A DNA stretch of 64,000 bases. Source: an uncultured Pelagibacteraceae bacterium (GTDB lineage Bacteria > Pseudomonadota > Alphaproteobacteria > Pelagibacterales > Pelagibacteraceae). The stretch is from the NCBI GenBank assembly GCA_902623785.1, contig CACNVG010000004.1:1-64000 (forward strand), read 5' to 3'. Shown one piece after another: positions 1-64,000 of this stretch (positions are counted from its first letter, which is position 1; each line of letters begins with the position of its first letter). The position numbers and the translations under genes are program-made. The notes beneath the pieces were generated by a model, which saw only the letters and a list, made by a program, of their open reading frames with translations, had not been told where the DNA came from and ran no database searches.

Positions 1-766
1 TTACGTTATCTTTACTACGTTTGATTACTTCCAAAGATTTTGCTGAAGATATTTGTGAAATATGATATCTGCAATTATAATCCTGAAGTAAACTTAAGTC
101 TCTTTCAATAATTATTTTCTCTGCACAATCTGGTATTCCGTGTAGACCTAATTTAGTTGCGATAATCCCATCATTGACCTGACCGTTTTTTGCTAATTCG
201 AAATCTTCAGCATGCTGAATGATTAATGAGTTCAAATCGTAAGCAGATTTCATTATTCTAGACATTACTCTTGTGTTTTGAATTGTTTTTATTCCATCTG
301 TGAAACCAATTATTCCTTTTTTTTGTAAAAGGCCGAACTCATTCATATTATTACCTTCAAGATTTTTAGTTAAGGTAGCAGTTGGATATATATTTATTTT
401 TGATTTATCTCGTCCTCTCCTTTTTAAAAAATCAACCATGGAAACGTTATCAATAACAGGTGAAGTATTTGGCATTGTCACAACAGATGTAACTCCACCT
501 GCTAAGGCGGCATTACTTAATGTTTTAAAATTCTCTTTATACTCAAAGCCTGGTTCTCCAACAAAAACTCTCATATCGATTAAACCGGGAAATATATATT
601 TTTCTTTGAGATCTATGAATTTTTCACGTGAGGGAATATTATTTTTATTTACTTTTTTTCCTATTGCCTCAATTTTTCCATTCTCATTAATAATTAAACC
701 ACCTAATTCTTCTATAGAGTTAGCTGGATCAACTATATTTGCATTTAAAAAATATTGTTTCTTCAT
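1..766 (-). CDS. pyrC: Dihydroorotase (partial, runs off the left edge)
   Basis: Minus-strand reading from ATG at 766: [38 protein letters not shown]...[48 protein letters not shown]; dihydroorotase-like, 4-nt ATGA overlap with pyrB. Confidence 0.9.
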
Positions 767-1743
767 TTTTCACAAAAAATTTTTAAACAGGCCATTCTTA
801 CTGCAACACCCAACTCAACCTGTTCTTTGATTACGCTTTTATTTATATCGTCAGCAAGTTTGGTATCAATTTCAATACCTCTATTCATTGGCCCAGGATG
901 CATAATTATTGCGTCTTTCTTTGCTTTTTCTAGCTTGTCAGGAGTTAGGCCATAATACTCATAATATTCTCTATTTGACGACAAAAATGAACTACTCATC
1001 CTCTCATTTTGTAACCTTAACATCATCACTATATCGCAATCCTTCACACCTTCTTTCATATTTGAAAATGTTTTAACCCCAAATTTTTCAATATCTTTTG
1101 GCATGAGATTTGTTGGGGCAACTATATTGACCTCAGCACCTAACATGTTTAACAAAAAAATATTTGATCTAGCTACCCTTGAGTGTAAAATGTCTCCACA
1201 AATAGCAATTCGCAAACCTTCAATTTTTTTCTTTTTTTCAATTATTGTAAGCGCATCTAGCAAAGCTTGTGTTGGATGTTCACGTCTACCATCACCAGCA
1301 TTTAAAACTGAACAATTTACTTTCTGTGAAAGAAGATTTGATGCACCACTATCTTGATGTCTTACTACAATTATATCTGGATGCATTGCATTAAGTGTCA
1401 TTGCGGTGTCGATTAATGTTTCACCTTTTTTAATAGCAGAATTAGTTATATTCATTGACATCACATCTGCACCAAGTCTCTTTCCAGCTAGTTCAAAAGA
1501 ACTTTGAGTTCTAGTCGAAGGTTCAAAAAAAAGATTTATTTGAGTTTTTCCTCTAAGAATATCTAACTTTTTATTTTTACTTTTATTAAGTGAAATAAAT
1601 TTCTTTGCTTCATCTAAGATAAGTTTTACATCTGAAATAGAAAGATCTTGGATACCTAGTAGGTGTTTTTGAGAAATTTTAATAGCGTTGTTGTTTGTGG
1701 CCATTAAAACCAACTCTATAGCTTTAAAGTATTGATATTGCAA
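763..1743 (-). CDS. pyrB: Aspartate carbamoyltransferase catalytic subunit
   Basis: [47 protein letters not shown] motifs. Confidence 0.95.
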
Positions 1744-1745
1744 GC

Positions 1746-2201
1746 TTAATTATTTAAAAATTCAATCGCTCCCTGTAATATAAACGTTGCTGCATTTTCA
1801 TCTATTTTTTGAACTCTTTTAGATACATTAATACCTAATTGACTTGATATCTTAAAGGCACCGACAGTTGATAATCTCTCATCCCATAAAGCAACAGGTG
1901 TATTTGTTTTAATCTCAATCATCTTAGCTTTGTCTAAAGCTGATTGAGAAGAGGGGCCCTTGCTTCCATCCATATTCAATGGATTTCCTACAACAATAGC
2001 CTTTATATTTTCTTGATCAATTATTTCTAAAAGTTCAGTGATAAAATTTTCATGATCAACATATTCTATAGTTTTAAAAGGGGTCGCTATAATTCGTTTA
2101 TGATCACAGATTGAAACACCAATTCTCTTTTTTCCAAGATCTAAACCAATTAACCTTGCGTTTTTATCAATTTTAGACTTGAGTTCCTCTAAAGTGATCA
2201 T
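1746..2201 (-). CDS. ruvX: Putative pre-16S rRNA nuclease YqgF/RuvX
   Basis: [36 protein letters not shown] motifs. Confidence 0.9.
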
Positions 2202-2251
2202 ATTGTTTTTTTCTTATATAATGATATTTTTCTTTTAAATTTAATTATCAT

Positions 2252-2539
2252 ATGAGCATAGATCTTAAAACAATTAAACATATAGCAAAATTATCAAGAA
2301 TTTCCATAGATGATAAAAAAGCAAAAGAACTAGAAAAAGATCTGAATTCTATTTTTGAATTTATTGAAGCACTAAATAAAGTCGATACTAAAAAAGTTGA
2401 CCCATTGACTTCAATAGCAGAAACATCCTTAAAATTAAGAGGCGATGAGGTCAAAACAAAGAATATTAGAGAACAAATCTTAAAAAATTCACCAGACGAA
2501 AATAAAGATTTTTTTGTCGTACCAAAGGTTGTAGAATGA
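2252..2539 (+). CDS. gatC: Asp-tRNA(Asn)/Glu-tRNA(Gln) amidotransferase subunit C
   Basis: Small GatC-like protein directly upstream of gatA, overlapping it. Confidence 0.93.
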   Translation: MSIDLKTIKHIAKLSRISIDDKKAKELEKDLNSIFEFIEALNKVDTKKVDPLTSIAETSLKLRGDEVKTKNIREQILKNSPDENKDFFVVPKVVE

Positions 2540-3993
2540 GTGATATAATAAATCTTACCTTATCGTCTTTAATCAATAAAATTAAAAAAAAAGAATTATC
2601 TTCACAAGAAATTACAAACGCATATATTGCAAGAGCTGAAAAATCAAAAGATCTAAATACATACATCACTACCGATTTTGAAAATGCAATTGAAAAAGCT
2701 AAAAAATTCGATGAAAAAGGAAATTTTGATTACAAACTTCCTGGAGTACCTCTTGCAGTTAAAGATCTTTTTTGTACTAATAATTTAAAGACAACGGCTG
2801 GAAGTAAAATACTTTCAAATTTTACACCAAGTTATGAGTCCACTGTAACCCAGCATCTATGGGATGAAGGGGCTATTTTACTTGGAAAACTTAATTGTGA
2901 TGAATTTGCAATGGGTTCATCAAATGAAACTAGTTTCTTTGGAAATGTCGAAAGTCCAGTTGGTAAAAAAGTTGTGCCAGGTGGGTCTTCAGGTGGATCA
3001 GCTTCAGCGCTTGCAGCTAAATTGACACCAGCAACTATTGGAACTGATACTGGTGGTTCAATAAGACAACCAGCGTCTTTTACTGGCACTGTGGGTTTAA
3101 AACCAACATATGGCAGTTGTTCTCGATATGGTATTGTTGCATTTGCGTCCTCATTAGATCAAGCAGGACCAATGACTCAGGATGTGTCTGACGCTGCATT
3201 AATGTTAGATGTTATAAGTAAGTACGATACAAAAGATTCAACTTCGGTTAATTTTAAGAGAGGTGATTATTTCAAATCGTTAAGTTCTAATATTAAAGGA
3301 AAAAAAATTGGTATTCCAAAAGAATATAGAGTCGATGGCATGCCTAAGGAGATTGAAAGTTTGTGGCAAGATGGAATTACTTTATTAAAAAAGTTAGGAG
3401 CAAAAATTATAGATATATCTTTACCACACACTAAGTACGCATTGCCTGCTTATTATATAGTTGCACCAGCTGAAGCATCTTCTAACCTAGCTAGGTATGA
3501 TGGAGTAAAGTATGGATATCGTTCTGGGGGAGACAATTTAATCAGTATGTATGAAAACACAAGATCAGAAGGTTTTGGTGATGAAGTAAAAAGAAGAATA
3601 ATGATTGGAACATATGTTTTGTCATCTGGTTATTATGATGCTTATTATTTAAAAGCACAAAAAATTAGAAGATTAATCAAAAATGATTTTGATGAAGCTT
3701 ATAAATCTGTAGATGCAATTTTAACTCCTTCAACACCTAGTTCAGCCTTCAAGATTGGTGACAAAACAAATGACCCTGTGTCAATGTATCTTAATGATAT
3801 CTTTACAGTTCCGGTCAATTTGTCAGGACTGCCAGCTATATCTATTCCAGCAGGTAAAGATAAAAATAATTATCCTTTAGGCTTACAACTAATAGGCAAA
3901 GCATTTGAAGAACAGAATTTATTAAATATTTCGTATTCAATGGAAAAAGAATTAAGTTTCAAAAACAATTTGCAGGATTGGTGGATTAAATGA
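2536..3993 (+). CDS. gatA: Asp/Glu-tRNA amidotransferase subunit A
   Basis: Amidase signature [45 protein letters not shown]. Confidence 0.97.
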
Positions 3994-5453
3994 GTAAAAA
4001 TAAAGAATATTTAATAAAGAGAGGTAACTCAGAATACGAAGTTATAATTGGTTTAGAAGTTCATGCTCAAGTTCTTTCAAAATCGAAACTATTTTCTGAC
4101 TCTCCTACAAACTTTGGCGCTGAACCTAATACCCAAGTGAGCTTGGTAGATGCCGCATTTCCCGGAATGCTACCAGTAATAAATGAATTTTGTATCAAGC
4201 AAGCAGTAAAAACGGGCATAGGTCTCAATGCGGCTATAAATAAAAAATCAATTTTTGATAGGAAAAATTATTTTTATGCTGATTTACCACAAGGATATCA
4301 AATTTCTCAATACAAAGATCCAATAGTTGGTGAAGGTTCAATTTTATTAGATTTACCAGATGGAGAAAAAAAAGTTGGTATTGAAAGATTACATTTAGAG
4401 CAAGATGCAGGAAAAAGTATTCATGACATTGATCCCCTAAATACCCTTGTAGACTTAAATAGATCTGGAGTTGCTCTTATGGAAATAGTAAGCAAACCTG
4501 ACTTAAGATCTCCAGAGGAAGTAAACTTATACATCAAAAAACTTAGATCAATTATGAGATATCTTGGAACTTGTGATGGAAATATGCAAGAAGGATCTTT
4601 AAGAGCTGATGTGAACGTTTCAATCAGAAAGACGGGGGATAAGAAATTAGGCACAAGATGTGAAATTAAAAACGTTAATTCTATAAAGTTTATGCAAATG
4701 GCAATCGAATATGAAGCAAATCGTCAGGCTGACATATTAGAAGAGGGAGGCTCTATTGATCAAGAAACTCGTTTATTTGATACAAAAAAAAATGAAACTA
4801 GATCTATGAGGTCAAAAGAAGATGCTCATGATTATAGATACTTTCCTGATCCTGACTTATTACCTCTTGAATTAACTGAAGATTTCATATCAAAAATTAA
4901 GAAAGAAATACCTGAACTACCTGATGAAAAGAAAAAAAGATTTGTAGATAAGTTTAAATTAACTCCATACGAGGCAAATATATTGGTTTCTGATATTGAA
5001 ACATCAAAATATTTTGAAAATGTAATTAAAGATTCAGATATTAAGTTAGCAACAAACTGGATAACAGGTGAGTTATTTGCATTGCTTAATGATAGAAATT
5101 TAGAAATATCAGAAAGTCCCATTTCATCTAAAAATTTATCAACTTTAATTAACCTGATTAAAGATGGAACTATCTCTGGCAAAATTGCAAAAACAGTTTT
5201 TGAAATAATGGCAAACGAAAGTAAAGATCCAAAAAGTATTATTGACGAAAAGGGATTGAAACAACAAAGCGATCCTAAAGAAATTGAAAAAATTGTAGAT
5301 GATGTAATTAAAGAAAACCCTAAAAATGTTGAATTATTCAAATCCGGTAAAGATAAATTGTTTGGTTTTTTTGTTGGTCAAGTTATGAAAAAGACAGACG
5401 GCAAGGCTAATCCTAAGTTAGTAAATGATATCTTAAAGAAAAAATTGAACTAG
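3990..5453 (+). CDS. gatB: Asp/Glu-tRNA amidotransferase subunit B
   Basis: [48 protein letters not shown]. Confidence 0.97.
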
Positions 5454-5454
5454 C

Positions 5455-6111
5455 ATGAGTTCAAATCTACCTATTAATAAGCAAATAGAAAAATATATTG
5501 ATGAGCACTCTTTAAAGTTACACCCAGTACAAAATGAAATTATTAAGTATAACGACACACTTGGAAAAAAAAAGAAATTACAAATTTCAATTAACCAATG
5601 TCATTTTTTATATTTAGTAACAAAATTGTTTAAACCTAAAAAAATTTTAGAAATTGGTACTTTTACAGGTCTTAGCTCATTAAGTATGTGCATTGGTCTA
5701 GAAAACGGCTCTAAGATCACCACTATCGATAAAAATAAAGAAACTTCATTAGTGGCGAAAAAATTTTTTGAAAATGCAAAAGTTTCAGATCAAATTGATA
5801 TAATTATTGATGAAGCTACCAGCGGTATCAATAAATTAATAAGCCAAAAAAAATTATTTGATTTAATTTTTATTGATGCTGATAAAGAAAATTACAAAAA
5901 ATATTATGAATCATCTTTTAACTTATTAAAAAAGGATGGCTTTATAATAATTGACAATGTTTTGTGGCATGGGGAAGTTGTAGATAAAAACAATAAAGAA
6001 TACCTAACTGAGATAATTCGAGATTTTAATACACATGTAAACAACGATGTAAGAGTTGAAAATATGATTATCCCAATCGGTGATGGGTTTTCAATTTGTA
6101 GAAAATTATAA
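5455..6111 (+). CDS. SAM-dependent O-methyltransferase (caffeoyl-CoA OMT-like)
   Basis: ILEIGTFTGLSSLSMC, LIFIDADKENYKKYYE, DNVLWHGEV. Confidence 0.88.
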   Translation: MSSNLPINKQIEKYIDEHSLKLHPVQNEIIKYNDTLGKKKKLQISINQCHFLYLVTKLFKPKKILEIGTFTGLSSLSMCIGLENGSKITTIDKNKETSLVAKKFFENAKVSDQIDIIIDEATSGINKLISQKKLFDLIFIDADKENYKKYYESSFNLLKKDGFIIIDNVLWHGEVVDKNNKEYLTEIIRDFNTHVNNDVRVENMIIPIGDGFSICRKL

Positions 6112-7013
6112 TGTATACCATCTTTGGTTTTTATAAATTTAAACAATTAAAAAAGATAAGTAAACTTAAAGATAAACTTCAAAATATCATAGATGTTTAT
6201 AAAATTAAAGGAACTATAATTATCTCACCTGAGGGAATTAATGGATCAATTTCTTTCCTAACAAAAAATACTAAACAAATAAAAAAAAGTCTTAAAAAAA
6301 TATTTGCTATTACAAAATTTGATAATGAAAATATTTCTTTAAATAAGTTTATTCCTTTTCATAAAGGGAGGGTGAAAGTTAAAAAGGAAGTTGTTCCAAT
6401 TGGAAAAAGATTAAAAAAAAAAGTCAAATATAATCATCTTTCTCCTAAAGAATGGAATAATTTTGTTTTAAAAAAAGACACTTACATAATTGATACTAGA
6501 AAAGATTTTGAGTTTAGAATTGGAACTTTCAAGAGGTCAATAAATCCAAAATTAAATAATTTTAGAGATTTTTCTAAATATTTTAAAAAATTTGATAAAA
6601 ATTCGAAAATCGGAATGTTCTGCACAGGAGGTATTCGATGTGAAAAGGCTAGCGATTATTTATATGACAAAGGTTATAAAAATGTTTTTCAGTTAAAAGG
6701 TGGCATTATTAATTATTTGTCAAAAATCGATAGAAAAGAAAGCTTATGGACAGGGGAATGTTTTGTATTTGATAATCGTGTTTCTGTGAATCATAAGTTA
6801 AATAAAGGTAAATATTCAATTTGTGCTGGATGTAGAGAACCTATTTCTGATAAAGATAAGAAGTCTGTAAAATTTGAAGAAGGTGTTTCTTGTCCTAATT
6901 GTTATAATAAATCAAGCGAACAACAAAAAGTAAGATTTAGAATGAGACAAAGTCAAATTGATAAAGCAAAAAAAGATAAAAAAAATTACATGTTTAAAAA
7001 AATTTACAAATAG
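6111..7013 (+). CDS. trhO: Rhodanese-domain tRNA uridine hydroxylase family protein (TrhO/YceA-like)
   Basis: GTIIISPEGINGSIS, rhodanese loop MFCTGGIRCEKASDYL, C-terminal Cys-rich CAGCREP...CPNC. Confidence 0.88.
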   Translation: MYTIFGFYKFKQLKKISKLKDKLQNIIDVYKIKGTIIISPEGINGSISFLTKNTKQIKKSLKKIFAITKFDNENISLNKFIPFHKGRVKVKKEVVPIGKRLKKKVKYNHLSPKEWNNFVLKKDTYIIDTRKDFEFRIGTFKRSINPKLNNFRDFSKYFKKFDKNSKIGMFCTGGIRCEKASDYLYDKGYKNVFQLKGGIINYLSKIDRKESLWTGECFVFDNRVSVNHKLNKGKYSICAGCREPISDKDKKSVKFEEGVSCPNCYNKSSEQQKVRFRMRQSQIDKAKKDKKNYMFKKIYK

Positions 7014-8390
7014 ATGGTTAAGAAGATTAATTTAACAGCGGATCCAATGTGGCAACTTCTAAGAAGAGTTACATTCCCCGCCAGCATTGGATCGTTATTT
7101 CAAACTTTTTATAATCTGGTTGATACCTTTTTTGCAGGAAAGATATCGCCTGATGCATTAAGTGCTCTAGCAAAATCGTTTCCAATTTATTTTATTATAA
7201 TCGCAATAGGTGTTGGTGTAGGAGCCGGCACTAATACTCTTATCGGAAATTCCATAGGTGAAAAAAAAGAAAAAGTCGCTTCATTATATGTGGCTCAATC
7301 AATAATTTTTGCAATAGTTATTTCACTATTAGTGACATTTATTGGAATTAACTCATCCAATTATCTTCTTCAATTATTAGGGTCATCTCCAAAAAATATT
7401 ATTTTGACTAGGGAATATTTAGATATAATTTTTTATTGCACAGTAATAGTATTGATACAAATATCTTTAAATGGGACATTAAACGCTCAAGGAGATACAA
7501 AAAGTTACAGAAACGTCCTTATATTTACTTTTTTTTTAAACATCATACTTAATCCAATTTTTATTTTTGGTTTTTCGATAATACCTGCTTTTGGAATTTC
7601 AGGTATAGCAATTGCTACAGTTATTTGCCAACTTATTGGAACAATCTATCTAGCGCAAAAAGTTTATTGTTGTAAACTTAGAGAGTATTTATTTGCAAAG
7701 TGTTTTATTCCAAAAATTAACTTTTTAAGTAATCTTACTTTTCAATCTGTACCAATCATGTTTAGCATGTTGTTAATCGGAGTTGGTATATTTAATGTGC
7801 TTTATTTTGTAGGAAAATTTGGAGATATTGCTGCAGCCGGTTATGGAGCTGCTCTTAGAATAGAACAAGTATTCTTACTACCAGTCATAGCATTGAATAC
7901 GGCAGTATTATCAATTGGTGGTCAAAATTTTGGAGCTAGAAACTTTGAAAGGATAAGAGATCTTTATAAAAAAGCATTAATATTTGGTTGTTCATTTATG
8001 ATCATGGCTGGTTTTATTTTATATTTCGGTGCAGAAAATCTTCTTGGGTTAATTACCGATGATCCAGAAACTATTAAGTTTGGATCTTTATATTTAAAGA
8101 TTGCAGCATTGATAGGTCCTATATATCCAACTTTCTTTATTACTACTGCTGTATTTCAGGCTCTTAAGAAACCTATCTTTAGTTTGTATCTAAGTATATT
8201 AAGGCTTACCGCAATTCCTTTTTTATGTTTGTGGTACGTTATTAATATTAAAGGAGGGGGTTACAGCGATATCTTTTATACAATATTAGTTACCAATTGG
8301 ATAATGGGGTTAGTAGTTTTATTTTTTATAGGAACTTTTTTTAATTATATGTTTAAAGATAATAAAAAATATTTTTTTATAAAAAGTTAG
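7014..8390 (+). CDS. MATE family efflux transporter
   Basis: About 12 hydrophobic segments; FPASIGSLFQTFYNLVDTFFAG and MATE-like repeat layout. Confidence 0.88.
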   Translation: MVKKINLTADPMWQLLRRVTFPASIGSLFQTFYNLVDTFFAGKISPDALSALAKSFPIYFIIIAIGVGVGAGTNTLIGNSIGEKKEKVASLYVAQSIIFAIVISLLVTFIGINSSNYLLQLLGSSPKNIILTREYLDIIFYCTVIVLIQISLNGTLNAQGDTKSYRNVLIFTFFLNIILNPIFIFGFSIIPAFGISGIAIATVICQLIGTIYLAQKVYCCKLREYLFAKCFIPKINFLSNLTFQSVPIMFSMLLIGVGIFNVLYFVGKFGDIAAAGYGAALRIEQVFLLPVIALNTAVLSIGGQNFGARNFERIRDLYKKALIFGCSFMIMAGFILYFGAENLLGLITDDPETIKFGSLYLKIAALIGPIYPTFFITTAVFQALKKPIFSLYLSILRLTAIPFLCLWYVINIKGGGYSDIFYTILVTNWIMGLVVLFFIGTFFNYMFKDNKKYFFIKS

Positions 8391-8391
8391 A

Positions 8392-9126
8392 TTAACTATC
8401 CTTTTTCATTTTTTTTTCAAGCCGTCTTACTAAGAATGATACAATTAAAATTAATATAAGATACTCTAAGATTAAAAACGTATATATTTCTAGAGGTCTG
8501 TATGTAGTAACAACAAGCTCATTTGCCTTTCTAGTTAAGTCTCCAATACCAATAATCGAAACTAAAGAGGACATTTTTAGAACGTATACAAACTGATTTC
8601 CAATAGCAGGTAGTATATTTCTTATAGCTTGAGGAAGAATAATAAGTCTTAACTTTCTAAAAAAATTAAGTCCCAAAGAACTTCCAGCTTCCCATTGAGG
8701 TTTTCTAATTGAATTTATTCCAGCTCTAAAAATTTCAGCTTGAAATGCACTTTCACTTATAGATAAAGCTATAATACCAGATACAAATGGACTAAAACTA
8801 ATTCCTGTCATAATAGGTAATCCGTAATAAATCCATAAAATCAAAACCAACAAAGGCACAGCTCTAACTATTTCGACATAACCTATATTCAAGTATGTTA
8901 AAAATTTATTTTTGGCCAAGGAAGGAATAGCAACTATTAACCCTAATACTATCGATAGAGATATTGATACGATAGATATAAAGATAGTTGTTGTAAATCC
9001 ACTTAATAAAAATTTTAGATTTGTTAAACCGTTAACATTGTTGGGAGATAATATTAACCAATCTAATTCTTGCTTTCCGCATGATAATAAGAATAATAAT
9101 GAAAATAGTAAAAATAAGTTTTTCAC
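8392..9126 (-). CDS. Amino-acid ABC transporter permease (HisM/GlnP type) with an N-terminal lipobox-like segment
   Basis: EAGSSLGLNFFRKLRLIILPQAIRNILPAIGNQFVYVLKMSSLVSIIG permease EAA loop; N-terminus MKNLFLLFSLLFLLSCGKQ. Confidence 0.9.
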   Translation of the reverse strand: MKNLFLLFSLLFLLSCGKQELDWLILSPNNVNGLTNLKFLLSGFTTTIFISIVSISLSIVLGLIVAIPSLAKNKFLTYLNIGYVEIVRAVPLLVLILWIYYGLPIMTGISFSPFVSGIIALSISESAFQAEIFRAGINSIRKPQWEAGSSLGLNFFRKLRLIILPQAIRNILPAIGNQFVYVLKMSSLVSIIGIGDLTRKANELVVTTYRPLEIYTFLILEYLILILIVSFLVRRLEKKMKKDS

Positions 9127-9166
9127 ACTTATATTTATAAAGAATTAATTATTAATAGCTAATTTA

Positions 9167-9931
9167 TTATAAGCTTTTAAGATTGTATTTCGCTAGAAGT
9201 TCTTTAAAGAAACCAGATTTCTTTTTCTTACTAATCCAATCGTTAACGTACTTTCTCCACTTATCATCATTTTTACCAACCATCATTGCTAGGAAGGCAG
9301 GATTTTTTTCACCATCTGGAACAATTGCTAATTGTGGATATTTTATAACTAATTTGTTGGCTTCAGTTGAACTAGTAATATTACCATCAGCTCTTCCTGC
9401 TAGCACTTCCTGGAAATCTCTTGCAGGTGCCTCTACTGAATTTAATTTGGATTTAGGAAAAAATTCTTTAGCTTTTTCCTCTTGTGAGGTTCCAAGCGTT
9501 GTTGCGATTGTAACATCTTTATTGTTTAAAGAATCCCAAGTTGAAAACTTACTTAAATTTTTCTTTAAAACCAATGGAACAGTTCCATATTTGTAGTAGG
9601 TCTCTGTGAAACCTGCTACTTCTGCTCTTTTAGGAGTTTTTGTTACACTTGTTGAAATATCATATCTGTCTGAAGTTATTCCAGAAACTATAGTTTTCCA
9701 TTCAGCAGGAACAAACTTAATTTTTACACCCATGTCTTTTGCAAGTTCGTTCATGACGTCAATGTCAAAACCTTTGTAAGTATTTGTAGACGGATCTTTT
9801 ATAGTCATTGGATCCCAGTCTCCAGTAGTTCCAACTCTTAACTCTCCGTTTGAAAGGATTTTGTCTAAAGAAGAAGCGTTCGCCGAAAATGAGAATAATA
9901 AAGTAAATAATAATATGATAATTTTTTTCAT
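9167..9931 (-). CDS. Amino-acid ABC transporter substrate-binding protein
   Basis: Signal peptide [60 protein letters not shown] family 3 pattern. Confidence 0.92.
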
Positions 9932-9990
9932 AAGAATTTAATAAGGTAATTTATGATATTTTTCTATGCTAACCTTGACGCAGTTAAATT

Positions 9991-10536
9991 TTACAATAGA
10001 TTAGCCCCATCATTGAGCCAATCCCATAAATGGTTAGAAAACGATCGTCTTACAAATAAATTTATATTGTTATCACCCAGATTATGAATAATTACATCAA
10101 TATGATTAATTATAGTTTGGGTTGTGGATCCTTTAGTGTTTTTGAATTTTGAGAAATCAAATGGACAACTCATTGAGAGCAATTCGTATAATTTATCTCC
10201 AGAAATATTAATACACACCCATTGGTCACTTACATTTGTGACAGCTCCATAGTTAAGTGATGAAATTTCTTTAAAAACTCTATCAAAAATTTCTTTATTT
10301 TTATTATTTGTATAAACCATCCATTCATCTGGACTTAGCCATAAAGCGCTTAACTCTTGGTTACTTGTAGAAGTATTACTTTCCGTTGGTAAAATAACAG
10401 AGAGTACTTGGCCAACTTTTGTAAAGAACTCTCTTTTTTTTCCTCGTAGGTTAATTTTAGTAATTGGTTCTACCTCTTTCAAATTTAAGTCTGAATATTC
10501 TCTTTTGTCTTTTATAGCTGTATTAATGTTATCCAT
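9991..10536 (-). CDS. soxG: Sarcosine oxidase gamma subunit
   Basis: LSPDEWMVYT..., position at the end of the sox cluster. Confidence 0.85.
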   Translation of the reverse strand: MDNINTAIKDKREYSDLNLKEVEPITKINLRGKKREFFTKVGQVLSVILPTESNTSTSNQELSALWLSPDEWMVYTNNKNKEIFDRVFKEISSLNYGAVTNVSDQWVCINISGDKLYELLSMSCPFDFSKFKNTKGSTTQTIINHIDVIIHNLGDNNINLFVRRSFSNHLWDWLNDGANLL

Positions 10537-13534
10537 TTATTCTCTCATTTTCTTTATCTAAGAAGATTGTATCTGATACAGTTACTTTAATTGTTTTATC
10601 TATCATTGGAACCAAGAGTTTTTGTCCTTTAAGTTGCTTACCTTCTTTTAAAACTGCTAAAGCAATGGATTTTTTTAAAGTTGGACTGAAATAACTTGAA
10701 GTTACATGTCCAAGCATATCGACAGGCTTTTTATTTTCGTCTTTAACTATTTGAGCACCTTCCTCTAAAATTTCATTAGGGTCATCAGTTAAAAGTCCGA
10801 CTAATTGTTTTCTGTCTTCTCTAATAGTATCGCTTCTGTATAGAGATCGTTTACCGATAAAGTCGTATTTTTTTTTACTAATTATCCAGTCCATTTGAAG
10901 ATCTACTGGTGTCATCGTTCCATCAGTATCTTGACCAACAATTATAAATCCTTTTTCAGCCCTTAAAAGATGCATAGTTTCAGTTCCATAAGGAGTAATG
11001 TTAAATTCTTTTCCAGCTTCAATACATTTTTCCCAAATATATTTACCGTAGGATGCTTCAACATTAATTTCATAACTTAGTTCACCTGTAAAACTTATAC
11101 GCATAACTCTACAATTAATTTCACCAAGCTTTACCTCTTTAAATGACATATGTGGGAAACTTTCATCAGATAAATCTAAATCTTTAAAAATTTTATTAAT
11201 AATTTTTTTTGCATTTGGACCGCATACACTTGCTGTAGCATAATGATCCGTAACTGAAGTAAGAAATACATCTAATTCCGGCCATTCAGTTTGCAAATAA
11301 TCCTCAAGTTTAGACATTACATTTGCTGCACCACCAGTTGTTGTTGTCATTAAATAGTGATTTTCACTAAGTCTTGTTGTTACTCCGTCATCGTAAACCA
11401 TACCATCTTCATTAAGCATCAAACCATATCTACATTTTCCGATTTGTAATTTTGACCAAGCATTTGTGTAAACCCTATTAAGAAACTCATTTGCATCTGT
11501 ACCTTGAATATCGATTTTTCCGAGTGTCGAAGCATCTAATATTCCACTAGATTCTCTTGCAGCTTTACTTTCTCTTTGTACGGCATCGTGCATTGTTTCA
11601 CCATCTTTTGGATAATACCAAGCCCGTTTCCATTGTCCGACATTTTCAAACTTTGCATTATTTTCAACGTGCCACTCATGCATAGGTGTTTTTCTAAAAA
11701 TATCAAAAAATTGCCCAACGTTTCTACCTACTATGGTTCCAAAAGTAAGTGGTGTATATGGAGGTCTGAACGTTGTTGTTCCTAGATCACCCATATTAGT
11801 GTTAGTTGTATCTGCAACTATACCCAAGGCATGCATATTAGCAAGTTTACCTTGATCTGTACCCATTCCAGTTGTTGTATATCTTTTTACGTGCTCAATT
11901 GATTTGAAACCTTCTCTTAAAGCTAATTTTATATCTTTTGCGGTACTATCATTTTGATAATCTAAAAATGGTTTTGTTTTACTTAATGGCCTATCTGATG
12001 GAAGCAACCATATATTTTTTTTCTCTTTTTCTTTAGAACATTTAACATCAATTTTATCAAAATTAGAATTTTCGATATTTAAAAACTTTTTGGTATCCTT
12101 TATTGAATTTTTTAAAACATCATCTAATTCAAAATCTCCTTTAGCAGAACCAATACTTAATTGATCTAAATTTGTTTTATCTGGAACAAAAATATTATCT
12201 TTGTTATCAAACCTAAGTTTACCACCTGATTGAGTAAATAAATGAACCATCGGGGTCCAGCCACCAGAAATTGCTAAGCAATCACAATTTAATTCAATCT
12301 TTTTTCCGATAACATCATTGCCTTTATCATTTAGCTTCATTATTATTATTTTGTTAATTCTTTTATAACCTTTAGTGTTTACTACTGTATGGTTCCAATA
12401 AATTTGTATCCCTAGACTTTTAACTTTATTTACTATTTCTGAAGATGAATTATCTCTAATGTCTATTATTGCATTTAATTTTGTGCCTGATTTATGTAAT
12501 GATAAGGCTGTTTCATAAGCACTGTCATTATTAGTAAATATAACATTTTCTAAACCACATCTTACACCATAATAGTCTATGTATTTTTTTACAGCAGATG
12601 CTAACATTATACCTGGTCTATCGTTGTTATGAAAAACTTGAGGTCTTTCTATAGCGCCAGTGGAGATAATTACTTTTTTTGCTCTTATTTTGTAAAGCCT
12701 TTGTCTAATTTTATTATTACGGTCATTAACACTTAAATGATCAGTTAAATTTTGTCTTGCTAGTAAAAAGTTGTAATTATGATAAGCAGCAAGACTTGTT
12801 CTTGTTTTGATAATGATATTTTTATCATTTTTAATGTTTTCAATGAGTTTTTTTAACCATTCACTACTTTTTTGATTATCAATTTTAGAGATATCATTGT
12901 CATCATAAATTAATGAACCTCCTAATAATTCTTTGTCTTCTAACAATAAAACTTTTTTATTATCATCAGAAGCTATTTTAGCCGCTATTAAACCAGAAAC
13001 GCCACCTCCAACTATTAAGATATCACAGTGCATATATCTATGGTCGTACATATCTGGATCTTGTTTCGTTGGGGATTTTCCTAAGCCAGCAGATTTACGA
13101 ATAAAGTATTCGTACTTCTCCCAAAAACTTGCTGGCCACATAAATGTTTTATAATAAAAGCCTGCAGGAAGGAGAGGTGATAAAAAGTTATTTATTCCAC
13201 CTATATCAAATTTTACACTTGGCCAACAATTCTGACTGTTACAAATTAAACCATCATATAATTCGATTTCAGTAGCTCGTACATTAGGATCAGTTAAAGC
13301 ATCATCATTTCCTATTTGAAGAATTGCATTTGGTTCCTCAGAACCAGAAGTCATTATTCCTCTTGGTCTATGGTACTTAAAACTTCTTCCCACAAGATGA
13401 ATATCGTTTGAAAGTAGGGCAGATGCTAGTGTATCGCCTTTATATCCGTATAATTTTTTTCCATTAAAAATAAAAGATAGTTTTCTAGTTTCGTCTACAA
13501 ATTGTTTATTATTTATTCTTAGATTTTTGGACAT
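10529..13534 (-). CDS. soxA: Sarcosine oxidase alpha subunit
   Basis: 1001 aa; FNGKKLYGYKGDTLASALLSNDIHLVGRSFKYHRPRGIMTSGSEEPNA, FAD motif DILIVGGGVSGLIAA, C-terminal GcvT-like domain. Confidence 0.95.
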   Translation of the reverse strand: MSKNLRINNKQFVDETRKLSFIFNGKKLYGYKGDTLASALLSNDIHLVGRSFKYHRPRGIMTSGSEEPNAILQIGNDDALTDPNVRATEIELYDGLICNSQNCWPSVKFDIGGINNFLSPLLPAGFYYKTFMWPASFWEKYEYFIRKSAGLGKSPTKQDPDMYDHRYMHCDILIVGGGVSGLIAAKIASDDNKKVLLLEDKELLGGSLIYDDNDISKIDNQKSSEWLKKLIENIKNDKNIIIKTRTSLAAYHNYNFLLARQNLTDHLSVNDRNNKIRQRLYKIRAKKVIISTGAIERPQVFHNNDRPGIMLASAVKKYIDYYGVRCGLENVIFTNNDSAYETALSLHKSGTKLNAIIDIRDNSSSEIVNKVKSLGIQIYWNHTVVNTKGYKRINKIIIMKLNDKGNDVIGKKIELNCDCLAISGGWTPMVHLFTQSGGKLRFDNKDNIFVPDKTNLDQLSIGSAKGDFELDDVLKNSIKDTKKFLNIENSNFDKIDVKCSKEKEKKNIWLLPSDRPLSKTKPFLDYQNDSTAKDIKLALREGFKSIEHVKRYTTTGMGTDQGKLANMHALGIVADTTNTNMGDLGTTTFRPPYTPLTFGTIVGRNVGQFFDIFRKTPMHEWHVENNAKFENVGQWKRAWYYPKDGETMHDAVQRESKAARESSGILDASTLGKIDIQGTDANEFLNRVYTNAWSKLQIGKCRYGLMLNEDGMVYDDGVTTRLSENHYLMTTTTGGAANVMSKLEDYLQTEWPELDVFLTSVTDHYATASVCGPNAKKIINKIFKDLDLSDESFPHMSFKEVKLGEINCRVMRISFTGELSYEINVEASYGKYIWEKCIEAGKEFNITPYGTETMHLLRAEKGFIIVGQDTDGTMTPVDLQMDWIISKKKYDFIGKRSLYRSDTIREDRKQLVGLLTDDPNEILEEGAQIVKDENKKPVDMLGHVTSSYFSPTLKKSIALAVLKEGKQLKGQKLLVPMIDKTIKVTVSDTIFLDKENERING

Positions 13535-13809
13535 TATATTTTTGGGGGTTGTTCACCCATTTTGTATATTTTTTCTATTTTATCATTTGAGGTGTCACGA
13601 GCTACATTAAACCATTTTCTACATCCATGTGCATGATTCCATCTTTCAAATTGGATACCTTTAATATTTTTTCTCATAAATAAATATTCTGCCCATTGAT
13701 CATCATTTAATTCGGTAGGTTGTTTAGGTCTTGCTATATGAGCTTCACCACCAGAAACAAATTCTGATTGATCTCTTTCACCACAATATGGACAATTAAT
13801 TAAAAACAT
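13534..13809 (-). CDS. soxD: Sarcosine oxidase delta subunit
   Basis: INCPYCGERDQSEFVSGGEAHIARP...WNHAHGCRKWFNVARDT. Confidence 0.95.
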   Translation of the reverse strand: MFLINCPYCGERDQSEFVSGGEAHIARPKQPTELNDDQWAEYLFMRKNIKGIQFERWNHAHGCRKWFNVARDTSNDKIEKIYKMGEQPPKI

Positions 13810-15062
13810 TAGTGGGCAACAGCTGCTGCTCCATGTTCATCTACTAGATCACCACTTACAAATCTATTAATGTTAAATGCAGCATTTAATTTATGAGGTT
13901 CATCATTAGCGATTGTATGAGCAAATAAATCGCCCGAACCAGGTGTTGCTTTAAATCCACCAGTTCCCCAACCACAATTAAAATAAAGACCTTTGATTGA
14001 TGTTTTGCTAATTATCGGGCTTGCATCTGGACAAATGTCAACAATTCCACCCCATTGTCTTAACATCTTCATTCTACTAAAAATTGGATATAATTCTAAT
14101 ATAGCTTTAAGTGTTTCCTCTACAATATTAAAGCTTCCCTTTTGAGTGTAAGAAACATAAGAATCAGTTCCCGCACCAATAACTAACTCACCTTTATCTG
14201 ATTGGCTCACATAAGCATGAACAGCATTTGACATTACAACAGTATCGATTATTGGTTTTACTGGTTCTGATACAAGCGCTTGTAAAGGTTTACTTTCGAG
14301 TGGTAACTTAAGTCCCGCCATATTTGCTATTACGCTTGAATGTCCTGCAGCAACAACACCAATCTTTTTAGTTTTAATAAATCCTTTTGTTGTTTCTAGA
14401 CCTTCAACTGTATCTCCATTTCTTTTAATGCCTTTAACTTCGCAATTTTGAATTATATCAACTCCCATTTCGTCAGCGCCTCTTGCATAACCCCAAGCAA
14501 CAGCATCATGTCTAGCTGTACCAGCTCTTTTTTGTAAAGTTCCACCTAAGACTGGATACCTAATATCCTGCGATGTATTTATTATCGGACAAAACTTTTT
14601 TACTTCATCTGTTTCCAACCACACAGCATCAATACCATTTAATCTATTTGCGTGTGTTCTTCTTTTTAAATCTCTTACATCTTGTAAATTATGAGCCAGA
14701 TTCATAACTCCCCTTTGACTGAACATTACATTGTAATTAAGTTCTTGAGACAAACCTTCCCAAATCTTTAATGCGTGATCATATAAACCTGCGCTTGCGT
14801 CCCATAAATAATTTGATCTAATAATTGTAGTATTTCTTCCAGTGTTACCTCCACCAATCCAACCTTTTTCAACGACAGCAATGTTTGTTAAATTATGTTT
14901 TTTCGCTAAATAATATGCAGTAGCTAAACCGTGACCGCCACCGCCAACAATTACAGCATCATACTCTTTTTTAGGCTCAGGATCTCTCCATGCTCTTTGC
15001 CAATTTTCATGGTTGCTGAAAGCATTCTTTATTAAAGAAAATATAGAATATTTATTTTTCAT
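13809..15062 (-). CDS. soxB: Sarcosine oxidase beta subunit
   Basis: [51 protein letters not shown]. Confidence 0.95.
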
Positions 15063-15124
15063 TTTTTGAGAAATTACTTGATAAATATTGAATATTCAAT
15101 GATTTCAAGTTACACAGTATATAA

Positions 15125-15219
15125 GGAAGGATGGGTGAGCTGGTTTAAACCAGCGGTTTGCTAAACCGCCGTACGCTTGAAAAGGTGTACCGAGGGTTCG
15201 AATCCCTCTCCTTCCGCCA
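15125..15219 (+). tRNA. tRNA-Ser (anticodon GCT)
   Basis: Acceptor GGAAGGA/TCCTTCC, anticodon arm GCGGT-TTGCTAA-ACCGC, long variable arm, GGTTCGAATCC T-loop, encoded CCA. Confidence 0.96.
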
Positions 15220-15230
15220 TATTTCAGAAA

Positions 15231-17480
15231 TTAGTATAGTGGGTAATTAGCAAAAAAATCTTTCATTTTGATAGGTTTTTGCTCTAGCACGTATCGATAA
15301 ACGTTATAATTTTCTAAAACTCTTTGAACATAATTTCTTGTTTCTTTAAACTTAATAAGCTCTATCCAATCTACATAATCTACTTGATCCTTTTGAGGAT
15401 TTTTATTTATTTTTTTCCAATATCTAACCCTTTTTGGACCTGCGTTATAGGCGGCAATAGCAAAAGGGTAAGCCCCATCATATTCCAAAATTAGTCCAGC
15501 CAAGTAATGTGACCCTAAATTAATATTATACTCGGGATCTGAAGTTAATCTTGATTTTGAATATGGTAGCTTAGCTTGTTTTGCAACTAGCTTAGCTGTG
15601 TAAGTCATTAGCTGCATCATACCTCTTGCCCCAGCGTAACTATTTGCTTTACTATCAAATTCACTCTCTTGTCTTATAACCGCAAGTATTAAAGCAGGGT
15701 TAGGAATTTTTCTTCCCCCAACCATGGTTGGAGTACTTATGACAGGATAATTAAATTGATTGTGAAATCTTTTTTCATAGGACGCTAATTTAGAAATTTG
15801 AATTGCAAAATCATATCTTGAAATTTCAGTTGCAAGTTCTGCAGCTAAAACTTCACTTCCTTGTTCTATATTATCAAGCGCTAAATGACGTAAAATATGT
15901 TTCGTATACTTATCTCTTTCAATTTCATAAAGTAAATAAACAAGTTTATATAATTTCTTATTCTTAAATTCTTTTTTGTACTTTTCATTCGGTTTCATAG
16001 TTTCTTTTAAAGAAAATGTTTCGTCCGGTTTAATTTTCATATGAGCAAGTTGTCCATAGTATGTAGTTGGAAATTTTAATGCCTCACCATAATATTTGTC
16101 AGCTGTTACTGGGTCACCGAGTTTTTCATATGTTCTTCCCAACCAAAAAGCTCCTCTAGATAAACTAATTGGATAACCAACATTTTGATAAAAAGATTTA
16201 AAGTGTTCTCTTGCTAAAATTGGATCATTTAGGAAACTTAAAGCAATCCATCCACTAAACCACTCTGCTTCTGCATATTCTGGCGTTCCTTCTTCTAAAG
16301 AGTGGTTATTAACTATTTTATAAGCTGTTTGATATTTCTTTTTATAAATTAATGATCTTCCAATTATTGATCTTTCTACCCACCATTTATCTGGTCTTAC
16401 CATATAACTCTTAGTATTTTTGATGTTTAACAAAATTTCTAAAGAGCTATCTACTCGACCTCTTTTTCTTCTCCATTTTAATCTATCATAGTTAAGACCC
16501 GGGTCATTTCTGAGACTCTCAGGCACTTTTGAAATTGCATTGTCTACACCATATGATTTACTCATGAGTAGTTGTCTTGCGTTATAAAGGAGTTGATACT
16601 CTTTTGGTAAGTATTTTAACATTCTTTTCAAATCCCAATATTTATTTTCCCAAGCTAGGTAATCAGCTCTTCTTATATGGTCTTCTGATGATAAATATTT
16701 TTTTATTCTTTTGTATGTAGGTCTAAGTTCTGCTTTAGATAAATCGGCAGTAATCCATCCCTTTTTTATCAATTTTATACCGTCTACATTTTGCCCATCT
16801 TGTAATAAGCTTTCCCCCAAAACTATCTCTCCGTATCCACTTAATGGTTTATTATCTTCGAATAAATCTATTATTTTTTTGTGACCAATTTTTTTAACTG
16901 ATAATTTCTTTTCAGATAGATATTCAATTCTACCACGACGAGGATAAGTTTCATTTCTTTTTAAAAATGAACTATAGTCAGAATAATCTGCATTATTGTT
17001 TCTTTCTAATAAGTATCTCCACAATGTGAAATCATAAATTGACTTATCTTTTGCACGAGAAGCAATTTTGATTGCACTTTGCCATTTTTTTCTTTTAATT
17101 AAATCTAAAGATTGTTGAGCTATTTTTACGTCTTTTTTACTATAGTATTTTGATTTCTTAGCTTTTTCCTTTTTTGGCTCTGTCTTTTTAACAATTATTG
17201 TTGGTTTCTTTTTAGGTAGTAAAATCCCTATATTTTGAAAACCCTTATCAGCTCCTGCTTTTTCAACTTTTTCTTTTTTTTCTTCCTTAACCTCTTTCTC
17301 TTTTTTAGCAGTAGGCTTTATTGGGGGTATAATATTCTTTTTTGATATAATTTTTTTTTTAACTTCTGCTGATAATGCTGGTTTTTTTGGAGGAATGATT
17401 AACTCATTTGAAAATGAATATGAGCCCAAAATTAAGAGATAGATTAAAATAAATTTGATAAATATTTTAAAAAAGATCAT
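15231..17480 (-). CDS. Soluble lytic murein transglycosylase (Slt-like)
   Basis: C-terminal AVIRQESEFDSKANSYAGARGMMQLMTYTAK...NINLGSHYLAGLI...AIAAYNAGPKRV. Confidence 0.93.
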   Translation of the reverse strand: MIFFKIFIKFILIYLLILGSYSFSNELIIPPKKPALSAEVKKKIISKKNIIPPIKPTAKKEKEVKEEKKEKVEKAGADKGFQNIGILLPKKKPTIIVKKTEPKKEKAKKSKYYSKKDVKIAQQSLDLIKRKKWQSAIKIASRAKDKSIYDFTLWRYLLERNNNADYSDYSSFLKRNETYPRRGRIEYLSEKKLSVKKIGHKKIIDLFEDNKPLSGYGEIVLGESLLQDGQNVDGIKLIKKGWITADLSKAELRPTYKRIKKYLSSEDHIRRADYLAWENKYWDLKRMLKYLPKEYQLLYNARQLLMSKSYGVDNAISKVPESLRNDPGLNYDRLKWRRKRGRVDSSLEILLNIKNTKSYMVRPDKWWVERSIIGRSLIYKKKYQTAYKIVNNHSLEEGTPEYAEAEWFSGWIALSFLNDPILAREHFKSFYQNVGYPISLSRGAFWLGRTYEKLGDPVTADKYYGEALKFPTTYYGQLAHMKIKPDETFSLKETMKPNEKYKKEFKNKKLYKLVYLLYEIERDKYTKHILRHLALDNIEQGSEVLAAELATEISRYDFAIQISKLASYEKRFHNQFNYPVISTPTMVGGRKIPNPALILAVIRQESEFDSKANSYAGARGMMQLMTYTAKLVAKQAKLPYSKSRLTSDPEYNINLGSHYLAGLILEYDGAYPFAIAAYNAGPKRVRYWKKINKNPQKDQVDYVDWIELIKFKETRNYVQRVLENYNVYRYVLEQKPIKMKDFFANYPLY

Positions 17481-17520
17481 ATTTTTGTAAATGAATCGAT
17501 AATCTATGTTATAAAGTTAT

Positions 17521-18402
17521 ATGTTTAAAGGATCAAATGTTGCATTATTAACTCCATTTAAAAATAATAAATTAGATGAAGATTGTTATATCAAATTAAT
17601 AAATTTTCATATTGAAAATGGCACAAACGGTTTAGTTCCTGCTGGAACAACGGGTGAATCGCCCACATTAAGCCATGAAGAACATGAAAAAGTCATTGAG
17701 CTTTGTATTAAAGAAGCAAAAGGCAAAATTCCTGTCATTGCGGGCACTGGGTCAAATTCTACGACAGAAGCTGTTGCATTAACAAAGCACGCAGAGAAGG
17801 CAGGAGCAGATGGTGTATTAGTAGTAACTCCATATTATAACAAACCAACTCAAGAAGGTTTATATCAACACTATAAATCAATTAATGATAATACAAGCTT
17901 GCCAATTATTATTTATAACATTCCAAGTCGCTGCGTTATTGATATGTCAGTTGATACAATGGCAAGACTTTATGAACTTAAGAATATTGCTGGTGTAAAA
18001 GATGCGACAGGAGACCTAAATAGACTTGATCAAACTTTAAAAAAATTAGGACCAGACTTTATTCAGTTAACAGGCGAAGACGGCCTTGCTTTTGAATTTA
18101 ATAAAAGGGGAGGGATTGGCATAATTTCTGTGACAGCAAATATAGCACCCAAGTTATGTTCCGATTTTCAAAAATTTTCAAAATCAAATTCTGATAATGA
18201 AATTAAAGAGGCTGAAAGAATTGATGCTTTGCTTCAACCACTTCATAAAGCTCTATTTATTGAAAGTAATCCAGCACCTGCAAAATATGCAGCTAAACTA
18301 TTAGGTCTATGCAGTGATGATGTTAGACTGCCATTGGTAAAAATACAAGAGTCTACTAAGGAAAAAGTAAAAGAAGCATTATTGACTGCAAAATTATTGT
18401 AG
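17521..18402 (+). CDS. dapA: 4-hydroxy-tetrahydrodipicolinate synthase
   Basis: [46 protein letters not shown]. Confidence 0.96.
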
Positions 18403-18403
18403 C

Positions 18404-18871
18404 ATGTTAAAAAAAGAACCTGGACACAAAATAATTTGTTTAAATAGAAAAGCATCCTTTGATTTTTTTTTCCAAGAAATCTTAGAGGCAGGAATTGTAT
18501 TAAAAGGATCTGAGATTAAGTCTGTAAGAGCAGGAAAAGTAAATATAGCAGAGTCTTATGCTATTGAAAAAGATGGTGAGTTTTTTTTAGTAAATTCACA
18601 CATACCAATTTATAAAGAGGCAAGTTTTACTAACCATAACCCTAGAGAAGAGAGAAAGCTGTTGTTAAATAAAAGAGAGATAAAAAAATTAATTGGTAAA
18701 GTTAATAGAGATGGATTGTCACTTATTCCTCTTAAAATGTATTTTAAAAAAGGGAGGGCAAAATTGGAAATTGCCGTCGCAAAAGGTAAAAAACGATTTG
18801 ATAAACGGCAAACAAAAAAAACAAGGGACTGGAACCGTGATAAAGAAAGATATTTTAGAAGATCGTCATAA
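18404..18871 (+). CDS. smpB: SsrA-binding protein
   Basis: [51 protein letters not shown]. Confidence 0.96.
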
Positions 18872-19388
18872 CACAATCATACTGGCACTAGGTTCAAATT
18901 TGGGAAACAGAGCTGATAATATTGAAAAAACAAAGTTTTATTTATCACATTTTTGTTATTTTCTTAGAGTCTCAAAACTTTATGAAACACCATCGTGGCC
19001 AAACCAGTCGAATCCAAAATTTCTAAATCTTATTATTGAATGTAAAACAAATTTAACAATTATCGATTTGTTTGAAAAAATAAAAAAAATAGAAACATTG
19101 TTAGGAAGAAAAAAAAGTATAAAAAACGCACCACGAACTTGCGATATTGATATTATTGATTTCAACAATACTTGTAAAAGCATAATTCATAAAGGACAAA
19201 AAATTATTACCCCACACCCAAGAATGCATCAAAGAAATTTTACTTTAATTCCATTATATGAAATTAAAAAAAACTGGGTACATCCAAAAAATAAGCAAAA
19301 AATAGATATTTTAATAAAAAAATTAAACTCCAAATCAATTAGTGATATAAAGATTTATCAAAGTAATGATATAATTAAATATGCTTAA
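18837..19388 (+). CDS. folK: 2-amino-4-hydroxy-6-hydroxymethyldihydropteridine pyrophosphokinase; GTG start proposed, trimmed from ORF 18693
   Basis: [45 protein letters not shown]; homologous part begins near 18850. Confidence 0.87.
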
Positions 19389-21123
19389 ATCTGAAGAATT
19401 AATAAATAAGGTAAGAGAATATAATAAGTTTTTAAACCCTACAACTTTAACTAAAGCTTATAATTTTGCTCTTGAGGCTCACAAAAAACAAAAAAGGGAT
19501 GAAGGTGTGCCATACATCATCCATCCAATAGCTGTAGCAAATATTCTCTCGGATTTAAAACTTGATAGCGCAACTATTGCAACAGGATTATTACACGATA
19601 CGATTGAGGATACGAGAGCTACTTATAAAACAATCAAAGAAGAATTCGGTCAAGAAGTTGCTGATTTAGTGGAAGGGGTAACAAAAATCTCTGCATTTGA
19701 AAATCAAGCAGCTCAAGACTCTAAAGCTGAAAATTTTAGAAAATTAATCATAGCAACCTCCAAAGATATAAGGGTTCTTCTTGTAAAATTAGCTGACAGA
19801 CTTCATAACATGAGAACAATTAAATTTGTAAAACTAAAAGAAAAACAAATTAGAAAAGCTAAAGAAACGATGGAAATATATGCTCCATTAGCAGACAGAA
19901 TGGGCATGAATAGAATTAGAGATGAGTTGGAAGATCTTTCTTTTGAAATTTTAAATCCTGAGGCAAGACATCTCGTTAAGAAAAGACTTGATGAAATAAA
20001 AGAAAATAATATTTCAAATTTTAATATGATTTCTGAGGAGTTTCAAAAAATTTTAAAAGCAGAAGGATTAAATGTTAAAATATTTGGTAGAGAGAAAACA
20101 CCTTTTTCTATTTGGAGAAAAATTCAAAAAAAAAGAACTTCGCTAGAGCAAATCACAGATATAATCGGATTTAGGGTAATTGTTGACGATGTATCAGATT
20201 GCTATAAGACTTTAGGTATATTCCACAAAAAGTGGAATTGTATACCGGGAAGATTTAAAGATTATATTTCATCTCCTAAAATAAACAAATATCAATCATT
20301 ACATACCGCTATAATTGGTCCAAACAAACGACCTATTGAAATTCAATTAAGAACAATGCAGATGCACGAATACGCTCAAAGAGGAATTGCTTCTCATTGG
20401 AAATATAAATCTTCTGAAAAATTTAATTCTTTAACTTGGAAAGAATACGATTGGTTGAAAGATCTAGTTGAAATAATTGAAAGAAATGAAAATCCAGAGG
20501 ACTTTTATGAATATACTAAACTTCAGATGTTTCAAGAAAATGTATTTTGCTTTACACCAAAGGGATCTGTGATCAAACTTCCAAAAGATGCTACCCCAAT
20601 AGATTTTGCGTATGCTGTACATACACAAGTTGGAGATACTGCTATTGGATCAGAAATAAATGGTAAAGACAGTCATTTACAAAGTATCCTAAGAAATGGT
20701 GATGTGGTTAAGATTATAACATCAAAGAAAGAGTCACCATCCTTACATTGGTTAAGTTCAGCTAAAACAGGTAAAGCGAGAGCCGCAATTAGGAGATATT
20801 GGCAATATAGAGAAAATTCTAAATCAACTGACAAAATATATAATACTACTCTTTGGATCTCGTTACCTGATAAACCAGGTGTTCTCGGAACAGTGACTAC
20901 TATGATCGGAGAAAATCATGTAAACATTTCTAGTGTTGAAATGGTAGAAAAAACTAAAACCTCCATTAATTTTAGATTTAATTTAATTATTTCTGATCTC
21001 AAAAACTTTACAAAATTAATAAGTGAGTTAAAACAAAGAGAGTATAAATTTAAAATTATTAGACACAAAAACAAAAAATATGCTTTCTTTAAAAAATTCT
21101 TTGGCAGTTTTAAGAAAAACTGA
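19381..21123 (+). CDS. spoT: RelA/SpoT family (p)ppGpp synthetase/hydrolase
   Basis: HD-domain VPYIIHPIAVANIL...ATGLLHDTIEDT, synthetase YQSLHTAI, TGS FTPKGSVIKLPKDATPIDFAYAVHT, C-terminal ACT-like segment. Confidence 0.93.
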   Translation: MLKSEELINKVREYNKFLNPTTLTKAYNFALEAHKKQKRDEGVPYIIHPIAVANILSDLKLDSATIATGLLHDTIEDTRATYKTIKEEFGQEVADLVEGVTKISAFENQAAQDSKAENFRKLIIATSKDIRVLLVKLADRLHNMRTIKFVKLKEKQIRKAKETMEIYAPLADRMGMNRIRDELEDLSFEILNPEARHLVKKRLDEIKENNISNFNMISEEFQKILKAEGLNVKIFGREKTPFSIWRKIQKKRTSLEQITDIIGFRVIVDDVSDCYKTLGIFHKKWNCIPGRFKDYISSPKINKYQSLHTAIIGPNKRPIEIQLRTMQMHEYAQRGIASHWKYKSSEKFNSLTWKEYDWLKDLVEIIERNENPEDFYEYTKLQMFQENVFCFTPKGSVIKLPKDATPIDFAYAVHTQVGDTAIGSEINGKDSHLQSILRNGDVVKIITSKKESPSLHWLSSAKTGKARAAIRRYWQYRENSKSTDKIYNTTLWISLPDKPGVLGTVTTMIGENHVNISSVEMVEKTKTSINFRFNLIISDLKNFTKLISELKQREYKFKIIRHKNKKYAFFKKFFGSFKKN

Positions 21124-21661
21124 CGCTCTTTTAGAAGGACACTTCGTACTTTCATCTGGTCTACATTCACCCCAATATGTTCAATGCGCCAAGCTTTTAA
21201 GCAAACCAACTCAAGCTAAAAAATTTATAAGTTCCTTAGCAACAAAAATTAAAAGAAATATTAAAAGTTTTGATGTTATTCTATCTCCAGCAATGGGAGG
21301 TGTAATTATTGGTTATGAGATAGGAAGATTGTTAAAAAAAGAGACTATTTTTTGTGAAAGAGTAGATAAAAAATTTAAACTTAGAAGAGGTTTTAATATT
21401 AAAAAAAAAGCAAAAGTATTAATAGTAGAGGACGTAATCACTACAGGAAAATCTTCATTGGAGTGTGTAAGACTCATAAAAAATTTTGGTGGAAAGTTTG
21501 TTGGAGTTGCTTGCTTAATAGACAGGTCGAAAAAATTAAAAATGTCCAAAAAAATTATATCTCAAGTAAAATTAGATATTCCTGTTTATAAGAGAAATAA
21601 ATTACCAACTCATTTGAAGAATATTCAAATTACAAAACCAGGAAGTAGATATCTAAGATAA
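21080..21661 (+). CDS. pyrE: Orotate phosphoribosyltransferase
   Basis: DALLEGHFVLSSGLHSPQYVQ; PRPP motif VLIVEDVITTGKSS. Confidence 0.94.
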   Translation: MLSLKNSLAVLRKTDALLEGHFVLSSGLHSPQYVQCAKLLSKPTQAKKFISSLATKIKRNIKSFDVILSPAMGGVIIGYEIGRLLKKETIFCERVDKKFKLRRGFNIKKKAKVLIVEDVITTGKSSLECVRLIKNFGGKFVGVACLIDRSKKLKMSKKIISQVKLDIPVYKRNKLPTHLKNIQITKPGSRYLR

Positions 21662-22374
21662 TGTCTAAACTCGGTGTTAACATTGATCATGTGGCTACAT
21701 TAAGAAATGCTAGAGGAGAAAATCATCCAAATATTTTAAAGTTTGCAGATATTGCGGTAAATTCTGGAGCTGACTCTATAACAGTTCATCTTAGAGAAGA
21801 CAGAAGACATATTAAAGATTTAGATTTAAAAAAACTTTGTAAAAAAAAAATTAAAATAAACTTAGAGATGGCATGTAATAACAAGATGTTAAAAATTGCT
21901 CTTAGAAACATGCCTAACTATGTTTGTATAGTACCAGAAAAAAGAAAAGAAATTACCACAGAAGGGGGAATAGATTTAAAAAAAAATTTTCATAATTTAA
22001 AAAAAATTATATCTAAACTTAATAAAGCTAAAATTAGAACAAGTTTATTTATAGACCCTTCAAAACAAAATATTGAAATCTCAAAAAAAATAGGAACGAA
22101 ATGCGTTGAACTGCACACAGGAAAAATATCAATTTTAGTAAAAAAAGGTGCTAAATTTTCAAATGAATTAAAGAGAATTAAAGATGCAAGTAAATTAGCA
22201 TTTGATTATGACATTGAAGTACATGCAGGACACGGCTTAGATTACAAAACAACAAAAATTTTGAGAAAAATTCCATACATAAAAGAATTTAATATTGGTC
22301 ACTTTATCATAGGTGAAAGTTTAGAGTCTGGTATGCCCAGTATTATTAAAGAATTCAAAAAGATCGTGAGATGA
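21661..22374 (+). CDS. pdxJ: Pyridoxine 5'-phosphate synthase
   Basis: LGVNIDHVATLRNARG, SITVHLREDRRHI, EVHAGHGLDY. Confidence 0.96.
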   Translation: MSKLGVNIDHVATLRNARGENHPNILKFADIAVNSGADSITVHLREDRRHIKDLDLKKLCKKKIKINLEMACNNKMLKIALRNMPNYVCIVPEKRKEITTEGGIDLKKNFHNLKKIISKLNKAKIRTSLFIDPSKQNIEISKKIGTKCVELHTGKISILVKKGAKFSNELKRIKDASKLAFDYDIEVHAGHGLDYKTTKILRKIPYIKEFNIGHFIIGESLESGMPSIIKEFKKIVR

Positions 22375-22766
22375 CTTTAAATATTTTTGGTGTAGGAACA
22401 GACATTGTTAAAAATAGTCGTATAAAAAAACTTATTAAAAACAAAAAATTTATTAATAGAATATTCACATCTAGTGAAATTAAAGATTCAAAAAAAATTA
22501 ATCAGAAAGTTTTGTTTTTTTCAAAAAGATTCGCTGCTAAGGAAGCTTTCGTAAAATCTCTTGGTACTGGTTTTGCTCATAATATTAATTTTAAAGATAT
22601 AAATGTATCAAAAAAAAGAAGTGGCAAACCTCACCTTACTTTAAGCAATAAGTTAAAAGATATATTAAAAAGAAAACTTAAATTGAAAAAAGTTAAAATT
22701 TTTCTGTCATTATCAGATGAAAGAGAATATTCAGTTGCATACGTTATAACTCAAAAGATTAAATGA
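22371..22766 (+). CDS. acpS: Holo-[acyl-carrier-protein] synthase
   Basis: FGVGTDIVKNSRIKK, FAAKEAFVKSLGTGF. Confidence 0.94.
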   Translation: MTLNIFGVGTDIVKNSRIKKLIKNKKFINRIFTSSEIKDSKKINQKVLFFSKRFAAKEAFVKSLGTGFAHNINFKDINVSKKRSGKPHLTLSNKLKDILKRKLKLKKVKIFLSLSDEREYSVAYVITQKIK

Positions 22767-23488
22767 AACAAAAAATTATAGATAATATCAAAACTATTTT
22801 TTATGCTTTAGTAATTGCTATTGTAATTAGGTCTTTATTCATTCAACCTTTTTATATACCGTCATCATCAATGGAGCCTACTTTGTTGGTAGGAGATAGA
22901 ATTTTTGTAACTAAATATACTTATGGATATAGCAAGCATTCGTTTCCTTTTAGTTTAGGCCCCATTAAAAAACGTATTTTTTTTGATGAACCAGAAAGAG
23001 GGGACATTATTGTATTCAAAACTCCTGCGGATAACAGAACCGATTATATTAAAAGACTTATAGGTGGACCAGGAGACAAGATTCAATTTATAGACGGTAA
23101 TCTATATCTTAACGATGTTGAAATTCTTAAATCTAAAGTGAAGTTAGAAAATGAAATATATTGTGGTGGTGAAGTTTTAGAAACAAATCTTTTTGAAGAA
23201 AAAATAGAAAATAAAAAATATTTAACTGCTTATAATAATTTTGGATCGTATCAAAATTCAGATGAATTTGTTGTACCTGATAATCATTATTTTTTTTTAG
23301 GAGACAATAGAGATTGTTCAAAGGATAGCCGATTTTTAACAAGTGTTGGCTATGTACACCGCGATAATATTGTTGGTAAGGCTAGATTTATTTTTTTTTC
23401 AACAGACAAAAAAATAGGAAGATTTATTGAAATTTGGAAATGGAATAAAAGTTTTAGATTAGACAGATTCTTTAAAAAAATTAAATAA
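22763..23488 (+). CDS. lepB: Signal peptidase I
   Basis: IPSSSMEPTLLVGDRIFVTKYTYG, YIKRLIGGPGD, FFLGDNRDCSKDSR. Confidence 0.95.
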   Translation: MKQKIIDNIKTIFYALVIAIVIRSLFIQPFYIPSSSMEPTLLVGDRIFVTKYTYGYSKHSFPFSLGPIKKRIFFDEPERGDIIVFKTPADNRTDYIKRLIGGPGDKIQFIDGNLYLNDVEILKSKVKLENEIYCGGEVLETNLFEEKIENKKYLTAYNNFGSYQNSDEFVVPDNHYFFLGDNRDCSKDSRFLTSVGYVHRDNIVGKARFIFFSTDKKIGRFIEIWKWNKSFRLDRFFKKIK

Positions 23489-24150
23489 TGAAAAAAAATA
23501 TAAGTTCTTTTGAAAAAATAATAGGTGTTAAATTTAAAAATCAAAATCTCCTACTACAAAGCCTAACACATAAAAGTAATAATCCACTTAATAACAATGA
23601 AAAATTAGAATTTTTAGGTGATAGAGTATTAGGATTAGTTATATCAAAAAATTTATATAAATTATTTCCAAATGATAAAGAAGGAGATCTTGATAAAAAA
23701 TTGGCATCATTAGTTAATAGGAAAAGATGTGTTGAAATTTCTAATTATTTATCTTTAAAGGATTATGTTTTAGTAGGAGACAACAAAGAAAATTTAAAAA
23801 TAGAGAATAAAATTTTAGCAGATACAGTTGAATCAATAGTTGGTGCCTTGTATTTAGATCAAGGATTAGAAGTAACTGAAAAATTCATTTTAAATTACTG
23901 GAAAAGATTTCTAAATGAAAAATTAACAATTTATAGAGATCCAAAAACAATGCTTCAAGAATATTCTCTTAAATTGTATAAAACTCTCCCAGTTTATAAT
24001 GTAATAGAAAACAAAGGGCCAAGACATAAACCTGTTATAAAAGTTTCAGTCAAAATAAAAAATTCAAAAAAATATTTGGGAATTGGTAATTCTAAAAAAG
24101 AAGCCGAACAGAAAGCTGCTTTAAAATTATTGGATACTTTTAAAAAATGA
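23488..24150 (+). CDS. rnc: Ribonuclease III
   Basis: NNEKLEFLGDRVLGLVIS, ADTVESIVGALYLDQG, C-terminal dsRBD. Confidence 0.95.
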   Translation: MKKNISSFEKIIGVKFKNQNLLLQSLTHKSNNPLNNNEKLEFLGDRVLGLVISKNLYKLFPNDKEGDLDKKLASLVNRKRCVEISNYLSLKDYVLVGDNKENLKIENKILADTVESIVGALYLDQGLEVTEKFILNYWKRFLNEKLTIYRDPKTMLQEYSLKLYKTLPVYNVIENKGPRHKPVIKVSVKIKNSKKYLGIGNSKKEAEQKAALKLLDTFKK

Positions 24151-24827
24151 ATTGGACAGATACAGGTATTTTGTTGTCAAAGAATAAATTTCAAGAAAAT
24201 TCAACTATTGTTAATTTTTATACTAAAAATCACGGTAAATGCTCAGGTATTATTTTTGGAGCATCATCAAAAAAAATCAAAAATTATTTACAAATTGGTA
24301 ATGAACTTCATTTAAATTATAATTCAAAAACTGATGATAGTTTTGGTTATTTTCAAGTTGAAATTTTAAAAGTAAACACTCCAATATTTTTCACAGAAAA
24401 AAGATCTATGTATTGCATTAATGCAGCATTAAATTTAGTAAAATTACTAACTGTGGAAAATCAAGAGAATATATCAATTTATGAGCTGGTTCATAAGTTG
24501 TTTTCAATTTTAGAAAAAGAAGATTGGTATATTAATTATATTTTTTGGGAACTTGATTTTCTAAGATTGATTGGTTTTGACTTAAATGTAAAGAAATATG
24601 CAAAAAAAGAGTCCAATGGAAAGGATGAATTTTTTATTACTACAAATCTAAAAAAAATTAAAGTTCCTAATTTTCTTATTTCCAAAAGAGGAGATAATGT
24701 AAATAATCAAGATATTATAGACGGTTTGAATCTTATAAGTGAGTATTTACAAACAAATCTTTTTCTACCTAACAGTATTAATTTTCCTCATCAAAGAAAA
24801 AAATTCATAGACGATTTTAAATCTTAA
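24147..24827 (+). CDS. recO: DNA repair protein RecO
   Basis: N-terminal OB-like DTGILLSKNKFQENSTIVNFYTKNHGKCSGIIFGA; downstream of rnc. Confidence 0.85.
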   Translation: MNWTDTGILLSKNKFQENSTIVNFYTKNHGKCSGIIFGASSKKIKNYLQIGNELHLNYNSKTDDSFGYFQVEILKVNTPIFFTEKRSMYCINAALNLVKLLTVENQENISIYELVHKLFSILEKEDWYINYIFWELDFLRLIGFDLNVKKYAKKESNGKDEFFITTNLKKIKVPNFLISKRGDNVNNQDIIDGLNLISEYLQTNLFLPNSINFPHQRKKFIDDFKS

Positions 24828-25825
24828 TTTTTAATAATTTTGTCTATTCTATCTGCAAAATATGAAATAATTGCATTAGCACCAGCTCTTTTAAATGACA
24901 TAAGTGTTTCATAAATAGAGTTTTCATTTATTAATCCCTTGTTAATACCATTCATTAACAAACTATATTCACCTGAAACCTGATAAGCCAAAACTGGTAT
25001 TTTAAAATTTTCTTTCACTTTTTTAATTATATCGAGGTAGGGAAGACCAGGTTTCACCATCACAAGATCTGCTCCTTCTTTAATATCTAATGCTACTTCT
25101 CTTAAAGCTTCTTCAGAATTACTGAAGTCCATCTGATATGTTTTCTTGTCACCTTTTAAAGATTTTTTAGATCCAACTGCATCTCTAAAGGGACCATAAA
25201 ACGAAGATGCGTATTTTACAGCATAAGATAATATTTTAATCTCCTTAAGTGAATTATTATCAAGCTCTTGTCTAATTTCACCAATACGCCCATCCATCAT
25301 ATCTGATGGTGCTATAACATCGCTACCCATTTGAGCTTGTAACAGAGATTGTTGAATTAATATTTCTATTGTTTCATCATTAAGAATTTTTTTATCCCTT
25401 AAAATACCATCATGTCCATGCGATGTGTAAGGATCTAAAGCAACATCAGTCATTATCCCGATTTCATTTTTGTATTTATCTTTAATTTTTCTAATAGCAT
25501 TACAAACTAAGTTATTTTCATTTAAAGCTTCACTACCATAAGAGTCTTTTAAACCAATATTTGTTTGAGGAAAAATTGCTACCATTGGAATTTTTAGTTT
25601 TAGAGCTCTATCAACAATTTGGCTAAGTTTATCTACACTATATCTGTTAACTTCAGGCATAGTTTTAATTGGAATCTTTTTATTTTTTCCCTCTGTTACA
25701 AAAATTGGTAATATGAAATCATTACTAGAAAGAGTGTTTTCTCTAACCAATCTTCTCATCCAATCAGTTTTCCTTGATCTTCTCATTCTCAATTTGGGGT
25801 ATTTACCAGTGATAATCATTCTCAA
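24824..25825 (-). CDS. hemB: Delta-aminolevulinic acid dehydratase
   Basis: DVALDPYTSHGHDG, APSDMMDGRIGEIR, VMVKPGLPYLDII. Confidence 0.95.
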   Translation of the reverse strand: MRMIITGKYPKLRMRRSRKTDWMRRLVRENTLSSNDFILPIFVTEGKNKKIPIKTMPEVNRYSVDKLSQIVDRALKLKIPMVAIFPQTNIGLKDSYGSEALNENNLVCNAIRKIKDKYKNEIGIMTDVALDPYTSHGHDGILRDKKILNDETIEILIQQSLLQAQMGSDVIAPSDMMDGRIGEIRQELDNNSLKEIKILSYAVKYASSFYGPFRDAVGSKKSLKGDKKTYQMDFSNSEEALREVALDIKEGADLVMVKPGLPYLDIIKKVKENFKIPVLAYQVSGEYSLLMNGINKGLINENSIYETLMSFKRAGANAIISYFADRIDKIIKN

Positions 25826-25894
25826 TGTTTTTTAATGCGACAATAGTAATATATATAAAATTAGTTTATAAGCTATTAATAAAAAAGTTATAAA

Positions 25895-26485
25895 ATGTCA
25901 CTATCATTTAACGATTTCCAAAAACAAGATATCAAATTTGATATTACTAAACTTCGAGAAGCTTGCACAAAAGTTTTAAACTTAAAAGGTTTTGACACAA
26001 GCCTTGGAATACCACACTTTGCAGGAATTTCATTAAATCAGATACCAGGGGATCCAGAATCAATTAAAGGAAACAATGTTCGTGGAGTATTTTGGACAAA
26101 ACCTAGCGGCGATGGAAAAGAAGTTTTAAGGGATAAAATGATTGATGAGGGGAAGTATACACAGTTTATAGATGAATATAAAGATACTTACTTTAAAACA
26201 GTTTATGAAGAATTATCAAAAAAATATAAATTAGGTCGAGTTAGATTATTGTTGAAGGAACCAAGATCAACTTTAAGTTGGCATCGTGATCCAGAGCCTA
26301 GACTTCACATACCAATTATAACAAACCCTGGATGCATAATGGTAATTGACAATGTAGCTAAACATATGCCAGCCGATGGGTCAGTTTGGATTACAAATAA
26401 TAGAAAATATCACAATGCATTTAATGGGGGTGAAGAAAATAGAATTCATCTTGTTGCTTGTGTACTTGATTACAAATTTAATTAA
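25895..26485 (+). CDS. 2OG-Fe(II)/aspartyl-asparaginyl hydroxylase-like protein
   Basis: TLSWHRDPEPRLHIPIITNPGC (HxD) and KYHNAFNGGEENRIHLVACV (distal H) cupin-type dioxygenase pattern. Confidence 0.65.
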   Translation: MSLSFNDFQKQDIKFDITKLREACTKVLNLKGFDTSLGIPHFAGISLNQIPGDPESIKGNNVRGVFWTKPSGDGKEVLRDKMIDEGKYTQFIDEYKDTYFKTVYEELSKKYKLGRVRLLLKEPRSTLSWHRDPEPRLHIPIITNPGCIMVIDNVAKHMPADGSVWITNNRKYHNAFNGGEENRIHLVACVLDYKFN

Positions 26486-26486
26486 T

Positions 26487-26915
26487 TTGAATAAAATTTA
26501 TATATCTTCAGACCACGCTGGATTTAAACTAAAAGAAAAAATAAAATATTCATTAAAAAAGAAAAAATTAAAAATTTTCGATTTAGGACCTAGTAATGAT
26601 AATTCTGTAGATTATCCAGATTTTGCAAAAAAATTAGCAAAAAGTGTTTCAAAAAGTAAAAAAAATCGTGGGATTTTGGTTTGTGGCTCAGGTGTTGGAA
26701 TGTCAATAGTCGCAAACAAGGTTAAAAATATAAGGGCCGCATTGTGTTATAGCATCGAAAATACTAAATTATCGAGATTACATAATGATGCCAATATAAT
26801 CGCTTTAGGATCGAGACTTATTAGCGCAAAATTAGCTTTAAATTGTGTTAATATTTTTTTGAAAACTAGATTCGAAAGTGGTAGACACTTGAGAAGAGTT
26901 AAAAAAATAAAATAA
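26487..26915 (+). CDS. rpiB: Ribose-5-phosphate isomerase B; TTG start proposed, trimmed from ORF 26376
   Basis: IYISSDHAGFKLKEKI, VDYPDFAKKLA, RGILVCGSGVGMSIVANKV; TTG lies 1 nt after the upstream stop. Confidence 0.85.
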   Translation: MNKIYISSDHAGFKLKEKIKYSLKKKKLKIFDLGPSNDNSVDYPDFAKKLAKSVSKSKKNRGILVCGSGVGMSIVANKVKNIRAALCYSIENTKLSRLHNDANIIALGSRLISAKLALNCVNIFLKTRFESGRHLRRVKKIK

Positions 26916-26918
26916 ATT

Positions 26919-28229
26919 ATGTCTAGTGAAGGTAAATATACAAATATAGAGTATCAAAACTTTTTTGAAAAAAACTTATCAGATACTGATCCGGAAATAT
27001 ATAAAGCTATTAATGATGAGTTAGCTAGGCAACAACAACATATTGAACTAATTGCATCAGAGAATATTGTTTCTAATGCTCTTCTAGAAGCTCAGGGATC
27101 TGTATTAACAAATAAGTATGCTGAAGGTTATCCAGGAAAAAGATATTATAACGGATGCGATCATGTTGATGTAGCTGAAAACTTAGCTAACGAAAGACTA
27201 AAAAAATTATTTAATTGTAAATTTGCTAACAGCCAACCTCACTCTGGAGCTCAAGCTAATGGTGCAGTCTTCTTAGCATTACTAAAACCTGGCGATACTA
27301 TAATGGGAATGAGTTTAAATTCTGGTGGTCACCTTACTCACGGATCAAAAGCTTCTGTATCTGGAAAATGGTTTAATGCTATTGCATATGATGTAGATAA
27401 AAAAACTGAATTATTAGATTATGAATCTATAGAGAAACTTGCTGTTGAGAATAAACCAAAACTTATAATTGCAGGTGGAAGTGCATATTCTAGACAAATA
27501 GATTTTAAAAAATTTAGAGAGATCGCAGATAAAGTAGGTGCATACTTTATGGTAGATATGGCGCACTTTTCTGGTTTAGTTGCAGGTAAAGGTTATCCAA
27601 ATCCAGTAGAGTATGCTGATGTTGTTACTTCAACAACTCATAAAGTTTTTAGAAGTGCACGTGGTGGAATTATTCTAACTAATAATGAAGCTTTGTCTAA
27701 AAAATTTAATTCTGCAGTTTTCCCAGGTTATCAAGGTGGACCTTTGATGCACATAATTGCTGCAAAAGCAGTTGGGTTCCTTGAAGCATTAAAACCAGAA
27801 TTTAGAAATTATATTTCAAATGTAATGGCAAATGCAAAAATTTTAGCTGAGACATTAAAAAATAATGGTTTTAAAATATATTCAGGCGGAACTGATACAC
27901 ATTTAATGTTAGTAGACTTAAGGCCATTCAATGTAAAAGGAAATATTGCAGCAGATAGTTTATGTAGAGCTAACATAACATGTAATAAAAATGGAATTCC
28001 ATATGATACAGAAAGCCCAATGATAACATCTGGTATAAGATTAGGGACACAAGCTGCTACTACAAGAGGGTTTGGCTTAGATGAATTTAAAAAAGTAGGT
28101 GAACTAATAACCAAAACAATTAAAGGTTTATCAGCAAATCCAGATGATAATTCGAAAGTTGAAGCAGAAGTAAGAGAAGAAGTGATTTCACTGTGCTCTA
28201 AATTTCCGATTTATAAAAACTTAAAATAG
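26919..28229 (+). CDS. glyA: Serine hydroxymethyltransferase
   Basis: [43 protein letters not shown]. Confidence 0.97.
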
Positions 28230-28232
28230 TAA

Positions 28233-28691
28233 ATGATTTGTCCAATTTGTAAAAAAGGTGAAACATCGGTTGTGGATTCACGTCCAACTGAAGACGGCAC
28301 AACTATTAGACGTAGAAGATTATGTATTTGTGGTGAAAGATTTACCACTTTTGAAAGAATTCAATTTAGAGAATTAATGGTAGTTAAAAAAAATGGAAGA
28401 AAGTCTCCATTTGATAGAGATAAATTATCAAAGTCAATTTATATCGCTTTAAAAAAAAGACCCATTGACACTGACACAGTTGAAAAATTTATAACAAATA
28501 TTTCTCGAGCCCTTGAAGAAATAGGTCAAAATGAAATTTCTTCTAATGCAATTGGAAAAATGGTTATGGATGGTTTAAAAAATTTAGACCCAGTAGCTTA
28601 TGTAAGATTTGCATCTGTTTATAGAAATTTTAGAGAAGAAAAAGACTTTGTACAATTTGTAGACAAAATAGATGTCTTCAAAAAAAGATAA
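28233..28691 (+). CDS. nrdR: Transcriptional repressor NrdR
   Basis: [41 protein letters not shown]. Confidence 0.96.
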
Positions 28692-29754
28692 GCTCTATTT
28701 AAATTTAGCTTTGAATTTAGCAAAAAATATGGAGGGTTTAACAGGGACAAATCCTTCTGTTGGAAGTGTTCTTGTTAAAAATGATGAGGTTATTTCGTTA
28801 GCTTCCACAGGTTATAATGGAACACCTCATTCTGAGTTTAGTTTATTAAATAAAATTGACAAAAAAATAACCAAGGGCTCATCTCTTTATGTAACTTTAG
28901 AACCTTGTAGTCATTATGGAAAAACACCGCCTTGCACTAACATTATAATAGATAAAAAGATTTCCAGGCTTGTTTTTGGTGTTCATGACATTGATGAAAG
29001 ATCTTCAAAAAGAGCCAAACAAATTTTGAAATTGAAAAAAATTAAAGTTAAAAATATTAATGTACCTAAGATAAATGAATTTTATAAACCTTATATTTTT
29101 CAAAGAAAATATAAACAACCTTATGTAGTGGGAAAAATAGCATGCTCAAAAGATTTTTTTATTAAAAGTTCTAAATCAAAATATATTTCTAATACCTATA
29201 CTCAATCTTTTTCTCATCATCTCAGATATAAAAATCAAGCTATATTAGTTACTTATAAGACGATTAACGAAGACAATCCATTTTTGGATTGTAGATTATC
29301 TGGTTTAAATGACTATTCACCAATAAAAGTTATTATAGACAAAAATTTAAAAGTAAAAAAAAATGCAAATATTTTCAAATCAAAGAATAATAAAATAATT
29401 ATTTTATATAATTCAGGTGATAAAAAAAAGATAAAGTTTTTTAAGAGTAAAAAAGCAAAACTAATCAATATTAAACTTCAAAAAAATGGTGAATTTGACT
29501 TAAAAAAAGTTATGTTGATTTTATACCAAAACAATATTCGTTTTTTATTAGTTGAGGGCGGAAATCAGTTTACAAACAGAATGCTGGATAAAAATTTATT
29601 TAATGAATTTTATTTAATAAAAACAGATAATAAATTGAGACAATCTGGTAAATTAAACATTAAAAAAATTGTTTATAAATTATCAAAAAAATTTAAAATT
29701 AAGAGTAATATCAATCAGTATTTTGATAAAAATAGAATTACAAGATTTATTTAA
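28672..29754 (+). CDS. ribD: Bifunctional riboflavin deaminase/reductase
   Basis: [35 protein letters not shown]-terminal reductase domain. Confidence 0.93.
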
Positions 29755-29757
29755 AAA

Positions 29758-30354
29758 ATGTTTAACGGAATTATATATCAACAGGGAACTGTATCGAAAT
29801 TTTCGAAATTAAATGCAGGGACAAAAATATTTATAAAGAGCAAGCTTAAATTAGACCAAAAAAATATTGGTTCATCCATTGCATGTGATGGTGTTTGCCT
29901 TACATTGGTTTCCAAAAGAAAAGACTTATTAGAATTTTATCTATCCAAAGAAAGTATTAACAAATCAAAGTTTAAGTATCTCAAAATTGGTCAAAAGATA
30001 AATCTTGAACTGCCTTTAAAATATGGTCAAGATATTTCAGGTCATATATGCCAAGGCCATGTTGATTGTACTTCTCTATTAAAAAAAAGTAAAAAAGTGG
30101 GTAAATCAATTGTACTAGAATTTAAAATTGAAAATAAATTTTCAAAATATTTAATACCTAAAGCTTCAATACTTATAAATGGTGTATCGCTTACAATATC
30201 AAAAATAAAAGGTAATAACTTTCAAATTTGGTGCATTCCGCATACCTTAAAACTTACTAATTTATCAAGTTTAAAGGTTAATGATATTGTTAATATTGAA
30301 ATAGATATTCTTTCAAAATATGTAAAAAAATTTTATGAAAACAAAAAAGTTTAG
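29758..30354 (+). CDS. ribE: Riboflavin synthase
   Basis: MFNGIIYQQGTV, IACDGVCLTLV, GQDISGHICQGHVDC duplicated lumazine-binding domain. Confidence 0.93.
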   Translation: MFNGIIYQQGTVSKFSKLNAGTKIFIKSKLKLDQKNIGSSIACDGVCLTLVSKRKDLLEFYLSKESINKSKFKYLKIGQKINLELPLKYGQDISGHICQGHVDCTSLLKKSKKVGKSIVLEFKIENKFSKYLIPKASILINGVSLTISKIKGNNFQIWCIPHTLKLTNLSSLKVNDIVNIEIDILSKYVKKFYENKKV

Positions 30355-31438
30355 CTCTGTAGAAAACATTATTCGTAAAGCCAAAAAAGGTGAAATGTAT
30401 ATCCTTGTAGATGATGAAAATAGAGAAAATGAAGGAGATTTAGTGATACCAGCTTCAAATGTTTCTCCAAAAAAAATTAATTTTATGGCTAAATATGGAA
30501 GAGGATTAATTTGTTTAGCGTTAACGAACAAGCAAGCTAAAAAATTAAATCTTTCTCTCATGTCTCCAATTAATAAATCAAGAAACCAAACAGCTTTTAC
30601 AATTTCAATAGAAGCCAAAAGAGGTGTCACGACTGGTATTTCTGCTAAAGATAGGTCTTTAACAATTAGAACAGCAATAAAAACAAATGTTAAAAAAAAG
30701 GATATAGTTTCGCCAGGACATATATTTCCAATCATCTCAAAAGATGGTGGAGTTTTAGTAAGAGCAGGCCACACAGAAGCATCAGTTGATATTTCAAAAC
30801 TAGCCAAAAAAAATCCTTCGGCTGTTATATGTGAAATAATGAACGATAAAGGGGTAATGACAAAAGGCAAAGAGCTTTTTGATTTCGCAAATAAACATAA
30901 ATTGGCGATAGCAAAAATAGAAGATTTAATTTCTTATAGATTAAAGAATGAAAAACTAGTTAAACTTAAGAAGACAGATAAGATTATTATTAAGAATAAA
31001 AAATATCAGATTAAAATTTTTGAAAATCAGTTAGATGGTTCTGAACATTTTGCATTAATAAAAGGTAAAATTAGTCCGAGTAAAAATACTCGAGTTAGAG
31101 TTATATCTTCTAATTTGGTTGAAAGTTATTTGCTAGGAAAAAGATTGCCTAATTCATTTAATAATACATTGGATTATTTTAAAGATTACAATAATTGTAT
31201 ATTAGTTTTTATAAGAGACTCTAATTTAAAATCTGTATCTTCTACTTTAAGAGACTTTAAATCTGATAAAAAAAATAAAATAGGCACCGATAAACTAATT
31301 AGAAACTACGGTATTGGGGCCCAAATAATAAAAGCCTTAAGAGTTAAAAATATGATATTAGTTACTAGATCGCCAAAAAAAGTTATTGGTTTAGAAGGTT
31401 TTGGAATTAAAATTACTAAACAAGAAATTTTAAAATGA
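30335..31438 (+). CDS. ribB: 3,4-dihydroxy-2-butanone-4-phosphate synthase with degenerate GTP cyclohydrolase II-like domain
   Basis: RibB motifs YILVDDENRENEGDLVIPA, GHIFPI, RAGHTEASVDI; RibA half lacks the Cys zinc motif. Confidence 0.9.
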   Translation: MKTKKFSSVENIIRKAKKGEMYILVDDENRENEGDLVIPASNVSPKKINFMAKYGRGLICLALTNKQAKKLNLSLMSPINKSRNQTAFTISIEAKRGVTTGISAKDRSLTIRTAIKTNVKKKDIVSPGHIFPIISKDGGVLVRAGHTEASVDISKLAKKNPSAVICEIMNDKGVMTKGKELFDFANKHKLAIAKIEDLISYRLKNEKLVKLKKTDKIIIKNKKYQIKIFENQLDGSEHFALIKGKISPSKNTRVRVISSNLVESYLLGKRLPNSFNNTLDYFKDYNNCILVFIRDSNLKSVSSTLRDFKSDKKNKIGTDKLIRNYGIGAQIIKALRVKNMILVTRSPKKVIGLEGFGIKITKQEILK

Positions 31439-31848
31439 AAAAAATTTGTATAGTAGCATCGAAATATTACGAAGACATTATAAATATGTTAATTGATGGA
31501 GCAAATGAAGCTATTAATAATCATAAAAAAAAAATTAAAACAAATATTATTTATGTGCCAGGTGTTTTTGAAATACCTCATGTGATATCAAAAAATGTGA
31601 AAAAATTTGATGCTTTTATAGCGCTAGGATGCGTTATCAAAGGAGAGACACCTCATTTTGATTTTATTAGTAAATCTTCAATAGACGCTATAATGAAATT
31701 ATCAGTTGAAAGTAAAAAACCAATAGGAAACGGAATTTTAACTTGCTTAAATAAAGTCCAGGCAGTTGAACGAGCAGATAAATCAAATAAAAATAAAGGT
31801 AAAGAAGCTGCAGATGCAGCAATTGAACTTTTGATTGGCGATAATTAA
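31435..31848 (+). CDS. ribH: 6,7-dimethyl-8-ribityllumazine synthase
   Basis: YVPGVFEIPHVI, ALGCVIKGETPHFDFIS. Confidence 0.94.
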   Translation: MKKICIVASKYYEDIINMLIDGANEAINNHKKKIKTNIIYVPGVFEIPHVISKNVKKFDAFIALGCVIKGETPHFDFISKSSIDAIMKLSVESKKPIGNGILTCLNKVQAVERADKSNKNKGKEAADAAIELLIGDN

Positions 31849-32248
31849 AAAAATGCAGCCTCAATATAGTCCAAAAAACAATCCTAGAGTAATTATAATT
31901 CAAAAATTATATGGAAAATTCTTTAACAAAGAAGAGGAATTAACGTTTCCTAAACACAGATTTAAAAAATTTATAAAAGATGTTGTAAAGGGCACAATTG
32001 AGCGAGACGAAGTCATCGATAATGAAATTCAAATTCATTTAGAAAATGATATTAAACTTAAAAAACTTGATAAGATTTTCATAATAATAATTAAAAGTGC
32101 TATTTTCGAATTTTTATATAAACCTAATGTTTCATCAAAAATAATCATCAAAGAGTATCTAAATGCATCTAATTATTTTATAGATTTATCACAAACCAAG
32201 TATCTTAATGCATTACTAGACAAAATATCAAATAAGATAAGAGCTTAA
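31835..32248 (+). CDS. nusB: Transcription antitermination factor NusB
   Basis: NusB-like helical protein between ribH and thiL (conserved synteny). Confidence 0.8.
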   Translation: MAIIKKMQPQYSPKNNPRVIIIQKLYGKFFNKEEELTFPKHRFKKFIKDVVKGTIERDEVIDNEIQIHLENDIKLKKLDKIFIIIIKSAIFEFLYKPNVSSKIIIKEYLNASNYFIDLSQTKYLNALLDKISNKIRA

Positions 32249-33211
32249 ATGAATGAAGTTCAATTAATTGACAAGTATCTTAAAAGATTAACAAAAAAAA
32301 ATAGCTCATCTCAAGGTTTAAATGATGATATTTTTTTTGATAAGTCTAAAAAACTAGCAATATCAATTGATACTTATGTTGAAAAAGTACATTTTCCAAA
32401 TTTTAAATCTCCAGATCTTGTAATCAAGAAAGTTTTAAGATCATCACTATCAGATTTAATTTGCAAGGGTGTTAAACCTAAATATTATTTTCTTTCTGCA
32501 AGTGGTAATTCAAAATCTTTTTCCAAAAAAAATTTAAAGAAAATTTCAAATTCTTTATCCTCAGAACAGAAAAGATTTAATATTGAATTATCTGGTGGTG
32601 ATACTGTTAATTCTAGTATTAACTCTTTTACTTGCTGTGTTGTGGGATTTTCGAAAAATATAGTTAAAAGACATAACTCTAAGATCGGAGACGACATTTA
32701 TATTACTGGATATCTAGGTGATAGCTATTTAGGTCTTCAAATTTTGAAGAAAAAGATTTCATTATCAAGCAATTTAAGAAAATATTTCATTTCAAAATAC
32801 TATATGCCATCAATTAATCTAAAGATGATAGATTTTTTACATAAATTTGCAAGTACTACCATTGATATATCTGATGGACTTTTAATTGACCTGGATAAAA
32901 TGATAAAACAACAAAAATATGGTTTTGAAATTAGATTAGACGACATTAATATATCAAACCAACTGAAAAATTTTTTAAGCAAAAATAAGAGATTTAAAAT
33001 TGAAAATACAATTTTTAATGGTGACGATTATGAAATTATTTTTACCTCTCATAAAAAAAACCGATCTTTAATTAATAAGTATGCTAAAAACGAAAATTTA
33101 AAAATTCAAAGAATCGGCGAAATTTTAAAAAAACATCAAGATTCCTGTATTTTGAAAGGTAATCAGAAGTTTAAAATAAACAAAAACCTTGGTTATACTC
33201 ATCGATTTTAA
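32249..33211 (+). CDS. thiL: Thiamine-monophosphate kinase
   Basis: VLRSSLSDLICKGVKPKYYFLS, GGDTVNS, DISDGLLIDLDKM. Confidence 0.88.
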   Translation: MNEVQLIDKYLKRLTKKNSSSQGLNDDIFFDKSKKLAISIDTYVEKVHFPNFKSPDLVIKKVLRSSLSDLICKGVKPKYYFLSASGNSKSFSKKNLKKISNSLSSEQKRFNIELSGGDTVNSSINSFTCCVVGFSKNIVKRHNSKIGDDIYITGYLGDSYLGLQILKKKISLSSNLRKYFISKYYMPSINLKMIDFLHKFASTTIDISDGLLIDLDKMIKQQKYGFEIRLDDINISNQLKNFLSKNKRFKIENTIFNGDDYEIIFTSHKKNRSLINKYAKNENLKIQRIGEILKKHQDSCILKGNQKFKINKNLGYTHRF

Positions 33212-33291
33212 CTAATATTATATTGCCTTTTACACTTATTTTTGTAATGTCCATTTTTTTAAAATAGAAACTTTTATTACATAAGGAAATT

Positions 33292-35397
33292 ATGAACTAC
33301 GATGTTGAAACAATTTTAATCTACACAATTTTAGCTGGTATATTATCTATAGTTTACGGATATTTTACAGGAAAAAATATTCTATCTGAAAGTACGGGAA
33401 ATTCTAAGATGCAAGAAATTGCATCTGCAATTCAAATTGGTGCAAAAGCATATCTAAACAGACAGTACAAGACTATAGCAATAGTTGGTTTAGTAGTTCT
33501 TGTTATTATAAGTTTCTCATTTAGTTTTTTAGTGGGTTTAGGTTATTTAATTGGTGCTGCGTTATCTGGAATTGCTGGTTATGTTGGTATGTTAGTTTCA
33601 GTTCAGGCTAACGTTAGAACTGCTGAAGCATCTAGAAAAGGTTTATCAAAAGGTTTATCGATTGCATTCCAATCTGGAGCAGTTACTGGAATGTTAGTAG
33701 CTGGATTAGCTTTATTATCTATAGCAGTTTACTATTATTTACTTTTAAAATTTAATGTTGATAAAAGAGAATTAATCAATGCTCTTATTGCATTAGGATT
33801 TGGTGCTTCACTTATATCAATATTTGCAAGATTAGGTGGAGGAATCTTTACAAAAGGAGCCGATGTTGGTGCAGATTTAGTTGGAAAAGTAGAAGCAGGA
33901 ATTCCGGAAGATGATCCAAGAAACCCAGCTGTAATAGCAGACAACGTTGGTGATAATGTTGGTGATTGTGCTGGAATGGCTGCTGATTTATTTGAAACTT
34001 ACGCAGTAACCATTGTTGCTACCATGGTTTTATCTTCAATTTTTTTTCAAAATGATTTAATGATGATGGTTTACCCTCTTACTATAGGAGGCGCTTGTAT
34101 AATTACTTCAATTCTTGGTACTTTTTTCGTAAGATTAGGCTCATCAAAAAATATAATGCTTGCCCTTTATAAAGGGTTTTTTGTTACTGCAGTTACATCT
34201 TTACTAGTTTTATATCCACTTACTGATTATGTTTTAGGTTTAGAAAAGATATATTCAGTAGGCAACAAACAATTTTCTGGTTTAAGTCTTTATTATTGCA
34301 GTGTAATTGGATTAGTGATTACAGGTCTACTTATATGGGTTACGGAATATTATACCGGTACAAATTATAGGCCAGTAAAAAGTGTGGCATCTTCATCTAC
34401 TACTGGACATGGTACAAACGTAATTCAAGGATTGGCTGTTTCAATGGAAGCGACAGCAATACCAGCACTAATTATTGTTGGTGGAATTTTATTAACGAAT
34501 TATATAGCTGGGTTATATGGTATAGCTATTGCCGTAACTGCAATGTTAGCTCTTGCAGGAATGGTGGTAGCATTAGATGCATATGGACCGGTAACAGATA
34601 ATGCTGGTGGAATAGCTGAGATGTCTAATTTGCCAAAAAATGTTAGAAAAACTACTGATGCATTAGATGCGGTTGGTAATACCACAAAGGCTGTAACTAA
34701 AGGCTATGCAATTGGTTCAGCAGGATTAGGTGCATTAGTTTTATTTGCTGCTTATACAGAAGATATTAAATTTTTTTCAAATTTGCCTGGCTCAAAACTA
34801 GAAAATGTAGTTGTAAGTTTTGATCTTTCCAATCCTTTTGTGGTAGTAGGTTTATTAGTTGGCGGTATGTTGCCATATCTCTTTGGATCTATGGGTATGC
34901 AAGCTGTAGGAAGAGCAGGTGGTGCTGTTGTGATAGAAGTCAGAAGGCAGTTCAAGAAAATCCCTGGTATAATGAAAAGAAAATCTAAACCAGATTATGG
35001 AAAGTTAGTTGATTTATTAACAAAAGCTGCAATTAAAGAAATGATTATACCTTCTCTATTACCTGTTTTATCTCCTATAGTTTTATATTTAATAATTTAT
35101 CAAATTGGTGGTCAGGTTGCTGCATTATCATCAGTTGGCGCAATGTTACTTGGGGTTATAATTACAGGTCTATTTGTTGCAATTTCTATGACAGCAGGCG
35201 GTGGTGCATGGGATAATGCAAAAAAATATATTGAAGATGGTAATCACGGTGGAAAAGGATCTGAAGCTCATAAAGCTGCAGTTACTGGTGATACAGTAGG
35301 CGATCCTTATAAAGACACAGCAGGTCCGGCAGTTAATCCAATGATAAAAATTACGAATATAGTTGCTTTATTACTTTTAGCGGTAATCGCAGGTTAG
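33292..35397 (+). CDS. hppA: K+-independent-type H+-translocating pyrophosphatase
   Basis: [55 protein letters not shown] has Lys at the K+-independence position. Confidence 0.96.
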
Positions 35398-35864
35398 TTA
35401 CCTTCTTCTCGTCTTTTTTTTCTAACACCTAACGGGTCGTTAATTTTTTGTCTCATACTAGATAAAAAACTGTATACAAAATTTCTTTTACTATAATTTG
35501 CTTCAGTATTTTTTTTGTCAAATCTTATTTCTTTCATATCATTTAGATTGTAAAAATCCATTTTTGAAAGTAAACCCCGATTATCAATTTCAACAACTAA
35601 AACATTATTAACTATCAACTCCTTTTTTCCAAAAAAATGTGTATTTGTAATTTTTCTCTCTATATAAATCCAAACATCGTTATCAAATGAACTTTTTGTA
35701 GATGGTTCACCTAAAATACTTAATAAATCGTTTCTATTGGTTGAATTTAATTGAATTTTTTCTTTCTTCTTCTCTAAAAAGTAAACACCATGATGATCAT
35801 CAACCAATTTAAATGAACAGTTTGAAAAAAAGAAAAATATAGATATAAGCAATAATAATTTCAT
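35394..35864 (-). CDS. bamE: BamE/SmpA-OmlA family outer-membrane assembly lipoprotein (start trimmed from 35978)
   Basis: [16 protein letters not shown] lipoprotein signal; [26 protein letters not shown]. Confidence 0.85.
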
Positions 35865-36336
35865 GATTATAGAATTTGTAAATGTATATAATAATTTGAT
35901 AAATCTCTCTAGAAATAAAAAAATTTTTGTAATTTTTACTGCAAAAGATACTTTTTCTGATAGGCTTATCATTTTCATGTTTCATTTTGCTCTACTTTTA
36001 AGAGAATATAAAGAGAAAAATAATAAAAAATATTTACAAGATTTATTTGATTATATTTTTCGTCAAATAGAACTTAGTTTAAGAGAAATTGGTTATGGAG
36101 ATGTTTCTATTAATAAAAAAATGAAAAATTATATCAATATTTTCTACTCTATTATTGATAAGTTTAATAACTGGAATTCATTAAACAATAAAGAAAAATC
36201 CAATATACTAGGTTTTTTTATAAAACTAGATGATAAAGGAGATAAATTGGTTGATTATTTCAACAACTTTCAGGAATATCTATCAAAAAATTCTTTAAAT
36301 TCATTTACAAAAAGTGTAATAAATCATAAATTCTAA
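35863..36336 (+). CDS. Ubiquinol-cytochrome c chaperone family protein (CBP3-like)
   Basis: [21 protein letters not shown]...[29 protein letters not shown]. Confidence 0.8.
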
Positions 36337-36338
36337 AT

Positions 36339-36518
36339 ATGGCTGTACCAAAACGTAAAACAACAAAATCGAGAGCTGGCAAAAGAAGATCTCATCATCA
36401 TTTTGTTACAAAAAATGTAGTTGAAGATAAAAAATCTGGTGAATATAGATTGTCACATCACTTAGATCTTAAAACAGGTACCTATAAAGGTAGACAAGTT
36501 TTAGACCCAAAGGATTAA
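36339..36518 (+). CDS. rpmF: Ribosomal protein L32 (59 aa, below the ORF-track cutoff)
   Basis: [59 protein letters not shown]. Confidence 0.95.
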
Positions 36519-36526
36519 TTTTCCTG

Positions 36527-37537
36527 ATGAATAAAATATTAAATATTGCAGTTGATGCAATGGGTGGGGAGGGTTCGCCAAAAAAAGCATTAGATGGTAT
36601 CTTACACCACACAAATACAACAAAAAATATTAATTACAATATATTTGGTGACCAAGGACAGATCGAAAAAATTCTTCCTAAAAAATTGGATAATAATTCT
36701 TATAATTTAATACATACAAATGACCAAATACTAGATACTGACTCACCACTTTCGGCTGCCAAAAAAGGTAAAGATACAAGCATGTGGAAGGCAATAGAAA
36801 GTGTAAAAGAAAAGAAATCAGATATTGTAATATCTGCAGGAAATACAGGTGCTTTATTTGTTTTGGCAAAATTAAACTTAAAAATGATTGAAAATATAGA
36901 TAAGCCAGCTTTATCAGCTTTATGGCCAAATAAAAATGGAATGAATGTTGTTTTAGATCTTGGTGCAAATATAGAATGTAATGAAAAAAATTTATTAGAT
37001 TTTTCAATTATGGGATCTTCTCTTTTCAAAGCGCTATTTCCTGATGAAGTTGCTAAGGTTGCTTTATTAAATATTGGCTCAGAAGAGTTAAAGGGTAATG
37101 AAGTTATTAAAAATGCATTTAAACTTTTAAAAGATAGAAAGAATTCTGATTTTTTATTTAAGGGATACGTTGAGGGTAACCATATTATGAGTGGAGATGT
37201 AAATGTAATTATCACAGATGGCTTTACAGGAAATATTGCACTAAAAACTGCTGAAGGAACTGCCAATTTTATTATGAAAGAAGTAAAAGATTCAATGACA
37301 TCAAATTTATTTGGAAAAATTTTAACATTTTTAAACATAAAAAATTTAAAAAAGGTAAAAGAGAAACTTGACCCAAGGCTCTATAATGGAGCAATTCTTA
37401 TTGGCTTAGATTCACCTGTAGTAAAAAGTCATGGCTCAACTGACTCTTTGGGTTTTTCTTATTCTTTAAAGGTATGTGAAAGAATAATAAATGGTAACCT
37501 TATTGATAAAATCAAAAAAAATCTGATTTTATCATGA
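36527..37537 (+). CDS. plsX: Phosphate acyltransferase PlsX
   Basis: IAVDAMGGEGSPKKALDGI, DGFTGNIALKTAEGTA. Confidence 0.95.
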   Translation: MNKILNIAVDAMGGEGSPKKALDGILHHTNTTKNINYNIFGDQGQIEKILPKKLDNNSYNLIHTNDQILDTDSPLSAAKKGKDTSMWKAIESVKEKKSDIVISAGNTGALFVLAKLNLKMIENIDKPALSALWPNKNGMNVVLDLGANIECNEKNLLDFSIMGSSLFKALFPDEVAKVALLNIGSEELKGNEVIKNAFKLLKDRKNSDFLFKGYVEGNHIMSGDVNVIITDGFTGNIALKTAEGTANFIMKEVKDSMTSNLFGKILTFLNIKNLKKVKEKLDPRLYNGAILIGLDSPVVKSHGSTDSLGFSYSLKVCERIINGNLIDKIKKNLILS

Positions 37538-37836
37538 GGATAAATTTAACAAAAAAAGAAATCGTAAACGCCATATATATGCAACTTGGGTTTTCAAAAA
37601 AAATATCTACCAACATTCTTGATGATATTTTAGCTCTAATTGTTAATAAATTAAAAAATACAAAAAAAGTAAAAATATCTAATTTTGGTACTTTTCATGT
37701 TCGTTTCAAAAAATCCAGGATAGGCAGAAACCCGAAAACAAAAGAAAAAAAAACAATAAAAGAGAGAAATGTTGTATTATTCAAACCATCAAAAGAACTT
37801 AAAAATTTTATAAATTATAAAAATGAAAAAAACTGA
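37534..37836 (+). CDS. ihfA: Integration host factor alpha / HU-family protein
   Basis: VKISNFGTFHVRFKKSRIGRNPKTKE DNA-bending signature. Confidence 0.9.
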   Translation: MRINLTKKEIVNAIYMQLGFSKKISTNILDDILALIVNKLKNTKKVKISNFGTFHVRFKKSRIGRNPKTKEKKTIKERNVVLFKPSKELKNFINYKNEKN

Positions 37837-38185
37837 TAATTCATATAAAACAATTGGTGAAGTTGCTGAAATTTTAAATTTATCTAAAAGTCGAAACTCA
37901 AAAAATAGTACCCATACAATAAGATTTTGGGAAAAAGAATTTAAACAAATTAAACCAAAAATTATTAATAAAAGAAGATATTATGATAAAAAAAATCTAA
38001 ACATTTTAAAAAAAATTCATTTTTTATTAAAGAATCAGGGCATGACAGTCAGCGGAGTGAAAAAATATCTAAATAATGAAAACTTTGATATTGACGGCAA
38101 GGAAAATAGAATTATAAATCACACTAATTTGAAATTTAGACTTAACAAAATAAACAATTTAATTAAGGAGATCAAAGAAAACTAA
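37823..38185 (+). CDS. MerR family transcriptional regulator
   Basis: YKTIGEVAEILNL...HTIRFWEKEFKQIKPKIINKRRYYDKKNL. Confidence 0.9.
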   Translation: MKKTDNSYKTIGEVAEILNLSKSRNSKNSTHTIRFWEKEFKQIKPKIINKRRYYDKKNLNILKKIHFLLKNQGMTVSGVKKYLNNENFDIDGKENRIINHTNLKFRLNKINNLIKEIKEN

Positions 38186-38376
38186 TGGCAAAAAAAACTC
38201 ATGTTAAAGTTAGATTAGTTCCAGAAGCAAAACCTGATAGTCCTTTTTTTTATTATGTAAAAAAACCTTCTGGTGGTGAAAAAGCTAAGATCAAGTTAAA
38301 GGCAAAAAAATATAATCCTTCAACAAGAAAACATGAAGTTTTTGTTGAAAAAAAACTTCCACCTCATAGCAAATAA
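38185..38376 (+). CDS. rpmG: Ribosomal protein L33
   Basis: KKTHVKVRLVPEAKPDSPFFYYVKK...KKYNPSTRKHEVFVEKKL. Confidence 0.88.
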   Translation: MAKKTHVKVRLVPEAKPDSPFFYYVKKPSGGEKAKIKLKAKKYNPSTRKHEVFVEKKLPPHSK

Positions 38377-38380
38377 TAAT

Positions 38381-38674
38381 TTATTTTTTTTTCTTAAAAT
38401 TTCTAAATTCATATTCTATAAAAGCATTGATCATACTTTTCCAAACTTTTACAGTTATCTTCGTATCTATTTTATTTTTTTTGGATTTTTTCTTAATGTT
38501 ACTTAAGATTATATTTATTCTTTTTCTATCAATAATTTCACTCTTTTTTTCTTTAAGCTTTAAGACATTTTGAACAATATTAAACCTCTTTTTTAATATA
38601 TTGATTAGTTGATTATCGAGTAAATCTAGTTTTCTTCTTAAAACAATTAATTTTTTTTTATTATTAGGCGACAT
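38381..38674 (-). CDS. Chorismate mutase (AroQ type)
   Basis: LVVLRRKLD-like LIVLRRKLDLLDNQLINILKKRFNIVQNVLKLK. Confidence 0.75.
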   Translation of the reverse strand: MSPNNKKKLIVLRRKLDLLDNQLINILKKRFNIVQNVLKLKEKKSEIIDRKRINIILSNIKKKSKKNKIDTKITVKVWKSMINAFIEYEFRNFKKKK

Positions 38675-38717
38675 TTAATCTTTTGGATTTAAATATAATT
38701 ATTATATCTATTTAGAT

Positions 38718-39734
38718 ATGTACATAAATAAAAATATCGAAAATTTACTATCTTTTTGGTTAATTATTATGTTTGTTTTAGTCTCATCAATAATAGTTGT
38801 TGGTGGATTAACGAGATTAACTGACTCTGGTTTATCGATTACCAAATGGGAATTATTTAAAGGATTTTTGCCACCATTTACAAGTACTGAATGGAATGTT
38901 TATTTCAATTTATATAAGCAAATACCTGAATATAAATTACAAAACTTTAACATGACAATTGATGAATTTAAAATTATTTTCTGGTGGGAGTGGGCCCATA
39001 GATTTTTGGGTAGAATAATAGGTTTGTTTTTTTTTATTCCATTAGTGTATTTTATATTCAAACTTGGTATTAAAAAAACGAAACCATATATATTAATATT
39101 CTTATTAATATGTGCTCAAGGATTTATAGGCTGGTATATGGTTATGAGTGGATTAGTTAATAAAGTTGATGTAAGTCATTTCAGATTATCTCTTCATCTA
39201 ACAACTGCTTTTATTATCTTAACACTTATACTATGGCAAATTTTGAATCTTAAAATAAGATTAAAGTTTAATGATAGTTTTATAAAATTTAAATTACCTG
39301 AAATCTTTATTTTTTTAATTTTTTTACAAATAATTGTTGGTGCTTTTGTCTCAGGTATGGATGCGGGAAAAATTTATAATTCATGGCCATTAATGGGATC
39401 AAATTTTTTTCCAAATGACAATGATTTTTACAATTTGTTTAAGATTTCAGCTTTTAGCGATCCCTCTCTTGTTCAATTCATGCATCGAAATTTAGCTTAT
39501 ATTATAATGTGTGTATATTTGATTACTCTTTATTTTGTAATTTCAAATAAATTAACAAAGTTCAATAAAACAATTATAGTTTTAGGTTTAATATTATTGC
39601 TTCAAATAGTTTTAGGAATTTTTACAGTAACTAGTGGTGCACAAATGTTTATTGCATCTATGCACCAAATTAGTTCAATTTTACTAGTAAGCTTTAGTGT
39701 TTATTTTTTATTTATAAACAATAGAAAAAATTAA
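38718..39734 (+). CDS. ctaA: Heme A synthase (COX15/CtaA)
   Basis: VVVGGLTRLTDSGLSITKWELFKGFLPP, WEWAHRFLGRIIG, MHRNLAYII. Confidence 0.95.
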   Translation: MYINKNIENLLSFWLIIMFVLVSSIIVVGGLTRLTDSGLSITKWELFKGFLPPFTSTEWNVYFNLYKQIPEYKLQNFNMTIDEFKIIFWWEWAHRFLGRIIGLFFFIPLVYFIFKLGIKKTKPYILIFLLICAQGFIGWYMVMSGLVNKVDVSHFRLSLHLTTAFIILTLILWQILNLKIRLKFNDSFIKFKLPEIFIFLIFLQIIVGAFVSGMDAGKIYNSWPLMGSNFFPNDNDFYNLFKISAFSDPSLVQFMHRNLAYIIMCVYLITLYFVISNKLTKFNKTIIVLGLILLLQIVLGIFTVTSGAQMFIASMHQISSILLVSFSVYFLFINNRKN

Positions 39735-41056
39735 CTTACAGCCTTCAGTCTTGGTTTACCTGAAGCATCAAGTGCTTGTTTCAAGTCTGCTATAATATCA
39801 TCTGGATGTTCTATACCAATAGATAGTCTGATGTACCCAGGTGTAACACCAGCTGCTAATAATTCTTCCTCAGTAAGCTGACTATGTGTAGTTGTAGCAG
39901 GGTGGATAGCTAAACTTCTAGCATCTCCAATATTTGCTACATGGTAAAACATTTTTAATGCCTCAATAAACTTTTTACCAGCTTCTACACCACCTTTAAC
40001 CTCAATACCTACTAAAGCACCATTTCCTCCAGAAAAATATTTCTTAGTTCTATCTCCAACTGCTCCTTTGTGAAGTGTCGGGTATATAACTCTTTCAACA
40101 TTTTTATGCTTAGTTAGAAAATCGACAGCCTTTTCTGCATTCGAGCAGTGCTGTTTCATTCTTAAAGGTGCTGTCTCTAATCCTTGTATAATACCCCATG
40201 CGTTGTCAGGTGCTAAAGGTGCTCCCAAATCCCTTAATAGACATACTCTTGCTCTTACTGCAAAGGATACATTAGCTCCCGTTAATTGAGGTACAACTTC
40301 GCCCCACTTTGCTCCTCCATAACTCATATCTGGTTCATTAAACAATGGTTGTCTTTTTGGATCAGCTGTCCAATCAAAATTTCCTCCATCAACTAAACAC
40401 CCACCAATTACTGTACCATGTCCTCCAATAAATTTAGTTAAAGAATGAACAACAACAGCTGCGCCATGATCCAATGGTTTGCATATGACTGGTGCTGCAG
40501 TATTATCCATTATTAGAGGTATATTATGCTTTCTTCCAATATCGGAAACTTCTTTTATTGGAAAAACTCTTAAAGCAGGATTTGGTAATGTTTCAGCATA
40601 GAAACATCTTGTTCTATCATCAATTGCCTTTTCAAAATTTTTTGGATCAGAAGGATCAGCATACCTCACTTCAATACCAAGTTTTTTTAACGTATGTGTA
40701 AATAAGTTTACTGTTCCACCATATAGATCTGTTGAACTAACAAAGTTATCTCCAGACTGACATACGTTGAGAATTGCAAATGTAGATGCTGCTTGTCCTG
40801 ACCCAACGGTAACGCAGGCTAATCCATTTTCAATAGCTGCAACTCTTTTTTCCAAGACGTCATTTGTTGGGTTCATAATCCTTGTGTAGATATTTCCAAA
40901 CTCTTTTAGTGCAAATAGATTTGCAGCATGTCCAGTATTATTAAACTGATATGATGTTGTTCTATAAATTGGCACAGCAACAGCTGTTGTTGCTGGATCA
41001 CTTCGATATTCACCACCATGTAGAGCAATAGTCTCTGGATTCTTAGATTTACTCAT
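39731..41056 (-). CDS. metY: O-acetylhomoserine aminocarboxypropyltransferase / sulfhydrylase
   Basis: IALHGGEYRSDPATTAVAVPIYRTTSYQFNNT, AVVVHSLTKFIGGHGTVIGG. Confidence 0.95.
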   Translation of the reverse strand: MSKSKNPETIALHGGEYRSDPATTAVAVPIYRTTSYQFNNTGHAANLFALKEFGNIYTRIMNPTNDVLEKRVAAIENGLACVTVGSGQAASTFAILNVCQSGDNFVSSTDLYGGTVNLFTHTLKKLGIEVRYADPSDPKNFEKAIDDRTRCFYAETLPNPALRVFPIKEVSDIGRKHNIPLIMDNTAAPVICKPLDHGAAVVVHSLTKFIGGHGTVIGGCLVDGGNFDWTADPKRQPLFNEPDMSYGGAKWGEVVPQLTGANVSFAVRARVCLLRDLGAPLAPDNAWGIIQGLETAPLRMKQHCSNAEKAVDFLTKHKNVERVIYPTLHKGAVGDRTKKYFSGGNGALVGIEVKGGVEAGKKFIEALKMFYHVANIGDARSLAIHPATTTHSQLTEEELLAAGVTPGYIRLSIGIEHPDDIIADLKQALDASGKPRLKAVS

Positions 41057-41101
41057 TTTTTTCTCCCTTCTTTGATGATTTGTGTTTTTTTATCAGTAGA
41101 A

Positions 41102-41149
41102 ATTGTGAATTATGCACTACTTTCATATAATAATTTAGGCTATCACAAT
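41102..41149. promoter_or_regulatory. Inverted repeat ATTGTGA / TCACAAT in the metY 5' region
   Basis: Perfect 7-bp arms at 41102-41108 and 41143-41149 upstream of metY (minus strand). Confidence 0.45.
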
Positions 41150-41181
41150 CTAAATATTAAAAACAAGCGAAATATAATAAT

Positions 41182-41209
41182 TTGACAATACGTAATTTCT
41201 AAGTATTAA
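41182..41209 (+). promoter_or_regulatory. Putative sigma70-type promoter for rplM
   Basis: TTGACA (41182-41187), 16-nt spacer, TATTAA (41204-41209); ATG at 41221. Confidence 0.55.
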
Positions 41210-41220
41210 TCCCCGCAAAC

Positions 41221-41679
41221 ATGACTAAATTTGTTAAAAAATCTGAAATCAACTCTAAGTGGTATGAAATTGATGCTAAAAACGCCGTGGTAGGGAGGTT
41301 AGCTACAATAATCTCAAAAATTATAAGAGGAAAAAACAGCCCTAAATACACTCCTCATATGGATCATGGCGATTTTGTTGTCGTTAAAAACATAGAACAT
41401 ATTAAATTTACCGGCAACAAGTTTGAAAACAAAAAATATTATAAACATACCGGATATCCTGGCGGTATAAAAGAAACAACACCAGAAAAGTTAAGTGAGA
41501 AAAAACCAGGTGAAGTTTTAAAACTTGCAGTAAAAAGAATGTTACCTGGAGGCTCTTTGGGAAAAAAACAACTATCAAAACTTAAAATTTACAAAGGTGA
41601 AACTCATCCGCACACATCTCAAAACCCTGAACATATTAATGTTTCGAAATTAAACAATAAAAATTTGATAAGAAACTAA
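41221..41679 (+). CDS. rplM: Ribosomal protein L13
   Basis: WYEIDAKNAVVGRLATIISKIIRGKNSPKYTPHMDHGDFVVV. Confidence 0.97.
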   Translation: MTKFVKKSEINSKWYEIDAKNAVVGRLATIISKIIRGKNSPKYTPHMDHGDFVVVKNIEHIKFTGNKFENKKYYKHTGYPGGIKETTPEKLSEKKPGEVLKLAVKRMLPGGSLGKKQLSKLKIYKGETHPHTSQNPEHINVSKLNNKNLIRN

Positions 41680-41680
41680 A

Positions 41681-42100
41681 ATGTCATTAGATCAAACAAT
41701 GTTAAAAGATTTCAAAGATAGCAAATACGCAACAGGTAGAAGAAAAAAATCTATTGCTAAAGTTTGGTTAAAGAAAGGAACTGGTAATATTTTTGTCAAT
41801 GGAAAAAAATACGATGATTATTTCAAAAGATCTAACCATATTGGTCAACTTTTAAGACCTTTTGAGATTATTGAGCAAGCTACATCTTATGACGTTAGAT
41901 GTTCTGTAAAAGGCGGGGGTCATAGCGGACAAGTAGGAGCAATGATTCACGGCATTTCAAAGGCTCTACTGCTTTTTGATTCTGGATTAAAACCAACACT
42001 AAAAAAAGAAAAACTTACCACGAGGGACTCTCGTTCTGTTGAGCGTAAAAAATACGGTCATAGAAAAGCAAGAAGAAGCTTTCAGTTTTCTAAAAGATAA
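41681..42100 (+). CDS. rpsI: Ribosomal protein S9
   Basis: YATGRRKKSIAKVWLKKGTG, GGGHSGQVGAMIHGISKAL, C-terminal RRSFQFSKR. Confidence 0.97.
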   Translation: MSLDQTMLKDFKDSKYATGRRKKSIAKVWLKKGTGNIFVNGKKYDDYFKRSNHIGQLLRPFEIIEQATSYDVRCSVKGGGHSGQVGAMIHGISKALLLFDSGLKPTLKKEKLTTRDSRSVERKKYGHRKARRSFQFSKR

Positions 42101-42133
42101 TTACTTTTTTACAATCAACTGTTATAATAATTT

Positions 42134-43150
42134 ATGGACAAACTTAACGTATTAATTGCGGGCTCAACGGGCTATATTGGAACTCAGTTAGTGAAACTTC
42201 TATGTAAACACAAAAATGTGAAAATAAAATATCTTTGTGGGAATACATCAGTTGGTAAGAATATTTCCTATTATGATAAAGATTTAAAAAAGTATAAGCT
42301 TCCAAAGATAATCAAGATTAATTATAATCTATTTAAGGATGTAGATGTTATATTTACATCCTTGCCTAATGGTGAATCTCAAAAAATTGCTAACAAACTA
42401 TTAAAAAAAAATATCATGATTGATCTATCAGCTGATTTTAGACTAACGAATGCAAAAATATATAACAAATATTATGGGATTAAACATGTATCCTTAAATA
42501 ATCTAAAAAAAAGTATTTATGGTTTACCTGAAATTAATAAGAAAAATTTTTCAAAAGTTAAAATTATAGCTTGCCCAGGTTGTTATCCTACTTCTATACT
42601 TCTACCTTTATTTCCTTTAATTAAAAAAAATTTAATTGATTTTAAGAATATTGTTATTGATTCAAAATCAGGTTTTTCTGGAGCTGGTCGTGGTGTTCAT
42701 AAAAAATTCAAGAATAAAAATTTATATGGTTCAACAAGTGCTTATGGAATAGCCTCTCATAGACATAATGCAGAAATTCAACAAGAATTGAGCCTTGTAA
42801 AAAAAAATATAGAATTTACTTTCACTCCTCATATACTTCCTATGTTTCGAGGGATTCTATCAACAATTTATTTAAATTATAAAAGTAAATCTAATTTGAA
42901 TAAAATATACAATGAATTAAGAAGATATTATATGAAAGATAAATTTATAAAAATATTGAAGAATAAAGCTCTAAGCACGAATGATGTTATTAACACAAAT
43001 AATTGTCAGATATCAGTTTGCAAATCAAAGGATAAAAAAAAATTAATTATTCTAAGCAGCATAGATAATTTGATAAAAGGAGGGGCGGGGCAAGCAGTTC
43101 AAAATTTAAATCTTATCTATAATTTTAAGTTTAATGAGGGTTTAAAATGA
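42134..43150 (+). CDS. argC: N-acetyl-gamma-glutamyl-phosphate reductase
   Basis: IAGSTGYIGTQLVKLL, IACPGCYPTSILLPL, KSGFSGAGRG. Confidence 0.95.
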   Translation: MDKLNVLIAGSTGYIGTQLVKLLCKHKNVKIKYLCGNTSVGKNISYYDKDLKKYKLPKIIKINYNLFKDVDVIFTSLPNGESQKIANKLLKKNIMIDLSADFRLTNAKIYNKYYGIKHVSLNNLKKSIYGLPEINKKNFSKVKIIACPGCYPTSILLPLFPLIKKNLIDFKNIVIDSKSGFSGAGRGVHKKFKNKNLYGSTSAYGIASHRHNAEIQQELSLVKKNIEFTFTPHILPMFRGILSTIYLNYKSKSNLNKIYNELRRYYMKDKFIKILKNKALSTNDVINTNNCQISVCKSKDKKKLIILSSIDNLIKGGAGQAVQNLNLIYNFKFNEGLK

Positions 43151-43308
43151 GAAATTTTTTATTCATAATATTTATTATTTTAATTGCATGTAGTAATCAG
43201 GACCTTAAGACAGAGGTAATCGACATTAATAAGAAAATGACTTTTGAGGAATTTAGAGTTTTGATTGAAAAAAATGGTAATATAAATGACTACCCAAGTT
43301 TAGACTAA
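43147..43308 (+). CDS. Small putative lipoprotein (53 aa, absent from the ORF track)
   Basis: MRNFLFIIFIILIACSNQDLKTEVIDINKKMTFEEFRVLIEKNGNINDYPSLD; lipobox LIAC; 4-nt overlap with argC, 1-nt with hom. Confidence 0.75.
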   Translation: MRNFLFIIFIILIACSNQDLKTEVIDINKKMTFEEFRVLIEKNGNINDYPSLD

Positions 43309-44597
43309 TGAAAAAAGAGTTTAACATAGCTATTGTAGGTTTAGGACAGATAGGAATTTTTCTTTATAATGAGCTCAAAAGAAATCAAAAAACTATTCAA
43401 CTTTTAACAGGAAAAAAAATAAAAATTGTTGGTTTGTCAGCGAGAAATAAAAATAAAAAAAGAAGATATTCGATAAATAAAAAAATCTTTTTTAAAGATC
43501 CTATTAAAATGCTTAAGAGTAAACAAGTTGATGTTTTGTTTGAATGTATTGGATTATCTGATGGAATTTCAAAGAGGTGTGTTGAGTTCGCTTTAAATAG
43601 GAAAATTCATGTTATAACACCCAATAAAGCCTTAATATCAAAACATGGTGACAAACTTTCTACAATAGCTGAAAGTAAAAGAGTAAACTTAGAATTTGAA
43701 GCGTCAGTTGGAGGTGGTATTCCAATTCTAAGAACAATTAAAGATAGTCTTGCAACCAATCACATTACTAAAGTTTATGGAATATTAAATGGAACATGTA
43801 ATTACATATTATCTGAAATGGAAAAAACAAAAAATAATTTTAAAGATGTTCTAACAAAAGCCCAAAAATTGGGCTATGCGGAACCAGGTAATCCAAAATT
43901 AGATTTAAATGGGTATGATGCCCTTGCTAAAGTTAAAATTTTATCCGCTTTAGCATTTAATAAACGTTTGTCGAATTCAGTTTCTCTGATGGAAGGAATA
44001 GAAAATGTAGAGCCAAAAGATTTTGAAATAGCAGATCAATTAAATCTTAGAATTAAATTATTAGGTATTACAGAAATCATTAATAATAGGCTTTTTGAAA
44101 GGGTTCACCCGTGTTTGGTTAAAAAGAATACATATATTGGAAATGTTGGCGGTGTAATGAACGCAGTAATATTAGAAGGAATACCAGTCGGAGAGAGTGT
44201 TTTACAAGGTGAAGGGGCAGGACCTGAACCTACATCATCGGCACTAATGTCAGATTTAATGTCAATTTTGAGAGGAAATATTAAATATCCTTTTGGTATT
44301 CCGAATGTAAAACGGAATAAAATCAAAAGTTATGATCTTAATAATTATGAAAATTCTCTGTATATTCGATTTGAAGTAAAAGACAAACAAGGTGTATTAT
44401 CTCAAATCACAAAAAACCTAGCTAATAATAAAATTTCTATTCAAAGATTAATACAAATTCCAAATAATAAAAACAAAACAGCTTCAATAGTTATTATTAC
44501 ACATGCAACAAAACAAATAAATTCAGATAAATGTCTAAGATCATTACAAAAAAATAAAAATATGATTAAAAAGCCAGTGTTATTGAGGCTTTTTTAG
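43308..44597 (+). CDS. hom: Homoserine dehydrogenase
   Basis: IVGLGQIGIFLYNEL, ASVGGGIPILRTIKDSL, GILNGTCNYILSEM, C-terminal ACT. Confidence 0.96.
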   Translation: MKKEFNIAIVGLGQIGIFLYNELKRNQKTIQLLTGKKIKIVGLSARNKNKKRRYSINKKIFFKDPIKMLKSKQVDVLFECIGLSDGISKRCVEFALNRKIHVITPNKALISKHGDKLSTIAESKRVNLEFEASVGGGIPILRTIKDSLATNHITKVYGILNGTCNYILSEMEKTKNNFKDVLTKAQKLGYAEPGNPKLDLNGYDALAKVKILSALAFNKRLSNSVSLMEGIENVEPKDFEIADQLNLRIKLLGITEIINNRLFERVHPCLVKKNTYIGNVGGVMNAVILEGIPVGESVLQGEGAGPEPTSSALMSDLMSILRGNIKYPFGIPNVKRNKIKSYDLNNYENSLYIRFEVKDKQGVLSQITKNLANNKISIQRLIQIPNNKNKTASIVIITHATKQINSDKCLRSLQKNKNMIKKPVLLRLF

Positions 44598-44599
44598 TA

Positions 44600-45499
44600 A
44601 TGGAAATCTATTTAAAACTTTTTGAGGTAATATTTCCAGTTTTTTTTGTAGTTGGTATTGGTTATTATTTGGGAAAAAAAAATCCTAAAATTGACACTAC
44701 TTTTATAACAAATTTTGGAGGAAACATCGGTTCGCCCGCGATTGTTTTCTATTCAGTAACAACAACAGGACTTACATTTAGTGTATTTACAAATTACTTC
44801 ATATATTACTTATTAGCTATAATTGGCTTTAGTATTATTGGTGTAATTTTTTTATTCTTTTTTAAAAAAGATGTAATAATGGAATTACCTCCATACATAC
44901 TCCCAAATACGGGAAATATGGGACTACCAATTTGTTTATTTGCATATGGAGCTAGCGGTTTGGGTGTTGCAGGTGCTATTTCATCTTTAATTATATTATT
45001 CCATTTTACACTTGGTGTTTTTTTAGCTAGTAAAAAATTTAATCTTGAGGTTATAACAAAAAGTCCTGCATTTTACTCAGTAATTATATCAATTATTTTT
45101 CTTTATTTTGAAATACCAGTACCTAATTTTATTGTTAACACAACGATGTTACTAACTTATGCAACTATTTTTTTAATTCTTATGTCACTAGGTATTGCCT
45201 TAACAAGATTAAAAGTTTTTTCCTTCTACACATCCTTAATTGGTTCGATCGCTAGAGTTATAATTGGTCCTATAATAGGTTATCTAATAATACTTTATTT
45301 TGATCTTTCAGGTTATGCTGCTGGAGTTTTATTAATTCAGTGTTCTATGCCTAGCGCTGTACTAAATTATCTAGTTGGATCAATGTATTCACCAAAAAAA
45401 GTTGTTGACAACATAGCAAGCATGATAGTCGTCTCAACTTTATTATCTTTTATAACTATTCCAATTATTGTATTTCTTTCACTAAAATACTTTTTTTAA
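44600..45499 (+). CDS. AEC (auxin efflux carrier) family transporter
   Basis: 10-TM-like hydrophobic pattern, LPNTGNMGLPICLFAYG. Confidence 0.8.
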   Translation: MEIYLKLFEVIFPVFFVVGIGYYLGKKNPKIDTTFITNFGGNIGSPAIVFYSVTTTGLTFSVFTNYFIYYLLAIIGFSIIGVIFLFFFKKDVIMELPPYILPNTGNMGLPICLFAYGASGLGVAGAISSLIILFHFTLGVFLASKKFNLEVITKSPAFYSVIISIIFLYFEIPVPNFIVNTTMLLTYATIFLILMSLGIALTRLKVFSFYTSLIGSIARVIIGPIIGYLIILYFDLSGYAAGVLLIQCSMPSAVLNYLVGSMYSPKKVVDNIASMIVVSTLLSFITIPIIVFLSLKYFF

Positions 45500-46350
45500 T
45501 GAAAGCTATAACTTTTAATCTATTAGCGTGGGTAATGCTCCCCATAATGGATGGTTTTGCAAAATATCTCAGTTCTGATCTTCCAGTTTTACAAATTACG
45601 TGGGCAAGATACTTTTTCACAGTAGCATTTACATTGCCAATAATGTTTTTCTTTTTTAGAAAAAATCTTGTTTGGACTGATAAACCTAAATTGCAACTTA
45701 TTAGAGGTTTAATTTTATTAACTGCAAATGTTTGTTTTTTTTATTCAATTTCAATAATTTCGCTAGCAAAGGCACTTACATTGGCATTCATTGCCCCTTT
45801 AATTGTTACAGCATTTTCTCCAATTTTTTTAGGTGAAAAAGTTGGTTTTAGAAGATGGGCTGCAGTTATAATTGGTTTTATTGGATCAATGGTTGTAATA
45901 AGACCAGGATTTGTAGAAATAAACTTGGCAAGTTTAGCAGCTTTAGGGACCGGAGTTATGTATGGTTTTTATTTAATAATTACACGAAAATTAAGTTCAT
46001 CTGATAATCCGTTATTAACATTATTATTAACTGGTGTAGTAGGGGCTATAATAATCTCATTTGTTATGCCCTTTGTATGGATTGAACCTACCTTAAGTCA
46101 ATGGTCGATGATGGCGGCTATTGGAATATTTGCATGTGTAGGTCATTTATTTATTATATTGTCTCTTAAGTATGCAGATGCTTCGAAATTAGCTCCATTT
46201 AGTTACTTTGAGATAGTCACAAACATAATTATAGGATATTACTTCTTTAGTGATTTCCCTGATAAATGGACTTTCCTTGGTTTATTTATTATTATTCTAA
46301 GTGGTATTTACATATCAAGGCGAGAGAACATCGTTAAAAGACTTAAATAA
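45499..46350 (+). CDS. DMT/EamA family transporter
   Basis: Duplicated EamA repeats; LAKALTLAFIAPLIVTAFSPIFLGEKVGFRRWAAVIIGFIGSMVVIRPG. Confidence 0.88.
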   Translation: MKAITFNLLAWVMLPIMDGFAKYLSSDLPVLQITWARYFFTVAFTLPIMFFFFRKNLVWTDKPKLQLIRGLILLTANVCFFYSISIISLAKALTLAFIAPLIVTAFSPIFLGEKVGFRRWAAVIIGFIGSMVVIRPGFVEINLASLAALGTGVMYGFYLIITRKLSSSDNPLLTLLLTGVVGAIIISFVMPFVWIEPTLSQWSMMAAIGIFACVGHLFIILSLKYADASKLAPFSYFEIVTNIIIGYYFFSDFPDKWTFLGLFIIILSGIYISRRENIVKRLK

Positions 46351-46761
46351 ATAGTAAATATAAGTTTACTAATTAGTTAAGTAATACTTTAATATATTAT
46401 TGTAAACTATTGTTATTATTGAATATTATTAGTATCTTTAAAAAGAATATTTTTAGTAAAAAAATTAAGAAAAAAACCGTAAATTAATGATAAAAATGAA
46501 AACACCTTTAAAATAGGCATTAATATTAGTTCAAAGACTGTGAAAAATCAAAAAAAAAGGGGTATCTAAAACTATTGTTATTCCATAATTTTAGACCAAT
46601 GCAGATATTGAATATGCTATTTAAACGGCCATAGATGGGTCAATTTTAAGAATTACCCTCAGAATGGTACAACTGATCGTTGAAACTATAAATAATATTA
46701 ATTTATAGCCTGAATATTAAAAAAACGTTGATTTTATTGGGTTTTTGAGTGAAAAAAAGCC

Positions 46762-47031
46762 CTAAATATCAACCTTTTCTGATCTCAATAATTTCAATTT
46801 TTGATCAACTCCACCTCTTCCGGAGTAACCTCCGAGGCCTCCATCAGACCTAATAACCCTATGACAAGGTATATTTGGGGCATAAGGGTTTGCAGCACAT
46901 GCATTAGCAACCGCACGAGCTGATTTTGGATTATTTATTGCTATAGCTACTTGTTTATATGTTTTTACAGATCCTTTAGGTATCATTCTAAGATAATTCC
47001 ATACCTGTAATTGAAATTTACTACCTTTCAT
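46762..47031 (-). CDS. ogt: Methylated-DNA--protein-cysteine methyltransferase, C-terminal catalytic domain only (89 aa)
   Basis: FQLQVWNYLRMIPKGSVKTYKQVA, active-site NIPCHRVIRSDGGLGGYSGG-like. Confidence 0.88.
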   Translation of the reverse strand: MKGSKFQLQVWNYLRMIPKGSVKTYKQVAIAINNPKSARAVANACAANPYAPNIPCHRVIRSDGGLGGYSGRGGVDQKLKLLRSEKVDI

Positions 47032-47032
47032 G

Positions 47033-47078
47033 AAGAAAAACCCCTGTTTCCTTGCACTTTTTACGGTGCAAAGAACAG
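47033..47078 (-). terminator. Terminator/attenuator-like hairpin plus T-tract directly before the ogt ATG
   Basis: Minus strand CTGTTCTTTGCAC-CGTAAAAA-GTGCAAGGAAACAG then GGGTTTTTCTT. Confidence 0.6.
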
Positions 47079-47228
47079 TAGTTTTGGCACGTCGTTGTAT
47101 GCGCTACCGCCATGCCTTCCGCCCTACGATTTTAGCGCTACTCCGTAAGACTTTCTGCCCCCTGGGCTTGGTCCTCTCGGCCTTTCCCCAGTCGGCCAGT
47201 TAAGGGTTGCCCCTTAATTCATCTCACA
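47033..47228 (-). ncRNA. Candidate structured RNA / structured leader upstream of ogt
   Basis: GC-rich island in AT-rich surroundings; GNRA-capped hairpin TTAAGGG-GCAA-CCCTTAA; GCGCTA...TAGCGC long-range stem; terminal 13-bp hairpin followed by GGGGTTTTTCTT. Confidence 0.55.
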
Positions 47229-47303
47229 ATAACAAACTACTAAGGTTGAATGTATCACTTTTTAAGCGATTAAACTGGATAGGTGTGAATAACGTTGATA
47301 ACT

Positions 47304-47468
47304 CTAAAAGTACAATAATGAGATAATACCAAATAAGCTTAAAATTAATACTGCTATCAAAATATATATGGATTTCTTTTTCTCCGGCTTATCCAATTTT
47401 TCAAATTTAAACAGCACAAAAAAAACTATTCCAATTAAAGCTAAAGCTAAAATTATATATTTTAACAT
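47304..47468 (-). CDS. Small two-TM membrane protein (54 aa, absent from the ORF track)
   Basis: MLKYIILALALIGIVFFVLFKFEKLDKPEKKKSIYILIAVLILSLFGIISLLYF; two hydrophobic spans joined by a charged loop. Confidence 0.5.
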   Translation of the reverse strand: MLKYIILALALIGIVFFVLFKFEKLDKPEKKKSIYILIAVLILSLFGIISLLYF

Positions 47469-47490
47469 AAAATCAAATTAACTTATTTAC

Positions 47491-47519
47491 TTGACATCTT
47501 AAATGGCTTATATTATGTT
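47491..47519 (+). promoter_or_regulatory. Putative promoter of the tyrosine recombinase gene
   Basis: TTGACA (47491-47496), 17-nt spacer, TATGTT (47514-47519). Confidence 0.5.
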
Positions 47520-47544
47520 TCCGATAATTAATGGTTATCGGAAA
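47518..47544. promoter_or_regulatory. Operator-like palindrome TTTCCGATAA-ttaatgg-TTATCGGAAA
   Basis: Perfect 10-bp inverted repeat between the putative -10 and the ATG at 47548. Confidence 0.6.
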
Positions 47545-47547
47545 AAT

Positions 47548-48462
47548 ATGAATGATTTAATAACTGATGTTAAAAACCTTGAAATTGAAACTTTAAAGAA
47601 TTTAAAAAATTCTAAGGCTCATAATACATTAAGGGCTTATCAAGCTGATTTTAGGGATTTCTCTGCTTTTTGTGCCAAGAATGGTCTAAGCTCATTACCA
47701 AGTGAACCAAAAATTATAGCAATTTACCTTACTCATCTTAGCTCATTTTCAAAGTATAGCACTTTAAAAAGGAGATTAGCCTCAATAAAGGTTATTCATA
47801 AATTAAAAGGTCATTATATAGATACAAAACATCCAATAATTACTGAAAATTTAATGGGTATAAAAAGGAAAATGGGTGTTAAACAATCAGCTAAGAAACC
47901 TCTATTAATCAATGATTTAAAATCTATAGTTAAAGTAATTGATGAAGAAAAAAATAACTTTAAGAGATTACAAAATAAAGCTTTATTGTTAATTGGATTT
48001 TCCGGTGGATTTAGACGATCGGAACTTGTTTCGATAGAGTATAATGATTTAGATTTCGTTACAGAAGGTGTAAAAATAGTCATTAAACGATCAAAAACAG
48101 ATCAAACTGGACTAGGAATGACCAAGGCAATCCCCTACTTTGATAACAAAATTTATTGTCCAGTTACCTCTCTTAGAAATTGGATCAATTTTTCAAATAT
48201 AGATAGCGGCAAGATATTTGATATATCGGACAAAACAGTAGCTTTAACAATTAAAAAATACGCCTTACTTGCTGGATTAGACCATAAAAGATATGCGGGA
48301 CACAGTTTAAGATCAGGTTTTGCTACATCAACAGCAGAAACAGGAGCTGATGAAAGAAGTATAATGGCAATGACAGGTCACAAAACTACACAAATGGTAA
48401 GAAGATATATTCAAGAAGCCAATCTATTTAAAAATAACGCACTCAACAAAATTAAAATATGA
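47548..48462 (+). CDS. Tyrosine-type site-specific recombinase/integrase (start MNDLITD proposed, trimmed from 47503)
   Basis: GFSGGFRRSELVSIEYNDL, C-terminal HSLRSGFATSTAETGADERSIMAMTGHKTTQMVRRYI (R..HxxR..H..Y). Confidence 0.92.
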   Translation: MNDLITDVKNLEIETLKNLKNSKAHNTLRAYQADFRDFSAFCAKNGLSSLPSEPKIIAIYLTHLSSFSKYSTLKRRLASIKVIHKLKGHYIDTKHPIITENLMGIKRKMGVKQSAKKPLLINDLKSIVKVIDEEKNNFKRLQNKALLLIGFSGGFRRSELVSIEYNDLDFVTEGVKIVIKRSKTDQTGLGMTKAIPYFDNKIYCPVTSLRNWINFSNIDSGKIFDISDKTVALTIKKYALLAGLDHKRYAGHSLRSGFATSTAETGADERSIMAMTGHKTTQMVRRYIQEANLFKNNALNKIKI

Positions 48463-48547
48463 TTAATAATTGCATGCAATGTAATATTGAAGATATTGGA
48501 AAAGTTTATAAATTTTATAAATCATTAAGAAAAAAAAATTAATATTT

Positions 48548-49408
48548 ATGTTAGAGAGAAATAAAGAAGTTTCTATTGTTATCATATCTCATAAAAGTAA
48601 AAAAAAAGTTTTAAATTTGGTTAAAAATATATCTAATGATTTCAAAATAATTATAATTGAGAATTCTTCAGATAAATCAATAGAAAAAGAACTATCCAAA
48701 CATAAGAGAAACTTACAAATAATATTTTCTGAAAATAATGGATATGGAAGTGCAATAAATCTAGCAAGGACTTATGTTGCTACAAAATACTTTTTTGTTT
48801 TGAACCCAGATATGCAGAAAATTGATGATAAATTAATCAGTGTTTTTTATGAATCAGCAAAAGAATTGAATGATAATTTTGGAGCTTTGGGACCTAGATT
48901 TGAAAATGTAAGCGATAAATCACATAAACAATCAGATATTAAAAAAAAATATGGATTGATAGAGTCAATAAGTGGATCTGCAATGTTTTTTTGTTCTGAA
49001 GTATTTGATAAAAATAAAGGATTTGATGAAAATTTCTTTTTATATTTTGAGGAAACAGATTATTGTTATAGATCAAATAAAAATGATTTTAAAATTTATC
49101 AGATAAATTCTCAAAAGGTATACCACGACATCGGCACATCTGTTGAAACAACAAATGAAGAAGATATTAATAAATTGAAAAATCTTTATACGTGGCATTT
49201 TATCTGGTCAAAATTTTATTTTAGTAAAAAAAGATTTGGTAAATTTATAAGTATAATATTATTTACTCCTATTTTACTTAGAATATTAATTAGAATTTTA
49301 TTTTATAAAATAATAAAAGACCAAGAAAAACTTGAGAGATCTACAGTAAGATTTGACGGTTTAAAGTGTTCTATGATTGGAAAAAAATCATTTATGAGAA
49401 TAAACTAA
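48548..49408 (+). CDS. Family 2 glycosyltransferase (rhamnosyltransferase-like)
   Basis: ENNGYGSAINLARTYVATKYFFVLNPDMQ, GFDENFFLYFEETDYCYR. Confidence 0.85.
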   Translation: MLERNKEVSIVIISHKSKKKVLNLVKNISNDFKIIIIENSSDKSIEKELSKHKRNLQIIFSENNGYGSAINLARTYVATKYFFVLNPDMQKIDDKLISVFYESAKELNDNFGALGPRFENVSDKSHKQSDIKKKYGLIESISGSAMFFCSEVFDKNKGFDENFFLYFEETDYCYRSNKNDFKIYQINSQKVYHDIGTSVETTNEEDINKLKNLYTWHFIWSKFYFSKKRFGKFISIILFTPILLRILIRILFYKIIKDQEKLERSTVRFDGLKCSMIGKKSFMRIN

Positions 49409-49416
49409 AATAAATT

Positions 49417-50175
49417 TCATTTACGTTTTAAAAATATTTTTTCAAAATTTGAGGTTTTATAGGGTTTTTTAAAATTATCACCTTGGATTGATTTTGTGCA
49501 ATCAAAACCCTCTTGTTGAAATGCGATGCCAAAAAGTCTTTCCATGCACATTTGTTGCTCTTTATTTGTAGGTAATATTTTATGAAAGTTTTTTTTCTTA
49601 AGTTTAGTCATAACTAATTTTTTGCACATAAAGATAGGGCCAAAAACACTCACCCAACTTAGTGGTAAAAAAAATTTAGTTTTTTTTAGTTGTCTTTTAG
49701 CCCATTTTATTTCTCTTTTGTTGTTAAAGCCGTACAAATCGTGGATTTTCTTATCTTTTTTGAAAATATCTGTAACTTTTCTAGAAATGTTTTTTTTTGT
49801 TTTTTTAAAGGAAACTCCGCCTACAATATTAGCTGATAAAAAATATCTAAAAGTATTCAATGTATTTTGTTCAAATCTGCTTAAATTAGCTTTGAATTTT
49901 ACAGAGTCCTGCAAGAAATAAAAATATTTATATTTTGAAAATTTTTTAAAGCCTATCCAATATGCACCGGTGTCGTAATTTTTATTTTTTGAATCAAGAA
50001 CAATAACATTATTCTTTCTCAACTTATCAAAGTAGGTTTTATTAGGAGAGTTACTATCTACAACTACTATTTTTGGATTAAAATAATATTTCTTTATTGA
50101 CGCTACACATTCAAGAATAGCATTATTACTCCCATCAAAATAACAAGAAATAATAAATATTCTTTTTGATTTCAT
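49417..50175 (-). CDS. Glycosyltransferase-like protein
   Basis: PKIVVVDSNSPN, NYDTGAYWIGFKKFSKYKYFYFLQDSV. Confidence 0.55.
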   Translation of the reverse strand: MKSKRIFIISCYFDGSNNAILECVASIKKYYFNPKIVVVDSNSPNKTYFDKLRKNNVIVLDSKNKNYDTGAYWIGFKKFSKYKYFYFLQDSVKFKANLSRFEQNTLNTFRYFLSANIVGGVSFKKTKKNISRKVTDIFKKDKKIHDLYGFNNKREIKWAKRQLKKTKFFLPLSWVSVFGPIFMCKKLVMTKLKKKNFHKILPTNKEQQMCMERLFGIAFQQEGFDCTKSIQGDNFKKPYKTSNFEKIFLKRK

Positions 50176-50603
50176 TAAACTTTTATAAATTTTGAAATAT
50201 TATCTGTGCATACTCCACTACACATGGAAAAGTCCTGATCTTTTTTTGGAAGAACACATATACTGTTTTGAATTAAGGGTTTTCCAGGGTATACCCAGAT
50301 ATAACCCTCGCTAGTGATTGTATAATCATCCTCTTGATGCCAAAAATAATGACAATTAACATTTTTAATAGCCTCTAATGACATGTGGTCTTTTGCATGA
50401 CACCACAAATTATGATGAGTTAAAAATTGTTTATTTATCTTAAATTTCGGCTCATCATGACCAAGATAAAAATTACCCATATGATATCTCACATCAATTT
50501 CAACATGAATGTTTTTTTCTAATAACTTAGAAATATGATCAGGATTATTTTCTAAATTGTCATCTGGTCCATTAATATAACCTCTATGTGATATGTACAT
50601 CAT
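50175..50603 (-). CDS. Short glycerophosphodiester phosphodiesterase (GDPD)-like protein
   Basis: ISHRGYINGPDDNLENNPDHI...HVEIDVRYHMGNFYLGHDEP...WCHAK. Confidence 0.55.
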   Translation of the reverse strand: MMYISHRGYINGPDDNLENNPDHISKLLEKNIHVEIDVRYHMGNFYLGHDEPKFKINKQFLTHHNLWCHAKDHMSLEAIKNVNCHYFWHQEDDYTITSEGYIWVYPGKPLIQNSICVLPKKDQDFSMCSGVCTDNISKFIKV

Positions 50604-50604
50604 A

Positions 50605-51486
50605 TTAAATCTTAAAATTTTTAAATTTACTATATATTAATTTTAAATAAAAATAATTTAATTTGCATAAAAATAAATTTAAAAAATATGAAATATTTTT
50701 AATTGGATCGTTTAGACTGTTTTCGTATCTTTTACCTGACAATAAATATTTTTTTTTAAAAAACTTTATTGATATCCCCCATTTTAAAAGAAATATTTTT
50801 GACCCCTTGCTTCCAGATTCAGTTTTAATAGTTGGATGATGTTTGTATTGTCGAGTTACCGTAGATCCAAAATGATATACTCTACATTTATTTAAACCTT
50901 TAAATATTCTTACCCCCTCTTTCCACAATTTCATATTTAAATCTGGGTCTGAACCAGTTCCAGGATAATATTCTTCACTAAAACCACCTACTCTTTCCCA
51001 CAACCTCTTATGTATGAGATGTGGGGCCCACGTTGATCCTTGAAAGTCAAAATATTCTTTATTATTATAATTCTTTAGTAATTTTGCTTCATCAAATTCT
51101 TCAATTGAATTTCCACAATCAAAACTTAAAGGACCATTATTCATCATTAAACCTGAAAGATAAAATTTATTATGACCAATCTTATCAATTTCACTTTTTA
51201 AAACTGTATCCCATTCGGGGCAAAAATAAAAATCATCATGTGAATATAAAATATAATCTGTTTTTGCTTTTTTGGATGCAATATTCATACCTTCACAAAT
51301 ACCAGAGTTATATTTTGAATAAGTATACTCTAATTTTTCTTCTTTTAAAAAGTCGATTGTCCCATCTGACCCTACATTAACATGTGGAATTATTTGATGA
51401 TTAAATTTCGAATTTTTTTTTATACTTTTGATGCAGTTTTTAAGGTATTTTAAATTATTAAAGGTAGGTATGATAATTGAAAACAT
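50605..51486 (-). CDS. Family 2 glycosyltransferase
   Basis: FSIIIPTFNNLKYLKNCIKSIKKNS, YNSGICEGMNIASKKAKTDYILYSHDDFYF. Confidence 0.85.
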   Translation of the reverse strand: MFSIIIPTFNNLKYLKNCIKSIKKNSKFNHQIIPHVNVGSDGTIDFLKEEKLEYTYSKYNSGICEGMNIASKKAKTDYILYSHDDFYFCPEWDTVLKSEIDKIGHNKFYLSGLMMNNGPLSFDCGNSIEEFDEAKLLKNYNNKEYFDFQGSTWAPHLIHKRLWERVGGFSEEYYPGTGSDPDLNMKLWKEGVRIFKGLNKCRVYHFGSTVTRQYKHHPTIKTESGSKGSKIFLLKWGISIKFFKKKYLLSGKRYENSLNDPIKNISYFLNLFLCKLNYFYLKLIYSKFKNFKI

Positions 51487-51489
51487 AAA

Positions 51490-53601
51490 TTAAATATTTT
51501 CCCAAAAAAACTTCTTTTTAATATTTAATGTTTTTTTAATTATGAAATCAGCAACTATAGTTGAATTGAAATATTTAAAATATTTGTCCCTACCACGCTT
51601 TGCTATTTTACGCCTTAATTTATTATCATTGCTAAATTTTATAATCTTTTCTGATAAATCATTTATGTTTTTATATAGAACAATTTCATTTTTATTAAAA
51701 AAGTTTCCAATTTTAGTTTTTTGATCTACCATTACTAGTAAACCATTTCCAATTAACTGCGCAAACCTATCACTCGAATAAAATTTAGCTGGTTTTCCTT
51801 GACTTAAATTTAAGCCAATTTTAGATTGTGAAATTGCTAACAAGTAATTATCTGCCCATACAGGTTGGACACCGTTCATGCCATACAAATCAAATCTAAC
51901 ATTAGGTGTAACTTTTATTAATTTGTTTATAAAGTTTTCTCTTTCATCAAATTTACCTCTTTTAAGTACACCCCTATGCACTCCATGACTCATTGCAAAA
52001 AAAACATCATTGTTAAAACTTGTATTGTTATAATTTTCAAGCTTCTCAAATGAATGATCTACTGGATTGGGTATATAAAAAACTTTGTGCTTACTTGGTA
52101 AGTTTAAGGACCTTGGCTCAGTAGTGCAAAAACTTGCATCCATTATATCTATTTTATCTAAAAATCTTTTTTTATTGCCGATCCATTGAGTATCCATCCT
52201 ATCTAGAAACCACTGTGCAATTTTTATGTGAGGATAGTTTTTCTTTATGTATAGTAAGGTATCTTTTCTAATAAGATCGGCATGACCCAAAATTAACAAA
52301 TCTGGTACATAATTACTAATTACGTCTATAAGTTTTTTATTTAATCTCTTAGAACCATTTATATCATTTAAACTTCTGTAATAACTTACAATGTCTCTAT
52401 CACTAAATTCTAGTACACTATGATTTAATCTTATTAGTCCATTATTAATCCTTTTACCAGTGTTGTAAAATAGTCTACCATTGTGTCTTTCGTTGAAGTT
52501 TGTGACGTGAAGGATCTTTAGTTTTTCCTTAATCAATGATCCATTAAAATTCAACTTAAATTGAATTATATTTTTTCTATAGTCATCAATTTTTTTACAA
52601 ATATATTCATCTGTAAGGTAAAAGTTTTTTAAGGATGATTTTTGTAAATTTAATCTTTGATTTGAATTTTTAATTAAATTTTCTATTGCATTATAAATAT
52701 TTTTAATAGATAAATTTCTAATAATTACACCATTGGTAATAGTTTCAGGTAAGCCACCTTTATTTGACACAATAACCGCACATCCTCTACTTGAAGCTTC
52801 TAAACTAGTTCTACCAAATGGCTCCTCCCATCTAGAACAAGCAACAGCAATACTTGATTTTTTAAAATAAGAAAGAACTGTATTATGATTCTGATATCCA
52901 AGGACTTTTAAATTTTTGTGGTGAAAATAAAGTTTTTCTCTAGGCTCGTCACCAATAACAGCTGATTTCCAATCTGGATATTTATTAAGTATCTTTAAAA
53001 TAGCTTTGCCAAAAAGATCGTATCCTTTTGCAGAGTTTAATTTACCAACAAAAGTTATTAATTTTTCCTTTTTTTTAATATCAACAGTTACTTTATTAAT
53101 AGATTGATGAATTACCTCAAGTTTTTCAGATTTGTGATAAAACTTGTCAAGTTTTTTTAAAAATTGTTTCTTAGACCATTCACTATTAAAAATTATTTTT
53201 GAGCAATTTGATATTAAGTCTCTTCTTTCTTGAGATGTTTTAGATCCAATCATAGAAATTGGGTCATTATGAAAATATAAAACTTTTTTTGCTCCTAAAT
53301 TTTTTAGATAATTTATGTAATTTGGTCGATTATGAATTTCAATTATATCAACATCTTTTACTAAATGAAGATCAACAAATTTATTTACATAATCTTTTGT
53401 CTGACTTTTTAAAAAAGTTTTCTTGAGTTCAATATTTACATAATTATCTGAAAATTTTTCCTTTAAATTTGTGGATCCATATACTGTTATATTTTTTTTA
53501 AAAAAACTTATCTTGTTCATTGAGTTTATAAAAAGAGATACGGCTCCTGGATATAAAGGGGAATAATTTTCTTTATAAGGCAAAAGAATTGAAATTTTCA
53601 T
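51490..53601 (-). CDS. Double-domain glycosyltransferase: N-terminal GT4 plus C-terminal CgeB-like module
   Basis: GT4: ITFVGKLNSAKGYDLF, RWEEPFGRTSLEASSRGCAVIVSNKGGLPE; C-terminal half: KILHVTNFNERHNGRLFYNTGKRINNGLIRLNHSV...IGLNLSQGKPAKFYSSDRFAQLIGNG. Confidence 0.8.
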   Translation of the reverse strand: MKISILLPYKENYSPLYPGAVSLFINSMNKISFFKKNITVYGSTNLKEKFSDNYVNIELKKTFLKSQTKDYVNKFVDLHLVKDVDIIEIHNRPNYINYLKNLGAKKVLYFHNDPISMIGSKTSQERRDLISNCSKIIFNSEWSKKQFLKKLDKFYHKSEKLEVIHQSINKVTVDIKKKEKLITFVGKLNSAKGYDLFGKAILKILNKYPDWKSAVIGDEPREKLYFHHKNLKVLGYQNHNTVLSYFKKSSIAVACSRWEEPFGRTSLEASSRGCAVIVSNKGGLPETITNGVIIRNLSIKNIYNAIENLIKNSNQRLNLQKSSLKNFYLTDEYICKKIDDYRKNIIQFKLNFNGSLIKEKLKILHVTNFNERHNGRLFYNTGKRINNGLIRLNHSVLEFSDRDIVSYYRSLNDINGSKRLNKKLIDVISNYVPDLLILGHADLIRKDTLLYIKKNYPHIKIAQWFLDRMDTQWIGNKKRFLDKIDIMDASFCTTEPRSLNLPSKHKVFYIPNPVDHSFEKLENYNNTSFNNDVFFAMSHGVHRGVLKRGKFDERENFINKLIKVTPNVRFDLYGMNGVQPVWADNYLLAISQSKIGLNLSQGKPAKFYSSDRFAQLIGNGLLVMVDQKTKIGNFFNKNEIVLYKNINDLSEKIIKFSNDNKLRRKIAKRGRDKYFKYFNSTIVADFIIKKTLNIKKKFFWENI

Positions 53602-53603
53602 TT

Positions 53604-53855
53604 TTAAATAAAATTTAGTTTAATTTTTTCTCTTTTTTTTTTGTCTTTTTTGAGACTATATTCCTCTTTTAAGGCTTTTGATTTGGAATTGTAAGATTTT
53701 TTATACGCTAAATACCATTTTTTTCCTCTAGTGTATTTAGCTCCTTTTGATGAATTATGTAGAGTAATCCTTTTTTTAAGATCTTTTGTCATACCAACAT
53801 AAGAAAAAATCTTACTATTTTTTTTTGATACCAGTAAATAAACAAAAAATTTCAT
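53604..53855 (-). CDS. GIY-YIG nuclease superfamily protein
   Basis: FVYLLVSKKNSKIFSYVGMTKDLKKRITLHNSSKGAKYTRGKKWYLAY (UPF0213/UvrC-like). Confidence 0.88.
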   Translation of the reverse strand: MKFFVYLLVSKKNSKIFSYVGMTKDLKKRITLHNSSKGAKYTRGKKWYLAYKKSYNSKSKALKEEYSLKKDKKKREKIKLNFI

Positions 53856-53857
53856 TG

Positions 53858-53932
53858 TGGCGGTCCCTAGGGGAATCGAACCCCTCTTTCATGGATGAAA
53901 ACCATGTGTCCTAACCGATAGACGAAGGGACC
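53858..53932 (-). tRNA. tRNA-Glu (anticodon TTC)
   Basis: GGTCCCTTCGTCTATCGGTTAGGACACATGGTTTTCATCCATGAAAGAGGGGTTCGATTCCCCTAGGGACCGCCA. Confidence 0.97.
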
Positions 53933-53975
53933 AAATTTAATTCCTTTTAGAGGAAAAAAAAAATTAATCAAGTTT

Positions 53976-55661
53976 TTAAGTCTTTAGAATGATGTCAATT
54001 ATTCTTAATTCTAATTCTTTTTTGTTATTCCAATTGTTTTCAACAATAGAACCAATTAAGTCGAATTCTTTTTTATAATTTAATAGGTAGTTTCCTAGTT
54101 CAGAATTGACGCAGTCAAAACTGAGACTTTTAATAGATCTTCCGCTTTTATTTTTTAAAATATTTTGAATATGTCTATTATTAATGATTTTGGATTTGAT
54201 TGACTTTATATTTTTAAAATAAAAAATTGGCTCAGGATTATCTTTGCCGAACGGCTCTAAAGATTTTAAATCTTTAATTATAGAACTATTTTTTTTTGGG
54301 AAGATTGCAAAAGAATCAAAATATAAAACATCTTTTTTATTTATATTTTTGTACTCTTTTTTTAAAAAATTATTTATGTCTAAAAGATATTCTTTATTTG
54401 CAGAAAACCCTCCAGCTTCGTCATGACCACCACCTGAAATGATTAATTCTTTATCTAATAGTTTATTAATTGATTTGCTAATTTTTATCTTATTTTTAGA
54501 TCTAATCGAACATTTTAACAGATCATAAGACTCTGTAACGATAAAACAAGGTTTGTTAAGAATATTAGATAATTTTGCTGCAATAATACCTATTATTCCT
54601 TCATGAAAGTTTTTGTTATATATGAATATTATATTTTCATTATAATACTTTTTGAAATCTATTAAATTTAAATTTTCTTGCTCAACTTTTTTTCTGTCTA
54701 CGTTATGTAGATTCATATTATCGATTATTTTATCAATTTCATCATCATTTTGAGACAAAAATAATTCTACTACGATATCAGCTTTTGCTACTCTTCCAGG
54801 TGAATTTATTAACGGTCCTATGGTAAAACCAATATCTTGATAACTTAATTTTTTTTTTACACTATTTCTTAATAATTTTTTTAGTCCTTTATTTTTGATA
54901 TTCATATTTCTAAAGCCAATTAATAAAATTCTTCTATTAATACCTCTTAATGGCATTACGTCGCAAATTGTAGATATAACGCAAAAAATGAAATAATTAT
55001 TCAATTCGAAATCAGAATTTATTTTTTTTTTTATTATATCAATTAAGAAATAAGTTAAAGTCGCCGCACATACATTATTGTCGATTGATTTAAGATTATT
55101 CTTTGAAGGATTGATAATTATATCTGATTTTGGTAAGTGTAAATTATTTATTATATGATGATCTACAATTATTGTTTTAATACCTCTTTTTTTTAAAAAA
55201 TTTATAACGTTATGTGCATTAGATCCACAATCTAGGAAAATAACATTATCTATATTTTTATCCAAATTTTTTTCTAATAATCTTATGTTTGGACCATAAC
55301 CGTCAATAAATCTGTCAGGAATAACATACTTAAATGGATGATCTAAGTATTTAAAAAAACTAGACAGTATTGTTATTGAAGAAATTCCATCTACATCGTA
55401 ATCACCAAATATTAACGTTTTTTGTTTATTTCTTATAATTTCAATTATCATTTCAGATGCAGATAAAAAGTCTTTATCTTCAGAAAAAATATTTAAATTT
55501 TTGTAAATTGTCTTTTTAATTAAAATATCTTCTTTATTGAAATTTCTTGATAAATAAAATTTTGATAAATTTTCAGAAATATCAAAATCACTTGAGTATT
55601 TATCGATTAGCCTTTTTGTTATTTTACGCTCTTTCCATTCTTTGCCGGAAATAGATATCAT
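53976..55661 (-). CDS. recJ: Single-stranded-DNA-specific exonuclease RecJ
   Basis: IFGDYDVDGISSITIL, TIIVDHHII, SGGGHDEAGGFS. Confidence 0.94.
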   Translation of the reverse strand: MISISGKEWKERKITKRLIDKYSSDFDISENLSKFYLSRNFNKEDILIKKTIYKNLNIFSEDKDFLSASEMIIEIIRNKQKTLIFGDYDVDGISSITILSSFFKYLDHPFKYVIPDRFIDGYGPNIRLLEKNLDKNIDNVIFLDCGSNAHNVINFLKKRGIKTIIVDHHIINNLHLPKSDIIINPSKNNLKSIDNNVCAATLTYFLIDIIKKKINSDFELNNYFIFCVISTICDVMPLRGINRRILLIGFRNMNIKNKGLKKLLRNSVKKKLSYQDIGFTIGPLINSPGRVAKADIVVELFLSQNDDEIDKIIDNMNLHNVDRKKVEQENLNLIDFKKYYNENIIFIYNKNFHEGIIGIIAAKLSNILNKPCFIVTESYDLLKCSIRSKNKIKISKSINKLLDKELIISGGGHDEAGGFSANKEYLLDINNFLKKEYKNINKKDVLYFDSFAIFPKKNSSIIKDLKSLEPFGKDNPEPIFYFKNIKSIKSKIINNRHIQNILKNKSGRSIKSLSFDCVNSELGNYLLNYKKEFDLIGSIVENNWNNKKELELRIIDIILKT

Positions 55662-56608
55662 TTTATTATATCGATTTCTCCAGTAACCACTTTTTTAATA
55701 TTTTGACTTTTGTGAGTTATCAAAGTGCTCGTCACCATCTTTCTATTTTTTAACTCTAGGCCATTAATCAAATCACCTTTTGTAATGCCTGTTGCACAAA
55801 ATATACTGTCACCTTTAACGATTTCATTAATCTTATATTTTTTATCAAGCTCATTGATACCCATCTCTTTAGCTCTTTTTTTTAATTCATCTGAATTAAA
55901 AATAAATCTTCCTTGAAAACCACAATCATAGGCATCTAACGCAGATGCAGCCAAAACACCCTCGGGACCACCACCTATACCTATAAATAAATCAACATTA
56001 TGTTTTTCCTCTGATACTAGTAATGCACCTGAGACATCTCCATCTGAAATTAGTTTAATATCAATATTTAATGTTTTTGCTTCATCAAAGATCCTTTGAT
56101 GTCTTGGTCTATCAAGCACACAAATTCTTAAACTTTCAAATTTTTTATTTTTCGAGTCAGCTATATTTGATAAGTTTTTTTTTAGTGAAAAATCTAAATC
56201 TACTGCACTATGATCTATACCCTGAGGGTATGAAATTTTTTCCATATATGACTCAGGAGCATTAAATAAATTATTCTTATTTGACATTGCGATTACAGAA
56301 ATGGCACCTGGTAAATTTTTAGCTGCAAAGTTTGTGCCCTCTAATGGATCAACAGCTATATCAAATTCAGGTCCATTTTTTGTACCAACTTTTTCTCCTA
56401 TATATAACATCGGAGCTTCATCCATTTCACCCTCTCCTATGACAATGTTCCCATTAATATTCATTTTATTTAAATTAGTTCTCATTGAATTAGTTGCTGC
56501 TTCATCCGCAATGATTTTATTATTTTTTCCTAAGTGTGGATAAACCGAAATAGCAGCTTCTTGAGTAATTTTTATTAATTCATCTTGAAAAACTTTATTA
56601 ATTTCCAT
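55658..56608 (-). CDS. glpX: Class II fructose-1,6-bisphosphatase
   Basis: IVIGEGEMDEAPMLYIGEKVG, DIAVDPLEGTN, FIGIGGGPEGVLAASAL. Confidence 0.95.
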   Translation of the reverse strand: MEINKVFQDELIKITQEAAISVYPHLGKNNKIIADEAATNSMRTNLNKMNINGNIVIGEGEMDEAPMLYIGEKVGTKNGPEFDIAVDPLEGTNFAAKNLPGAISVIAMSNKNNLFNAPESYMEKISYPQGIDHSAVDLDFSLKKNLSNIADSKNKKFESLRICVLDRPRHQRIFDEAKTLNIDIKLISDGDVSGALLVSEEKHNVDLFIGIGGGPEGVLAASALDAYDCGFQGRFIFNSDELKKRAKEMGINELDKKYKINEIVKGDSIFCATGITKGDLINGLELKNRKMVTSTLITHKSQNIKKVVTGEIDIIK

Positions 56609-57600
56609 TAAATCTTTTCTTGTTCCAAAGATGCTTTTTCTAGTTTGCTTTCAAATTCTGATAATCTTCTTTGAACTGATATTAGTTCTACAATAATTGG
56701 CCAGCTTCTTACCAAATATTGTAAAGAATTTTCAACTTTATTAAACGCTCTCGCAATTTGTTGTACAAAACCTAGAGTTATAGCACCAGTAACAATAGTT
56801 GGAGCCAAAGCTAAATATGGAACAATTACCATACCTTGGAGGTAACTCCACTTAACTGCGTTAAAATAAAGATAATGGAAATACATCTTAAAATGTATTT
56901 TTCTAACATTTCCGTATAATGAGTCTACATTACTAATGCCTGCTCTTTTAATATTATCTTCACCTAATACTAATTCTTTTCGATAAGCGGCTTCTTCTTT
57001 TTGTATATCATATTCTATTCCAGGTAATTTGAAACCAACAGCAGCTAGCAATATTGTTCCTCCTAAAGCAGAAATTATGGCAACCCAAACTAATGCATGA
57101 TTAACTTCTCCAAAAAAAGGAAGCATTGTTATTTGTTTTGATAGGCCCCACAAGATTGGCAAGAAAGCAATTAAGGTCATCAAACTCCTTAATAATTCAA
57201 CACCAAGCCCTTCCATAATTCTTGCGAACTTTAAAGTATCTTCTTGAACTCTTTGAGACGCACCCTCTGTTAATCTAGCCTTCGACCAATTTTCATGATA
57301 ATAATCAGCCATTGCTGTTCTCCATCTAAACGTCCAATGACTTGTAAAGTAATCGGTAGCAACAGAAATTACCATCCATACACCTGCAATTTTAGCAAAT
57401 GTTAGGAGGTATGATATGAATTCTTTTTCAGAAACTGAATTAGGAGTTGTTAATGCTTTTTGTAAAGTGTCATAAAACTCACCGAACCATTCATTAATCA
57501 TAACATCAAGTTGTACTTGATACCATGTCGAAAAAAGGATTAATAAAGATCCAAAAATACTCCAGCTAGACCATTTTCTATTTGTAAAGAATTTAAACAT
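56608..57600 (-). CDS. SbmA/BacA-like transporter
   Basis: LDVMINEWFGEFYDTLQKAL, FRWRTAMADYYHENW, ASQRVQEDTLKFARIMEGLG, LPGIEYDIQKEEAAYRKELVLGED. Confidence 0.85.
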   Translation of the reverse strand: MFKFFTNRKWSSWSIFGSLLILFSTWYQVQLDVMINEWFGEFYDTLQKALTTPNSVSEKEFISYLLTFAKIAGVWMVISVATDYFTSHWTFRWRTAMADYYHENWSKARLTEGASQRVQEDTLKFARIMEGLGVELLRSLMTLIAFLPILWGLSKQITMLPFFGEVNHALVWVAIISALGGTILLAAVGFKLPGIEYDIQKEEAAYRKELVLGEDNIKRAGISNVDSLYGNVRKIHFKMYFHYLYFNAVKWSYLQGMVIVPYLALAPTIVTGAITLGFVQQIARAFNKVENSLQYLVRSWPIIVELISVQRRLSEFESKLEKASLEQEKI

Positions 57601-57885
57601 CTATTTTAAAAAATTATCTGCGTAAGATTTTTTGACGATTGATCTTTTGTTTGGTTCAACTATTATATAACTTATTTTATTTTTCTTAGCATAATCTATT
57701 GCATCATTTTTTGAATTAAAGGTCATCTTAACTTCTGACAATGTATTTGATGAGCTTTGCCATCCCATCAATGGATTTATTCTTTCGTTATGCACAATAA
57801 ATTCTAATACCCATTCTTTTGTTTTCATCAAACCAGATTGCATTGAGCTTTTTGTGGGCTTATAAATTTTAGCTTTTTTTTTCAT
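57601..57885 (-). CDS. NDUFS4-like complex I accessory (ETC complex I subunit) protein; start trimmed from 57933
   Basis: MKKKAKIYKPTKSSMQSGLMKTKEWVLEF...NPLMGWQSSSNTLSEVKMTFNSKNDAIDYAKKN. Confidence 0.85.
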   Translation of the reverse strand: MKKKAKIYKPTKSSMQSGLMKTKEWVLEFIVHNERINPLMGWQSSSNTLSEVKMTFNSKNDAIDYAKKNKISYIIVEPNKRSIVKKSYADNFLK

Positions 57886-57889
57886 AATA

Positions 57890-57966
<77 letters not shown>

Positions 57967-58061
57967 AATTTGAATACTATTACAGTAGATATTAGCTTTT
58001 TCAAAGGATAAAGGAGCGCAAATTTAAAAGAAATTTAATAAAAATCTGGTATATAAGACTT

Positions 58062-58526
58062 ATGATTATTGTTTGTCCCTCATGTGGTAAAAATTTTAAT
58101 GTAAGAGACGATCAAATTCCTGATAAAGGTAGATTATTACAGTGTAGTAACTGTAAACATGAATGGTTTTATTCCAAAAATACAATACCCGTTGATGATA
58201 ATATAGATAAATTATCTTATGATGACTTAACACAAGAATCTTTCGGTATTTTAGATCAGGAAGAAGATCGGTATAATAACAAAATTGTTGAAGATAATAC
58301 AGTTGAATTAGAAAAACCTAAAACTAGTAAAAAAAAGAAAGGCAAGCAACTTAATTTCTTTAAACTACTTTTGGTGTTTATTATTTCATTTGTTGCTTTC
58401 ATTTTGATAGTAGACACTTTTATAGTAATAATTTCTGAATATGTTCCTTTTGCAGAAAAATATTTAGACAATTTGTATCAGTCTATAATAGATATTTTTC
58501 TTTTTTTTCAAAATTTGATAAAATAA
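58062..58526 (+). CDS. Zinc-ribbon (MJ0042-type) single-TM protein
   Basis: MIIVCPSCGKNFNVRDDQIPDKGRLLQCSNCKHEW plus C-terminal TM segment. Confidence 0.85.
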   Translation: MIIVCPSCGKNFNVRDDQIPDKGRLLQCSNCKHEWFYSKNTIPVDDNIDKLSYDDLTQESFGILDQEEDRYNNKIVEDNTVELEKPKTSKKKKGKQLNFFKLLLVFIISFVAFILIVDTFIVIISEYVPFAEKYLDNLYQSIIDIFLFFQNLIK

Positions 58527-58529
58527 ATC

Positions 58530-59705
58530 ATGCTTAGATATATTTCCTCACCATTTAAATGGTTTTTTAAGTTAGAAGCTGCAAGTGGTTTAGTCTTGCT
58601 TATTAGTGCAATTTTAGCATTAATTATAAGCAACTCTAATTTATCTAGTCTTTATTTTGAAACATTAAATAAATATTTGTTCATTGGTATAAATAATTTT
58701 GGACTTAAATTATCTGTCTTGCATTGGATTAATGATGCTTTGATGGCAATCTTCTTTTTTTTTGTAACACTTGAAATAAAGAGAGAATTTTTACAAGGTG
58801 AACTTTCAAATATCAAACAGGCATTGTTACCAATTATAGCTGCTGTGGGTGGAATGGTTGTTCCCGCATTATTCTATGTGGTAATAAACTTTGGAGATCC
58901 TGAAACTATAAATGGTTGGGCTATACCTTCAGCAACAGATATTGCTTTTTCATTAGGCGTTTTATCTCTTTTGGGTAAAAGAGTTCCTTTATCATTAAAA
59001 GTTTTTCTTACAGCATTAGCAATTATAGATGATTTAGGCGCAATATTAATTATCGCTTTATTTTATTCTGGAGACTTAAATGTAATGTATTTATCTTTAA
59101 TGCTAGTAGCATTTATAATTCTTTTAGTAATAAATAAATTTAATATAAAAGTTTTCTTTCCATATCTGTTAATTGGACTTTTATTATGGGATTTCACGCA
59201 TAATTCAGGAATACACGCTACTATAGCAGGTGTTTTACTTGCGATGACAATTCCACACAGAAAAAAGGAGAAAGATTTTTCACTATTAATAAAAATTGAG
59301 CATGCAATCAGTCCTTATGTTGCATTTGGGATAATGCCATTGTTTGCTTTTGCAAATGCAGGTGTCTCATTAGAAGGATTATCTCTTTCATCTTTATTGG
59401 ACAAAGTTCCATTGGGTATAGTATTAGGCTTATTTGTTGGTAAACAACTTGGAGTTTTTATTTTTTCTTATGTGTCTATAAAATTAAAAATAGCTCAGAT
59501 GCCAGGAAACTCGAGCTGGTATAATTTTTATGGTGTTGGCATACTAACTGGAATTGGATTTACGATGAGTTTATTTGTTGGGAATTTAGCATTTGTTGAG
59601 AATGCCCAATATATGGATGGAGTTAAGATAGGTGTTTTAACAGGATCCTTACTTTCAACATTGGCAGGATATTTTTTGATATTACTAACCCCAGATAAAA
59701 GATAA
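58530..59705 (+). CDS. nhaA: Na+/H+ antiporter NhaA
   Basis: INDALMAIFFFFVTLEIKREFLQGEL, PSATDIAFSLGVLSLLGKRVP, IIDDLGAI. Confidence 0.96.
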   Translation: MLRYISSPFKWFFKLEAASGLVLLISAILALIISNSNLSSLYFETLNKYLFIGINNFGLKLSVLHWINDALMAIFFFFVTLEIKREFLQGELSNIKQALLPIIAAVGGMVVPALFYVVINFGDPETINGWAIPSATDIAFSLGVLSLLGKRVPLSLKVFLTALAIIDDLGAILIIALFYSGDLNVMYLSLMLVAFIILLVINKFNIKVFFPYLLIGLLLWDFTHNSGIHATIAGVLLAMTIPHRKKEKDFSLLIKIEHAISPYVAFGIMPLFAFANAGVSLEGLSLSSLLDKVPLGIVLGLFVGKQLGVFIFSYVSIKLKIAQMPGNSSWYNFYGVGILTGIGFTMSLFVGNLAFVENAQYMDGVKIGVLTGSLLSTLAGYFLILLTPDKR

Positions 59706-59709
59706 TATT

Positions 59710-60255
59710 ATGAAAAAAGTAACATTATTTATAATTTTAATTATGATTTTTTTTTCAAAGGATAAAGTTTTAGCCAATTATGAAAAAGTATTTTTTGATT
59801 TTAAGATAAATGGTGTCTCAGGTGAACAAATCGATCTTAAAGATTATAAAAATAAAGTAGTGTTAGTGGTAAACACCGCCAGTTATTGTGGATTTACAAA
59901 CCAATACAGTGATTTACAGTTATTGTGGGAAAAGTACAAATCCGATGGTTTAATTGTCTTAGGTGTACCGTCAAATTCATTCAATCAAGAAAAAAAAGAA
60001 GATGCTGATGTTAAAAAATTTTGCGAAGTTAATTTTAATATAAATTTTCCAATGACTTCAATTACTGAGGTCAAAGGTAAAAATTCTCACGAGCTATTTA
60101 AGTGGGCAGAAAAAAATCACGGTAAATCTGCTGTACCTAAGTGGAACTTCCATAAAATTTTAATTAATAAAAAAGGTAAGATTGAAGAAACGTATAATTC
60201 TTTTACAAAGCCAATGTCAAAAAAGATTACTTCTAAAATTGAGAGCCTTTTATAA
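59710..60255 (+). CDS. Glutathione peroxidase family protein
   Basis: NTASYCGFTNQYSDLQLLWEKYKSDGLIVLGVPSNSF, PKWNFHKILI. Confidence 0.93.
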   Translation: MKKVTLFIILIMIFFSKDKVLANYEKVFFDFKINGVSGEQIDLKDYKNKVVLVVNTASYCGFTNQYSDLQLLWEKYKSDGLIVLGVPSNSFNQEKKEDADVKKFCEVNFNINFPMTSITEVKGKNSHELFKWAEKNHGKSAVPKWNFHKILINKKGKIEETYNSFTKPMSKKITSKIESLL

Positions 60256-61020
60256 ATTTATTTTCATACCATCGAAAGCTGGAACAATATTTTTTTTAAG
60301 CTTCTTTTTTAGTTCTTTATAATCTAAATCAGAATGCAGATTAGTTAAAATAGCTTTTTTGGGTGAAAGAGTATCAATTAATCTTAAAGATTTATCAAAA
60401 TTCAAATGTGATGGATGTTCTCTGTACCACAAACAATCAATTACTAAATATTTTAAATTTTTTAAGAATTTAAAGTCCTTTTCATTTATATCACTTACAT
60501 CACTTATGTAAGCTAATTCTTTATTAACTATATAACAAGTACAGTCAATATTTCCGTGTTTTACTTTAAGAGATCTAATATGAATTTTTTTTCGGCCGTC
60601 TTTAAAATACATATCTTTTTTAACAGAGTTCATCTTTAATGTTGCCGGATATTCACGAGAATTACTTTTAAAACAATAAGAAAAAGTTTTATTTAAATAT
60701 TTTTGGGTTGGCAAATCTGCATAAACATCGACAGGTTTTCTATTTTTTAAGTAGAAGACTCTAAGATCATTAATTCCGTGTGTTTGATCAGCATGCATAT
60801 GAGAAAATAAAACTTTATTAATATTTGTAATCTTATTATTTATTAGTTGTTGTCTCATATCTGGAGAGGTATCTATAATTATATTTAACGATTTACCTTG
60901 GATTACTGCTGAACACCTTGTTCTTATATTTTTTTTGTTGTTAGGATTGCAATTTCCAAAGTTACCATCAGATCTTGGCACACCCATTGAACTTCCACAT
61001 CCTAAAATTATAAATTTCAT
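60250..61020 (-). CDS. MBL-fold metallohydrolase (PhnP-like)
   Basis: ILGCGSSMGVPR, SHMHADQTHGINDLR, TNLHSDLDY. Confidence 0.88.
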   Translation of the reverse strand: MKFIILGCGSSMGVPRSDGNFGNCNPNNKKNIRTRCSAVIQGKSLNIIIDTSPDMRQQLINNKITNINKVLFSHMHADQTHGINDLRVFYLKNRKPVDVYADLPTQKYLNKTFSYCFKSNSREYPATLKMNSVKKDMYFKDGRKKIHIRSLKVKHGNIDCTCYIVNKELAYISDVSDINEKDFKFLKNLKYLVIDCLWYREHPSHLNFDKSLRLIDTLSPKKAILTNLHSDLDYKELKKKLKKNIVPAFDGMKINL

Positions 61021-61023
61021 GAA

Positions 61024-61785
61024 TTATTTAGAAAACAAATTATTAAAATTATTAGTTGTAAGAATTATTAATTTGTCTAATTCAATATTTCTGAGATTAG
61101 CAAGTTTTTGTGCAGTAAATTTAATGAACGAAGGTTCATTTTTTTTACCTCTATTTGGCTCTGGGGACAAAAAAGGGCTGTCGGTTTCTATTAAAAGTTT
61201 ATCTTCGGGAATTTTTTTAAAAGTTTCCTGTAAATCTGTTGAATTTTTAAAGGTAATTATGCCACTTGCAGAAAAGTAGGCATTTAATGGAACTAGATTT
61301 AAAGCCAAATCAGTTGATCCAGTAAAACAGTGCATAAGAATTTTTAAATTTTTATGAAAATTTTTTTTAAGAATATCATATGTTTCATTCTCTGCATTTC
61401 TTGAATGAATGATTAGAGGAATATTGAGTTCTATTGCAGCTTCAATATGATTTTGAAAGCTTTTTAATTGTATGTCTTTATCACTGTTATTGTAATAAAA
61501 ATCTAAACCGGTCTCTCCTACCCCAATAATTTTACCGTTCATCTTTACTTTTTTTACAATTTCGTCCTTTTCAATAAAATAATTCTTTGTTTCATGGGGG
61601 TGAATTCCAAATGTTCCATAGATCATTGGATCTTTAGAGACAATTTTAAGAATATCATTGTATCCACTAGCAGTAGTACAAATAGTTAATAATTTCTCAA
61701 GACCGACATCTCTTGCTCTTGTCAAAACTTTACTTAAATTCGATATAAGAGGTTCTCGATCTAAATGGCAATGTGAATCTATCAT
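61024..61785 (-). CDS. tatD: TatD family hydrolase/DNase
   Basis: MIDSHCHLDREPL, IGVGETGLDFYY, LMHCFTGS, LLIETDSPFLSPEPNRGK. Confidence 0.94.
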   Translation of the reverse strand: MIDSHCHLDREPLISNLSKVLTRARDVGLEKLLTICTTASGYNDILKIVSKDPMIYGTFGIHPHETKNYFIEKDEIVKKVKMNGKIIGVGETGLDFYYNNSDKDIQLKSFQNHIEAAIELNIPLIIHSRNAENETYDILKKNFHKNLKILMHCFTGSTDLALNLVPLNAYFSASGIITFKNSTDLQETFKKIPEDKLLIETDSPFLSPEPNRGKKNEPSFIKFTAQKLANLRNIELDKLIILTTNNFNNLFSK

Positions 61786-63314
61786 TTTTTTATTTTCTCA
61801 AACAAAATACCTAGCTTTATAATTTCTTTTTTATCTTTTAAGTATTCATTATTACTTATTGTGTCAAATTTTATATCTTTTTCCTTCATGGAAAAAATAT
61901 TCAAGACTTTTGAAGAAGTATTGGGAATAATTGGATAGAGTAAAATTGAAATTTTTCTAATTAATTCAAGAGATACAAACACAATTGTGTTCAATCTCAA
62001 GCTATCATCTTTCTTCGTCCAAGGTGCTTGATCATTGAAATATTTATTAGCTTTAAATAACTGATTTACAACATACTCAACGTAGAAATTAATGTTTTGA
62101 TCATTAATTTGCTTTTCTATATTCTTTATATTGTCTTTAAAGTCATTAAGAACTTTGAGATCTTCGTTCGTAAAATTATATTTTTCTGGAACCTTGAGTC
62201 CAATATTTTTTTCACAAAACAAAATAACTCTTTGACATAAATTTCCATAGTTATTTGCTAAATCACTATTTATACAACTTTCTAATTTTTCCTTAGAAAT
62301 ATTTCCATCATTTCCAAAAGATACTTCTTTGAGTAAGTAATACCTTAATGCATCTAATCCATAGATATCAATTATTTCAATAGGATCTAAAATATTACCT
62401 TTAGACTTAGACATTTTTTCATCACCTGAGAGTATCCATCCGTGACCGTATACTCTCTGTGGAGGTTTAATACCAGCGGCCAATAAAAAAGCTGGCCAAT
62501 AAACTGCATGAAATCTTAAAATATCTTTTCCTATAATGTGAATGTTTGCAGGCCAAAAATCTTTATATAATTTTTCTGTTTCTTGTGGGTAATTTAAAGC
62601 AGAAAGATAATTTGTTAAAGCATCAAGCCACACGTAAATAACATGGTCTTTATTCGATGGAACTTTAATTCCCCAAGAAAAAGATTTTCTGCTAACAGAT
62701 AAATCTTTTAATCCACTTTTCACAAAACTAATTACCTCATTTTTTCGGCTCTCAGGTAATATAAATTTTGGATTTTCTGAATAAAATTTTAAAAGTGGTT
62801 CTTGCCATTTTGATAATTTGAAAAAATAAGATTCTTCTTCAACCCATTCTACTTGTGATCCAGAAGATTTGGATATTTTTTTTCCACCAAGTTCTTCAAT
62901 TTCATCTTCATTATAAAAAGCTTCATCTGAGACAGAATACCATCCTGAGTATTTTGAAAGGTATATTTCTTCTTTTTTTTCTAAGATATTCCAAAGATTT
63001 GAAACAGCTAAAGAATGTCTTTTTTCTGTAGTTCTTATAAAATCATCGTTTGATAAATTAAGTAAAGAAGATAAATTTCTAAATGTTTTACTAATTTCAT
63101 CACAAAACTTTAACGGATCTTTACTAGATTTTTCAGCGGCTCTTTGAATTTTTTGACCGTGTTCATCAGTACCTGTTAAAAAAAAAACTTTATGGCCTTG
63201 AATTCTTTTTAGTCGTGCAAAAAAATCAGCCACTATACTTGAATAAGCATGACCCATATGAGGCTTTGCTGAAGGGTAATAGATTGGAGTAGTAATATAA
63301 AAGTTATCTTTCAT
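61782..63314 (-). CDS. metG: Methionyl-tRNA synthetase
   Basis: FYITTPIYYPSAKPHMGHAYSSIVAD, TGTDEHGQKIQ, KMSKSKGN. Confidence 0.96.
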   Translation of the reverse strand: MKDNFYITTPIYYPSAKPHMGHAYSSIVADFFARLKRIQGHKVFFLTGTDEHGQKIQRAAEKSSKDPLKFCDEISKTFRNLSSLLNLSNDDFIRTTEKRHSLAVSNLWNILEKKEEIYLSKYSGWYSVSDEAFYNEDEIEELGGKKISKSSGSQVEWVEEESYFFKLSKWQEPLLKFYSENPKFILPESRKNEVISFVKSGLKDLSVSRKSFSWGIKVPSNKDHVIYVWLDALTNYLSALNYPQETEKLYKDFWPANIHIIGKDILRFHAVYWPAFLLAAGIKPPQRVYGHGWILSGDEKMSKSKGNILDPIEIIDIYGLDALRYYLLKEVSFGNDGNISKEKLESCINSDLANNYGNLCQRVILFCEKNIGLKVPEKYNFTNEDLKVLNDFKDNIKNIEKQINDQNINFYVEYVVNQLFKANKYFNDQAPWTKKDDSLRLNTIVFVSLELIRKISILLYPIIPNTSSKVLNIFSMKEKDIKFDTISNNEYLKDKKEIIKLGILFEKIKK

Positions 63315-64000
63315 AGCTAATTATTTTCATAAATTTTAGAAAAAAAGGTTCGAAATCAAGATTATACTTTAAAGTATTATCTAAATCAATTAACAGGTTG
63401 TTAAATAAATTGAAATTTTTTTCAATTTTGATTTTTTTTATTATCATTTTATAAAAGTATAATTCTACTAAATGATTAATATGATCTATCAAAAAGGTAT
63501 TTTTTTTAAATAACTTATTTTCAAAAACAAAAAAAAGAAAATCTTCTATATCAAGGTTATATTTATCAAAGTTATTTTGAATAAAGAAGTTATGTAGGTC
63601 AAAATAAAATTTGGGGGATAGATAAATATTTTTAAAATCTGTAGATAGTTTCTCATAAAAGTTATCTTCTGTAATTAAAGAAATCAATTTGACTCTCTCT
63701 TGTTTATTTAAAGAAAAATCAAATTTAACACACCTTGAAGAAATGGTTTTTAAAATTCTTTTTTGAGAGTCTAGTATTAAAATAAAATTTAAATTTGTTG
63801 TAGGCTCTTCCAAGATTTTTAAAAGAGAGTTAGCTGCATGATTATTCAAATTTTCGACGTTATCAATAATTACAAAGCGTTTCATATCATTGAAAGATGA
63901 TTTATTAGCATAATCGATCATTTTTCTAATTTGAGTAACATCTATGTCTTTTTTTGTTTCTTTTACATTAATCAAAAAAAAGTTTGGGTGACTGTTTGAA
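63304..64000 (-). CDS. holB: DNA polymerase III delta' subunit (partial, runs off the right edge)
   Basis: IRKMIDYANKSSFNDMKRFVIIDNVENLNNHAANSLLKILEEPTTNLNFILI; the frame stays open upstream (NSHPNFFLINVKE) to the window edge. Confidence 0.88.
   Translation of the reverse strand, partial: SNSHPNFFLINVKETKKDIDVTQIRKMIDYANKSSFNDMKRFVIIDNVENLNNHAANSLLKILEEPTTNLNFILILDSQKRILKTISSRCVKFDFSLNKQERVKLISLITEDNFYEKLSTDFKNIYLSPKFYFDLHNFFIQNNFDKYNLDIEDFLFFVFENKLFKKNTFLIDHINHLVELYFYKMIIKKIKIEKNFNLFNNLLIDLDNTLKYNLDFEPFFLKFMKIISYER

Follow-up and report, generated by a model that had tools for sequence, protein, structure and literature searches.

A GC-rich block beside ogt in a Pelagibacteraceae genome is very probably an IMES-2 RNA gene with a predicted loop-loop helix

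SAR11 bacteria rank among the ocean's most abundant cells and have few regulators. What, then, is encoded by a GC-rich block that stands directly before an ogt-like gene in a genome of this lineage? The block lies on the minus strand at 47033-47228 of the window, which is the whole stretch of DNA analysed here: 64,000 nucleotides from an uncultured Pelagibacteraceae bacterium (contig CACNVG010000004.1, positions 1 to 64,000). The original prediction described it as a GC-rich structured block with no recognisable RNA family, and left two readings open: a discrete non-coding RNA with its own terminator, or a structured leader of ogt.

The block does have a recognisable family. In a cmscan search against Rfam, positions 47084-47224 of the window (minus strand) matched RF02035, IMES-2, over the full length of the model (positions 1-141), with 157.3 bits against a cut-off of 54.7 and an E-value of 2.6e-41. 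This was the sole family returned for the block. The predicted composition and structure were borne out as well. The IMES-2 core has a GC content of 57%, compared with about 29% for the whole window, and 47033-47228 read as minus-strand RNA folds with -74.1 kcal/mol (z = -4.76), a stability reached by none of 200 dinucleotide shuffles. It is well supported that this copy is a further instance of a catalogued family and not a novel class. The joint claim that the block is the IMES-2 gene, and that this gene is discrete, is very probably correct judging from the sequence comparisons below. A paper describing IMES-2 itself was not found in the open literature. The additions made here are a predicted kissing helix, the gene boundaries with a distal promoter element, a changed genomic context and a patchy presence. 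Table 1 gives the features of the locus.

Table 1. Features of the IMES-2 locus and its neighbours, in window coordinates
Feature	Position	Strand	Basis
ogt-like gene, 89 aa, next gene downstream	46762..47031	-	PF01035, E 1.8e-32
Terminator-like hairpin (47044-47078) with GGGGUUUUUCUUC tail	47032..47078	-	Sequence; downstream hairpins in homologues
IMES-2 RNA core (RF02035, model positions 1-141)	47084..47224	-	cmscan 157.3 bits, E 2.6e-41; alignment
Helix H4, 13-nt loop	47086..47116	-	Double changes at 5/9 pairs
Loop 4 half of putative kissing helix, UAGCGC	47101..47106	-	Compensatory changes with loop 3
Helix H3, 15-nt loop	47121..47151	-	Double changes at 8/8 pairs; 97% of cells paired
Loop 3 half of putative kissing helix, GCGCUA	47133..47138	-	Compensatory changes with loop 4
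Helix H2, long hairpin with purine-rich internal loop (GAAA/CAAG) and GAGA apical loop	47155..47199	-	Double changes at 7/11 outer pairs
Helix H2, inner stem	47171-47182	-	Double changes at 3/4 pairs
Helix H1, 7-bp hairpin with GCAA (GNRA) loop	47200..47217	-	100% of cells paired; double changes at 5/7 pairs
-10-like element TTTGTTATTGT, directly before RNA 5' end	47226..47236	-	Aligned upstream regions; inferred
-35-like element GTGATA	47253..47258	-	Aligned upstream hexamers
Distal tandem element TTATCAACG-TTATTCACA, two abutting 9-mers resembling DnaA box TTATCCACA	47284..47301	-	Mismatch scoring
Tyrosine recombinase gene, divergent upstream neighbour in g1	47503..48462	+	PF00589, E 9.3e-20

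The nested fold was assessed in a structural alignment of 63 homologues picked from whole-genome matches, 60 of them distinct. Covariation was strong: double-sided changes occurred at 28 of the 39 nested stem pairs among the distinct homologues. The covariation score was 0.397 compared with 0.190 in shuffles, 0 of 500 of which scored as high, and slid controls gave about 0.05-0.11. The 7-bp GCAA hairpin proposed at 47200-47217 turned out to be exact and conserved, with 100% of cells paired in the 60 distinct homologues. A GGCC...GGCC pairing suggested next to it is not conserved, with 69% of cells paired and a double change at one pair only. Covariation instead backs the pairing of CUGGCC with GGGCAG, and of GGCC with the strand facing it across the GAGA loop. 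Other conserved stretches are unpaired in the alignments, namely the AGAAAG joining strand and the AAAAU and ACAAC parts of loops 3 and 4.

Loops 3 and 4 also appear to contact each other. The GCGCUA...UAGCGC pairing had been read as a hairpin of its own; the pairing itself is real, but it joins the loops of two separate hairpins, and its proposed extension by GUA/UAC shows no covariation. The predicted arrangement is a kissing helix formed within one molecule, in which the loop of hairpin 3 pairs with the loop of hairpin 4, and it is supported by several comparisons. Double changes are seen at three of its six pairs, with a covariation score reached by 0 of 500 shuffles. Of 19 distinct loop pairs, 18 have a complementary run of 5-8 bp between loop 3 and loop 4, and the observed mean complementarity was equalled by 0 of 2000 shuffles of loop partners, figures to be read with an alignment fitted to the nested structure and related sequences that inflate shuffle tests in mind. 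For example, both loops have changed together at loci L041 (UAGCACUA with UAGUGCUA), L048 (UCGCUG with UAGCGA), and L301 and L049 (AGUACU types), as well as in the forms from genus g2 (AGCACU with AGUGCU). The outermost of the six pairs is broken in 27 of 60 homologues. Dimerisation would be possible too in the many homologues that have a palindromic loop 3. A homodimer in place of the intramolecular contact was considered and rejected: loop self-complementarity is lost in several homologues, and the complementarity of loop 3 with loop 4 is kept. The Rfam display, in which the kissing contact does not appear, is uninformative here because a covariance model is unable to show such a contact.

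The RNA also seems to have defined ends. The bulged hairpin and following U-run predicted right before the ATG of ogt are both present. A stable downstream hairpin was found in all 22 of 22 non-redundant sequences (median z -6.15), 14 of which have a run of at least four T, and by a lax test 119 of the 124 distinct sequences downstream carry both a hairpin and a U-tract. When the frames of homologues were inspected, none stayed open over IMES-2, save for one sequence in one frame among 122 x 6, and the core length differs by 1-3 nt among homologues.

At the 5' end, a GTGAT-type hexamer lies 33-36 nt 5' of Rfam position 1 in every one of the 127 distinct upstream sequences, and a -10-like sequence comes after it. 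A sigma-70 consensus scan at the IMES-2 site returned no promoter and no canonical terminator because the -35/-10 elements and the bulged hairpin deviate from consensus. The tandem 9-mers further upstream have a mean of 4.07 mismatches out of 18 over 127 homologues, compared with mostly 7-9 in shuffled upstream sequences. As a doublet, TTATCCACA scores better than any of 300 permuted 9-mers, and locus L188 carries two perfect copies. The spacing between the tandem element and the -35-like hexamer comes in two classes around ten bases apart, roughly one helical turn; this is only suggestive because some of the doublets at a 10-base step look mis-registered. The -35-like element, the tandem 9-mers and the 3' hairpin are kept with IMES-2 across three genomic contexts. 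These features support a predicted discrete transcription unit of about 190 nt, comprising four hairpins, its own promoter-like elements and a 3' hairpin.

As for function, IMES-2 would be transcribed alone from its own promoter, possibly under the control of a factor binding the tandem TTATCCACA-like element, and would act in trans as a stand-alone RNA. Its compact fold, made up of kissing loops, two GNRA loops, a conserved purine-rich internal loop and joining strands, may provide a platform for a protein partner. A protein-binding RNA is favoured, tentatively and as the best guess, because the kissing helix, together with the GNRA loops and the purine-rich internal loop, suggests a rigid structure that offers a surface. 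Hfq (PF17209) was found in 0 of 30 SAR11 genomes and CsrA (PF02599) in 0 of 27, with control genomes positive for each. Since neither was detected in the host lineage, IMES-2 probably acts without them, and the standard routes of Hfq-dependent antisense pairing and CsrA decoy are disfavoured.

An antisense RNA that acts in trans without Hfq, pairing with mRNAs through conserved single-stranded segments, would make use of the unpaired AGAAAG, AAAAU and ACAAC stretches, and a small discrete RNA with a terminator-like hairpin would suit this role. However, Hfq was not detected in the genomes searched, and the most accessible-looking loops are engaged in the kissing helix. Antisense RNAs are also usually less elaborate and less covarying in fold than IMES-2. 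Such a mode of action is considered unlikely, though it ranks next after the protein-binding reading.

Quite doubtful, too, is an RNA coupled to replication or growth, with DnaA or a DnaA-like factor at the TTATCCACA-like tandem and action in trans via a protein not yet recognised. In Escherichia coli, DnaA favours boxes separated by 2-3 bp (PMC11317965), whereas the boxes upstream of IMES-2 are abutting; control by DnaA is therefore put forward as a hypothesis. Across 22 genomes, near-perfect TTATCCACA doublets were seen at just two sites, neither of them an IMES-2 locus, and no cluster of perfect TTATCCACA boxes was found. Within the window, most genes between 17500 and 64000 are oriented, on either side, towards a point at about 48 kb, and the cumulative GC skew peaks at about 48-50 kb, as would be anticipated close to a replication terminus. 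A fixed place at the replication origin was also considered and rejected. IMES-2 lies near the cumulative GC-skew maximum in the complete relative G015, and at no turning point in G001 or G164.

A functional replacement of 6S RNA as a regulator of RNA polymerase is improbable. Such a role would accord with the occurrence of 6S RNA (RF00013) in 0 of 28 SAR11 genomes, compared with 5 of 14 control genomes, and with the single copy of IMES-2, which is usual for 6S RNA too. RF00013 gave no match in the scanned stretch of the window at E up to 1. A survey of Pelagibacter ubique HTCC1062 names the SRP, RNase P and tmRNA RNAs, and searching it for the terms '6S RNA' and 'ogt' turned up neither (PMC2704228). 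Against such a replacement, IMES-2 consists of short hairpins in series and not of a long rod with a central bubble. Moreover, IMES-2 went undetected in about half of the order's genomes, and the ones among them that were tested show no 6S RNA either.

IMES-2 was found in 140 of 297 genomes of the order, one copy each, including a single copy in the window's own genome, and in 75 of 150 near-complete genomes of the order. Its function looks dispensable, since around half of the near-complete genomes have no detected IMES-2. A class-wide draw of 289 genomes yielded two matches only, the window genome and one member of its family. The conserved 22-base pattern was found in at least 119 stretches of GTDB genomes, and among the matches listed all were titled Pelagibacteraceae or Pelagibacterales; in the genome searches, IMES-2 matches were confined to Pelagibacteraceae. 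Divergent IMES-2 in genomes with no Rfam match was considered as well, and rejected: a model made from 21 homologues produced no more than weak matches, the best of which were protein-coding by sequence. Six weak matches to this model (L074, L075, L076, L077, L078 and L080) fall on a conserved coding junction that is rpoA/rplQ-like by sequence, a recurrent false positive. On a tree of ogt, at least three changes in IMES-2 presence are forced on the starred branches and five occur in the best tree, which is based on 267 columns of one gene and does not distinguish gain from loss.

The genomic context of IMES-2 differs between genera. At the g1 loci compared, it sits between a divergent tyrosine recombinase gene and ogt. 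In g5 and g6 an mnmA-like gene precedes it and a membrane-protein gene converges on it from the other side, and in g2 its neighbours are a nuclease-like gene and, in convergent orientation, an HMCES-like gene; the names of neighbours in g2, g5 and g6 were read from sequences, with Pfam run for the window proteins only. Just upstream of the putative IMES-2 promoter in the window is a 54-aa hydrophobic ORF (47304-47468) with no Pfam match, a place taken by a different small membrane-protein gene at other g1 loci. Adjoining the recombinase at 48548-53601 is a run of glycosyltransferase-like and surface-polysaccharide-type genes. The genes beyond the recombinase vary among g1 loci, and the area looks like a hypervariable region.

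The recombinase flanking the g1 loci, together with the patchy presence and its repeated changes on the ogt tree, might suggest that IMES-2 is carried along by a mobile element associated with this gene. This is highly improbable, given that no homologue of the g1 recombinase lies nearby in g2, g5 and g6, that the copy number never exceeds one, and that IMES-2 had no match in phage or plasmid records or, searched as an exact pattern, in viral contigs.

The ogt-like protein of the window consists of the PF01035 DNA-binding/active-site domain alone and retains the PCHR active-site motif. Among the loci compared, ogt lies downstream of IMES-2 in genus g1 only, and g1 genomes without IMES-2 still have it. 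In some of these genomes, such as G092, ogt is directly preceded by a membrane-protein gene of the kind that precedes IMES-2 elsewhere, and no structured RNA was seen upstream of ogt in the g1 genomes without IMES-2. A structured leader or attenuator controlling ogt, which read-through of the g1 terminator-like hairpin directly before the start codon could feed, is the least probable explanation of all, because ogt persists in g1 without IMES-2 and the gene downstream in g2, g5 and g6 is on the opposite strand, leaving no same-strand gene directly after the RNA. IMES-2 is thus not an ogt leader in general, since three neighbourhoods occur. The other half of the original prediction, a discrete non-coding RNA with its own terminator, is supported by the promoter-like elements, the 3' hairpin, the covariation, the lack of an open frame and the unrelated neighbours in other genera.

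A single-copy structured RNA found at three loci, and undetected in about half of the sampled genomes, amounts to a natural experiment on its role. In addition, the predicted kissing helix and promoter element lead to concrete mutants and a DNA-binding test, which goes beyond what the family entry alone provides.

Several known RNAs offer points of comparison. RNAs of the CsrB/RsmZ type, which sequester proteins, would be alike if IMES-2 titrates a protein; these act on CsrA, however, which was not found in the 27 SAR11 genomes. 6S RNA is similarly single-copy, discrete and of similar length, but differs in its rod architecture, and IMES-2 has no RF00013 match. IMES-1 (RF02034) takes its name from the same marine series as IMES-2. 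It was considered as a stand-in for IMES-2 in genomes with no Rfam match to the latter, and rejected because 34 genomes of the order gave no IMES-1 match above cut-off. The closest likeness is to IMES-2 (RF02035) itself: the four helices and conserved loops are identical in type, and nothing distinguishes the window copy from the family. The Rfam covariance model for RF02035 describes this shared core, and the predicted kissing helix, the 3' hairpin and the promoter elements of the window locus fall outside its description.
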